DNA from: Rhodospirillaceae bacterium
GTDB lineage: Bacteria; Pseudomonadota; Alphaproteobacteria; MPNO01; UBA2964
Length of the DNA: 36,007 nucleotides
NCBI GenBank assembly: GCA_018660305.1
Contig: JABJKO010000050.1
Span: 1-36,007, forward strand
Direction of reading: 5' to 3'
Below the pieces are notes generated by a model. The model was given only the letters and a program-made list of their open reading frames with translations. It did no database searches and had not been told where the DNA came from. The translations under genes and the position numbers were made by a program. Shown in pieces: positions 1 through 36,007 of this stretch (the first letter of the stretch is position 1; each line of letters begins with the position of its first letter).

Positions 1-88
1 CATACGCCGTCTTGCCGGACCGGCGCTCGATCTTCGTCTCGGCAAATCCGATGATGGCGATCTCTCGATCACGCAGCGGGTTCTTCAT
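1..88 (-). CDS. Thiolase-family protein, N-terminal fragment (runs off the window)
   Basis: Only the first 29 codons are present. The protein begins MKNPLRDREIAIIGFAETKI and continues ERRSGKTAY. The pattern 'xIAIIGFAETxxxRRSGKT' is the usual start of thiolase / acetyl-CoA acetyltransferase-like proteins of the SCP-x (lipid-transfer) group, which cleave or form C-C bonds on acyl-CoA. The start is well supported: on the minus strand a GGAGG lies seven bases before the ATG. It follows the heme-oxygenase-like gene by 17 bases on the same strand, so the two are probably co-transcribed. The catalytic cysteine and histidines lie outside the window, so whether it is a true thiolase or a non-catalytic relative cannot be told. 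Confidence 0.55.
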   Translation of the reverse strand, partial: MKNPLRDREIAIIGFAETKIERRSGKTAY

Positions 89-105
89 GACACGCCTCCA
101 ATGGG

Positions 106-822
106 CTAACGCATGTTTTCCATTTCCATCGCCATCAGGCCGAGCCATGTCCGGTAGATGGCTATCCCTTTCCGTGCCCCGCTCACCGCCAGATCATAGT
201 CTTCCTTGCTGGAGACGTGATTTTGCGCCGCCTTGAACAGGAGATTTGCATGCTCGATATCGACCTCCATATGTTCCTTGTTGGAGGCTTGCTTTCGGAG
301 CGGAATTTTCAGGTCGCGGGTGAGGTTTTTAGCGAACCGGTTGGCAAGGCCGCCGCCTTTGATGATGCCGTCTGAATTACCGATTTCCAGCATGCAGGAC
401 GATCCCAGCGCTTCCAGCCACGACGCGTGCTCGGCAATCTGTGTCCAGGCACTGGTGCAGATCATGGTGCAATCGCTGGGCGGTTTTTTGAAATCGCTCC
501 GTTTCAGACCGACCGTCGCGCCTTCTTTCATGCCCAGCACCCAATGGTTTTCGACACCGCGCGCCGCATTGCCCTGCAGTTCGTCCTCTTCGTGCTCCCA
601 GATAAGCTGCTTGATGTCGAACGGCGCATGGGCGCTCACCAACGCCCAGCATTGCCGCCGGTTCAAATGAAAATGCGACCGCTCGAAAATATAATAGGCG
701 GCCCGCTTGCGGGTCAGTTTCAGGGACAGGAATTTTTTGTATTCCCGCGATTTGAAGACGTCATTGCCGAGAAGCGACAACTCGCGAAAAAGCCGCGCTA
801 CCCTGGGATTCTTTTTCGCCAT
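106..822 (-). CDS. Heme-oxygenase-like (PqqC/TenA fold) iron-containing redox enzyme
   Basis: A 238-residue protein of the heme-oxygenase-like diiron / PqqC-TenA superfamily. The clearest sign is the HxxxDxxH motif in the helix EHMEVDIEHANLLF, matching the late metal-ligand motif of this superfamily. Earlier acidic/His helices (IWEHEEDEL, then ENHW) and a glutamate in WLEALGSSCMLE could supply the other ligands. Members are non-heme oxygenases, cofactorless oxidases or thiaminase-like enzymes; the substrate cannot be read from the sequence. The open frame extends upstream to 930, but the start at 822 has an AGGGGGA ribosome site about seven bases ahead, so I use it. It is followed at 17 bases by a thiolase-like gene and is divergent from an acyl-CoA synthetase, which hints at an acyl-CoA-linked role (inference). 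Confidence 0.75.
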   Translation of the reverse strand: MAKKNPRVARLFRELSLLGNDVFKSREYKKFLSLKLTRKRAAYYIFERSHFHLNRRQCWALVSAHAPFDIKQLIWEHEEDELQGNAARGVENHWVLGMKEGATVGLKRSDFKKPPSDCTMICTSAWTQIAEHASWLEALGSSCMLEIGNSDGIIKGGGLANRFAKNLTRDLKIPLRKQASNKEHMEVDIEHANLLFKAAQNHVSSKEDYDLAVSGARKGIAIYRTWLGLMAMEMENMR

Positions 823-929
823 GGAATATCCCCCTGAAAATTTTTCTTTCCGCCTCCCGTGATTTTTTTTAAGTGCTTTACGATGGCGGTATTCGGACGG
901 AACGCTATCATTGTGAGAGAAGGTCGACA

Positions 930-1007
930 ATGCGCGCCACCAAGCGCTCTAAGGGTGCGGCACGGTTGGCAGCGGCCAAATTTGCGCGCACTCTTGTCCG
1001 ACAATGA
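930..1007 (+). CDS. Possible 25-residue basic small ORF (uncertain)
   Basis: A short frame starting MRATKRSKGAARLAAAKFAR and ending TLVRQ sits in the divergent gap, 12 bases before the acyl-CoA synthetase start. It has a good AGAAGG ribosome site six bases before its ATG. The product would be strongly cationic, with several Lys/Arg and no acidic residue. It could be a small protein, a leader peptide affecting the downstream gene, or chance. I recognise no family, and the length is too short for coding statistics. Confidence 0.2.
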   Translation: MRATKRSKGAARLAAAKFARTLVRQ

Positions 1008-1019
1008 CATGAGGTAGCC

Positions 1020-3089
1020 ATGTTCAAATCACCCGCGGCCCTTCTGGAGGCCAAATCCATCGCCATCGTCGGCGCGTCGGAACGCGGCGAATGGCCGTCG
1101 GCCCTGTACAAAAATCTCAACGACCTCGGCTTCCAGGGATCGGTCTATCCGGTCAATCCCCGCCGCGACGAGATCTGGGACGTGACCTGCTATGCGGATT
1201 TTGCATCTCTCCCCGAACCGGTCGATCTGGCGCTGGTGGTTATCCCCGGCGGGGCAGTGCTGAATGTCCTTGAGGAAGGTACCGCGCACGGATTGAAGTC
1301 AGCGGTGGTGTTCGCCGCCAATATGGGCGAGGGGGACGATCCGGAAGTGGTGGCGCGCGGCCGGGCTCTGACGGAATTGTGCGAACGGACGGGTTTGCGG
1401 GCCTGCGGTCCCAACTGCATGGGGATTGTGTCGGCTCACAACAAAGTCTTCGCCTATCCCAACGAGGCCATGTGCCGGATGCCGGCGGGAAACGTGGCGG
1501 CGGTATTCCAGAGCGGCGGCGCCATGATGTATTGGGCAGACGCGGCCGCCGCGCGCGGCATCCGCTTCAGCCACATGATCACCAGCGGCAATGAGCTTGA
1601 TCTCGTGCTCGCCGACTACGTGGATTACCTCATCGACGATCCGGGGACCGACATCATCGTGCTGATGATCGAAGCCATTCGCCGGCCTGACGCCTTCATG
1701 CAGGCAGCCGCGAGGGCGCTGGAAGCCCGCAAGCCGATCATCGCGGTCAAGACCGGCCGTAACGCCGCGTCACAGGCATCGGCCCTGTCACACACCGGCG
1801 CCATTTGCGGCGACTACGACGTCTATCTGGCCATGTGCGAACAATTTGGGATCGTCAATTGTCCCACCTACGAATCGCTGATCGATACGGTTCTGGCCTT
1901 TCAGACCAAGCGCTTTCCCACCGGCCGGCGGATCGGCTTTGTCACCATATCGGGGGGCGTGGTCGATATGCTGCACGACCATATCGACGCCCATGGCGCT
2001 GATGTGCCGGATTTCGAACCGGCAACCAAGGAAGCGCTGCGTGACCTGGTCAATCCCGGCATGAAGATCCGCAACCCGCTGGATGGCGGGGGCGGTTCGG
2101 GGTTTGGCCCAAAATCCGCCGCGCATGTGTGTAAGATCGCCGCCAATGACCCCAAAATCGACATGGTGGCCTGGACCATGCGGCTGCCCGGCGAGCGCAC
2201 CAGTTTTCGCGACCCCGCGCCCCTCCAGGAGCTTGTGGCGCAAACCGGCAAACCGATTCTGGCCTTTGAACGAACAACCTACACACCCACCGAGGATGAT
2301 CTTGCCTTCCAGCGCGAAACCGGTATTCCGTTCCTGCAGGGAATAGACGCCACCGTCGGCGCACTCCATCGTTTGGGCCTGTATGGCGAGAAAATACACG
2401 GACCCGCACCACTGGTACCGGACCCGGTCCTACCGATGGACCCGCTCGACGACGGCGCCATCCGGTCCGCTTTAGTAGAAGCAGGTGTTCCGGGACCGGC
2501 CGGTGAAATCGCGATTACCCCGGACAGCGCGGCGAACATCGCTGAAACCATAGGGTTTCCCGTGGCCCTCAAGATCCTGTCGCCGCAGATTCTGCACAAG
2601 ACCGAAGTGGGTGGTGTTCACTTAAATCTGAGTACGCCGGACTCCGTACGCGATGCCGCTATCGCAATGGCACTGAGCGTTAAGAAGGTCGATCCGGATG
2701 CGGCTATCGACGGCTTCACGGTGCAGGAAATGGTAAGCGGCGTGGAAATGCTCGTCGGCTGCCGCACAGATCCGCTCTACGGTCCAATGATTGCTGTCGG
2801 CGCCGGTGGGGTTACGGTGGAGCTGTTCAAGGACGTTTCCCTGCGCCTGCTGCCTGTCACCCGGGCCATCGCGCAGGCAATGATTAATGAGTTGAAAAGT
2901 GCCGCGTTACTCGACGGCTATCGCGGGGCACCAGAATGTGATCGAGAGGCGCTTGTAACGGCAATCTGCGCGATCGGAGACTTTTTCCTGCACAATAGAT
3001 CGTGGCTGAAAGAAATCGAGATCAATCCGGTCACCGTCCTGGCAAACGGCCAGGGCCTTCGCGCCGTCGATATTCGCGCCATACGTTAA
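1020..3089 (+). CDS. NDP-forming acyl-CoA synthetase (acetate-CoA ligase, ADP-forming, alpha-beta fusion)
   Basis: A 689-residue cytoplasmic enzyme of the ADP-forming acyl-CoA synthetase family, interconverting acyl-CoA + ADP + Pi with acid + ATP + CoA. Domain order is standard: a CoA-binding Rossmann domain (SIAIVGASERG, residues about 13-23), two succinyl-CoA-synthetase-like flavodoxin domains, and a C-terminal ATP-grasp domain (about 475-689) with ALKILSPQILHKTEVGGV. The phosphorylated active-site histidine is expected at H258 in ALSHTGAICGD. A GAGGT ribosome site lies just before the ATG. Family length is about 690-710, so it looks complete. The substrate acid (acetate, branched-chain, pimelate-like) cannot be assigned. 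The stop codon is shared with the convergent SDR gene through a TTAA overlap. Confidence 0.9.
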   Translation: MFKSPAALLEAKSIAIVGASERGEWPSALYKNLNDLGFQGSVYPVNPRRDEIWDVTCYADFASLPEPVDLALVVIPGGAVLNVLEEGTAHGLKSAVVFAANMGEGDDPEVVARGRALTELCERTGLRACGPNCMGIVSAHNKVFAYPNEAMCRMPAGNVAAVFQSGGAMMYWADAAAARGIRFSHMITSGNELDLVLADYVDYLIDDPGTDIIVLMIEAIRRPDAFMQAAARALEARKPIIAVKTGRNAASQASALSHTGAICGDYDVYLAMCEQFGIVNCPTYESLIDTVLAFQTKRFPTGRRIGFVTISGGVVDMLHDHIDAHGADVPDFEPATKEALRDLVNPGMKIRNPLDGGGGSGFGPKSAAHVCKIAANDPKIDMVAWTMRLPGERTSFRDPAPLQELVAQTGKPILAFERTTYTPTEDDLAFQRETGIPFLQGIDATVGALHRLGLYGEKIHGPAPLVPDPVLPMDPLDDGAIRSALVEAGVPGPAGEIAITPDSAANIAETIGFPVALKILSPQILHKTEVGGVHLNLSTPDSVRDAAIAMALSVKKVDPDAAIDGFTVQEMVSGVEMLVGCRTDPLYGPMIAVGAGGVTVELFKDVSLRLLPVTRAIAQAMINELKSAALLDGYRGAPECDREALVTAICAIGDFFLHNRSWLKEIEINPVTVLANGQGLRAVDIRAIR

Positions 3090-4045
3090 AGCGCCGCGCG
3101 TTCCCGAACCTTTTCCGCATAATGAGCGAGGGCCTTTTTCATGGGCCAGGCCGGCTTAAAGCCGAGATGTTTGCGCGCGGCACGGAGGCTGAAAGGTTCT
3201 GGCACGAAATGGCTGCCCCTTGATTTAGCCCAGGCTCCCTTGGTGATGGTGATGGACGCGCCGGGGATCGCGCGTTCGGCTGTCCGGATCATTTCCCGGG
3301 CGCCGCGCAGCTTACCGTCGCTGATATTGAAAACCCGATGGCTCGGGTTGCGCTTCAGCTTATAAGCCAGCGCCACGGATTCGCCAGCATCGGGTGCATA
3401 GAGATACTGATTGATATCGGTAAAGGGTTTGCGGAGGACCGCCTTACCGGTCAGCGCTGCCGGCTCGATCACATCACGCAGGAATGCCGATGCCCGCGAC
3501 GTGTAATACTGGCTGATACCAAAGACGGAACTGAACCGGACGGCGACCAGATCGACGCCATAATCCTTGGCATATTGCATCCCCATCATCTCGGCGGCGA
3601 GCTTGGTTGAACCGTAATAGGTCCCCGGCCCCCAGCGATGATCCTCATTCCACGGCTTGCCGTCCCGCACGGTCGAATCATACACCCCGATGGTGCTGAT
3701 AAAAACCGTGCGGCGGAGGCCCGCCAATCGGTGCGCCTCGAACATATTCACCGCCCCTTCCACGTTGACCCTCGTGCAAAGCGACGGGTTCTGACGCGCC
3801 CGCTCAGGTAGAAAAGCGGCGGTATGAACAATGCCTTTTACATCGTGCTTTTCGATGGTCCGCAGGATGTTGGGCATGTCGAGGATGTCGCCTCGCTCGA
3901 CCGCATAGGGCCGTCCCTCCATGACCAGATCGATATAGGAAGTGTTGGGCGCGACATCGTAAAAAACGATTTTTTCCCGTCTTGCGGCCAACGCCGCTGC
4001 CGCATGGGTTGCGATCAAGCCCGCACCGGTCACCAGAACCGTCAT
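3086..4045 (-). CDS. NAD(P)-dependent epimerase/dehydratase (extended SDR)
   Basis: A 319-residue extended short-chain dehydrogenase/reductase of the NDP-sugar epimerase type. It has an N-terminal Rossmann nucleotide-binding loop (VLVTGAGLIATHAA, residues 3-16), a serine/threonine in VFISTIGVYDS and the catalytic YxxxK (Y144-G-S-T-K148). The usual third glycine of TGxxGxxG appears as alanine, giving a slightly atypical dinucleotide loop. The substrate could be a nucleotide sugar or another hydroxyl compound. GGAGG followed by TGAAACG precedes the ATG; that GGAGG lies inside a relic of an esterase gene. It is on the same strand as the glycosyltransferase upstream, so a shared role in surface-sugar synthesis is possible but not shown. 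Confidence 0.85.
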   Translation of the reverse strand: MTVLVTGAGLIATHAAAALAARREKIVFYDVAPNTSYIDLVMEGRPYAVERGDILDMPNILRTIEKHDVKGIVHTAAFLPERARQNPSLCTRVNVEGAVNMFEAHRLAGLRRTVFISTIGVYDSTVRDGKPWNEDHRWGPGTYYGSTKLAAEMMGMQYAKDYGVDLVAVRFSSVFGISQYYTSRASAFLRDVIEPAALTGKAVLRKPFTDINQYLYAPDAGESVALAYKLKRNPSHRVFNISDGKLRGAREMIRTAERAIPGASITITKGAWAKSRGSHFVPEPFSLRAARKHLGFKPAWPMKKALAHYAEKVRERAAL

Positions 4046-4049
4046 CGTT

Positions 4050-4106
4050 TCATCCTCCCGTGAGGTTCACCGTCGGGAAACCGGTACCGAGACGAATACC
4101 GTTTTC
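4050..4106 (-). pseudogene. Relic of the 3' end of an esterase gene (second copy of 5531-5587)
   Basis: Read on the minus strand this stretch encodes ENGIRLGTGFPTVNLTGG and a stop. The intact carboxylesterase at 5531-6199 ends EDGIRLGAGFLTVHLTGG and a stop: 14 of 18 residues agree. At DNA level 4060-4106 matches 5541-5587 at 41 of 47 positions by my count, in the same orientation. No recognisable esterase sequence continues upstream, so only the tail survives. The two copies flank the glycosyltransferase gene as direct repeats. A further short piece at 4127-4143 matches 5574-5590 in the inverted sense (16 of 17). Confidence 0.6.
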
Positions 4107-4143
4107 CCGTAACTTTCTATCTCTTTGACGAGGACGGTATTCG
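4093..4143. repeat. Inverted repeat, 10-bp perfect arms
   Basis: CGAATACCGT at 4093-4102 and its exact reverse complement ACGGTATTCG at 4134-4143 enclose a 31-base loop in the gap between the SDR and glycosyltransferase genes. Both arms resemble the same part of the esterase 3' end, so the hairpin is probably a by-product of rearranged esterase fragments. There is no T-run, so it is not a classic terminator. Confidence 0.4.
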
Positions 4144-4193
4144 GGCAAACCGCCAATAGGTCGTCAGACGATAGGCCGGTCCTCCATATTTTG

Positions 4194-5381
4194 CTATGGC
4201 GCCATCATCCCGGCGAGCAATCCTTCAAGCTGATCGAGTCGGACATCCCAGGTATTTTTCAGGGCGACGGCCTGGCGCTGCTCGGGGCTGGCAACGCCGC
4301 CGTCATCGATGGCTCTTTGCAGAGCCTCGACCCATCGATCCACGCCGTCGACAATATCCACCACGCCGGCATAGGGCAGAACGTTTTCCTGGCTCGTGCT
4401 CACCACCGGTTTGCCGGAGGCAAGATATTCATGCAGCTTGAGAGGATTTATCGCCGTCCAGAAACCATTCCCCTCACTCCGAATTGGTAGGATGTTCACA
4501 TCCATCTGGTGATAGTAGGGCGCCAGCTCCTGATAGCGTTTTTCGCCGAGAAAATGCACGTTACGGCACGCTTGGCAGGCGTCATAGGCATCGATGAAAT
4601 TTCTATCGCCGTCGAAGCCGACACCGGCGCTGCCGATAAAAACAAACTGCGTCCCCGGCATTCGATGCGCCACTGCAGAAATCAATTCCAGATCAACCTT
4701 GCGGCTCACCCTGCCTATGTTGCCGACACGGGGATGGGGAATCGCGGCGAGATCCTTGGGGCACGGCGTGCCGGCCCCCTCCATGATGAATTTGGCATTC
4801 ACGCCATGGGTCACGATTTTTGCCCGTTCAGGACCATCACCGGGCAGATGCCGGGCCATGGAGTCGGCGACAGCGATGATCAGATCAGCCCGTTCAACCA
4901 GCTTCGCTAGCTGCCATTGCAGCTCTGGCGACCAGCCTGGCATGAGCGGCCAAGCATCGAATACGTAAAGAACCACATAGCGTGGATCGAGATGCTCGAT
5001 TGTGGGCCAGTAATTAACATCGCAGACAAAGGCAATGTGATCGCCGGTCCGGCTGGCATTTGCCAGGCGCTTCAGGCGCTTCGCGTATCGCTTGATGACG
5101 TAATTGTCCCAGGCCGGAAAGGCTGGGTATCTCGACCAAAGCCGGCCTGGCCGGTCGACAACCATGGTTGACGCGTTGTTGTAGGAAATTGCCTCTGTCG
5201 CCCCAAACAGACCGGCCCTCTGCCAGCCAAGATCATCCCGTTGCCATAAATGCTGCGCACCGGTGGTATAGATCAGCGGCCAGCCGCGCTGGGCGAGGCC
5301 GTTAAAAATGTGATGGCGATCCATCCACACCTTGCTGTGCCAATCATGGTTGGCAAAGGCAAACAATGGCACCTTGGCCAT
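4194..5381 (-). CDS. Glycosyltransferase, GT4-like (GT-B fold)
   Basis: A cytoplasmic glycosyltransferase of about 395 residues, expected to move a sugar from a nucleotide donor to a glycan or lipid. The N-terminal half has FANHDWHSKVWMDRHHIF and YVVLYVFDAWPLMPGW. The C-terminal donor domain starts at about RVGNIGRVSRKVDLEL and carries FVFIGSAGVGF and the characteristic INPLKLHEYLASGKPVV near the C terminus, with the acid/lysine signature of retaining GT4-type enzymes. I place the start at 5381 (AAGAG about seven bases upstream); an ATG at 5399 is also possible. Acceptor and donor are unknown. It is bracketed by direct repeats of an esterase 3' end, suggesting insertion or duplication at this point. 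Confidence 0.8.
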   Translation of the reverse strand: MAKVPLFAFANHDWHSKVWMDRHHIFNGLAQRGWPLIYTTGAQHLWQRDDLGWQRAGLFGATEAISYNNASTMVVDRPGRLWSRYPAFPAWDNYVIKRYAKRLKRLANASRTGDHIAFVCDVNYWPTIEHLDPRYVVLYVFDAWPLMPGWSPELQWQLAKLVERADLIIAVADSMARHLPGDGPERAKIVTHGVNAKFIMEGAGTPCPKDLAAIPHPRVGNIGRVSRKVDLELISAVAHRMPGTQFVFIGSAGVGFDGDRNFIDAYDACQACRNVHFLGEKRYQELAPYYHQMDVNILPIRSEGNGFWTAINPLKLHEYLASGKPVVSTSQENVLPYAGVVDIVDGVDRWVEALQRAIDDGGVASPEQRQAVALKNTWDVRLDQLEGLLAGMMAP

Positions 5382-5530
5382 ACCACACTCTTTCAACATA
5401 TTATTTTGTTGCCCCAATTAAAGGAGAGTTCCTGTTAACGAAGTATTTCGCGCCGGGCCGAAGGGGGCGGGCACGAATTGGCTACATTTCGATTTGACGC
5501 AGGCGCTCTTGGCAACGGAGGGAGGGCGCC

Positions 5531-6199
5531 TTAGCCCCCGGTCAGGTGCACCGTCAGGAAACCGGCGCCGAGACGAATACCGTCTTCGTCGATGCCGTGG
5601 CCGAGGCCCGGGCAACGGTGAGTTTCGACCAACACCCCATTTTCCCGCAAGGTTTCCGCCGCCTTATCCATCAGATCCACCGCCAGCATCGGGTCTTCTT
5701 CACCATGGATCATCAGGACCGGCGGTTTTGCCGTGATCTCCCCGGCCAGGGTTTCAGGCGATTCGAGCCGTCCGGAATAGCCGAGAATACCGGCGCATGG
5801 CGCCTTGCGCCGCATGCCCACATGAAGCGACAGCATGGTGCCCTGTGAAAACCCGATGAGCACGAGCTTGTCATCGCTCAGGCCCCGCTTCGCCAGCTCG
5901 GCATCGATAAAGGCATCGACGATCCTGGTGCCATTGCGCACCTGGGCTAGCCGGTCGACCCCTTCCTGCTGCCACACCTCGAACCATTGCAGCCCGCCGA
6001 ACGGGTTTGCCTCGCACGGGTAGGGCGCGTTGGGCGACAGAAACTCGGCGTTGGGCAGCACCTGGGCAAAGGCCGGCGCCAGCCCGATCAGATCGTCGCC
6101 ATTGGCGCCATAGCCGTGAAGCAGGATCACAAGCTGCTGTGGGTCGCCACCGGCGGCGGGGCCAAAGCTGGGCCCGGTCAATTCTGGTAAATCACTCAT
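5531..6199 (-). CDS. Phospholipase/carboxylesterase (alpha/beta hydrolase, Abhydrolase_2)
   Basis: A 222-residue serine esterase close to bacterial carboxylesterase / acyl-protein-thioesterase-like enzymes. The oxyanion strand VILLHGYGANGDDL is at about residues 24-37. The nucleophile is S118 in LIGFSQGTML, the acid D169 in HGEEDP, and the histidine H201 in GLGHGID, giving a full catalytic triad. Length matches the family (about 220). The frame is open further upstream, but ATG at 6199 overlaps the glycosylase stop by four bases (ATGA), as expected for translational coupling in the Nudix-glycosylase-esterase operon. Substrate unknown; short-chain esters are typical of the family. A relic of its 3' end lies at 4050-4106. 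Confidence 0.88.
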   Translation of the reverse strand: MSDLPELTGPSFGPAAGGDPQQLVILLHGYGANGDDLIGLAPAFAQVLPNAEFLSPNAPYPCEANPFGGLQWFEVWQQEGVDRLAQVRNGTRIVDAFIDAELAKRGLSDDKLVLIGFSQGTMLSLHVGMRRKAPCAGILGYSGRLESPETLAGEITAKPPVLMIHGEEDPMLAVDLMDKAAETLRENGVLVETHRCPGLGHGIDEDGIRLGAGFLTVHLTGG

Positions 6200-6846
6200 G
6201 TGGGTTTTGCTCCCGCTGCATTGCGCACGTTGTTGAGGTAATAGTGCCACAGCACGCGGGCCGCAACCGCCCGCCACGGCCGCCACGCCTCGCCCAGTGC
6301 CGTCAGTTCATCCTGATCGGGCCGTGCATCGAGTCCCTTGACCTTTTCCGCTCCCACCGCCAGCGCCAGATCGCCCACCGGCCACACGTCCGGCCGGCCG
6401 AGCGCCTCCATCAGATAAATGTCCGCCGTCCAGTGGCCGATGCCGGGAAGCTGCATCAGCTCCGCCTTTGCCGCCTCGTCGTCGTAACGCCGCAACCGGT
6501 CGAGCTTCAGCGTGCCGTCGCTGACCGCTTCGGCCAGGGCGCGGCCATAGCGGGTTTTCTGGCGGGAGAAACCCACGCCGCGGAGATCGTCATCACCCAG
6601 CTTCAGAAACGCCGCCGGTGCGGGCTCGGCGCCTAGCCGGGCCACCAGCTTCTCGAAGGTGGCCCGGGCCGACGCCAGCGATACCTGCTGTTCGAGGATC
6701 AGATAAAGCAGGGTGCGGAAACCGGCCGGCCGGCGCCAGATGGGCGGCGCACCATGGGCCGCGACCACGGCGGCGAGATCCGCATCACCTTCGCAAATTT
6801 CGGCAAGCGCCACGGTGTAGCGCGCCTGGGTGAGAACACCGCTCAT
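6196..6846 (-). CDS. DNA-3-methyladenine glycosylase II-like (HhH-GPD, AlkA family)
   Basis: A 216-residue base-excision-repair enzyme that removes alkylated bases such as 3-methyladenine. It has the helix-hairpin-helix LMQLPGIGHWTADIY (residues about 130-144), followed by the Gly/Pro-Asp segment VWPVGDLAL with the catalytic aspartate D159. The upstream helix LILEQQVSLASA is typical of this family. It lacks the extra N-terminal domain of E. coli AlkA, as most bacterial members of this size do. Four-base overlaps link it to the Nudix gene upstream and the esterase downstream. No Cys cluster for an Fe-S centre is present, so it is not an EndoIII/MutY type. Confidence 0.9.
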   Translation of the reverse strand: MSGVLTQARYTVALAEICEGDADLAAVVAAHGAPPIWRRPAGFRTLLYLILEQQVSLASARATFEKLVARLGAEPAPAAFLKLGDDDLRGVGFSRQKTRYGRALAEAVSDGTLKLDRLRRYDDEAAKAELMQLPGIGHWTADIYLMEALGRPDVWPVGDLALAVGAEKVKGLDARPDQDELTALGEAWRPWRAVAARVLWHYYLNNVRNAAGAKPT

Positions 6847-7691
6847 CGATGCAGACCCCGCGTAATCTCCACATAATCCGGATCGTCCGGCGTCAGCAGC
6901 CCGTGGCGGATAAAGAAATCGATATTGGCGACGGCGCAGTTGAATTTGAAATCGGTGGTCTGGGCGGTGATTTCCATCACCTCCGATGCCGGAAGCAAGC
7001 GAAACTCAGCCGTTTCGCCATCGGTATTCCGGGGTTCGAAATCCCGTGGCAACTCCAGATCATACACGAACATGACGTCGGGCTTCATGCCATCCTCGGA
7101 TTCATGGGTATAGGAGATGGCGCCCACCGGTTTTGCCGTGGCGGCGATGTCCGGCGGAATGGCGGCTTCTTCCCCTGCCTCCTTGATGACGTTCTCCATC
7201 AGCCCGAGACCGACCGGCTGACCGCCGGCCACCATCTGGTCAAGCTTGCCGGGATAGGTCGGCTTGTCTTCGGCCCGTTTGCCGATCCACAGGAGAATGT
7301 CATCGCCATGGCGCACAAAACCATGAATATGAACACCATAGGCCGGCACGCCGAACCGCGGCACGGCTGTGCGTTCCATCTCGAACAGGGGGGTATGATG
7401 AAAACCGGTCCCTACTGGATAGGCTTCATCCCGCCAGCCTGCGAAATACCCCTCGCCATCGAGCACCTGCAGCGGCGCATCCACAGCCGCCGTCCGCGCA
7501 CCATAATCGGTAAAGTTGGGCGATAGCCCGATGCCCTCGCCGGTTCGCGTAAAAACATCGGGAAAACGATCTAGCTGCGGCGCAAAATCCCGATGCACCC
7601 AGCCAACGCGGGTCCCGGCGACAGTAAACGGCAAATAGGCGTCCCCCGCGACCGCGTTATCGCACTCTTCGATTCGGTCGAGAAAACTCAT
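6843..7691 (-). CDS. Nudix hydrolase with N-terminal DUF4743 (TPK-like)
   Basis: A 282-residue protein whose N-terminal half matches the DUF4743 region found before Nudix domains in thiamine-pyrophosphokinase-like proteins, followed by a Nudix domain. The Nudix box reads GGQPVGLGLMENVIKEAGEE then AAI. The KExxEE core is kept, but the first glutamate and the last glycine of the canonical box are replaced, a variation I associate with this subfamily. It probably hydrolyses a pyrophosphate bond in an oxidised or damaged thiamine- or nucleotide-type substrate (family inference). The frame stays open to 8333, but ATG at 7691 begins the conserved sequence (MSFLDRIEECDN). It heads the operon with the glycosylase and is divergent from the HIG1-like gene. 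Confidence 0.82.
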   Translation of the reverse strand: MSFLDRIEECDNAVAGDAYLPFTVAGTRVGWVHRDFAPQLDRFPDVFTRTGEGIGLSPNFTDYGARTAAVDAPLQVLDGEGYFAGWRDEAYPVGTGFHHTPLFEMERTAVPRFGVPAYGVHIHGFVRHGDDILLWIGKRAEDKPTYPGKLDQMVAGGQPVGLGLMENVIKEAGEEAAIPPDIAATAKPVGAISYTHESEDGMKPDVMFVYDLELPRDFEPRNTDGETAEFRLLPASEVMEITAQTTDFKFNCAVANIDFFIRHGLLTPDDPDYVEITRGLHR

Positions 7692-7753
7692 ATCCAACTC
7701 TTTAATTGCCGGTCGACAGCCTATCCGGTGTTTTGATGGCGCGCAAAACGCCC

Positions 7754-7759
7754 TATATT
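7754..7759 (+). promoter_or_regulatory. Putative -10 element for the HIG1-like gene (leaderless transcript)
   Basis: TATATT ends seven bases before the ATG at 7767, with TTTTGA 17 bases upstream as a poor -35. A start site placed seven bases past the -10 falls on or next to the ATG, and no Shine-Dalgarno sequence is visible (CCGCCGC precedes the ATG). This suggests leaderless mRNA. Confidence 0.4.
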
Positions 7760-7766
7760 CCGCCGC

Positions 7767-7964
7767 ATGCAACAGACATTCCCCTGGTTCATCATTATCG
7801 CCATGGGCCTCGTGCTGGTGGTGCTGATCGCCGGAGTCATCTCCATGCTGCGGCACGGCAAGGTCGATGCGCGAACGTCCAACAAGCTGATGCGCTATCG
7901 CGTCATTTTTCAATTTGTCGCCATCGGGCTGCTTGCGCTGGCATTTCTTCTGGGCGGGCGTTAG
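7767..7964 (+). CDS. Small twin-transmembrane protein, HIG1 family
   Basis: A 65-residue inner-membrane protein with two hydrophobic helices (about residues 6-29 and 44-61) joined by a polar loop RHGKVDARTSNKLMRYR. The layout and the LMRYRVIFQFVAIG segment match bacterial HIG1-domain (hypoxia-induced protein conserved region) proteins. These are linked in mitochondria and alphaproteobacteria to respiratory complexes; the exact role here is unknown. It lies upstream of etfB, its usual place in many alphaproteobacteria as I recall, but the 114-base gap holds a separate promoter-like sequence. Confidence 0.8.
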   Translation: MQQTFPWFIIIAMGLVLVVLIAGVISMLRHGKVDARTSNKLMRYRVIFQFVAIGLLALAFLLGGR

Positions 7965-7994
7965 TTGACCAAATTCATTGCAAGCCCGCACTGC

Positions 7995-8022
7995 TTGACA
8001 GGCGGAGAAAGCTGAATAGGTT
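7995..8022 (+). promoter_or_regulatory. Putative sigma-70 promoter of etfB-etfA-hbd
   Basis: A perfect -35 TTGACA at 7995-8000 is followed after 16 bases by a weak -10 TAGGTT at 8017-8022, about 56 bases before the etfB ATG. The -35 is strong and the -10 poor, so the assignment is tentative. Confidence 0.4.
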
Positions 8023-8078
8023 GTGCCCACACAAATGACTGTCAGCGGCGCCTTTGCCGCGCAATTTCCGGGAAGATC

Positions 8079-8828
8079 ATGAAGGTCCTTGTCGCCGTTA
8101 AACGGGTCATAGATTACAACGTCAAAGTTCGGGTAAAGGGAGACAATACGGGCGTCGAGCTGGCGAACGTCAAGATGTCCATGAACCCCTTCGATGAAAT
8201 CGCCATCGAAGAAGCCATTCGCCTGCAGGAAGCCGGCACCGCCTCCGAGGTGATCGCCATTTCCCTGGGCGAGGCCAAATGCACCGAGACCATCCGCACG
8301 GCGCTCGCCATGGGTGCCGATCGCGGCATCCACGTGAAGACCGACACGGAATTGCAGCCCCTCGCCGTCGCCAAGCTGCTGAAGGCGGTGGTGGAGAAGG
8401 AAAATCCCGAGCTGGTCATTCTCGGCAAGCAGGCCATCGATGACGATTGCAGCCAGACCGGCCAGATGCTGGCCGCCCTGCTGGGCTGGTCGCAGGGCAC
8501 CTTCGCCTCGAAGGTCGAGATGGCCGGCGAGACGGCAAACGTCACCCGCGAGGTCGATGGCGGTCTGGAGACGGTGGCGCTCAAGATGCCGGCGGTGGTC
8601 ACCACCGATCTGCGTCTCAACGAGCCGCGCTATGCGTCGCTGCCCAATATCATGAAGGCGAAGAAGAAAACCATCGACGAGTACAGCCCGGAAGATTTGG
8701 GTGTGGATGCAACACCCCGCCTGGTGACCCTGCGGGTCGACGAGCCGCCGCCGCGGCAGGGCGGCGGCAAGGTCGCCGACGTGGCCGAACTGGTCGACAA
8801 GCTGAAAAACGAAGCGGGAGTCATCTGA
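8079..8828 (+). CDS. etfB: Electron transfer flavoprotein subunit beta
   Basis: A 249-residue ETF beta subunit. With EtfA it carries FAD and passes electrons from acyl-CoA dehydrogenases to ETF:quinone oxidoreductase. The start [20 protein letters not shown], the motif [21 protein letters not shown] and the segment [20 protein letters not shown] are characteristic, and the length is typical. GGGAAG precedes the ATG. The stop overlaps the etfA start by one base (TGATG), giving coupled 1:1 synthesis of the heterodimer. Confidence 0.97.
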
Positions 8829-9778
8829 TGGGTGTCCTTGTCATAGCCGATCACGACAATGCGGAAATCAAGGGCGCAACCCTGAACACCATCACGGCGG
8901 CCACCCAGTTGGGTGATGTCGACGTTCTGGTGGCCGGTGAAAACTGCCAGACCGCCGCCGATGCCGCCGGCGCCATTCAGGGCGTCTCGAAAGTCCGGAT
9001 GGTAGACAATGCCGCCTATGGTCATGGGCTCGCCGAGCCCCTGGCGGCGCTGGTGGTCAGCATCGCCGGCGATTACAGCCACATTCTGGCGCCCCATATG
9101 ACGTCGGGCAAAAACGTCGCGCCCCGTGTCGCCGCGCTCCTCGATATCGTGCAGATCTCGGACATCATGGAAATCAAGGATGCCAATACCTTTGTGCGTC
9201 CCATCTATGCCGGCAACGCGATGGCGACGGTGCAGACCCAGGATGCCACGATGGTCATCACGGTACGCGGCACCGCCTTTCCCAAGGCGGAAGAAACCGG
9301 TGGCAGCGCGTCGGTGGAACCGCTGGCGGCAGCCGACGACCCGGGTCTGTCCTCGTTCGTGGGCCAGGAGCTGACCAAATCCGAACGGCCCGAGCTTACC
9401 GCCGCGCGAATTGTGGTCTCCGGTGGCCGTGGCATGCAGTCGGGCGATAATTTTCCACTGGTGGAGGCCGTCGCCGACCGTCTCGGCGCCGCCGTCGGTG
9501 CGTCCCGCGCCGCCGTGGATGCCGGCTATGTGCCTAACGATTATCAGGTGGGACAGACCGGGAAGGTGGTTGCCCCCGAGCTTTATCTGGCGGTGGGGAT
9601 TTCCGGCGCCATCCAGCATTTAGCCGGCATGAAGGACAGTAAGGTCATCGCGGCCATCAACAAGGACGAGGAAGCGCCCATCTTCGCGGTCGCCGATTAC
9701 GGTCTGGTGGGCGATCTGTTCGAGGAAATGCCCAAGCTGGCCGAAGAGCTGGACAAGCAGGACATAAAGCCGCGCTGA
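8828..9778 (+). CDS. etfA: Electron transfer flavoprotein subunit alpha
   Basis: A 316-residue ETF alpha subunit. The N-terminal domain starts [20 protein letters not shown]. The C-terminal FAD-binding domain has [19 protein letters not shown], then [35 protein letters not shown] and [13 protein letters not shown], the classic ETF-alpha signature. Although the frame is open upstream inside etfB, the ATG at 8828 gives the conserved N terminus and the TGATG overlap. It acts with EtfB in fatty-acid and amino-acid oxidation. Its own stop overlaps the next start by one base. Confidence 0.97.
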
Positions 9779-10659
9779 TGGCGCTCCACATCAAATCCAT
9801 CGGGATCATCGGCGCCGGCCAGATGGGTGCCGGCATCGCGCAGGTCTGCGCCCAGAACGGCTATCAGGTCCAGCTCGCTGATATCGATGACGGGGTGCTT
9901 GCCAAGGCCATCGACGGCATGCGCGGCCGCATGGATCGGCAGGTGCAGCGCGACCGGATGACCCAGGACGTGCTGGATCAGACCCTTGCCAATATCACCA
10001 CCGGCACCGACTACAAGATCTTCGCCGATTGCGATCTGGTCATCGAAGCGGCAACCGAGAACGAGGCGATCAAGCAGGCGATTTTCGAGAAGCTGACGCC
10101 CTGCCTGCGGCAAGATGCGCTGGTCGCAAGCAATACGTCATCCATCTCCATCACCCGGCTGGCGGCTGCGACCGACAGGCCGGAACGGTTCATGGGCGTG
10201 CATTTCATGAACCCGGTGCCGGTGATGAAGCTGGTGGAGCTTATCCGCGGCATCGCCACCGACGATGCGACCTATGAGGCCATCCTCGCCGTGGCCGCGA
10301 AGCTCGGCAAGACCGCTGTCACGTCGGAGGATTTCCCCGCCTTCATCGTCAACCGCATCCTGCTGCCCATGATCAATGAGGCGGTCTATACGCTGCATGA
10401 AAGCGTCGCCTCGGTCACCGATATCGACCAGGCCATGAAACTCGGCGCCAATCACCCCATGGGGCCGCTGGAGCTGGCCGATTTCATCGGTCTGGATACC
10501 TGCCTGTCGATCATGCAGGTGCTGCATGAAGGGCTCTCCGACAGCAAGTACCGCCCCTGCCCGCTGCTCGCCAAATATGTCGAGGCCGGCTGGCTGGGCC
10601 GCAAATCGGGTCGCGGGTTCTACGATTATTCGGGTGAGACGCCGGTACCAACGCGCTGA
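9778..10659 (+). CDS. 3-hydroxybutyryl-CoA dehydrogenase (3-hydroxyacyl-CoA dehydrogenase family)
   Basis: A 293-residue NAD-dependent enzyme oxidising 3-hydroxyacyl-CoA to 3-ketoacyl-CoA (or the reverse in butyrate/PHB-type metabolism). The dinucleotide loop GIIGAGQMGAG is at residues 9-19, with a following acidic D36-region (QLADID). The catalytic histidine is H142 in MGVHFMNPVPVMKLVE, and the C-terminal domain has NRILLPMINEA and HPMGPLELADFIGLD. Length fits single-domain HBD (about 290). A one-base overlap puts it in the etfBA operon, so its electrons and substrates are shared with acyl-CoA oxidation. Confidence 0.95.
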   Translation: MALHIKSIGIIGAGQMGAGIAQVCAQNGYQVQLADIDDGVLAKAIDGMRGRMDRQVQRDRMTQDVLDQTLANITTGTDYKIFADCDLVIEAATENEAIKQAIFEKLTPCLRQDALVASNTSSISITRLAAATDRPERFMGVHFMNPVPVMKLVELIRGIATDDATYEAILAVAAKLGKTAVTSEDFPAFIVNRILLPMINEAVYTLHESVASVTDIDQAMKLGANHPMGPLELADFIGLDTCLSIMQVLHEGLSDSKYRPCPLLAKYVEAGWLGRKSGRGFYDYSGETPVPTR

Positions 10660-10720
10660 GTAACAATTCTCATACTTGCGAATTATCCAGAATGAGGATG
10701 ACAAGTGGCCGGGGGAGATT

Positions 10721-11353
10721 ATGTTCGAAGCGGAATGGCAAAAGCTAAAATTCGATTTCGATAATCTAAATTCAAATTTCGAAACTCATATTGATCGGCG
10801 CCCTAATGAACAAATGTGCCGTCTTCTAATCCTTGGCGAAGATCACCGGTACAATATTCATCCGGGCGTTGATCCCATCGCAATTTGTCGTGCGTTATGG
10901 CGGACCTATTTTTGTCGTCGCCCCGAAGGTGGGTCCACCATTGCCATGCAACTAGTTCGCACCATTTCCGGCCGATACGAAAAAACACCGACGAGAAAGA
11001 TTTTGGAGATTGTCCTCGCAGTCAGACTGACCAAGCACGTCGACCGAGAAAGATTGCCGTGCCTGTATTTGTGGGTAGCCTACTACGGGTGGAGAATGAA
11101 TAATTTTTTACAAGCTTGCGATAGGCTGAGCATTGATCCCAATTCATCTTCTTTGGAAGATGCCGCGCAGCTGGTCGCGAGATTGAAATATCCCGAGCCA
11201 CGCATTTCTAATCTTGAGCGTAAAAGAAAAATAGAAGTGCGATGTGCTTACCTCGCAAATCGTTATCGAAATAGAGGAAACCGCTTACGAACTGAATTGG
11301 CAGGAAGCGATGGAACCGTTCAAAGCACCGGCGCAACTGGTAAGATTAATTGA
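10721..11353 (+). CDS. Soluble GT51-like peptidoglycan transglycosylase-domain protein (accessory cassette)
   Basis: A 210-residue protein with the hallmarks of the GT51 (PBP-type) glycosyltransferase fold. Motif 1 is GEDHRYNIHPGVD with the general-base glutamate E40. Motif 2 is GGSTIAMQLVR (70-80). Motif 3 is TRKILEIVLAVRL, keeping K93 and the second glutamate E96. The LYLWVAYYG segment follows. GT51 enzymes polymerise lipid II outside the inner membrane and normally have an N-terminal anchor. Here there is no signal peptide, no membrane helix and no transpeptidase domain. The start at 10721 has GGGGGAG just upstream; a TTG at 10676 is possible. Base composition is markedly more AT-rich than the neighbours. 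Its 3' end overlaps the next gene by 44 bases. Substrate and location are unknown. Confidence 0.7.
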   Translation: MFEAEWQKLKFDFDNLNSNFETHIDRRPNEQMCRLLILGEDHRYNIHPGVDPIAICRALWRTYFCRRPEGGSTIAMQLVRTISGRYEKTPTRKILEIVLAVRLTKHVDRERLPCLYLWVAYYGWRMNNFLQACDRLSIDPNSSSLEDAAQLVARLKYPEPRISNLERKRKIEVRCAYLANRYRNRGNRLRTELAGSDGTVQSTGATGKIN

Positions 11354-11972
11354 ACACTATCCAGATGCACAGTTAATCACGGAAGTAGCACAAAGGGACG
11401 GGGAACCTGCTCGATATGCAATAGCACGACTTTGGCTCTCTGAAGGAATACCTTTTGCCTTCAAAGAGTGCCCCGCAATTTATGAGTCGGTTCGAACATG
11501 GCTCGCGGGACGGCTTGGCGTCGACGCAAAAGAAATTAGCCTTGCCGGCAGCGCTCGCTTGGGCACATCTCTATCGCCTAGTCAATTGGGCAAAGAATTT
11601 AATGAAAAATCGGATTTAGATTTTTTTATAGTGTCCAATGAGTTGTTTGAAAAGATTCGGAACGATTTCCAAACGTGGTCATTCGACTATGAAAGCGGGA
11701 AAATTGAACCAAAAAACGAACGCGAGGCGAAATTTTGGCGCGACAACAACTCTCGCGGACCAATGTTAATTCAACGCGGGTATTTGCATAATCAAATAGT
11801 TCCAAATCATAACAGGTACGAGACGGTAAAAAATATTAATCAATCTATGTGGTTGCTTACAGAGAAACTGAGAATTACTGAACTAGCACCTACGGTGAAA
11901 AAAGCGTCTATTGTTTGCTACAGTTCTTGGAGGGCTTGTGTACAGCGTATGGTATTGAACCTACGGAGCTAG
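11310..11972 (+). CDS. Nucleotidyltransferase-fold protein (pol-beta type), partner of the GT51-like gene
   Basis: A 220-residue protein with a nucleotidyltransferase core. The helix-turn GSARLGTSLSP has the GS pair at residues 80-81, followed by SDLDFFIV with two metal-binding aspartates, D102 and D104. The third acidic residue is not obvious. About 75 N-terminal residues and a C-terminal helical region (INQSMWLLTEKLRI) frame the core. The substrate is unknown: nucleotidylation of a protein, antibiotic or RNA, or second-messenger synthesis are all possible. ATG at 11310 has an AGGA site ahead; a GTG at 11244 is an alternative. It overlaps the GT51-like gene by 44 bases in another frame, so the two are translated from one message. 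It is AT-rich and foreign-looking like its partner. Confidence 0.6.
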   Translation: MEPFKAPAQLVRLIEHYPDAQLITEVAQRDGEPARYAIARLWLSEGIPFAFKECPAIYESVRTWLAGRLGVDAKEISLAGSARLGTSLSPSQLGKEFNEKSDLDFFIVSNELFEKIRNDFQTWSFDYESGKIEPKNEREAKFWRDNNSRGPMLIQRGYLHNQIVPNHNRYETVKNINQSMWLLTEKLRITELAPTVKKASIVCYSSWRACVQRMVLNLRS

Positions 11973-12012
11973 GCACCTTTATTTTGCTGTTCTGCGTTAA
12001 AATTGCCAGTAA

Positions 12013-12090
12013 AGGCCGCGCGACGCCGGCACGGAAGAGGAATTCATCGAGAATTTCGACCGCGCCCGCATCGGCTCCATCGAAGTTTAG
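12013..12090 (+). pseudogene. Possible C-terminal relic of a displaced gene
   Basis: In one frame, immediately after a stop, this reads RPRDAGTEEEFIENFDRARI then GSIEV and a stop. Acidic, charged and GC-rich, it looks like a native protein tail rather than cassette DNA. I cannot name the parent gene. The opposite strand is also open here, so the assignment is weak. Confidence 0.25.
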
Positions 12091-12126
12091 CGCTCCATCA
12101 AATTGAGTGTGCACTTTCAGCAACCA

Positions 12127-12244
12127 CCCACCTCCCCTGACCCCTCCCCCAATGGGCGGAGGGGAACGCGGTCGTCAAAACCGAGCAAATTCCCTCGACG
12201 CCCGTCATGAATTAGGGGGGCGGAGAGGGCTAGGGAGAGGTGGG
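12127..12244. repeat. Imperfect C-rich/G-rich inverted repeat (REP/MITE-like)
   Basis: A C-rich left arm (12127-12150, CCCACCTCCCCTGACCCCTC then CCCC) faces a G-rich right arm (12215-12244, containing GGCGGAGAGGGCTAGGGAGA then GGTGGG), separated by about 64 bases. The arms pair imperfectly. This is the look of dispersed palindromic repeats of proteobacterial chromosomes. It abuts the 3' end of the thioredoxin-like gene and marks the outer edge of the accessory region. Confidence 0.55.
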
Positions 12245-12283
12245 GGATGTTTCCGTCAAACACAAACTTGCCGTTAGAAATCC

Positions 12284-12862
12284 CTAACGTTGTTCACCCA
12301 GTTGAACGTAGTGATCGATCAGGGCCAGGGCTTCGGCGCTGTCCCATTCCGCGTGTCCGGCGAGACGGCCCAGTTCGTTTCCGTTGCGGTCAAGGAGGAT
12401 GGATGTGGGGAGACCCTTTATCCGCATGACCCGGGACACCGCAGCTTTTTCATCCACATAGATGGGCAGCCCCGCGAGACCGTGTTTCTTCAGGAACGGT
12501 TTGACCATGGGCCAGCCGCGCAAATCCTGGGACAGGGCGATCACCGTAAAATCAGATCCACCGCGCGCCTTTTGCAGACGCAGGAGCGATGGCATCTCGC
12601 GGATACAGGGTCCGCACCAGGTCGCCCAGAAATTGACCAGGGTGACTTTGCCGCTGAATTCCGTGAGCGGAACCGACCGGCCGCTCTCGGCCCGGACGGC
12701 AAGCGGCGGTGTTGGCGGCGCGCCGTCGGTTGGCGTAAAGTTCTGCATCCACCCCGTCAAAGGCGGTGAAGCGCTCTTTTCGCTTGATTTAGCGTCAAAA
12801 AACCACCAGATGGCGGCACCGGCTGCTATAACCAGCACGGCTATGGAAACATTTTTGATCAT
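12284..12862 (-). CDS. TlpA/ResA-type membrane-anchored thioredoxin-like protein
   Basis: A 192-residue periplasmic thiol-disulfide oxidoreductase tethered by an N-terminal helix (about residues 4-22, VSIAVLVIAAGAAIWWFF). The thioredoxin domain starts near residue 55 and has the active site VNFWATWCGPCIREMPSLL with cysteines C83 and C86, and a cis-proline loop MRIKGLPTSILLD. Such proteins reduce disulfides in apocytochrome c or CuA assembly; the precise client is unknown. It is divergent from argH across a 34-base gap, the arrangement usually seen in related alphaproteobacteria. Confidence 0.9.
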   Translation of the reverse strand: MIKNVSIAVLVIAAGAAIWWFFDAKSSEKSASPPLTGWMQNFTPTDGAPPTPPLAVRAESGRSVPLTEFSGKVTLVNFWATWCGPCIREMPSLLRLQKARGGSDFTVIALSQDLRGWPMVKPFLKKHGLAGLPIYVDEKAAVSRVMRIKGLPTSILLDRNGNELGRLAGHAEWDSAEALALIDHYVQLGEQR

Positions 12863-12896
12863 CGATCCCTGAATTCAGTATTTTTGAGTCTACGTC

Positions 12897-14354
12897 ATGA
12901 GCGCGAAAAGCAAATCAGCCACGCCGGCGCAGGGTAAATCTGCCACGGCACCGGCCACACGGGAAAGTCAAAACGCCTCGAACAGCATGTGGGGCGGACG
13001 TTTCGCGTCGGGCCCGGACGCGCTCATGGAGGCGATCAACGTCTCCATCGGCTTCGACCGGCGGCTGTACCAGCAGGATATCGCAGGCTCCATCGCCCAT
13101 TGCGAAATGCTGGTGGCGCAGAAGATTCTGGATGAGGAAGCCGGCCGGCAGATCATCGGGGGTCTTGGAGCGATCCGGCAGGAAATCGAGGACGGCACCT
13201 TCGAGTTCCGCACGGCGCTGGAGGATATCCATCTCAATATCGAAGGCCGGCTGACCGAGATCATCGGCGAGGATGCCGGCCGGCTGCATACGGCCAGGTC
13301 GCGCAACGATCAGGTGGCGACGGATTTCAGGCTCTGGGTGCGTGACGCTCTCGACGGGCTGGACAACGCCCTGCACGATCTTCAGGCCGCTTTGATCGAC
13401 CAGGCGGAGGCCCATGCCGACATGGTCATGCCCGGGTTCACGCATTTGCAGGCCGCCCAGCCGGTCACGGTGGGGCATCATCTGCTGGCCTATGTGGAGA
13501 TGTTCGGACGCGACCGCGGACGGGTGACGGATGCACGGGCCCGGATGAATGAATGTCCTCTGGGGTCGGCGGCGCTGGCGGGAACGTCGTTTCCCATCGA
13601 CCGCGCGCGCACGGCGCAGGCCCTGGGCTTCGACCGGCCCACCTCCAATTCTCTGGATGCCGTATCGGATCGGGATTTCGCGCTGGAATTCCTCAGCACC
13701 GCCGCCATTACCGCGACCCATCTGTCGCGGCTGGGCGAGGAGATCGTCATCTGGTGTTCGGCCCAGTTCGCCTTCGCCAAGCTGACCGATGCCTTTACCA
13801 CCGGCAGCTCGATCATGCCGCAGAAACGCAACCCGGATGCGGCCGAGCTGGTCCGCGCCAAGACCGGCCGCATCATTGGCTCGCTAATGACCCTGCTGAC
13901 CGTGATGAAAGGCCTGCCGCTGGCCTATTCCAAGGACATGCAGGAAGACAAGGAACCGGTCTTCGATGCGGCGGAATCGCTGGAGATTTGTGTCGCGGCC
14001 ATGGCCGGGATGGCGCGCGATCTCTCGTTCAATGCCGACCGGCTGGCGGAGTCCGCCGGCGACGGACATTCCACCGCGACCGATCTCGCCGACTGGCTGG
14101 TCCGGGTGCTTGGCCTGCCGTTCCGGCGTGCTCATCATGTCACCGGCGAGCTGGTTCAGATGGCCGACAACAAAGCCTGCATCCTGGCCGATCTTGAGTT
14201 GGTTGACATGCAGAAGATCGAATCTGGCATCACAGAGGCGGTTTATGAAGTGCTGACGGTGGACGCTTCGGTCCGAAGCCGCACCAGCTATGGCGGCACC
14301 GCGCCGGATAACGTTCGGACGCAGGTGGGCCAGGCGCGGGAACGGTTCCTGTGA
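12897..14354 (+). CDS. argH: Argininosuccinate lyase
   Basis: A 485-residue enzyme splitting argininosuccinate into arginine and fumarate, the last step of arginine synthesis. Recognisable blocks are [60 protein letters not shown] and the fumarase/aspartase-superfamily signature [12 protein letters not shown] near residue 303-314 with the catalytic serine loop. About 30 extra N-terminal residues rich in Ala, Lys and Ser precede the conserved start (MWGGRF); the true start may be internal. It overlaps the lipoprotein gene by four bases (GTGA). Confidence 0.97.
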
Positions 14355-14482
14355 CGAAATATTTTCTCATGATGCTCCTTGTCCTTGCGCTGGCGGCGCC
14401 GCTCGGCGCCTGCGGCAAAAAGGGTGAGCTGGAGCCGCCACCGGGCGAAAAGAGCGATTTCCCGAGGCAGTACCCGCGATGA
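14351..14482 (+). CDS. Small LptM-like lipoprotein
   Basis: A 43-residue lipoprotein: a hydrophobic signal ([20 protein letters not shown]), a lipobox LGAC with the lipidated cysteine at residue 21, then [20 protein letters not shown] and PR. The Cys-Gly-x-Lys-Gly-x-Leu-x-x-Pro pattern is typical of the LptM/YifL-type small lipoproteins found between argH and lysA. LptM in E. coli helps maturation of the LPS translocon; whether this one does is inference. It starts with GTG overlapping the argH stop and ends overlapping the lysA ATG by four bases, so its translation is coupled on both sides. Confidence 0.85.
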
Positions 14483-15741
14483 ACCATTTCGACTATCGCC
14501 AGGGGCAACTCTTCGCCGAAGACGTCGCCGTGTCCGACATTGCCAATGCCGTGGGAACGCCGTTCTATTGCTATTCGACGGCGACCCTGAAGCGGCATTA
14601 CGAGGTCTTCGCCGGCGCGCTCGCGGATATGGGCACGCGTGTCTGCTATGCCGTCAAAGCCAACTCCAACCTCGCCGTCATCCGCACCCTCGCCGATCTT
14701 GGCGCCGGTGCCGATGTGGTCAGCGAAGGCGAGCTGCGCCGGGCCCTGGCCGCCGGAATCAGTGCGGACAACGTGGTCTTTTCCGGTGTGGGAAAGACCC
14801 GCGACGAAATGCGTTACGCCCTGTCGGTGGGAATCGGTCAGTTCAATATCGAATCCGAACCGGAACTGCAGGCGCTGGATGAGGTCGCCCGCGACCTCAA
14901 CACACAGGCCACAATCGCGCTGCGCGTCAATCCCGATGTGGATGCCGACACTCACGACAAGATCGCCACCGGCCGCAAGGACGACAAATTCGGCATCGAT
15001 ATTGATGTGGCGCCCGCCCTCTATGCCCGCGCGGCGGCGATGGACGGCATAAGGCCGCTGGGTATTGCGGTGCATATCGGATCACAGCTCACCTCTCTGG
15101 ATCCGTTCCGGGCGGCGTTTTCCCGGGTCGCCACCCTGGTTGGCGATTTGCGCGGCGCGGGGCTAATTGTGGAGCGTCTCGATCTCGGCGGTGGTCTCGG
15201 CATCACCTATCGGGACGAAGAGCCCCCGCACCCTGACGCTTACGCTGCTGTCATACGGGAAACCGTGGCCGATCTGGATCTCGAGCTGACCGTCGAGCCC
15301 GGCCGGTTGCTGGTGGGCAATGCCGGAATCCTGGTCACGCGGGTCATCTATGTGAAGGATATTCCGACGCGGCGTTTTGTGGTGGTGGATGCGGCCATGA
15401 ACGATTTTATCCGGCCGACACTCTATGACGCCGAACATGGCGTGCTGCCGGTGGATGAACAGCCCGGCGCGCCGCGGCAGCCGGCGGACGTGGTCGGCCC
15501 GGTGTGCGAGACCGGCGATGTGCTGGCGAAGGACATGGCGCTGCCCGATCTGGCGCCCGACCAATTGATCGCGATCCAGACCGCAGGTGCCTACGGAGCG
15601 GTTATGGCATCGACCTATAATACCCGGCTTCCGATCGCGGAAATCATGGTAAATGGCGGTAAATTTTCCGTGATTCGGGCCCGCCCGGACTATGACTCGC
15701 TGTTATCGCTTGACCATATACCTGACTGGCTGGGAAACTGA
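14479..15741 (+). CDS. lysA: Diaminopimelate decarboxylase
   Basis: A 420-residue PLP enzyme converting meso-diaminopimelate to lysine. The PLP lysine is K60 in CYAVKANSNLAVIRTLADLG. The glycine-rich phosphate loop LDLGGGLGITY, the HIGSQL segment and EPGRLLVGNAG are conserved, and the C-terminal CETGDVLAKD contributes the substrate-binding cysteine/glutamate across the dimer. Length is typical. Translation is coupled to the lipoprotein gene by ATGA. DAP also feeds peptidoglycan, so this step splits flow between lysine and cell wall. Confidence 0.97.
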   Translation: MNHFDYRQGQLFAEDVAVSDIANAVGTPFYCYSTATLKRHYEVFAGALADMGTRVCYAVKANSNLAVIRTLADLGAGADVVSEGELRRALAAGISADNVVFSGVGKTRDEMRYALSVGIGQFNIESEPELQALDEVARDLNTQATIALRVNPDVDADTHDKIATGRKDDKFGIDIDVAPALYARAAAMDGIRPLGIAVHIGSQLTSLDPFRAAFSRVATLVGDLRGAGLIVERLDLGGGLGITYRDEEPPHPDAYAAVIRETVADLDLELTVEPGRLLVGNAGILVTRVIYVKDIPTRRFVVVDAAMNDFIRPTLYDAEHGVLPVDEQPGAPRQPADVVGPVCETGDVLAKDMALPDLAPDQLIAIQTAGAYGAVMASTYNTRLPIAEIMVNGGKFSVIRARPDYDSLLSLDHIPDWLGN

Positions 15742-15789
15742 TTCTGGTCGTCTTCTGGCAGTAAAGCTGGCGTAAGAGACGAGGTTTCA

Positions 15790-18306
15790 ATGGCACGATC
15801 TGACGATTCGGCGCCCCTGGGCCGCCCACCAAAACTGGGACGCAAGCTGTTCCTGGCGCGCCTTTCGCTCGCCTGGGAATCTCTGTGGCCCGCGCTGTGG
15901 CCCGCCGTGGGAATCGGCGGGGTGTTTCTCGCCCTGGCACTTTTCGATTTCTTTCCGCACGTGCCGGGCTGGCTGCATGTCCTTCTGCTCGCCGCCTTCG
16001 CAATTTTCTTTTTCCGGACGCTTATCAAAGCCATCAGGAGTTTTTCGTGGCCGGCGCGGCACGCGGGACGCCGTCGCATCGAACAGGCAAGCGGCCTCGA
16101 TCACCGGCCGCTGACTGCGGTAAACGATTCGCAGGCGACCGGAACCAACGACCGGGACGCGGCGGCACTGTGGCAGGCGCATCAGGCGCGCATGGCCGCG
16201 CTTTCGCGCAACTTGCGTGCCGGTATTCCGGAACCGGGTCTCGCCCGGCGTGACCCCTGGGCGCTCCGCCTGGCCCTTGCGATCACCCTCGTCGTCGCCG
16301 GGATCGCCGGCTCGTCCGATCCGTTGCAGCGGCTCAGCCGCGCGGTGATGCCGACCCTGCAATCGGACGCAACGGCGCAGAAGATGGCGATGGATCTCTG
16401 GATCACACCGCCCAGCTATACGGGCCTACCGCCGCTGTTTCCCATGCGTCTGGCCCGGCAGGCCGCTGCCGAGAAGACCAGCCGGGAAGCCGCCCTCGCG
16501 CCCGATGACGGTGACAAGGAAGCGGCCGGGGCCGCCCCGAGCCTTCCGGTGATACAGGTTCCCGCCGGCAGCATTTTGACGGCGCAGGTTCAGGGCAAAG
16601 GCGAATTGCCGGCCCTGGCTCTCGGCGCCGCGACGACACCCTTTGAAAAAATCGACCAATCCTATAGCCGAGTGGTCCAGAAAATCGACAAGAGCGGCAA
16701 GCTTGCCATCGTCGCGGGCGAACACACTTTGGGCGCATGGCAGATCGCCATCATTCCCGACATGAAGCCCGCCATCGCCTTCGCCAGCCCGCCCATCGGG
16801 ACGCCGCAGGCGACCTTCAAGATTTCCTACACCGCGTCGGACGATTACGGAATCACGAAGGCACAGGCGGAGATTCGCCGGACCTATGAACGTGGCGAGG
16901 TGGTGGGCAAGGAAGTCCATCGGATTGACCTGCCGCTGCCGAGCCGGGCCGCCCGCTCGGTAAACGAAACCGCTTTTTTTGATCTCGCGCCCCACAAATG
17001 GGCCGGCCAGCCCGTCATGGTCGAATTAATCGCAACCGACGGGTTGAAGCAGAGCGGCAAGAGCGAGCCGACCCGTCTGGTGCTGCCGGAACGTGTCTTC
17101 ACCCACCCGGTCGCGCGCGCCATTATCGAGGAGCGCAAAAAGCTGGCGAACCAGCCCGAACGGCGTCGGTCGGTCATGCAGGGCCTGTCGGAGATTGCGT
17201 CGGAACCGCAGGCCTTCGGCCATGATTCGGTGGTTTACCTTGCCCTGGCGACCGCCCGCTCACGTCTGATTTACGATTCAAGCCATGACTCCGTCGATCC
17301 CCTCCTGGGGCTTCTGTGGGATACGGCGCTGCGCCTCGAAGACGGCAAGCTTTCCCTTGCCGAGCGCGAGCTTCGGCGCATCCAGCAAGCCCTGATGAAA
17401 GCCCTGGCGGAGGGCGCCAGCGACGCTGAACTGGACCGGCTGATGCGGCAATTGCAGCAGGCCATCTCCAACTACATGCAGGCCCTCGCCGAACAGATGA
17501 GGCGCAACCCCAACCGTCAGCAGCAGGCCGTCGAATTCGACCCCCGCACCATGCGTCTGATCCAGGGTAGCGATATCGCGAGGATGCTGGATCAAATCCG
17601 CAAACTCATGCAGTCGGGCGCGAGACAGGCGGCCCGCGAGATGCTGGCACGGCTGCAGCGCATGCTGGAAGGCATGCGGTCGATGCAGGTCATGCGGCAG
17701 CGCGGATCGGGTGGCCGAAATGGCGGTACGCTGAGAAAACTACAGGATTTGATCCGGCGTCAGCAGCAGCTTATGGAACAAACCTTCCGGTTGTCGCGAC
17801 CGGGGGCGGGGCAACAGGGTCGCATGCCGGGGGCGGGCGATCAGAGAGCACTGCAGAACTTGCTGAGACAATTGCGCGGCATGATGCCCGGTGCCAAGCC
17901 CGGTCAGGGCCCCGGGCAGGCGCTGGACCGCGCCAATCAGGCCATGGAGCGTGCCATACGGTCCTTGGAAGGCCGGCGCCCGGGCAATGCCGTGGGCGAG
18001 CAGGGACAGGCGCTGGATCAGCTACGGCGCGCCGGTCGCGGCCTGCTGCAACAGATGATGGAACGATTCGCGCGGCAGTCCGGCAATCGACCTAACCAGC
18101 GGGGTAACCGCAACCAGCCGAGGCGCGATCCGCTGGGCCGCGAAACCATGGGCGATGACGTCGATACCGGGGGCGTCAGGATCCCCAACGAAAGCGCCAT
18201 GCAGCGGGCCCGGGAAATTCTCGACGAACTGCGTCGACGCTCCGGCCAGATCAACCGCCGGCAGATCGAGCTGGATTACATCAATCGGCTGTTACAGCGC
18301 TTCTGA
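15790..18306 (+). CDS. TIGR02302/DUF4175 family large membrane protein
   Basis: An 838-residue protein of the alphaproteobacterial TIGR02302 family, function unknown. Two adjacent membrane helices near residues 35-80 (GIGGVFLALALFDFFPHV; LHVLLLAAFAIFFFRTLIKA) and a third around 155-172 (LRLALAITLVVAGIAG) anchor it. A large periplasmic part follows, with an immunoglobulin-like region (YTASDDYGITKAQAEIRRTY). The C-terminal third is helical and very rich in Gln, Arg and Met (QQAVEFDPRTMRLIQ, LMEQTFRLSRPGAGQQ, GRMPGAGDQRALQNLLRQL). GAGG precedes the ATG. It follows lysA in the same direction, as usual for this family. Confidence 0.88.
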   Translation: MARSDDSAPLGRPPKLGRKLFLARLSLAWESLWPALWPAVGIGGVFLALALFDFFPHVPGWLHVLLLAAFAIFFFRTLIKAIRSFSWPARHAGRRRIEQASGLDHRPLTAVNDSQATGTNDRDAAALWQAHQARMAALSRNLRAGIPEPGLARRDPWALRLALAITLVVAGIAGSSDPLQRLSRAVMPTLQSDATAQKMAMDLWITPPSYTGLPPLFPMRLARQAAAEKTSREAALAPDDGDKEAAGAAPSLPVIQVPAGSILTAQVQGKGELPALALGAATTPFEKIDQSYSRVVQKIDKSGKLAIVAGEHTLGAWQIAIIPDMKPAIAFASPPIGTPQATFKISYTASDDYGITKAQAEIRRTYERGEVVGKEVHRIDLPLPSRAARSVNETAFFDLAPHKWAGQPVMVELIATDGLKQSGKSEPTRLVLPERVFTHPVARAIIEERKKLANQPERRRSVMQGLSEIASEPQAFGHDSVVYLALATARSRLIYDSSHDSVDPLLGLLWDTALRLEDGKLSLAERELRRIQQALMKALAEGASDAELDRLMRQLQQAISNYMQALAEQMRRNPNRQQQAVEFDPRTMRLIQGSDIARMLDQIRKLMQSGARQAAREMLARLQRMLEGMRSMQVMRQRGSGGRNGGTLRKLQDLIRRQQQLMEQTFRLSRPGAGQQGRMPGAGDQRALQNLLRQLRGMMPGAKPGQGPGQALDRANQAMERAIRSLEGRRPGNAVGEQGQALDQLRRAGRGLLQQMMERFARQSGNRPNQRGNRNQPRRDPLGRETMGDDVDTGGVRIPNESAMQRAREILDELRRRSGQINRRQIELDYINRLLQRF

Positions 18307-18336
18307 AAGACGGTCCGGCCGGTTTTGCTGTCTTTT
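18306..18336. terminator. Weak hairpin between convergent genes
   Basis: AAAGAC (18306-18311) can pair with GTCTTT (18330-18335), enclosing the self-complementary CCGGCCGG. T residues follow on the plus strand and the arms begin with A's, so it could act in both directions between the TIGR02302 and cpdR stops. The stem is short. Confidence 0.35.
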
Positions 18337-18727
18337 AGTGAATGGTACCGTCGGGGTTACCCGGGCCGCTGATACCCAGCATGCGACTTACCGCGTCACG
18401 GATTTCCTGCAAGGTAAAGGGCTTGGAAATAATATCCTGGGAGAGGGCGTCCAGATTGTGCGCCCGCTGCCGCTCCGCGGCATAACCGGTCATCAGCAGC
18501 ACCGGCAAATCGGGATATTCCTTGGCCGCCTTCAACGCCAGCGCAATGCCATCAAGCTGCGGCATCACAATGTCGGCAAGCAGCATATCGAAACGGCTCT
18601 TTGCGAGCGCGGTCAGGGCCTGCTCACCGTCGGCCACCGCCGTGACGTCGTGACCGTCCTGGCGCAATGCCCGGCCGACGAATTCCCGAACTGCTTTATC
18701 ATCCTCGGCAAGCAGGATAGCGGCCAC
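18335..18727 (-). CDS. cpdR: CpdR-type single-domain response regulator
   Basis: A 130-residue stand-alone receiver domain. Acidic pocket E8-D9-D10, phospho-acceptor D52 in LLADIVMPQLDGIAL, switch threonine T80 in LLMTGYAAERQRAH and K102 in ISKPFTLQEI are all present; the TGYAAERQRAH stretch is distinctive of CpdR. In Caulobacter, unphosphorylated CpdR directs ClpXP to degrade CtrA, PdeA and other substrates; the phosphoryl group comes from CckA-ChpT. Compared with the Caulobacter protein there is a short C-terminal extension (GISGPGNPDGTIH). Transcribed alone, convergent with TIGR02302 and in the same direction as hpt. Confidence 0.88.
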   Translation of the reverse strand: MAAILLAEDDKAVREFVGRALRQDGHDVTAVADGEQALTALAKSRFDMLLADIVMPQLDGIALALKAAKEYPDLPVLLMTGYAAERQRAHNLDALSQDIISKPFTLQEIRDAVSRMLGISGPGNPDGTIH

Positions 18728-18843
18728 GGCTCAACTCCCCTTAACTGACGCATATAGTTGGTTATCTGCGTATAAGCCGGGAAGGTTGAGAATTCGTTTA
18801 CGAAAGCGAATAAAGAGTTAACCGGCGGAATCCATACCCATGA

Positions 18844-19386
18844 TCAATCGACCGGCAATTTACCGATAAAGGGCAGGCCGCGATATCGGTGGGCATAGTC
18901 CAGCCCATAGCCGACAACGAATTCGTCGCCGATGCTAAAGCCCACATAATCGGCCTCGATGGCCACTTTTCGATTCGCCGGCTTGTCCAGAAGAAGACAG
19001 GTTTTAACGCTGTCAGCGCCCCTCTCGCACATGGTCTGACAGGCAAAGGCCAGGGTCCGGCCGGACTCCAGGACATCATCGACGATAAGGATTGACCGGC
19101 CTTTGACGTCTTCCACGAGGTCATGGGTCAGCGTGACGGTACCCGAGCTGGTCCTCCCGGCGCCATAGCTGGACAGGGTGACGAAATCGACCTGAGCCGA
19201 TGCTCCGGCGCGTTCGAGGGCCCGTATGAGATCCGCTGCAAAGACGAAGCTGCCTTTCAGGATGATGACAATCAGCAAATCGCCGGGTTCATCGGACACG
19301 ATCTCCTGTGCCAGCGTATTCACGCGACGGGATATGTCCCCTTCGGAAAAGAGTATGTCGATCGATGACGGAGTCACCGGGCTCAT
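18844..19386 (-). CDS. hpt: Hypoxanthine phosphoribosyltransferase
   Basis: A 180-residue purine-salvage enzyme making IMP (and possibly GMP) from hypoxanthine/guanine and PRPP. The PRPP-binding signature SILIVDDVLESGRT with D103-D104 is at about 98-111. The N-terminal LLIVIILKGSFVFAADL, the flexible loop LSSYGAGRTSSG and the C-terminal VGYGLDYAHRYRGLPFIG are all typical. The frame extends upstream, but ATG at 19386 gives the family length. It overlaps the upstream zinc-ribbon gene stop by one base (TGATG on the minus strand). Confidence 0.95.
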   Translation of the reverse strand: MSPVTPSSIDILFSEGDISRRVNTLAQEIVSDEPGDLLIVIILKGSFVFAADLIRALERAGASAQVDFVTLSSYGAGRTSSGTVTLTHDLVEDVKGRSILIVDDVLESGRTLAFACQTMCERGADSVKTCLLLDKPANRKVAIEADYVGFSIGDEFVVGYGLDYAHRYRGLPFIGKLPVD

Positions 19387-20099
19387 CAGGGAGTAGCCGC
19401 TTTCGGCGCGTGGGGCATTTTCGGTTTGCTCGAATCGAATGTTACATTGACGCGCGCGCCATTGGCCGGCGGGTCCACCAGCTCGGTGGAAAACGGCGCG
19501 CGCTCCTTGATAAGGAGCTTGGGTGACGGCGCCGCAAATCGCCATTGGTGAATGATTTTGCCGTCTTTGTCGTAAACAAGACCCAACATCTCGGGCACCA
19601 CGCGGGCTTTTTCGGAAATATTGACGACAAAGCCGCTGATGCTGATCACCCGTTTGCCGTCCTTCGAACTGACCTTGGAAGCGACCTCCGCCAATTGAAG
19701 GCCGGCACCGGGCGGCTCGGGGCCCAGCCCGACCAGATGGTAGACCATCTCCGATGCCGGGACCCGCGACATGATAAGGTCGCGGAACAGGATCGTGGCC
19801 GTTACGGCACCGCCAAGAACCAGGAAAACAAGGACCCACAAGACCGTCGGCGCGCGACTGCGCTTCTCGCTGGGGAGCGCCGGCAAGTTCGTTCCGCGGG
19901 GTAGGCGGCGATGCGGTGGCGGATCACCGCGCGGTAGCGGCGGCAATCGCGGCGTCGGGTCTGATTTCGGCAAATCCGGCGGTGGCGGCTCGGCCCAGCT
20001 ATGACCACAACGGCTGCATCTGACCGTGCGGCCGGACGCACCGATCGCCGTCGGATCCACCACATATCTGGTCGAGCATTCGGGACAGGTAAGAATCAT
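19386..20099 (-). CDS. MJ0042-type zinc-ribbon protein with DUF3426 domain
   Basis: A 237-residue protein. The N-terminal zinc ribbon has cysteines C5, C8, C28 and C31 (LTCPECSTRYVVD; TVRCSRCGHSW). A proline-rich linker of about 50 residues follows, then one transmembrane helix (APTVLWVLVFLVLGGAVTAT, about 84-104). The C-terminal extracytoplasmic beta-rich DUF3426 domain contains ISISGFVVNISEKARVVPEM. Cytoplasmic zinc ribbon plus periplasmic domain suggests a sensor or scaffold, but the function is unknown. It is coupled to hpt and divergent from ftsE, its common position in alphaproteobacteria. Confidence 0.9.
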   Translation of the reverse strand: MILTCPECSTRYVVDPTAIGASGRTVRCSRCGHSWAEPPPPDLPKSDPTPRLPPLPRGDPPPHRRLPRGTNLPALPSEKRSRAPTVLWVLVFLVLGGAVTATILFRDLIMSRVPASEMVYHLVGLGPEPPGAGLQLAEVASKVSSKDGKRVISISGFVVNISEKARVVPEMLGLVYDKDGKIIHQWRFAAPSPKLLIKERAPFSTELVDPPANGARVNVTFDSSKPKMPHAPKAATP

Positions 20100-20268
20100 A
20101 ACGCCCGAAACACACTATTCGTTGTTGTTGGACACGCCCTGCTAGTCGCCGTTGTATAAGAGCTAGACCGGAACAAGGCAAGGCAGGGACCACGAACATT
20201 GGTATAGTGGACGGATCGCGCGGCCCTGTGCGATGCTGAGATCCTGTGTTGTAAAGTGGGGAAATGCT

Positions 20269-21024
20269 GTGCCGGAAGGCGGGGAAGTGGTCCGGTTCCA
20301 GAATGTAGGCATGCGTTACGGCCTCGGCCGCGAAATCCTGCACGATGTATCCCTTCGGCTGGAATCAGGGTCGTTTCATTTTTTGACCGGTGAAAGCGGA
20401 GCGGGAAAATCGTCGCTGCTCCGGCTGATGTACCTCGCACAGCGCCCCTCGCGCGGGCTCATTACGTTGTTCGGCCACGATATCGCGACCACATCGCGCA
20501 AAGCCCTGCCGGCACTACGCCGTCAGGTGGGTGTCATTTTCCAGGATTTCCGGCTGGTCGATCATTTAACGGCGAAGGAAAATGTCGCATTGCCGCTGCG
20601 CGTCGCAGGGGCCAGCCAGCAGCAGGTCGATGAACATGTACCCGAATTGTTGCGATGGGTCGGGCTGGAGGAACATATCGATTCGCGTCCTTCCATCCTG
20701 TCCGGTGGCCAGAAACAGCGTGTCGCCATTGCCCGCGCCATCATTGCCCGCCCCCGGCTTCTTCTTGCCGACGAACCGACAGGCAATGTGGACGACCGTA
20801 TTGCCATGCGGCTGATGCATCTCCTGTCGGAACTCAATAAAATCGGTACCACCGTGGTAGTGGCGACACACAGCCAGTCCCTGGTATCGGCCTTTGCCCA
20901 TCCACGGCTCCATCTGGTGAACGGGGAGCTCGAGATTCTTCGACCGGGTGCAGGGGTCACGCAGGCTCCGGCCAACGTGCCAGACCTGCCAGCGGAACCG
21001 CACGGCATGGGTCATCCCCCATGA
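20269..21024 (+). CDS. ftsE: Cell-division ATP-binding protein FtsE
   Basis: A 251-residue ABC ATPase that pairs with FtsX at the division site and drives septal hydrolase activation. Walker A is GESGAGKSS (about 41-49), the Q-loop is [13 protein letters not shown], the ABC signature [15 protein letters not shown], Walker [13 protein letters not shown], and the H-loop histidine lies in [10 protein letters not shown]. The [19 protein letters not shown] stretch is typical of FtsE. I choose the GTG at 20269 because GGGGA lies seven bases upstream; the ATG at 20233 lacks a ribosome site. About 25 extra C-terminal residues follow the ABC core. It overlaps ftsX by four bases. Confidence 0.95.
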
Positions 21025-21923
21025 TCAATACCGACCCCGTCCTACCCCTTGCGCGGGATGCATCCAGCCGGTTCCTGCCATGGCTCATCGCCTTCATGGT
21101 GTGGCTCGCGGCCATGGCACTGGCCGCGGTCATGGTGCTGTCCGCGGCCGGCGATCAGTGGCGCCGGAGCCTGACCGGATCGGTCACGGTTCAGATTGTT
21201 CCCACCGAAACGACCGACGCCAGGACCATGGAGGCGCGCGTCAACTCGGCGCTTGTCCTGCTCCGTGCGACACCGGGCGTGAAATCGGCGAACGCTGTTT
21301 CGGCGGATAGAACTGCCGCGCTGCTGGAGCCATGGCTGGGGCGTAACGCCCTGTCGGAATCTATCGGCCTGCCGATCCCCCGCCTGATCGATGTCTCCGT
21401 CGAACCCGAGACATCCAATATTGCCGTCGATTTGGGTACATTGGCGGCACAGCTCGCCGAGACTGTGCCCGGCGCTTCACTCGATGACCATGGCCAGTGG
21501 CTCGATCGCCTCATCGCGCTTGCCCGGGCCATCGAAGCGATCGGGTTCGCCATTCTGATCGTCATCAGCCTGGCGGCCATCGCCACCGTCGTCTTCGCCA
21601 CCAGGACGGGGCTTGCCATCCATCACGATGTCATAGAACTCCTGCATCTGATCGGCGCCAGAGACGATTTTGTCGCACGCCAGTTCCAGCTCAATGCCCT
21701 TTGGCTCGGGCTAAAGGGAGGCGCAACCGGCGTCGTGCTGGCGGTGGGCACCCTGCTCATTCTCGGATCCCTTGCCGCAAAAGTTGAAGCAGGACTTCTG
21801 CCGCCGGTGACCCTGGCTATCTGGCAATGGATGGCGCTCGGCGGCGTCGCCATAGCAGCGGCAATTATCAGCGTCGCGACAGCCCGGATAACCGTGCTCC
21901 GAACCATCGGGCGTATGCCATAA
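21021..21923 (+). CDS. ftsX: Cell-division protein FtsX
   Basis: A 300-residue permease-like partner of FtsE. The first transmembrane helix is near residues 16-42 (FLPWLIAFMVWLAAMALAAV). A periplasmic loop of about 120 residues follows, then three helices in the C-terminal half (AIGFAILIVISLAAIATVVF; GVVLAVGTLLILGSLA; WMALGGVAIAAAIISVA). Between helices is the FtsX-type cytoplasmic segment IELLHLIGARDDFVARQFQL. The FtsEX complex transmits ATP hydrolysis to periplasmic amidase activators such as EnvC/NlpD-type proteins (family knowledge). It is coupled to ftsE (ATGA) and to the YdcF gene (TAATG). Confidence 0.94.
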   Translation: MINTDPVLPLARDASSRFLPWLIAFMVWLAAMALAAVMVLSAAGDQWRRSLTGSVTVQIVPTETTDARTMEARVNSALVLLRATPGVKSANAVSADRTAALLEPWLGRNALSESIGLPIPRLIDVSVEPETSNIAVDLGTLAAQLAETVPGASLDDHGQWLDRLIALARAIEAIGFAILIVISLAAIATVVFATRTGLAIHHDVIELLHLIGARDDFVARQFQLNALWLGLKGGATGVVLAVGTLLILGSLAAKVEAGLLPPVTLAIWQWMALGGVAIAAAIISVATARITVLRTIGRMP

Positions 21924-22564
21924 TGGGCCGTCAATCCCGCTCCGTCCGCGGCCGGGCCCGCCGGCTAATCCTATATATGGCAATCCTGTTTTTGACAGTG
22001 ATGCTGGTGTGGTTTGCCGGCTTGATCTGGTTTGTGGCTCAGGTCCCCAGTGGCGGCAAAACGGTCCTGGAAAAGACCGATGCCATTGTGGTTCTGACGG
22101 GGGGGACGGGACGGCTGGATACCGGGCTTCAGCTGCTGGAGGAAGGGCTCGCCCAACAACTCTTCGTCTCCGGGGTCGCGCGCAACGTGGACGTGTCGAC
22201 CCTGCTGCGGGTTGCCCAGCGCAAGCCGGATGAGCTCGCCTGTTGCATTTCCGTTGGATATCAGGCGGACGATACCGCCGGCAATGCCCGGGAAACCGCC
22301 ATCTGGGTCGGCGCAAAGGGATTCAAATCCATCCGTCTGGTCACCGCCAGCTATCATATGCCGCGGAGCCTCGTTGAATTCCGCCGCGCCCTGCCGGATT
22401 TGACCATCCTGCCCCACCCGGTTTATCCACCACAGTTCAAACGCGACCAATGGTGGCTATGGCCGGGTACGGCGGCGCTGCTCTCCAGTGAGTTTAACAA
22501 ATACGTGCTCGCCCGCCTCGGTGTCAGCGGGGACGGTCTTCTGAGTTGGGGCAAACGGCCATGA
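21923..22564 (+). CDS. YdcF/SanA-type DUF218 membrane protein
   Basis: A 213-residue protein with one N-terminal transmembrane helix (about residues 15-38, LILYMAILFLTVMLVWFAGL) and a periplasmic DUF218 domain. Key motifs are the strand-loop DAIVVLTGGTGRLDTGLQLL, LFVSGVARNVD, the polar helix NARETAIWVGAKGFKSIRLV and VTASYHMPRSLVEFRRALP. DUF218 proteins are linked to envelope barrier function and lipid-linked intermediates; the reaction is unresolved. ATG overlaps the ftsX stop by one base and its stop overlaps plsC by four, so it belongs to the ftsEX-plsC operon. Confidence 0.9.
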   Translation: MGRQSRSVRGRARRLILYMAILFLTVMLVWFAGLIWFVAQVPSGGKTVLEKTDAIVVLTGGTGRLDTGLQLLEEGLAQQLFVSGVARNVDVSTLLRVAQRKPDELACCISVGYQADDTAGNARETAIWVGAKGFKSIRLVTASYHMPRSLVEFRRALPDLTILPHPVYPPQFKRDQWWLWPGTAALLSSEFNKYVLARLGVSGDGLLSWGKRP

Positions 22565-23304
22565 TTTATATTCGATCGCTTATTTTTCAAATCTTCTTTT
22601 ATCTTTGCGCGGGCTGTCTCGCCCTATTAGCCCTGCCTACCCTTATTCTGCCGTTCTGGGCAATCTCCTTCCTTTCCCGCATATGGAGCCGGACAAATTT
22701 CTGGCTGTTGCGCGTCCTCAACGGACTCACCTACCGCATCGAAGGTACCGAGACACTGCCGTCCCAACCGGTCATTTTCGCGTCGAAGCATCAATCGGCG
22801 TGGGACACCATGATCTTCCCCCTCATTCTCGGCAACCCCGCCATTATCCTGAAGAAAGAGCTGCACTTGATTCCGTTTTACGGATGGTACGCGAAGAAAT
22901 ACGGCACCATTGGCATTGACCGTTCCGGCGGCGCCGCGGCCCTGCGCGCCATGCTGCGCGACGCCCGCGCGGCCATCGAAAACGGCCGCTCCATCGTGGT
23001 CTTCCCCGAGGGAACGCGCACCGAACCGGGCGAGATCAAGACCTATCAAAGCGGCGTAGCGGCCCTCTATAAGGATCTTGGCGTGCCCGTTGTCCCGGTG
23101 GCGTTGAATTCGGGCCTGTTCTGGGCCCGGCGCAGTATCCTGAGAAAACCCGGCACCATTACGCTGCGCTTTCTCGACGCTATCCCGCCGGGCATAAAAC
23201 GCGGCGACTTCATGGCCCGGCTGGAATCCGACATCGAGACAGCCCAGAAAGAGCTGGTCGGGCAATCCGATGCCGCAATCCCTGCCAAAGCGGCCCCCGA
23301 ATGA
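22561..23304 (+). CDS. plsC: 1-acyl-sn-glycerol-3-phosphate acyltransferase
   Basis: A 247-residue inner-membrane enzyme acylating lysophosphatidic acid to phosphatidic acid. The catalytic HX4D motif is H77-QSAW-D82; the acceptor-binding block is FPEGTR (148-153), followed by VPVVPVALNSG. Hydrophobic N-terminal helices (IRSLIFQIFFYLCAGCLALL, then LPTLILPFWAISFL) anchor it. I use ATG at 22561, which overlaps the YdcF stop as ATGA; the frame is open slightly upstream. Being coupled to ftsEX places phospholipid synthesis and division in one transcription unit. Confidence 0.95.
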   Translation: MIYIRSLIFQIFFYLCAGCLALLALPTLILPFWAISFLSRIWSRTNFWLLRVLNGLTYRIEGTETLPSQPVIFASKHQSAWDTMIFPLILGNPAIILKKELHLIPFYGWYAKKYGTIGIDRSGGAAALRAMLRDARAAIENGRSIVVFPEGTRTEPGEIKTYQSGVAALYKDLGVPVVPVALNSGLFWARRSILRKPGTITLRFLDAIPPGIKRGDFMARLESDIETAQKELVGQSDAAIPAKAAPE

Positions 23305-23306
23305 AA

Positions 23307-23327
23307 CTTTCCACATCCTGTGGATAA
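23307..23327. promoter_or_regulatory. Two convergent DnaA boxes upstream of nrdJ
   Basis: TGTGGATAA at 23319-23327 is the exact complement of the strong DnaA box TTATCCACA. CTTTCCACA at 23307-23315 is an 8/9 match to the TTTTCCACA form on the other strand. Together they make a palindrome with TCCACA/TGTGGA arms and a three-base centre. They lie about 110 bases before the nrdJ -35. DnaA controls nrdAB in E. coli; control here is inference. Confidence 0.5.
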
Positions 23328-23438
23328 ATCGAATTGTCATTTATTTTCAGCAATCTATATCAGGATAGAGCTGGGGATTTCTGGCGAATTACTGAAATGT
23401 TCGGCGCCACATAAGACGATTCGAACAGAACAAGAACA

Positions 23439-23467
23439 TTGAAATTTCTCCAACGGTCATGTATACT
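23439..23467 (+). promoter_or_regulatory. Sigma-70 promoter of nrdJ
   Basis: TTGAAA (23439-23444) and TATACT (23462-23467) are separated by exactly 17 bases, the best promoter match I noticed in this window. Transcription would begin near 23474, leaving a leader of about 40 bases. The leader holds a small hairpin (GCACC-gttta-GGTGC, 23481-23495) before the AAGGG ribosome site. Confidence 0.6.
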
Positions 23468-23515
23468 GGTTGGTACCAAAGCACCGTTTAGGTGCCGCCT
23501 GAAGAAGGGTAGAAA

Positions 23516-25864
23516 ATGACCACGGTTGCCACGATTTCCCAGCAGATCTGGGATATGAAATACCGGTTCAAGAAACCCGGTGGCGAGGTCCTGGACAAGA
23601 CCATCGAGGACACGTGGCGCCGGGTCGCCCGCGCGCTGGCCGAGCCAGAATCCGATCCGGCCGCCTGGGAAAATCGTTTCTACGAAGCGCTGGAGGATTT
23701 CAAATTCCTGCCGGCGGGCCGTATCGTCGCCGGTGCCGGCACTGCCCGCAATGTCACCCTGTTCAACTGTTTTGTCATGGGCACCGTGCCCGACGACATG
23801 ACCGGCATCTTCGAACATCTCAAGGAAGCTGCCCTCACCCTGCAGCAGGGTGGCGGCATCGGCTATGATTTTTCAACCCTCAGACCGAAGGGTGCGCTGG
23901 TGCGCGGTGTCGGCGCCGATGCGTCGGGGCCACTTTCGTTCATGGATGTGTGGGATGCCATGTGCCGCACCATCATGAGTGCGGGCTCGCGGCGCGGCGC
24001 CATGATGGCGACCCTGCGCTGCGATCATCCCGACATCGAGGCCTTTATCGACGCCAAGCAGGAGCCCGGGCGGCTACGCATGTTCAATCTGTCGGTGCTG
24101 ATTACCGACACCTTCATGAGCGCCGTACAGGAAAACCGCCCCTGGGAACTGATCTTCGATGGCCAGACCTTCCGCACGGTTCAGGCCCGCGATCTGTGGG
24201 ACAAGATCATGCGGGCGACCTACGCCTATGCCGAACCGGGCGTTATTTTTATCGACCGCATCAATCAGCAGAACAATCTCGCCTATTGCGAGAAAATCGC
24301 CGCGACCAACCCGTGCGGTGAACAGCCCCTGCCGCCCTATGGCGCCTGTCTGCTGGGCTCGATCAATCTGGCTGCCCTGGTACGCGAACCCTTCACCGAG
24401 GCCGCGCATCTGGATCTCGAGGCGCTGGCCGATCTTGTGCCGGTCGCGGTGCGCATGATGGACAATGTGGTCGATGTCTCGCGTTTCCCTCTGGAGGCAC
24501 AGAGCGCGGAAGCCATTGCAAAGCGCCGCATCGGTCTCGGCGTCACAGGGTTTGCCGATGCGCTGATCATGTGCCGGGCCCGCTATGGCTCCGATCGGGC
24601 TGTCGCACTGGCCGGGGAATGGACCGCCGCCATCGAGCGTCACGCCTATCTGGCATCGACCGCCCTCGCCGCGGAAAAAGGTGCGTTTCCACTTTACGAT
24701 GCGGACAAATTTTTAACCGGCGCCCATGTGGAGACACTGGACGAAGATGTCAGAGACGCCATCCGAACCAACGGCATTCGCAACGCTCTCCTGACGTCCA
24801 TCGCGCCCACCGGGACGATCTCGCTGTTCGCCGACAATGTAACGTCCGGGATAGAGCCGGTCTTCGCCTATAGCTATACGCGCAACGTACTGATGCCGGA
24901 CGGCAGCCGCGCGGCGGAAGAGATTTCCGACTATGCCTGGCGGCTGTTCCGCCGGACCTATGGCGAAAACACGCCGCTGCCGGATTATTTTGTGGATGCC
25001 CAGTCGCTGACGCCACGCGACCATCTGGTGATGCAGGCCGCCGTGCAGAAGCACATCGACAGCTCCATCTCCAAGACCATCAACTGCCCCGAGGCCCTGT
25101 CATTCGAGGCCTTCAAGGACGTCTACGTTCAGGCCTACGCGCTGGGCTGCAAGGGCTGCACCACCTATCGTCCCAACGATGTGACGGGCGCGGTGCTGGA
25201 GACCAAGAACGACGCCGCCACCAGTATGGATAGTCAGGCAGAACTGCCGCTGGAAGCACCGCAGCCGCGACCGGCGGACGGGTACGATTCCGGCGGCGTG
25301 GTCTATATGACGCAGCCGCTCAACCGGCCAGAGGAACTGCCGGGCAACACGTATAAAATCACCTGGCCGGATTCCGATCACGCCATCTACATCACCCTCA
25401 ATGACATCATCCAGGATGGACGGCGGCGCCCGTTCGAGGTGTTTATCAACTCCAAGAACATGGAGCATTACGCCTGGACCGTGGCGCTGACCCGGATGAT
25501 CAGCGCCGTATTCCGGCGCGGCGGCGATGTCTCCTTCGTTGTGGAAGAACTCAAGGCCGTGTTCGATCCACGGGGCGGTCAATGGGTCGAAGGCAAGTAT
25601 GTGCCGTCCTTACTGGCGGCCATCGGCGGCGTCATCGAGCGCCATATGATCGATATCGGTTTCCTGCCCCACCGGGGCCAGGAGAGCGGCAAGGAAATCG
25701 CCCAGATGGCGATCGCGGCGGCCGCCGGCGCGTCGTCCGACGGCGATACCGGACACGCCCACCAGATGATCCCGGCGCAATGTCCCAAATGCGGCGAGGC
25801 CGCCATCATCCGCCAGGAAGGCTGCGATCTCTGCACCGCCTGCGGGCATTCAAAATGCGGGTAG
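23516..25864 (+). CDS. nrdJ: Adenosylcobalamin-dependent (class II) ribonucleotide reductase
   Basis: A 782-residue class II RNR that makes deoxyribonucleotides using vitamin B12 coenzyme, with or without oxygen. Near the N terminus PAGRIVAGAGTARNVTLFNC supplies a redox cysteine. NPCGEQPLPPYGACLLGSIN carries the finger-loop radical cysteine (C267) and glutamate. LTSIAPTGTISLFADNVTSG is the phosphate-binding loop, and GCKGCTTYRPND ends the barrel. A TSCPD-type domain follows (ITLNDIIQDGRRRPFEVFIN), and the C terminus is a zinc-ribbon-like tail (CPKCGE; CDLCTACGHSKCG) that could relay reducing equivalents. Length fits the TSCPD-containing subgroup. No B12 riboswitch is visible upstream; promoter and DnaA boxes are listed separately. 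Confidence 0.95.
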   Translation: MTTVATISQQIWDMKYRFKKPGGEVLDKTIEDTWRRVARALAEPESDPAAWENRFYEALEDFKFLPAGRIVAGAGTARNVTLFNCFVMGTVPDDMTGIFEHLKEAALTLQQGGGIGYDFSTLRPKGALVRGVGADASGPLSFMDVWDAMCRTIMSAGSRRGAMMATLRCDHPDIEAFIDAKQEPGRLRMFNLSVLITDTFMSAVQENRPWELIFDGQTFRTVQARDLWDKIMRATYAYAEPGVIFIDRINQQNNLAYCEKIAATNPCGEQPLPPYGACLLGSINLAALVREPFTEAAHLDLEALADLVPVAVRMMDNVVDVSRFPLEAQSAEAIAKRRIGLGVTGFADALIMCRARYGSDRAVALAGEWTAAIERHAYLASTALAAEKGAFPLYDADKFLTGAHVETLDEDVRDAIRTNGIRNALLTSIAPTGTISLFADNVTSGIEPVFAYSYTRNVLMPDGSRAAEEISDYAWRLFRRTYGENTPLPDYFVDAQSLTPRDHLVMQAAVQKHIDSSISKTINCPEALSFEAFKDVYVQAYALGCKGCTTYRPNDVTGAVLETKNDAATSMDSQAELPLEAPQPRPADGYDSGGVVYMTQPLNRPEELPGNTYKITWPDSDHAIYITLNDIIQDGRRRPFEVFINSKNMEHYAWTVALTRMISAVFRRGGDVSFVVEELKAVFDPRGGQWVEGKYVPSLLAAIGGVIERHMIDIGFLPHRGQESGKEIAQMAIAAAAGASSDGDTGHAHQMIPAQCPKCGEAAIIRQEGCDLCTACGHSKCG

Positions 25865-25893
25865 AATAGCCACCCCGCCCGACAAGGAAAATC

Positions 25894-26637
25894 ATGGGCC
25901 GACTGGACGGAAAGGTCGCGATTGTCACCGGCGGCAGCCGGGGGATCGGGCGGGCAGTAGCCCTGGCCTTTGCCGCGGAAGGCGCCGATGTCGCCATTAC
26001 CGGCGCGCAGGATCAGGAAGCTCTGGACAATGTGAAGGCCGAGATTGAGGCGTTGGAGCGGCGAGCCATCGCATCCATCGCCGACGTGTCTCACAGAGCG
26101 GAAATCGACAATTTTATCGCCGCCGTCGCTGACCGCTGGGGACGCACGGATATTCTGGTCAATAATGCCGGTGTGATCCGCATGACACCCCTGGAGGACA
26201 TCAGCGAGGAACAATGGGACCGGACCATCGCGGTGCACCTCAAAGGGACGTTCAACTGCACCCAGGCCGTCATTCCAATAATGAAGCGCGGTAGCGGCGG
26301 CAAGATCATCAATGTGGCGGCTCCGTCGGCACTGCGGGGCTCCTCCGGAGTGTCGGATTATGCGGCGGCCAAGGGCGGGATCATCGCCTTTACACTCAAT
26401 GCCGCCAATGAGCTCGCACCGTACAATATACAGGTCAATTGTATCTCACCGGTGGCAAGGACTCGCATGACCGATGAGCTGATCGCCTATCGCCAACGGC
26501 ACGCCAACGAGCCGTCCGGATCCCTGACCCGCGGCGGGACAATCGAACCGGAAGCGACGACCCCGCCTTTTGTGTTTTTCGCGAGTTCGGAGTCCGACCT
26601 GATTACCGGCCAGACACTGGCCCTGCATCGCCGATAG
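25894..26637 (+). CDS. SDR family oxidoreductase (FabG-like)
   Basis: A 247-residue classical short-chain dehydrogenase. The cofactor loop VTGGSRGIG is at 11-19, the structural motif NNAG appears in ILVNNAGVIRM, a serine lies in NVAAPSALRGSSG, and the catalytic pair is Y156 and K160 in SDYAAAKGG. The C terminus LITGQTLALHRR is close to the usual 'ITGQTLxVDGG' but ends early. Oxidised substrate unknown; 3-oxoacyl-type or sugar/alcohol substrates are common. AAGGA precedes the ATG, 29 bases after the nrdJ stop, so it may be read through from nrdJ. Confidence 0.88.
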   Translation: MGRLDGKVAIVTGGSRGIGRAVALAFAAEGADVAITGAQDQEALDNVKAEIEALERRAIASIADVSHRAEIDNFIAAVADRWGRTDILVNNAGVIRMTPLEDISEEQWDRTIAVHLKGTFNCTQAVIPIMKRGSGGKIINVAAPSALRGSSGVSDYAAAKGGIIAFTLNAANELAPYNIQVNCISPVARTRMTDELIAYRQRHANEPSGSLTRGGTIEPEATTPPFVFFASSESDLITGQTLALHRR

Positions 26638-26782
26638 TGCGCGACTTCATCGGCATGACCGGCATGATCGGCAGAATTACAGATCACCCAGGTGACCGCA
26701 TCGTCAAAATGCCATAAATTTAACCGGGAGTATTTCTGACCGGCGTACAACCTGAAAAATTACGACGTTGGGAACAAAGCCT

Positions 26783-27160
26783 ATGGGTACTATCGAGATC
26801 AGCGTGGATTCAGATGCAGGCGCCTCGATTTTCGATGTACGCGGCGAGGTGACGGCCGATGAAATCATCGCGGCAATGGACCAGCAATATGTCGCGGGCG
26901 CACCACCCCATGCCATATGGGATTATAGCCGGGCCGGCTTTTTTCAACTCATAACCAATGACTATAAGCGTGTTGCCTTGGCCGCGAAGGAACGGTCCCA
27001 GCATCGCCCCGGCGGCAAAACCGCTTTTGTCGCGCCAGGGGAAACGGAAGCCATCGCCCTCAGGTTCCTCCAGGCCACCTCACAGGTCATCGATCTACCC
27101 ATCCCGCTCGAAATCCATCAAACACGGGTGGAGGCCCTGGCCTGGCTCAAGGGCACCTAG
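26783..27160 (+). CDS. Conserved-looking hypothetical protein (possible SpoIIAA/STAS-like)
   Basis: A 125-residue protein I do not recognise with certainty. It starts MGTIEISVDSDAGASIFDVR and continues GEVTADEIIAAMDQQY, APPHAIWDYSRAGF and EIHQTRVEALAWLKGT. The alternating strands and helices, with 'VRGEVTADEIIAAMDQ' followed by 'xxIWDYSRA', resemble the small SpoIIAA-like/STAS fold proteins, which would suggest a regulatory or ligand-binding role. No membrane segment or signal. ATG at 26783 has GGGAAC about nine bases upstream. The gene stands alone, convergent with the FAH gene. Confidence 0.6.
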   Translation: MGTIEISVDSDAGASIFDVRGEVTADEIIAAMDQQYVAGAPPHAIWDYSRAGFFQLITNDYKRVALAAKERSQHRPGGKTAFVAPGETEAIALRFLQATSQVIDLPIPLEIHQTRVEALAWLKGT

Positions 27161-27228
27161 TCTTCTTCACTTTGCCGTTGGCCGGGTACGTCCACGACCA
27201 ACTGTTGATCGAACCGTGAGCGGCCGCC

Positions 27229-28092
27229 TTATTCCGCCTCGATGGGGTTTTGCAAAGTGCCCACACCCTCGATTTCCACCTCCAGGAGATCGCCGGGCTT
27301 GAGATATCGGGGCGGATCGAATTCGATGGCCGATCCGCCGGGGCTACCCGTACAGATAAGATCGCCAGGCTCGAGCTGGGTAAAGCGGGAGATAAAGGAA
27401 ATCACGAACGGAATGTCGAAAATCATCATATCGGTCCCCCCGTCCTGGCGGGTTTCGCCATTCACCCTTGTCTTGATGGACAGCTTCATGGGATCGGCGA
27501 TCTCGTCGGCGGTGGCGATGACGGGTCCCATGGAGCCCGACCGCCACTGATTCTTGACCGGACAGTTCTGGGTGCCGCGACCGATCCAGTTGCGGACGCT
27601 GCCTTCATTGGCGATGGTGTAGCCACCCACATGGGACATGGCATCGGCCTCCGAGACGTGTCGGCCCTGCTTGCCGATGACCACAACCAGCTCCCCTTCG
27701 TAATCCAGCTGGTCACCATCGTCCTTGCCCCGGATGATGGCTTGATCATGGGCCGAAAAGGAATCGCGGAAACGGGGAAAGATGCTGGGCCATTCGGGGC
27801 GCCCGTCTTCCTTGACCTCGTGATAGGCATAGTAATTCCGCCCGACACAGAAAATCTTGCTGGGATTGTAGATGGGCATGCGCACGGTCACATCGCTCAT
27901 GCCCAGGGTCGGTGACCCGCCATCGACGAAGCGTTGCAATTCGGTCAATGCGGCGGGGCCGGCCGCAAAAACATCGCGCAGACCGGAAAAATGCGTTTCC
28001 TGATAAAGCGCGCCACTGAGGTCCAGAATCCCGCCATCGATGACCGCGCCAAAGCCGTTCTTGCCGTCATGATTGAAGCTGATGAGTTTCAT
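27229..28092 (-). CDS. Fumarylacetoacetate hydrolase (FAH) family protein
   Basis: A 287-residue hydrolase/decarboxylase fold protein acting on a 2-oxo or beta-diketo acid. The small N-terminal domain precedes the start of the FAH core at IFCVGRNYYAYHEVKED. Metal ligands are expected at E132 and E134 in DYEGELVVVIGK. The third ligand, normally Asp in 'NDxSxRD', appears as E163 in GYTIANEGSVRNW, and the following Asp is Asn, so it belongs to a variant subgroup. The C terminus has LICTGSPGGSAIEF and KPGDLLEVEIEGVGTLQNPI, which are typical. GGGGA directly precedes the ATG. Aromatic-compound or oxaloacetate-like substrates are possible. Confidence 0.88.
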   Translation of the reverse strand: MKLISFNHDGKNGFGAVIDGGILDLSGALYQETHFSGLRDVFAAGPAALTELQRFVDGGSPTLGMSDVTVRMPIYNPSKIFCVGRNYYAYHEVKEDGRPEWPSIFPRFRDSFSAHDQAIIRGKDDGDQLDYEGELVVVIGKQGRHVSEADAMSHVGGYTIANEGSVRNWIGRGTQNCPVKNQWRSGSMGPVIATADEIADPMKLSIKTRVNGETRQDGGTDMMIFDIPFVISFISRFTQLEPGDLICTGSPGGSAIEFDPPRYLKPGDLLEVEIEGVGTLQNPIEAE

Positions 28093-28119
28093 TCCCCGCT
28101 CCCTTTTCTGTTGTGTTTC

Positions 28120-28686
28120 CTAGGCCTGACGTGACGCGAGAATCGTTACCCTGTCAAGCAGCCGGTGCAATAACCCGTCTGAAATTCCAAGATCATCCAG
28201 ATGACGAACGGTCTGTTCAAGATAGTCCCGGTTGGGACCGCGCTGTCCCGCGCAACGGGCAATGCGGGCCGCCATGGCCTCATGATCCAGCGCCCCGACA
28301 TAGAGGTCATGATCGCGATTGACCACCAACGTGTAGGCCGTGGCCGGACCAATGTTCATTTCCAGTCGGATCTTGCGGCAGCTATAGATTTCTTCCGGCA
28401 TTTCGCGCTCCGCCAGATAAGCGAAAACCGCCTCGCGATCCGCCGCGGCAATTCTCAGGGCCCGCCCGCGGCAGGATCCGCCACGATCCAGCCCCAATGA
28501 AAGACCCGGTTCCGCCGGCGTGCCGCGATAGATCACTGACGCAACGCAAAACCGTCGATGCCAACCGCGTAACAGGGCAGGCCGAATTTCGGCGGGCACG
28601 AAACCGGGATCCCACATCAGCGACCCATAGGCAAAGAACCAGACATCGCCTGGTTCTTCGACGATTATCTCCGTTCGTTGGTTCAT
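28120..28686 (-). CDS. Gamma-glutamylcyclotransferase, ChaC family
   Basis: A 188-residue ChaC-type glutathione-specific gamma-glutamylcyclotransferase, cleaving glutathione to 5-oxoproline and Cys-Gly. The substrate loop WFFAYGSLMWDPGF is at about 16-29. Further conserved parts are LRGWHRRFCVASVIYRGT, GLSLGLDRGGSCRG, a glutamate in YLAEREMPEEIY as the likely catalytic acid, and the C-terminal GPNRDYLEQTVRHLDDLGI. Length is close to the family norm. It lies 112 bases after the EamA stop on the same strand, with a perfect inverted repeat in between. Confidence 0.9.
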   Translation of the reverse strand: MNQRTEIIVEEPGDVWFFAYGSLMWDPGFVPAEIRPALLRGWHRRFCVASVIYRGTPAEPGLSLGLDRGGSCRGRALRIAAADREAVFAYLAEREMPEEIYSCRKIRLEMNIGPATAYTLVVNRDHDLYVGALDHEAMAARIARCAGQRGPNRDYLEQTVRHLDDLGISDGLLHRLLDRVTILASRQA

Positions 28687-28700
28687 TCACTCGGTTCCTG

Positions 28701-28774
28701 CCCGCTCCCCCTCCCGGCCACCCTGAGGATACTATCGCCGAATTGCTTGGGGGGTGGCCGGGAGGGGGAGCGGG
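28701..28774. repeat. Perfect 23-bp inverted repeat (REP-like palindrome)
   Basis: The left arm, 28701-28723 (starting CCCGCTCCCCCTCCCGGCCA), is the exact reverse complement of the right arm, 28752-28774 (starting GGGTGGCCGGGAGGGGGAGC). A 28-base loop separates them. There is no T-run, so it is more like a dispersed palindromic repeat than a terminator. It is C-rich/G-rich like the element at 12127-12244 but of clearly different sequence. Confidence 0.75.
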
Positions 28775-28798
28775 CTGGCCTGGCAATTCTATAAAAAG

Positions 28799-29683
28799 TC
28801 ATCGATTTGCCAAGGCCACACCCGCCACCGCAATTGCCATACCGGCAAGCGCCAGAGCCGCGAAAGTCTCATCGAACATCAACCAACCCATCAGGGCGGT
28901 GGTCGGCGGGCTGAGATAGATCAGGCTGCTTACCTCGGCCGCCGCGCCCCGTCTCACCAAAAAGTAATAAAGCGCGATCGCGATGACCGAAAGGCCGATC
29001 GCGGACCACAGCAGCGCAAAATAGAACTCGCCGGTCCACTGGACCTCCATGGTCTCGAAGGTGAAAGCGAGGGGGGCGATAACCACAAGAGAGACGGCGT
29101 TTTGTATGGTGACGGATGCCCTGATGTCGACCCCGCTGCAGAATTTTTTCTGATAGAGCGTCCCCAGAGTAATGCCGATCAGCGCCAGCAAACCCAACGC
29201 CGCCCCCCATGCCTCGCCGGAGGCAAAATTCACCTTCTCGGCCACCACGAGGCCGAGACCGATAAACCCGAGGGCCAACCCGACCCACTGTTTGGTCGAT
29301 ACGTGCTCACCCAGAACCGGAGCGGCAAGCGATCCTGTGATAAGGGGCTGCAAACCGACAATTAAGGCGATGACACCGGTCGAGATTCCCAAATAGACAG
29401 CATAAAAGACGCCGATCAGATAGGCCGTCCCCACCATCAGGCCCGCGACCACCACGTGGCCGAAAGTGCGTGGCGGTCTTGGCCATGTGGCCCGCCAAAT
29501 CATCGAAAGCGGGATGAGAATGAGAAGGGCGACAAGGAAACGAAGGGTGAGAAAGGTGAACGGCTCCGCATAGGGCAGGCCGAACTTCGCCGCGATAAAC
29601 CCGCTCGCCCAGAAAAAGATGAACAGCGCGGAGGCTATTGCTTTCCAGCCGGGGGAAAGCCCATCGGATTCGATATCTGTCAT
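28799..29683 (-). CDS. EamA/DMT-family transporter
   Basis: A 294-residue integral membrane protein of the drug/metabolite transporter superfamily with about ten transmembrane helices in two EamA repeats. The first helix ALFIFFWASGFIAAKFGLPY, with its W-x-S/G-x-F pattern, is typical, and the second repeat begins near residue 155 (WGAALGLLALIGITLGTLYQ), with LIYLSPPTTALMGWLMFDE towards the end. Such proteins export small metabolites or amino acids; the substrate cannot be predicted. The start at 29683 gives the family length. It is divergent from the DUF2125 gene. Confidence 0.9.
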   Translation of the reverse strand: MTDIESDGLSPGWKAIASALFIFFWASGFIAAKFGLPYAEPFTFLTLRFLVALLILIPLSMIWRATWPRPPRTFGHVVVAGLMVGTAYLIGVFYAVYLGISTGVIALIVGLQPLITGSLAAPVLGEHVSTKQWVGLALGFIGLGLVVAEKVNFASGEAWGAALGLLALIGITLGTLYQKKFCSGVDIRASVTIQNAVSLVVIAPLAFTFETMEVQWTGEFYFALLWSAIGLSVIAIALYYFLVRRGAAAEVSSLIYLSPPTTALMGWLMFDETFAALALAGMAIAVAGVALANR

Positions 29684-29789
29684 GAAAGCTCAGCTCGTGT
29701 CCCGCGAGTGTACCGGTCGGGCGGGCCTGTGCAACCCCGTCCCCGGTGTAATTCTCGACCGGCCAAAGGGACCCGCCTATAAAGACAGC

Positions 29790-30872
29790 ATGAGGTCACC
29801 CGCCATCAAATCCCAGTTAAAGATCCGCCGTTCCTTCCGCCTGACGATCTATATCCTGTGTGGCCTGGCGGCTTTTCACGCCGCCGCCTGGTATATCCTC
29901 GCGGACCAGCTGGAGCGCGGTATCGCGCGCTGGGCGGATGAACGCCGGGCAGACGGCTGGATGGTCAAGCACGGCTCCGTGGAATTGGGCGGATACCCTC
30001 TTAGCTGGCGGGCCGCCATCGACTCCCCCGAACTGGCCCGGCAGACAGGGGATCCGGGATTTCAATGGTCCGGCCCCGCCATCGTCCTAACCTGGGAACC
30101 CTGGCGACCAGGTGATTTGGGTTTCGAGGTCACAGGATCCCATGACATCGCGCTGGGCACCCATCGGAAATTGACCAAAACAAATGTAACTTTGGCGAAG
30201 GGCCAGGGTCGGCTTCAGTTCGGCCCGAACGGCGCCCTGCAACGGCTTTCGCTGTTGCTGGATGGTGCGACGCTCGGAACCAGGCCGGAACAGGCCCTTC
30301 TGATTAATCGCGTGCGGGCTGTTATCGACACCACGCCCGCCACACAAAGCACCTCGCCCGCAAAACCTCATCTGATCCCATCGGTCCGGCTCAACGGGAA
30401 TATATTTGGTCTGACTCTTCCCAAGGGAACAGTCGCGCCCCTCGGCAGGACGATCGGAAAACTGGTTCTGCGCGGCACGATCATGGGCCGGATACCGCCG
30501 GGCAGACCCGCCGACGCCCTGTCCGTCTGGCAAAAAAGCGGCGGCACCATGGAAATCGGACATCTCGAACTGGGCTGGGCGTCGCTGATCGTGCAGGCCG
30601 GCGGGACCATGGCGCTTGATTCTTCCCTGCAGCCGGTCGGCGCCCTGACCGGGAAGATTTCGGGATATAATGAAACCGCCGACACGCTGGTAACCGCCAA
30701 TTTAATCAAGCCGGGGGCCGCCATGGTCGCCAAGTTTGCCCTGGGTGCGCTTTCCCGGACACCGCGAGGTGGCGGACGCCCGCAAATCGAAGTCCCCCTG
30801 TCCCTCCAGGAGGGCTGGCTGTACGTGGGGCCGGTCAAACTGCTGAGACTGCCGAAAATTCGCTGGCACTGA
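29790..30872 (+). CDS. DUF2125 family membrane-anchored protein
   Basis: A protein of about 360 residues with an N-terminal transmembrane helix (around residues 18-37, LTIYILCGLAAFHAAAWYIL) and a long exported domain. The segment following the helix (DGWMVKHGSVELGGYPLSWR) and FQWSGPAIVLTWEPWRPGDL are characteristic of the alphaproteobacterial DUF2125 family; the function is unknown. The frame stays open to 29619, but the ATG at 29790 begins the basic stretch preceding the helix; its ribosome site is weak. It is convergent with the prephenate dehydrogenase gene, its usual neighbour. Confidence 0.85.
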   Translation: MRSPAIKSQLKIRRSFRLTIYILCGLAAFHAAAWYILADQLERGIARWADERRADGWMVKHGSVELGGYPLSWRAAIDSPELARQTGDPGFQWSGPAIVLTWEPWRPGDLGFEVTGSHDIALGTHRKLTKTNVTLAKGQGRLQFGPNGALQRLSLLLDGATLGTRPEQALLINRVRAVIDTTPATQSTSPAKPHLIPSVRLNGNIFGLTLPKGTVAPLGRTIGKLVLRGTIMGRIPPGRPADALSVWQKSGGTMEIGHLELGWASLIVQAGGTMALDSSLQPVGALTGKISGYNETADTLVTANLIKPGAAMVAKFALGALSRTPRGGGRPQIEVPLSLQEGWLYVGPVKLLRLPKIRWH

Positions 30873-30898
30873 TCGCCGCCGCGCGGGCGGGTCTCAGT
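30868..30898. terminator. Symmetric hairpin over two convergent stop codons
   Basis: ACTGA (30868-30872) pairs with TCAGT (30894-30898) and, inside, CCGCC (30876-30880) with GGCGG (30886-30890), loop GCGCG. Both convergent genes end in the outer stem. There is no T-run, so it is a tentative bidirectional terminator. Confidence 0.35.
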
Positions 30899-31829
30899 CG
30901 TCGACGGAATCCGATTCTGGCCAGCCCGGCGGGCGCGGCGGGATATGCTGACCGGCATCGACCACGCCGCGCCGGATTTCCCGGGTCCGGGTGAAGATAT
31001 CCTGCAGTTTGTCGCCATCGCCATCCCGGATGGCGCGCTGCAAACCGGTGAGGTCTTCCGTCAACCGCCCCAGCATTTCCAGGACCGCATCCCGGTTATT
31101 GAGAAAAATATCGCGCCACATGACCGGATCGGACGCGGCAATGCGCGTGAAATCCCGAAAGCCGCTGGCGGCGAATTTCATGACTTCGGATTTAAGAACG
31201 TCTTCCAGATCCGTTGCCGTGCCGACGATGGTATAGGCGATCAAATGCGGGACATGGGATGTGATCGCCAGCACCTGGTCATGATGATCGGCATCCATGA
31301 TTTCAATATTGCTGCCGGTCTGGCGCCACAGAGCCGCCACCCGGTCGATGGCACCCTGATCCGTGCCTTCCGGTGGCGTCAGGATGACCCAGCGGTTCTC
31401 GAACAAAGTGTCGAAGCCCGCATCGGGTCCGGAATTTTCGGTCCCGGCGATAGGATGACCGGGGACGAGGTGGACGCCGTCGGGAAGATGCGGCGCGATG
31501 GCATCGATCACCGTACGCTTGACCGAGCCTACATCCGAAACGATGGCGCCGGGCGCCAGCACGGGGCCAATTCGTTCTGCGATCGCGCCATAGGCGCCGA
31601 CCGGCGTACAGATGATCACCAGATCGGCACCACTGGCGGCCTTGGCGGGATCATCGGTGACGGAATCCGCCAGTTTCAGGTCCAGCACGGTCTGGCGGGT
31701 CGCCTCCGAGCGCGCGCAGCCAACGACATGGGCCGCAAGCCCGTCGCGTCTGATGACACGCGCCAGGGACGAGCCGATCAGCCCGACACCGATCAGGGCA
31801 ATGCGATTAAAGAGAGGCTTTTCCGTCAT
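30894..31829 (-). CDS. Prephenate/arogenate dehydrogenase
   Basis: A 311-residue NAD(P)-dependent enzyme of tyrosine synthesis, oxidatively decarboxylating prephenate (or arogenate). The nucleotide loop IALIGVGLIGSSLARVI is at about 10-26, with the acidic/basic selectivity region HVVGCARS. The catalytic histidine and substrate region are in VHLVPGHPIAGTENSGPDAG, and the C-terminal helical dimerisation domain has HVPHLIAYTIVGTA and FRDFTRIAASDPVMWRDIFL. No regulatory ACT domain follows. I use ATG at 31829 although the frame is open into hisC. It is last in the chorismate mutase-hisC-dehydrogenase operon. Confidence 0.93.
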   Translation of the reverse strand: MTEKPLFNRIALIGVGLIGSSLARVIRRDGLAAHVVGCARSEATRQTVLDLKLADSVTDDPAKAASGADLVIICTPVGAYGAIAERIGPVLAPGAIVSDVGSVKRTVIDAIAPHLPDGVHLVPGHPIAGTENSGPDAGFDTLFENRWVILTPPEGTDQGAIDRVAALWRQTGSNIEIMDADHHDQVLAITSHVPHLIAYTIVGTATDLEDVLKSEVMKFAASGFRDFTRIAASDPVMWRDIFLNNRDAVLEMLGRLTEDLTGLQRAIRDGDGDKLQDIFTRTREIRRGVVDAGQHIPPRPPGWPESDSVDD

Positions 31830-31848
31830 GGTCTGATCGATAGCTCCG

Positions 31849-32943
31849 TTATGGCCCGGCCATAAATTCTGTTGCCAGTCTGGCCGCCGCCCGCATCTCG
31901 TCCTCCCGGCCGATGGTGAACCGCAGGCAGTCGGGCAGGCCGTATCCAGTGGTTTCCCGGGGGATGACACCGTGCCGGGAGAAGAAATCCATGGCATGGG
32001 AGGCGGTTTTTCCGCCTTCCGCGGGAAACCGGACCAGAACAAAATTTCCCGCGCTGGGAAAGACTGTCAGGCCCAGCGCTAACAGCTGATCACTGAACCA
32101 GGGCAGCCAGACACTGTTGTGGTCGCGCGACGCCGCCACATGATCCGTATCTTCCAGCGCCGCCTTGCCCGCGGCCTGCGCCGCGGTGCTCAGATTGAAG
32201 GGACCGCGAATGCGGTTGAGCACGTCGGCGATTTGCAGCGGACAATAACTCCACCCTATCCTGAGGGCCGCGAGCCCATGGATCTTGGAAAATGTCCGCG
32301 TCATCACCGTATTGTCGCCGGCATCCACCAGATCCATCCCCGGCGAATAATCGTTCGTCGTGACGTATTCGGCATAGGCGGAATCGATGACCAGAAGAAC
32401 ATTATCCGGCAGCCCTTGTCTCAACCGCGCCATTTCATCGGCGGATATATAGGATCCCGTCGGGTTATTGGGGTTGGCCACGAAGACGATGCGCGTCCTG
32501 TCGCTGACACGGGACAGAAGAGAATCCACATCCACCGTCAGGTTGGTTTCGGGCGCCGTGACCGGCGTTGCCCCGACGCTGAGCGCGGCGATGGGGTAGA
32601 TATTGAAGCCATGCTCGCTATAGAGCACCTCGTCACCGGGACCCGCATATCCACGGGCCAGATTATACAGCAGCTCATCGGATCCGGCGCCACACACGAT
32701 CCGGTCTTCCGCCAGCCCGTGGCGGGCTGAAATGGCCTCCCGCAACAGGGTGGCCCCGCCATCGGGATAACGATGCATGGATTGTGCGGCCTGTTCGGCG
32801 GCAAGAATAGCCCGGGGGCTTGGCCCCAGCGCACTTTCATTGGCCGACAGCTTCATTTCCACGGCCCGCCCATCCACCGTCGACTTGCCGGGCACATAGG
32901 GCTTTATGTCGAGAATCCCGGGCCGCGGTTCGGGACTCGTCAT
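31849..32943 (-). CDS. hisC: Histidinol-phosphate / aromatic aminotransferase
   Basis: A 364-residue PLP class I/II aminotransferase of the HisC group. It starts with GILDIKPYVPGKS and has KLSANESALGPSP, the N-terminal loop for substrate. FVANPNNPTGSYI supplies the Asn contacting PLP, DSAYAEYV follows, and the Schiff-base lysine is in TRTFSKIHGLAALRIGW. The C terminus carries the arginine in CLRFTIGREDEM. Placed between chorismate mutase and prephenate dehydrogenase, it probably also transaminates phenylpyruvate/hydroxyphenylpyruvate or prephenate. Its ATG overlaps the chorismate mutase stop by four bases. Confidence 0.93.
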   Translation of the reverse strand: MTSPEPRPGILDIKPYVPGKSTVDGRAVEMKLSANESALGPSPRAILAAEQAAQSMHRYPDGGATLLREAISARHGLAEDRIVCGAGSDELLYNLARGYAGPGDEVLYSEHGFNIYPIAALSVGATPVTAPETNLTVDVDSLLSRVSDRTRIVFVANPNNPTGSYISADEMARLRQGLPDNVLLVIDSAYAEYVTTNDYSPGMDLVDAGDNTVMTRTFSKIHGLAALRIGWSYCPLQIADVLNRIRGPFNLSTAAQAAGKAALEDTDHVAASRDHNSVWLPWFSDQLLALGLTVFPSAGNFVLVRFPAEGGKTASHAMDFFSRHGVIPRETTGYGLPDCLRFTIGREDEMRAAARLATEFMAGP

Positions 32944-33809
32944 GAATTTGTGTCCCCGACAATTTCCGTGGTGCCCAACGGGACCGCATAGGCCCCGACC
33001 ACATGGGCCGACCGGACGCCCGGTGCATTCTCCAGACAGGCGGCCAGCCGCTTATCATCCGGCGTGACAAACCCGTTGATCTCGGCCAGCAACATCAAGG
33101 CATCGGAGCTCGAACCGCCGGCGATAAATTTCATGTCGAACCCGGCATCACCGAACGCCGTGGCCAGACCGCCGCGGCTCGCGCTTTCTTCCTGTTCGAT
33201 CAGAATAAAACTGTGATCATCACCACTCGGTTCAGGATCGTTCGCCGTCACGACCAGGGCTCCTGAGCGTACGCCCTTGCCATTACCGATGGACCCAAAG
33301 GGCAGCCGGGCGCAAATCTGCAATCGCTTGTCCGTTGTCACATCAAGGGCCGGCCACCAGGGATCGGCTTCCCCTTCCTGTGGAAACGGCAGCACGCCGG
33401 CCGTCGCGGTTCCCTCGGCGACCGCATGAAGGACACCGCGCGTCGATTTGAGACGGGTCATTTCCGATCGCGTGCCAAAATGATCGCGGGCAAGATCCCA
33501 GCACCCCACGTCGCCGGTATCCCAAACGGAAACCGAGAAAGGTCCCTGAAGACTGACAAAGGCGGAAACCAGCTCGCGCCACATGCGGATGATCACATCA
33601 CGGGGCAAGGTGCCGCTATGCCTGTCGGCCAGACGGCGCAGTATTTCGGCCTCGCGACCGGGTCGGAAAATGGCGCCACCGGAATCCGCTTTCGCGTCTT
33701 TCACCTGGTCGACCACATCCGCCCGCCGCATCAGCAAATCGTGCAGCGCATCATCTATCTGGTCGATCTCGTCGCGGAGATTCGAAAGATCGGAATTGTT
33801 TTCGCTCAT
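32940..33809 (-). CDS. AroQ-type chorismate mutase with a divergent PheA-like C-terminal part
   Basis: A 289-residue protein. Residues about 8-95 are an AroQ chorismate mutase (LRDEIDQIDDALHDLLMRRA; VKDAKADSGG; RPGREAEILRRL), converting chorismate to prephenate. The rest resembles the layout of bifunctional PheA but is diverged. A region starting FSVSVWDTGDVGCWDLARDH sits where prephenate dehydratase would be, without the Thr-Arg-Phe catalytic motif. It is followed by an ACT-like segment (SFILIEQEESASRGGL; GFDMKFIAGGSSSDALMLL). So it likely has mutase activity plus a regulatory or non-catalytic C-terminus. It heads the aromatic operon, divergent from metX. Confidence 0.85.
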   Translation of the reverse strand: MSENNSDLSNLRDEIDQIDDALHDLLMRRADVVDQVKDAKADSGGAIFRPGREAEILRRLADRHSGTLPRDVIIRMWRELVSAFVSLQGPFSVSVWDTGDVGCWDLARDHFGTRSEMTRLKSTRGVLHAVAEGTATAGVLPFPQEGEADPWWPALDVTTDKRLQICARLPFGSIGNGKGVRSGALVVTANDPEPSGDDHSFILIEQEESASRGGLATAFGDAGFDMKFIAGGSSSDALMLLAEINGFVTPDDKRLAACLENAPGVRSAHVVGAYAVPLGTTEIVGDTNS

Positions 33810-33892
33810 AATAGCTACTCGCGGACGGGTAAGGCTCTCGGGACGCGGTTATACAAGGTAGCGGTAAGGACCAAAAGGAAAGAAAACATTGA

Positions 33893-33898
33893 TATAAT
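33893..33898 (+). promoter_or_regulatory. Putative -10 element for metX-metW
   Basis: A perfect TATAAT lies 63 bases before the metX ATG. The -35 position (ACCAAA at 33870-33875) is poor, so an activator may be needed. The leader of about 55 bases has no recognisable riboswitch and no clear Shine-Dalgarno before the ATG. Confidence 0.35.
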
Positions 33899-33961
33899 GG
33901 CATTTTGGACCTAGCTATCATGGTGTTTTAGCCAATCCTGCGGCCTTCCGGATCGAATTTA

Positions 33962-35125
33962 ATGACGTCGAGTCTGTCCCTGAGCGACATTGCGAACGGC
34001 TCCCTGCCCGGCCAACAGGTCACGCTGGGCGGGGCACAGCCGCTTGAGCTCGATTGTGGCGCGGCCCTGGGACCGTTTACCGTCGCCTACCAGGCCTATG
34101 GAACGCTCAATTCGGACAAATCCAACGCGATCCTCATCTGCCACGCGCTGACCGGCGATCAGTTCGCCGCCGACCGTAATCCCGTCACCGGCAAGCCCGG
34201 CTGGTGGAATATCATGGTGGGACCGGGCAAGGTCATCGATACCGAACGTTTTTTCGTCATCTGTACAAATGTCCTCGGCGGTTGTCTCGGGACAACCGGG
34301 CCGGCGTCCGTCAGTCCTGAAACCGGCAAGCCCTATGGCCTCAGCTTTCCGGTCATCACCATCGGCGACATGGTGCGCGCCCAGGCCATGCTCATCGACA
34401 GCCTGGGCATCGACCAGCTGTTCAGTGTCATCGGCGGGTCCATGGGCGCCATGCAGGTTCTCGAATGGGCATCGAAATTCGGCGACCGTGTCTTCTCCGC
34501 CATCCCCATCGCCGGGGCACCGCGCCATTCGGCTCAGAACATCGCCTTCCATGAGGTGGGTCGGCAGGCGATCATGGCCGATCCGGACTGGTGTCAGGGT
34601 GAGTACCTGGCCGAGGGCAAGCGGCCCCATCGCGGTCTCGCGGTAGCGCGCATGGAAGCCCATATAACCTATCTGTCGGAAGCAGCCCTGCATCGCAAGT
34701 TCGGCCGCCGGCTGCAGGAACGCGAAGCCGTCACCTATGGCTTTGACGCCGACTTCGAAGTGGAATCATACCTGCGCCACCAGGGCAGCTCATTTGTCGA
34801 CCGGTTCGATCCCAACGCCTATCTCTATATCACGCGGGCGATGGATTATTTCGATATGGCCGGTGAACATGACGATGTGCTGGCCGACGCGTTTCGCGAC
34901 ACCAAAGTACGTTATTGCGTGGTCTCGCTTTCCAGCGACTGGCTGTACCCGACGTCGGAGAGCCGGACGGTTGTTCACGCCTTAAACGCCGTTGCCGCCA
35001 ATGTGAGCTTTATCGAAATTCAGACCGACAAAGGCCACGACGCATTCCTGTTGGATGAACCGGAGCTCCACAAGACACTGTCGGGATTTATCGACGGCGC
35101 CGCGCGGCACCGGGGTCTGCTGTGA
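33962..35125 (+). CDS. metX: Homoserine O-acetyltransferase (MetX family)
   Basis: A 387-residue alpha/beta-hydrolase-fold acyltransferase activating homoserine for methionine synthesis. The nucleophile S160 lies in [15 protein letters not shown], with the aspartate in [13 protein letters not shown] and the histidine H359 in [32 protein letters not shown] and [13 protein letters not shown] are family hallmarks. Some family members use succinyl-CoA, so acetyl versus succinyl specificity is not certain from this alone. No good ribosome site precedes the ATG. It overlaps metW. Confidence 0.94.
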
Positions 35126-35787
35126 TGCCGCTCGATCAGGATAACATTCCGAAAGAGGACGCGATGGCGCCGACCCTGGCCGCCAACCTGCGCCTCGATC
35201 TCCAGCTCATTGCCGATATGATCGAACCGGAAAGCCGGGTTCTCGATATCGGCTGTGGCGACGGCGCCCTGCTGGACTATCTTGCCCGGGAAAAGAATGT
35301 GGATGGGCGCGGAATCGAAATCAGCCAGGAAGGCGTGAATGCCTGCGTGTCCCATGGCCTGTCCGTCATCCAGGGGGATGCCGATACCGATCTCGCCAAC
35401 TATCCGGCCAATGCGTTCGACTATGTGGTGCTGGGCCAGACGCTGCAGGCGACCCATCAACCCAGGCTGGTCCTGGAGGATCTCGTGCGCATCGGCCGTC
35501 ATGCGGTAGTGTCCTTCAATAATTTCGGGCACTGGCGGACCCGGCTGTCCCTCCTCGTGCGAGGCCGCGCGCCGGTCAGAAGCGGGTCGGTCTATGGCTG
35601 GTACGACAGCCCGGACATTCATCTCTGCACCATCCTGGATTTTGTCTGGCTGTCCAACGCCCTGGGGCTGACCATCGAAAAAGGCCTGTCGGTGGGCCGC
35701 GACGGCAAAGCCCGGGTAATCCGGTCGGCCGGTCACATGGAGAATTTGCTCGGCGAACAGGCGATCTTCCTGCTGCGACAGGGATAG
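35125..35787 (+). CDS. metW: Methionine biosynthesis protein MetW
   Basis: A 220-residue methyltransferase-fold protein that normally partners MetX. The SAM-binding motif I is SRVLDIGCGDGALLDYL, followed by RGIEISQEGVNACVSHGLSV, VIQGDADTDL and the MetW-specific YVVLGQTLQATHQPRLVLED and VSFNNFGHWRTRLSLLVRGR. The role is known as helping MetX activity. Start options are GTG 35122, ATG 35125 (TGATG overlap with metX, chosen) and ATG 35164, which has GAGG upstream. Confidence 0.92.
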   Translation: MPLDQDNIPKEDAMAPTLAANLRLDLQLIADMIEPESRVLDIGCGDGALLDYLAREKNVDGRGIEISQEGVNACVSHGLSVIQGDADTDLANYPANAFDYVVLGQTLQATHQPRLVLEDLVRIGRHAVVSFNNFGHWRTRLSLLVRGRAPVRSGSVYGWYDSPDIHLCTILDFVWLSNALGLTIEKGLSVGRDGKARVIRSAGHMENLLGEQAIFLLRQG

Positions 35788-35861
35788 AAGCTAATTCAAC
35801 AAGCCGGCTGGTGCGCGTCCATGTCATAACGAGCGCAACGTTCACAACATCGGATCGTGTG

Positions 35862-36007
35862 ATGTCCTCTTCTCTTGCCACGCTCGACGCCCTGCCGCCG
35901 ATCGCGGATTTCTACGCGCACTACTGGAACAAACGGCCGTTCCTAGTGCGGGACGCCATTGATCAAACCGTGATGGCCGGGCTGATCACGCCAGACGAGC
36001 TTGCGGG
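35862..36007 (+). CDS. Cupin/JmjC-like ribosomal oxygenase (RoxA/YcfD-type), N-terminal fragment
   Basis: The first 48 codons are present. The protein begins MSSSLATLDALPPIADFYAH, then YWNKRPFLVRDAIDQ and LITPDELAG. The 'FYxxYWxKRPFLVRxAI...PDELAG' layout matches the N terminus of YcfD/RoxA-type 2-oxoglutarate-dependent oxygenases, which hydroxylate an arginine of ribosomal protein L16 in E. coli. The metal-binding HxD...H lies beyond the window. It is 74 bases after metW and may have its own promoter. Confidence 0.6.
   Translation, partial: MSSSLATLDALPPIADFYAHYWNKRPFLVRDAIDQTVMAGLITPDELA

Follow-up and report, generated by a model that had tools for sequence, protein, structure and literature searches.

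We describe a widespread, patchily distributed two-gene module in which a short GT51 glycan polymerase is encoded beside one of two kinds of partner: a small nucleotidyltransferase (NTase; type I) or a protein with transmembrane (TM) and beta-barrel parts (type II). The pairing recurs across phyla and mobile elements, the catalytic residues are conserved, the GT51s of both types form one clade, and their neighbourhoods are rich in defence genes or lie in prophages. What is such a pair for? Our best-supported guess is a defence system, and the specific reading that we prefer—a horizontally moving conflict module with the GT51 as effector, the NTase as controller and abortive infection as the outcome—seems to us about evenly balanced between right and wrong, leaning if anything toward wrong.

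The cassette in the window

The window, by which we mean the whole stretch of 36,007 nucleotides that was analysed, carries these features:

10721..11353, + strand: short GT51 gene, 210 aa (ATG 10721 to stop 11353; Pfam PF00912)
11310..11972, + strand: gene for a Pol-beta-superfamily-like NTase, 220 aa (ATG 11310 to stop 11972; GS...SDLD core)
11310..11353, + strand: overlap of the GT51 and NTase genes, 44 bases, on one strand in different frames
10660..12283, no strand: low-GC insert, from the GC profile and ORFs

The first-pass annotation had reported two genes that share 44 bases in different frames, both AT-rich against GC-rich neighbours, and on both points it was right. The GT51 and NTase genes have 46.1% and 44.0% GC (GC3 43.6% and 41.6%), against 62.1% and 63.8% (GC3 82.7% and 78.6%) for flanking genes that by eye are 3-hydroxyacyl-CoA-dehydrogenase-like and argH-like, and the 45.0% of the cassette is the lowest value in the window among 1252-base stretches taken in steps of 100 (mean 60.3%, sd 3.3%). 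The insert itself is bounded by the 3-hydroxyacyl-CoA-dehydrogenase-like gene and a thioredoxin/TlpA-like gene (named by eye from translations). The ORF list also offers starts at TTG 10676 for the GT51 and GTG 11244 for the NTase; we prefer ATG 11310 to GTG 11244 because relatives share it, M1 being invariant in 22/22 alignment rows. The overlap suggests translational coupling.

No direct repeats of length at least 14 were found in 10560–12420, and a search of the window for edge repeats and terminators gave nothing convincing. Just 3' of the cassette, 11973–12283 holds, by eye, a GC-rich reading frame that ends near 12088 and looks like a gene remnant, together with a G/C-rich repeat-like segment; the two may mark the edge of an insertion.

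The two proteins

The window GT51 matches Pfam PF00912 at E 6.4e-24 and 84.8 bits (cut-off 27), and motifs I–III, whose boundaries we take to be ED..R...H.G.D, G[GA]ST...Q and RK..E, are present in 155/155 rows of its family alignment, so that the catalytic motifs first noticed by eye are real. Residues E40, D41, R43, H47, D51, S72, T73, Q77, R80, R92 and E96 are identical in all 155 rows (this alignment and the 156-row NTase alignment contain the window proteins' own database copies and near-copies), and E40, D41, H47, D51, S72, T73, Q77, R92 and E96 are kept in 10/10 rows of a mixed type I/II alignment. The highest 19-residue hydropathy within its first 80 residues is 0.43, and there is no N-terminal transmembrane segment. 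Because 36 of 38 type I GT51s, unlike the canonical enzymes, have no TM-like segment in their first 80 residues (the set of 38 pairs, used also for the distance correlation below, counts one locus twice, as L029 and L038), we infer from the sequences that the type I GT51 is probably cytoplasmic. No PADLOC model matches the window protein at E up to 1. An unnamed phage family, phrog_33002, matches it weakly in the PHROGs scan.

The NTase is harder to place. Scans of Pfam, NCBIfam, PADLOC (2023) and PHROGs assign it to no named family with a score over the curated threshold; its match to PF01909 is below threshold (E 0.051), that to the PADLOC "Cyclase" (CBASS cyclase) model is weak (E 7.9e-4), and it has a weak link to another unnamed phage family, phrog_32008 (E 3.9e-8). 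From the two PHROGs matches, prophage relatives may be commoner than those found here. An AF2 model (pLDDT 88.6) gives weak fold matches, with 26/30 rows among the matches listed being NTases and a best Foldseek E of 0.22; sequence searches of the PDB with the NTase and with the type II barrel gave no credible match. Even so faint a family likeness comes with a firm core: the GS...DxD arrangement claimed at first sight is kept in relatives, with G80, D102 and D104 in 156/156 rows and S81 in 155/156, and the family shares a conserved N-terminal segment, WLSEGIP. Asp160, present in 146/156 rows, could by analogy with Pol-beta NTases supply the third carboxylate for metal binding. In the window copy this residue is His, and position 202, Arg in 153/156 rows, is Val; each substitution occurs in 2 rows, counting the window's own database copy. 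These departures from the conserved Asp and Arg speak against the window copy being fully functional, and its NTase may be impaired or weakened.

A conserved pair, not chance neighbours

Are the two genes partners or merely adjacent? Searching one genome per species, 84,980 in all, for two peptide patterns taken from an NTase alignment yielded 32 confirmed type I loci, a floor because the search relied on those patterns, to which IMG/VR added 2 and PLSDB 1 (in 72,556 records). In 34/35 loci the gene immediately 5' of the NTase encodes a GT51 of this type, the exception (L021) having only 209 bases upstream before the contig edge. By record title the hosts, mostly metagenome-assembled genomes, belong to nine phyla: Pseudomonadota, Campylobacterota, Nitrospirota, Acidobacteriota, Gemmatimonadota, Poribacteria, Latescibacterota, Binatota and Thermodesulfobacteriota. 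The genes overlap in 26 of the 32 loci measured (all except L011, L019 and L021), by exactly 14 bases in 19/32. In Vibrio mytili (L011:9440-10654) they form an in-frame GT51–NTase fusion, one ORF of 404 aa, which, as it comes from a single assembly, could be a sequencing indel artefact. Pairwise distances of GT51s and NTases are correlated (r=0.79 for 38 pairs, a value reached in 0/2000 permutations; r=0.78 once the three most distant pairs are removed), and shared host history may contribute to this.

The test was also run in reverse, from the GT51 side, in 26 places. All 14 newly found short GT51s were partnered, 6 with an NTase (two of them broken) and 8 with a TM beta-barrel protein; loci already known were told apart by being seeds or by having the same lengths and scores. 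As 7–12 first-look candidates were scored in some genomes and GT51s below E 1e-30 were left out, further partner types may exist. The possibility that homologues occur mostly apart was thus put to the test from both directions and failed (34/35 NTase loci, 14/14 GT51s), and the pair is a genuine one. That an ordinary accessory wall gene merely sits beside an unrelated NTase has in its favour that the GT51 and NTase folds are each common alone; the adjacency, fusion, overlap and co-divergence contradict it, and we give it almost no credence.

Nor do the families have a housekeeping role that we could find. Further GT51 matches occur in 15/18 pair-bearing genomes, in frames of at least 482 aa, the pair is rare and patchy, and the short GT51s form a separate clade; we reject a housekeeping role for them on the first and last of these grounds. 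Several other searches found little or nothing: distant NTases searched against plasmids once more recovered only the Aliarcobacter plasmid, a distant DNA search of 5426 E. coli genomes with one query pair found no type I copy, a protein search with the Gilliamella NTase returned only its own database copy, and phage records gave no match to the window NTase, the L035 NTase or an E. coli barrel protein.

At a few loci the GT51 frame is mostly intact beside a damaged partner: the NTase gene is broken next to a transposase-like ORF at L080, frameshifted at L084, and has a different 3' end near a contig end at L027. Intact relatives are also known, and assembly errors may account for some of these cases. 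Such loci bear on a classical toxin–antitoxin reading, by which the NTase nucleotidylates and so silences a toxic GT51, in the manner of MNT–HEPN, and the pair serves plasmid or island maintenance and not antiviral sensing. MNT antitoxins silence HEPN toxins by nucleotidylation, and this precedent, with the small overlapping genes, the minimal NTase and the patchy spread, gives the idea some appeal (HEPN–MNT architectures are mentioned in PMC12839542). Yet the GT51 is tolerated beside a broken or altered NTase (L080, L027), which is weak evidence for a trigger or sensor role over that of a strict antitoxin; plasmid copies are rare (1/72,556 records); and a membrane barrel protein stands in for the NTase in type II. 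We regard it as unlikely, and still the strongest of the alternatives.

One GT51 clade, two partners

The first-pass annotation saw a single pair, and that pair stands; a second partner type of the same GT51 clade lay beyond its view. In a tree of 135 columns, 47 short GT51s form one group (100/100) apart from 23 PBP and 5 MtgA sequences, and the 10 barrel-partnered GT51s form one group within that tree (99/92). When L033 is included, the barrel branch falls among the NTase-paired GT51s (95/84 with L031 and L035), which would mean a single partner exchange; without L033, the data do not reject a single clade that unites all the NTase-paired GT51s (p-AU 0.44). The trees, of some 135 columns, leave out L019, L069, L070 and L096 (motif unmatched) as well as L021, L025, L041, L084, L059 and L061, and the 47-GT51 tree and p-AU test leave out 13 redundant PBPs.

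The type II loci (L046–L051, L058–L061, L078 and L086, with two copies, L049 and L051, in genome G521) come from prophages, from a plasmid and from further genomes in the orders and classes searched. One DNA query found type II in 5/5426 complete E. coli genomes. Of three E. coli copies viewed, one is in a P2-like prophage between tail-fibre assembly and tail sheath genes, a site different from the cos-proximal hotspot of Rousset et al. as given in PMC9122126, and two are in lambda-like prophages between antiterminator Q and holin; a further copy lies about 6 kb from site-specific integrases on an E. coli plasmid. At six further loci, 63 neighbours match 54 PADLOC models, most of those listed being type II methyltransferase models matched by one protein each. 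At L078:2493-2982 a CopG/RelE-like toxin–antitoxin pair (by eye) lies just downstream of the type II pair.

The type II GT51s carry a hydrophobic N-terminal segment of mixed charge pattern, and in the E. coli proteins that pattern would fit a periplasmic domain. Might the module then be prophage cargo, its GT51 thickening or patching the wall to give the prophage host superinfection resistance or well-timed lysis? The two lambda-like prophages that carry a type II pair between Q and holin, the hydrophobic segment, and the tail proteins among the pooled neighbours of two IMG/VR type I loci speak for it. In type I, however, 36/38 GT51s lack an export signal, the partner NTase would need cytosolic nucleotides, as NTases do, and defence models abound among the neighbours taken as a set; we think this account improbable.

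Cap15, the CBASS receptor, is among the natural folds that match the type II partner. This, the weak cyclase match of the NTase and the possible third carboxylate Asp160 (146/156 rows) favour a further scheme, in which an NTase messenger induced by infection activates the GT51 in type I and a Cap15-like barrel receives the messenger in type II. We rate it no higher than the cargo account, and no lower.

A neighbourhood of defence genes

Within 6 kb of type I pairs, three batches of encoded proteins matched 130 PADLOC models (135 proteins), 162 (123) and 107 (37) at E up to 1e-8, and the neighbours of housekeeping PBPs, taken as control, matched 7 (146 proteins). The type I scan covered 295/302 proteins, 7 ORFs of L030/L031 being left out; the control covered 15 of 18 genomes in regions of 6.5–15.5 kb around the PBPs (146/147 proteins, one long one omitted), and its neighbours also matched mad2, mad3 and HNH models, once each. 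These counts are models matched, not genes, and because the bulk scans do not resolve which protein was matched, we use only the contrast with the control. On the Aliarcobacter plasmid (L001, NZ_MK715471.1 120700-141356) HNH, AAA ATPase, DUF4365, PLD-like, TIR and DUF4917 genes surround the pair, and a pooled scan of the proteins encoded around the two type I loci from IMG/VR turned up tail and tape-measure proteins. The defence or conflict role first suggested for the pair fits these neighbourhoods and the prophage positions; the sensor and effector roles that went with it are still a matter of inference.

How might it work?

In the conflict-module reading that we prefer, the GT51 is the effector because it is the constant part, with a complete active site, beside a variable and regulator-like partner; and because a barrel replaces the NTase in the sister branch, the partner would be an exchangeable control part. 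The substrate, site of action, direction of control and defence role in what follows are our proposals. The short GT51, a glycan polymerase without membrane anchor, would be the acting part, using a lipid-linked peptidoglycan precursor—by analogy with the GT51 family, lipid II—probably reached from the cytoplasmic side of the membrane. Zeta toxins are a precedent for attack on wall precursors from inside. The NTase would hold or trigger the GT51, most simply either by nucleotidylating it or through a complex of the two that is altered on phage infection. Release of the GT51 would tie up lipid II and carrier lipid, envelope growth would stop, and phage production would end with it. In the sister branch, a TM/beta-barrel protein resembling a nucleotide receptor would take the place of the NTase.

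Put at its boldest, this would be a new class of anti-phage system: a short GT51, found across many bacterial phyla and in prophages, that is silenced by an exchangeable nucleotide-linked controller, either the type I NTase or the Cap15-like membrane barrel of type II, and on infection polymerises lipid II at the wrong site and starves the envelope. That claim is tentative, and we would sooner expect it to need revision than to stand whole. In the sources searched, no described immune or toxin system has a peptidoglycan polymerase as its working part, and if the module defends, cell-wall synthesis by a misplaced polymerase joins the known routes of abortive infection. The two-partner design, NTase or Cap15-like barrel with one GT51 clade, would directly test controller swapping, and the natural type II copies in E. 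coli make the module testable in laboratory strains.

Comparison with known systems

Pfam, NCBIfam, PADLOC (2023) and PHROGs return neither pair as a system. Neither is described in the titles or opening abstract lines of the open-licence PMC papers listed by our searches, and term searches of the main text of PMC12839542, PMC9122126, PMC12657218, PMC13092281, PMC5512222 and PMC3482391 (its first part) found neither as a system. Within these libraries and this literature the initial remark that no named system has this pair is borne out and the module is undescribed; a description elsewhere is possible.

With MtgA and the glycosyltransferase domains of PBP1a, 1b and 1c the short GT51s share fold family and catalytic residues. 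They differ in forming a separate clade (100/100, 135 columns) of proteins of about 200 aa with no transpeptidase, in having a dedicated small partner gene, and, for the window protein, in lacking the N-terminal membrane anchor, type II GT51s having a hydrophobic segment. Membership in MtgA is rejected on the separate clade and on a score of 37.7 bits against the NCBIfam model TIGR02070, under its curated cut-off of 182.65.

CBASS is alike in having an NTase, as type I does, in the defence neighbourhood, and in that the TM/beta-barrel protein of type II has Cap15 among its natural fold matches. Here, in contrast, the NTase is minimal, reaching the PADLOC cyclase model only at 7.9e-4, the pair has no Cap gene, and the proposed effector is a glycan polymerase; with no Cap effector among the two window genes (no PADLOC model matches the GT51 with E of 1 or less), we reject membership. 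Panoptes (mCpol plus a 2TM-beta effector, as set out in PMC12657218) is likewise a two-gene system and shares with type II a membrane beta-barrel protein, but in our pair a GT51 stands instead of mCpol. No mCpol model of Pfam, PADLOC or NCBIfam matches either window protein with E of 1 or less, so that it too is rejected, and the words "transglycosylase" and "glycosyltransferase" have 0 occurrences in the main text of PMC12657218.

HEPN–MNT pairs are also small pairs with a minimal Pol-beta NTase. In ours a GT51 replaces the HEPN RNase and the NTase family has the N-terminal WLSEGIP; the partner being PF00912 and not HEPN, membership is rejected. PARIS (AriA/AriB), finally, as described in PMC9122126, resembles our module in architecture, both being two-gene cassettes that also occur fused and reside in mobile elements, built in the two cases from unrelated proteins.
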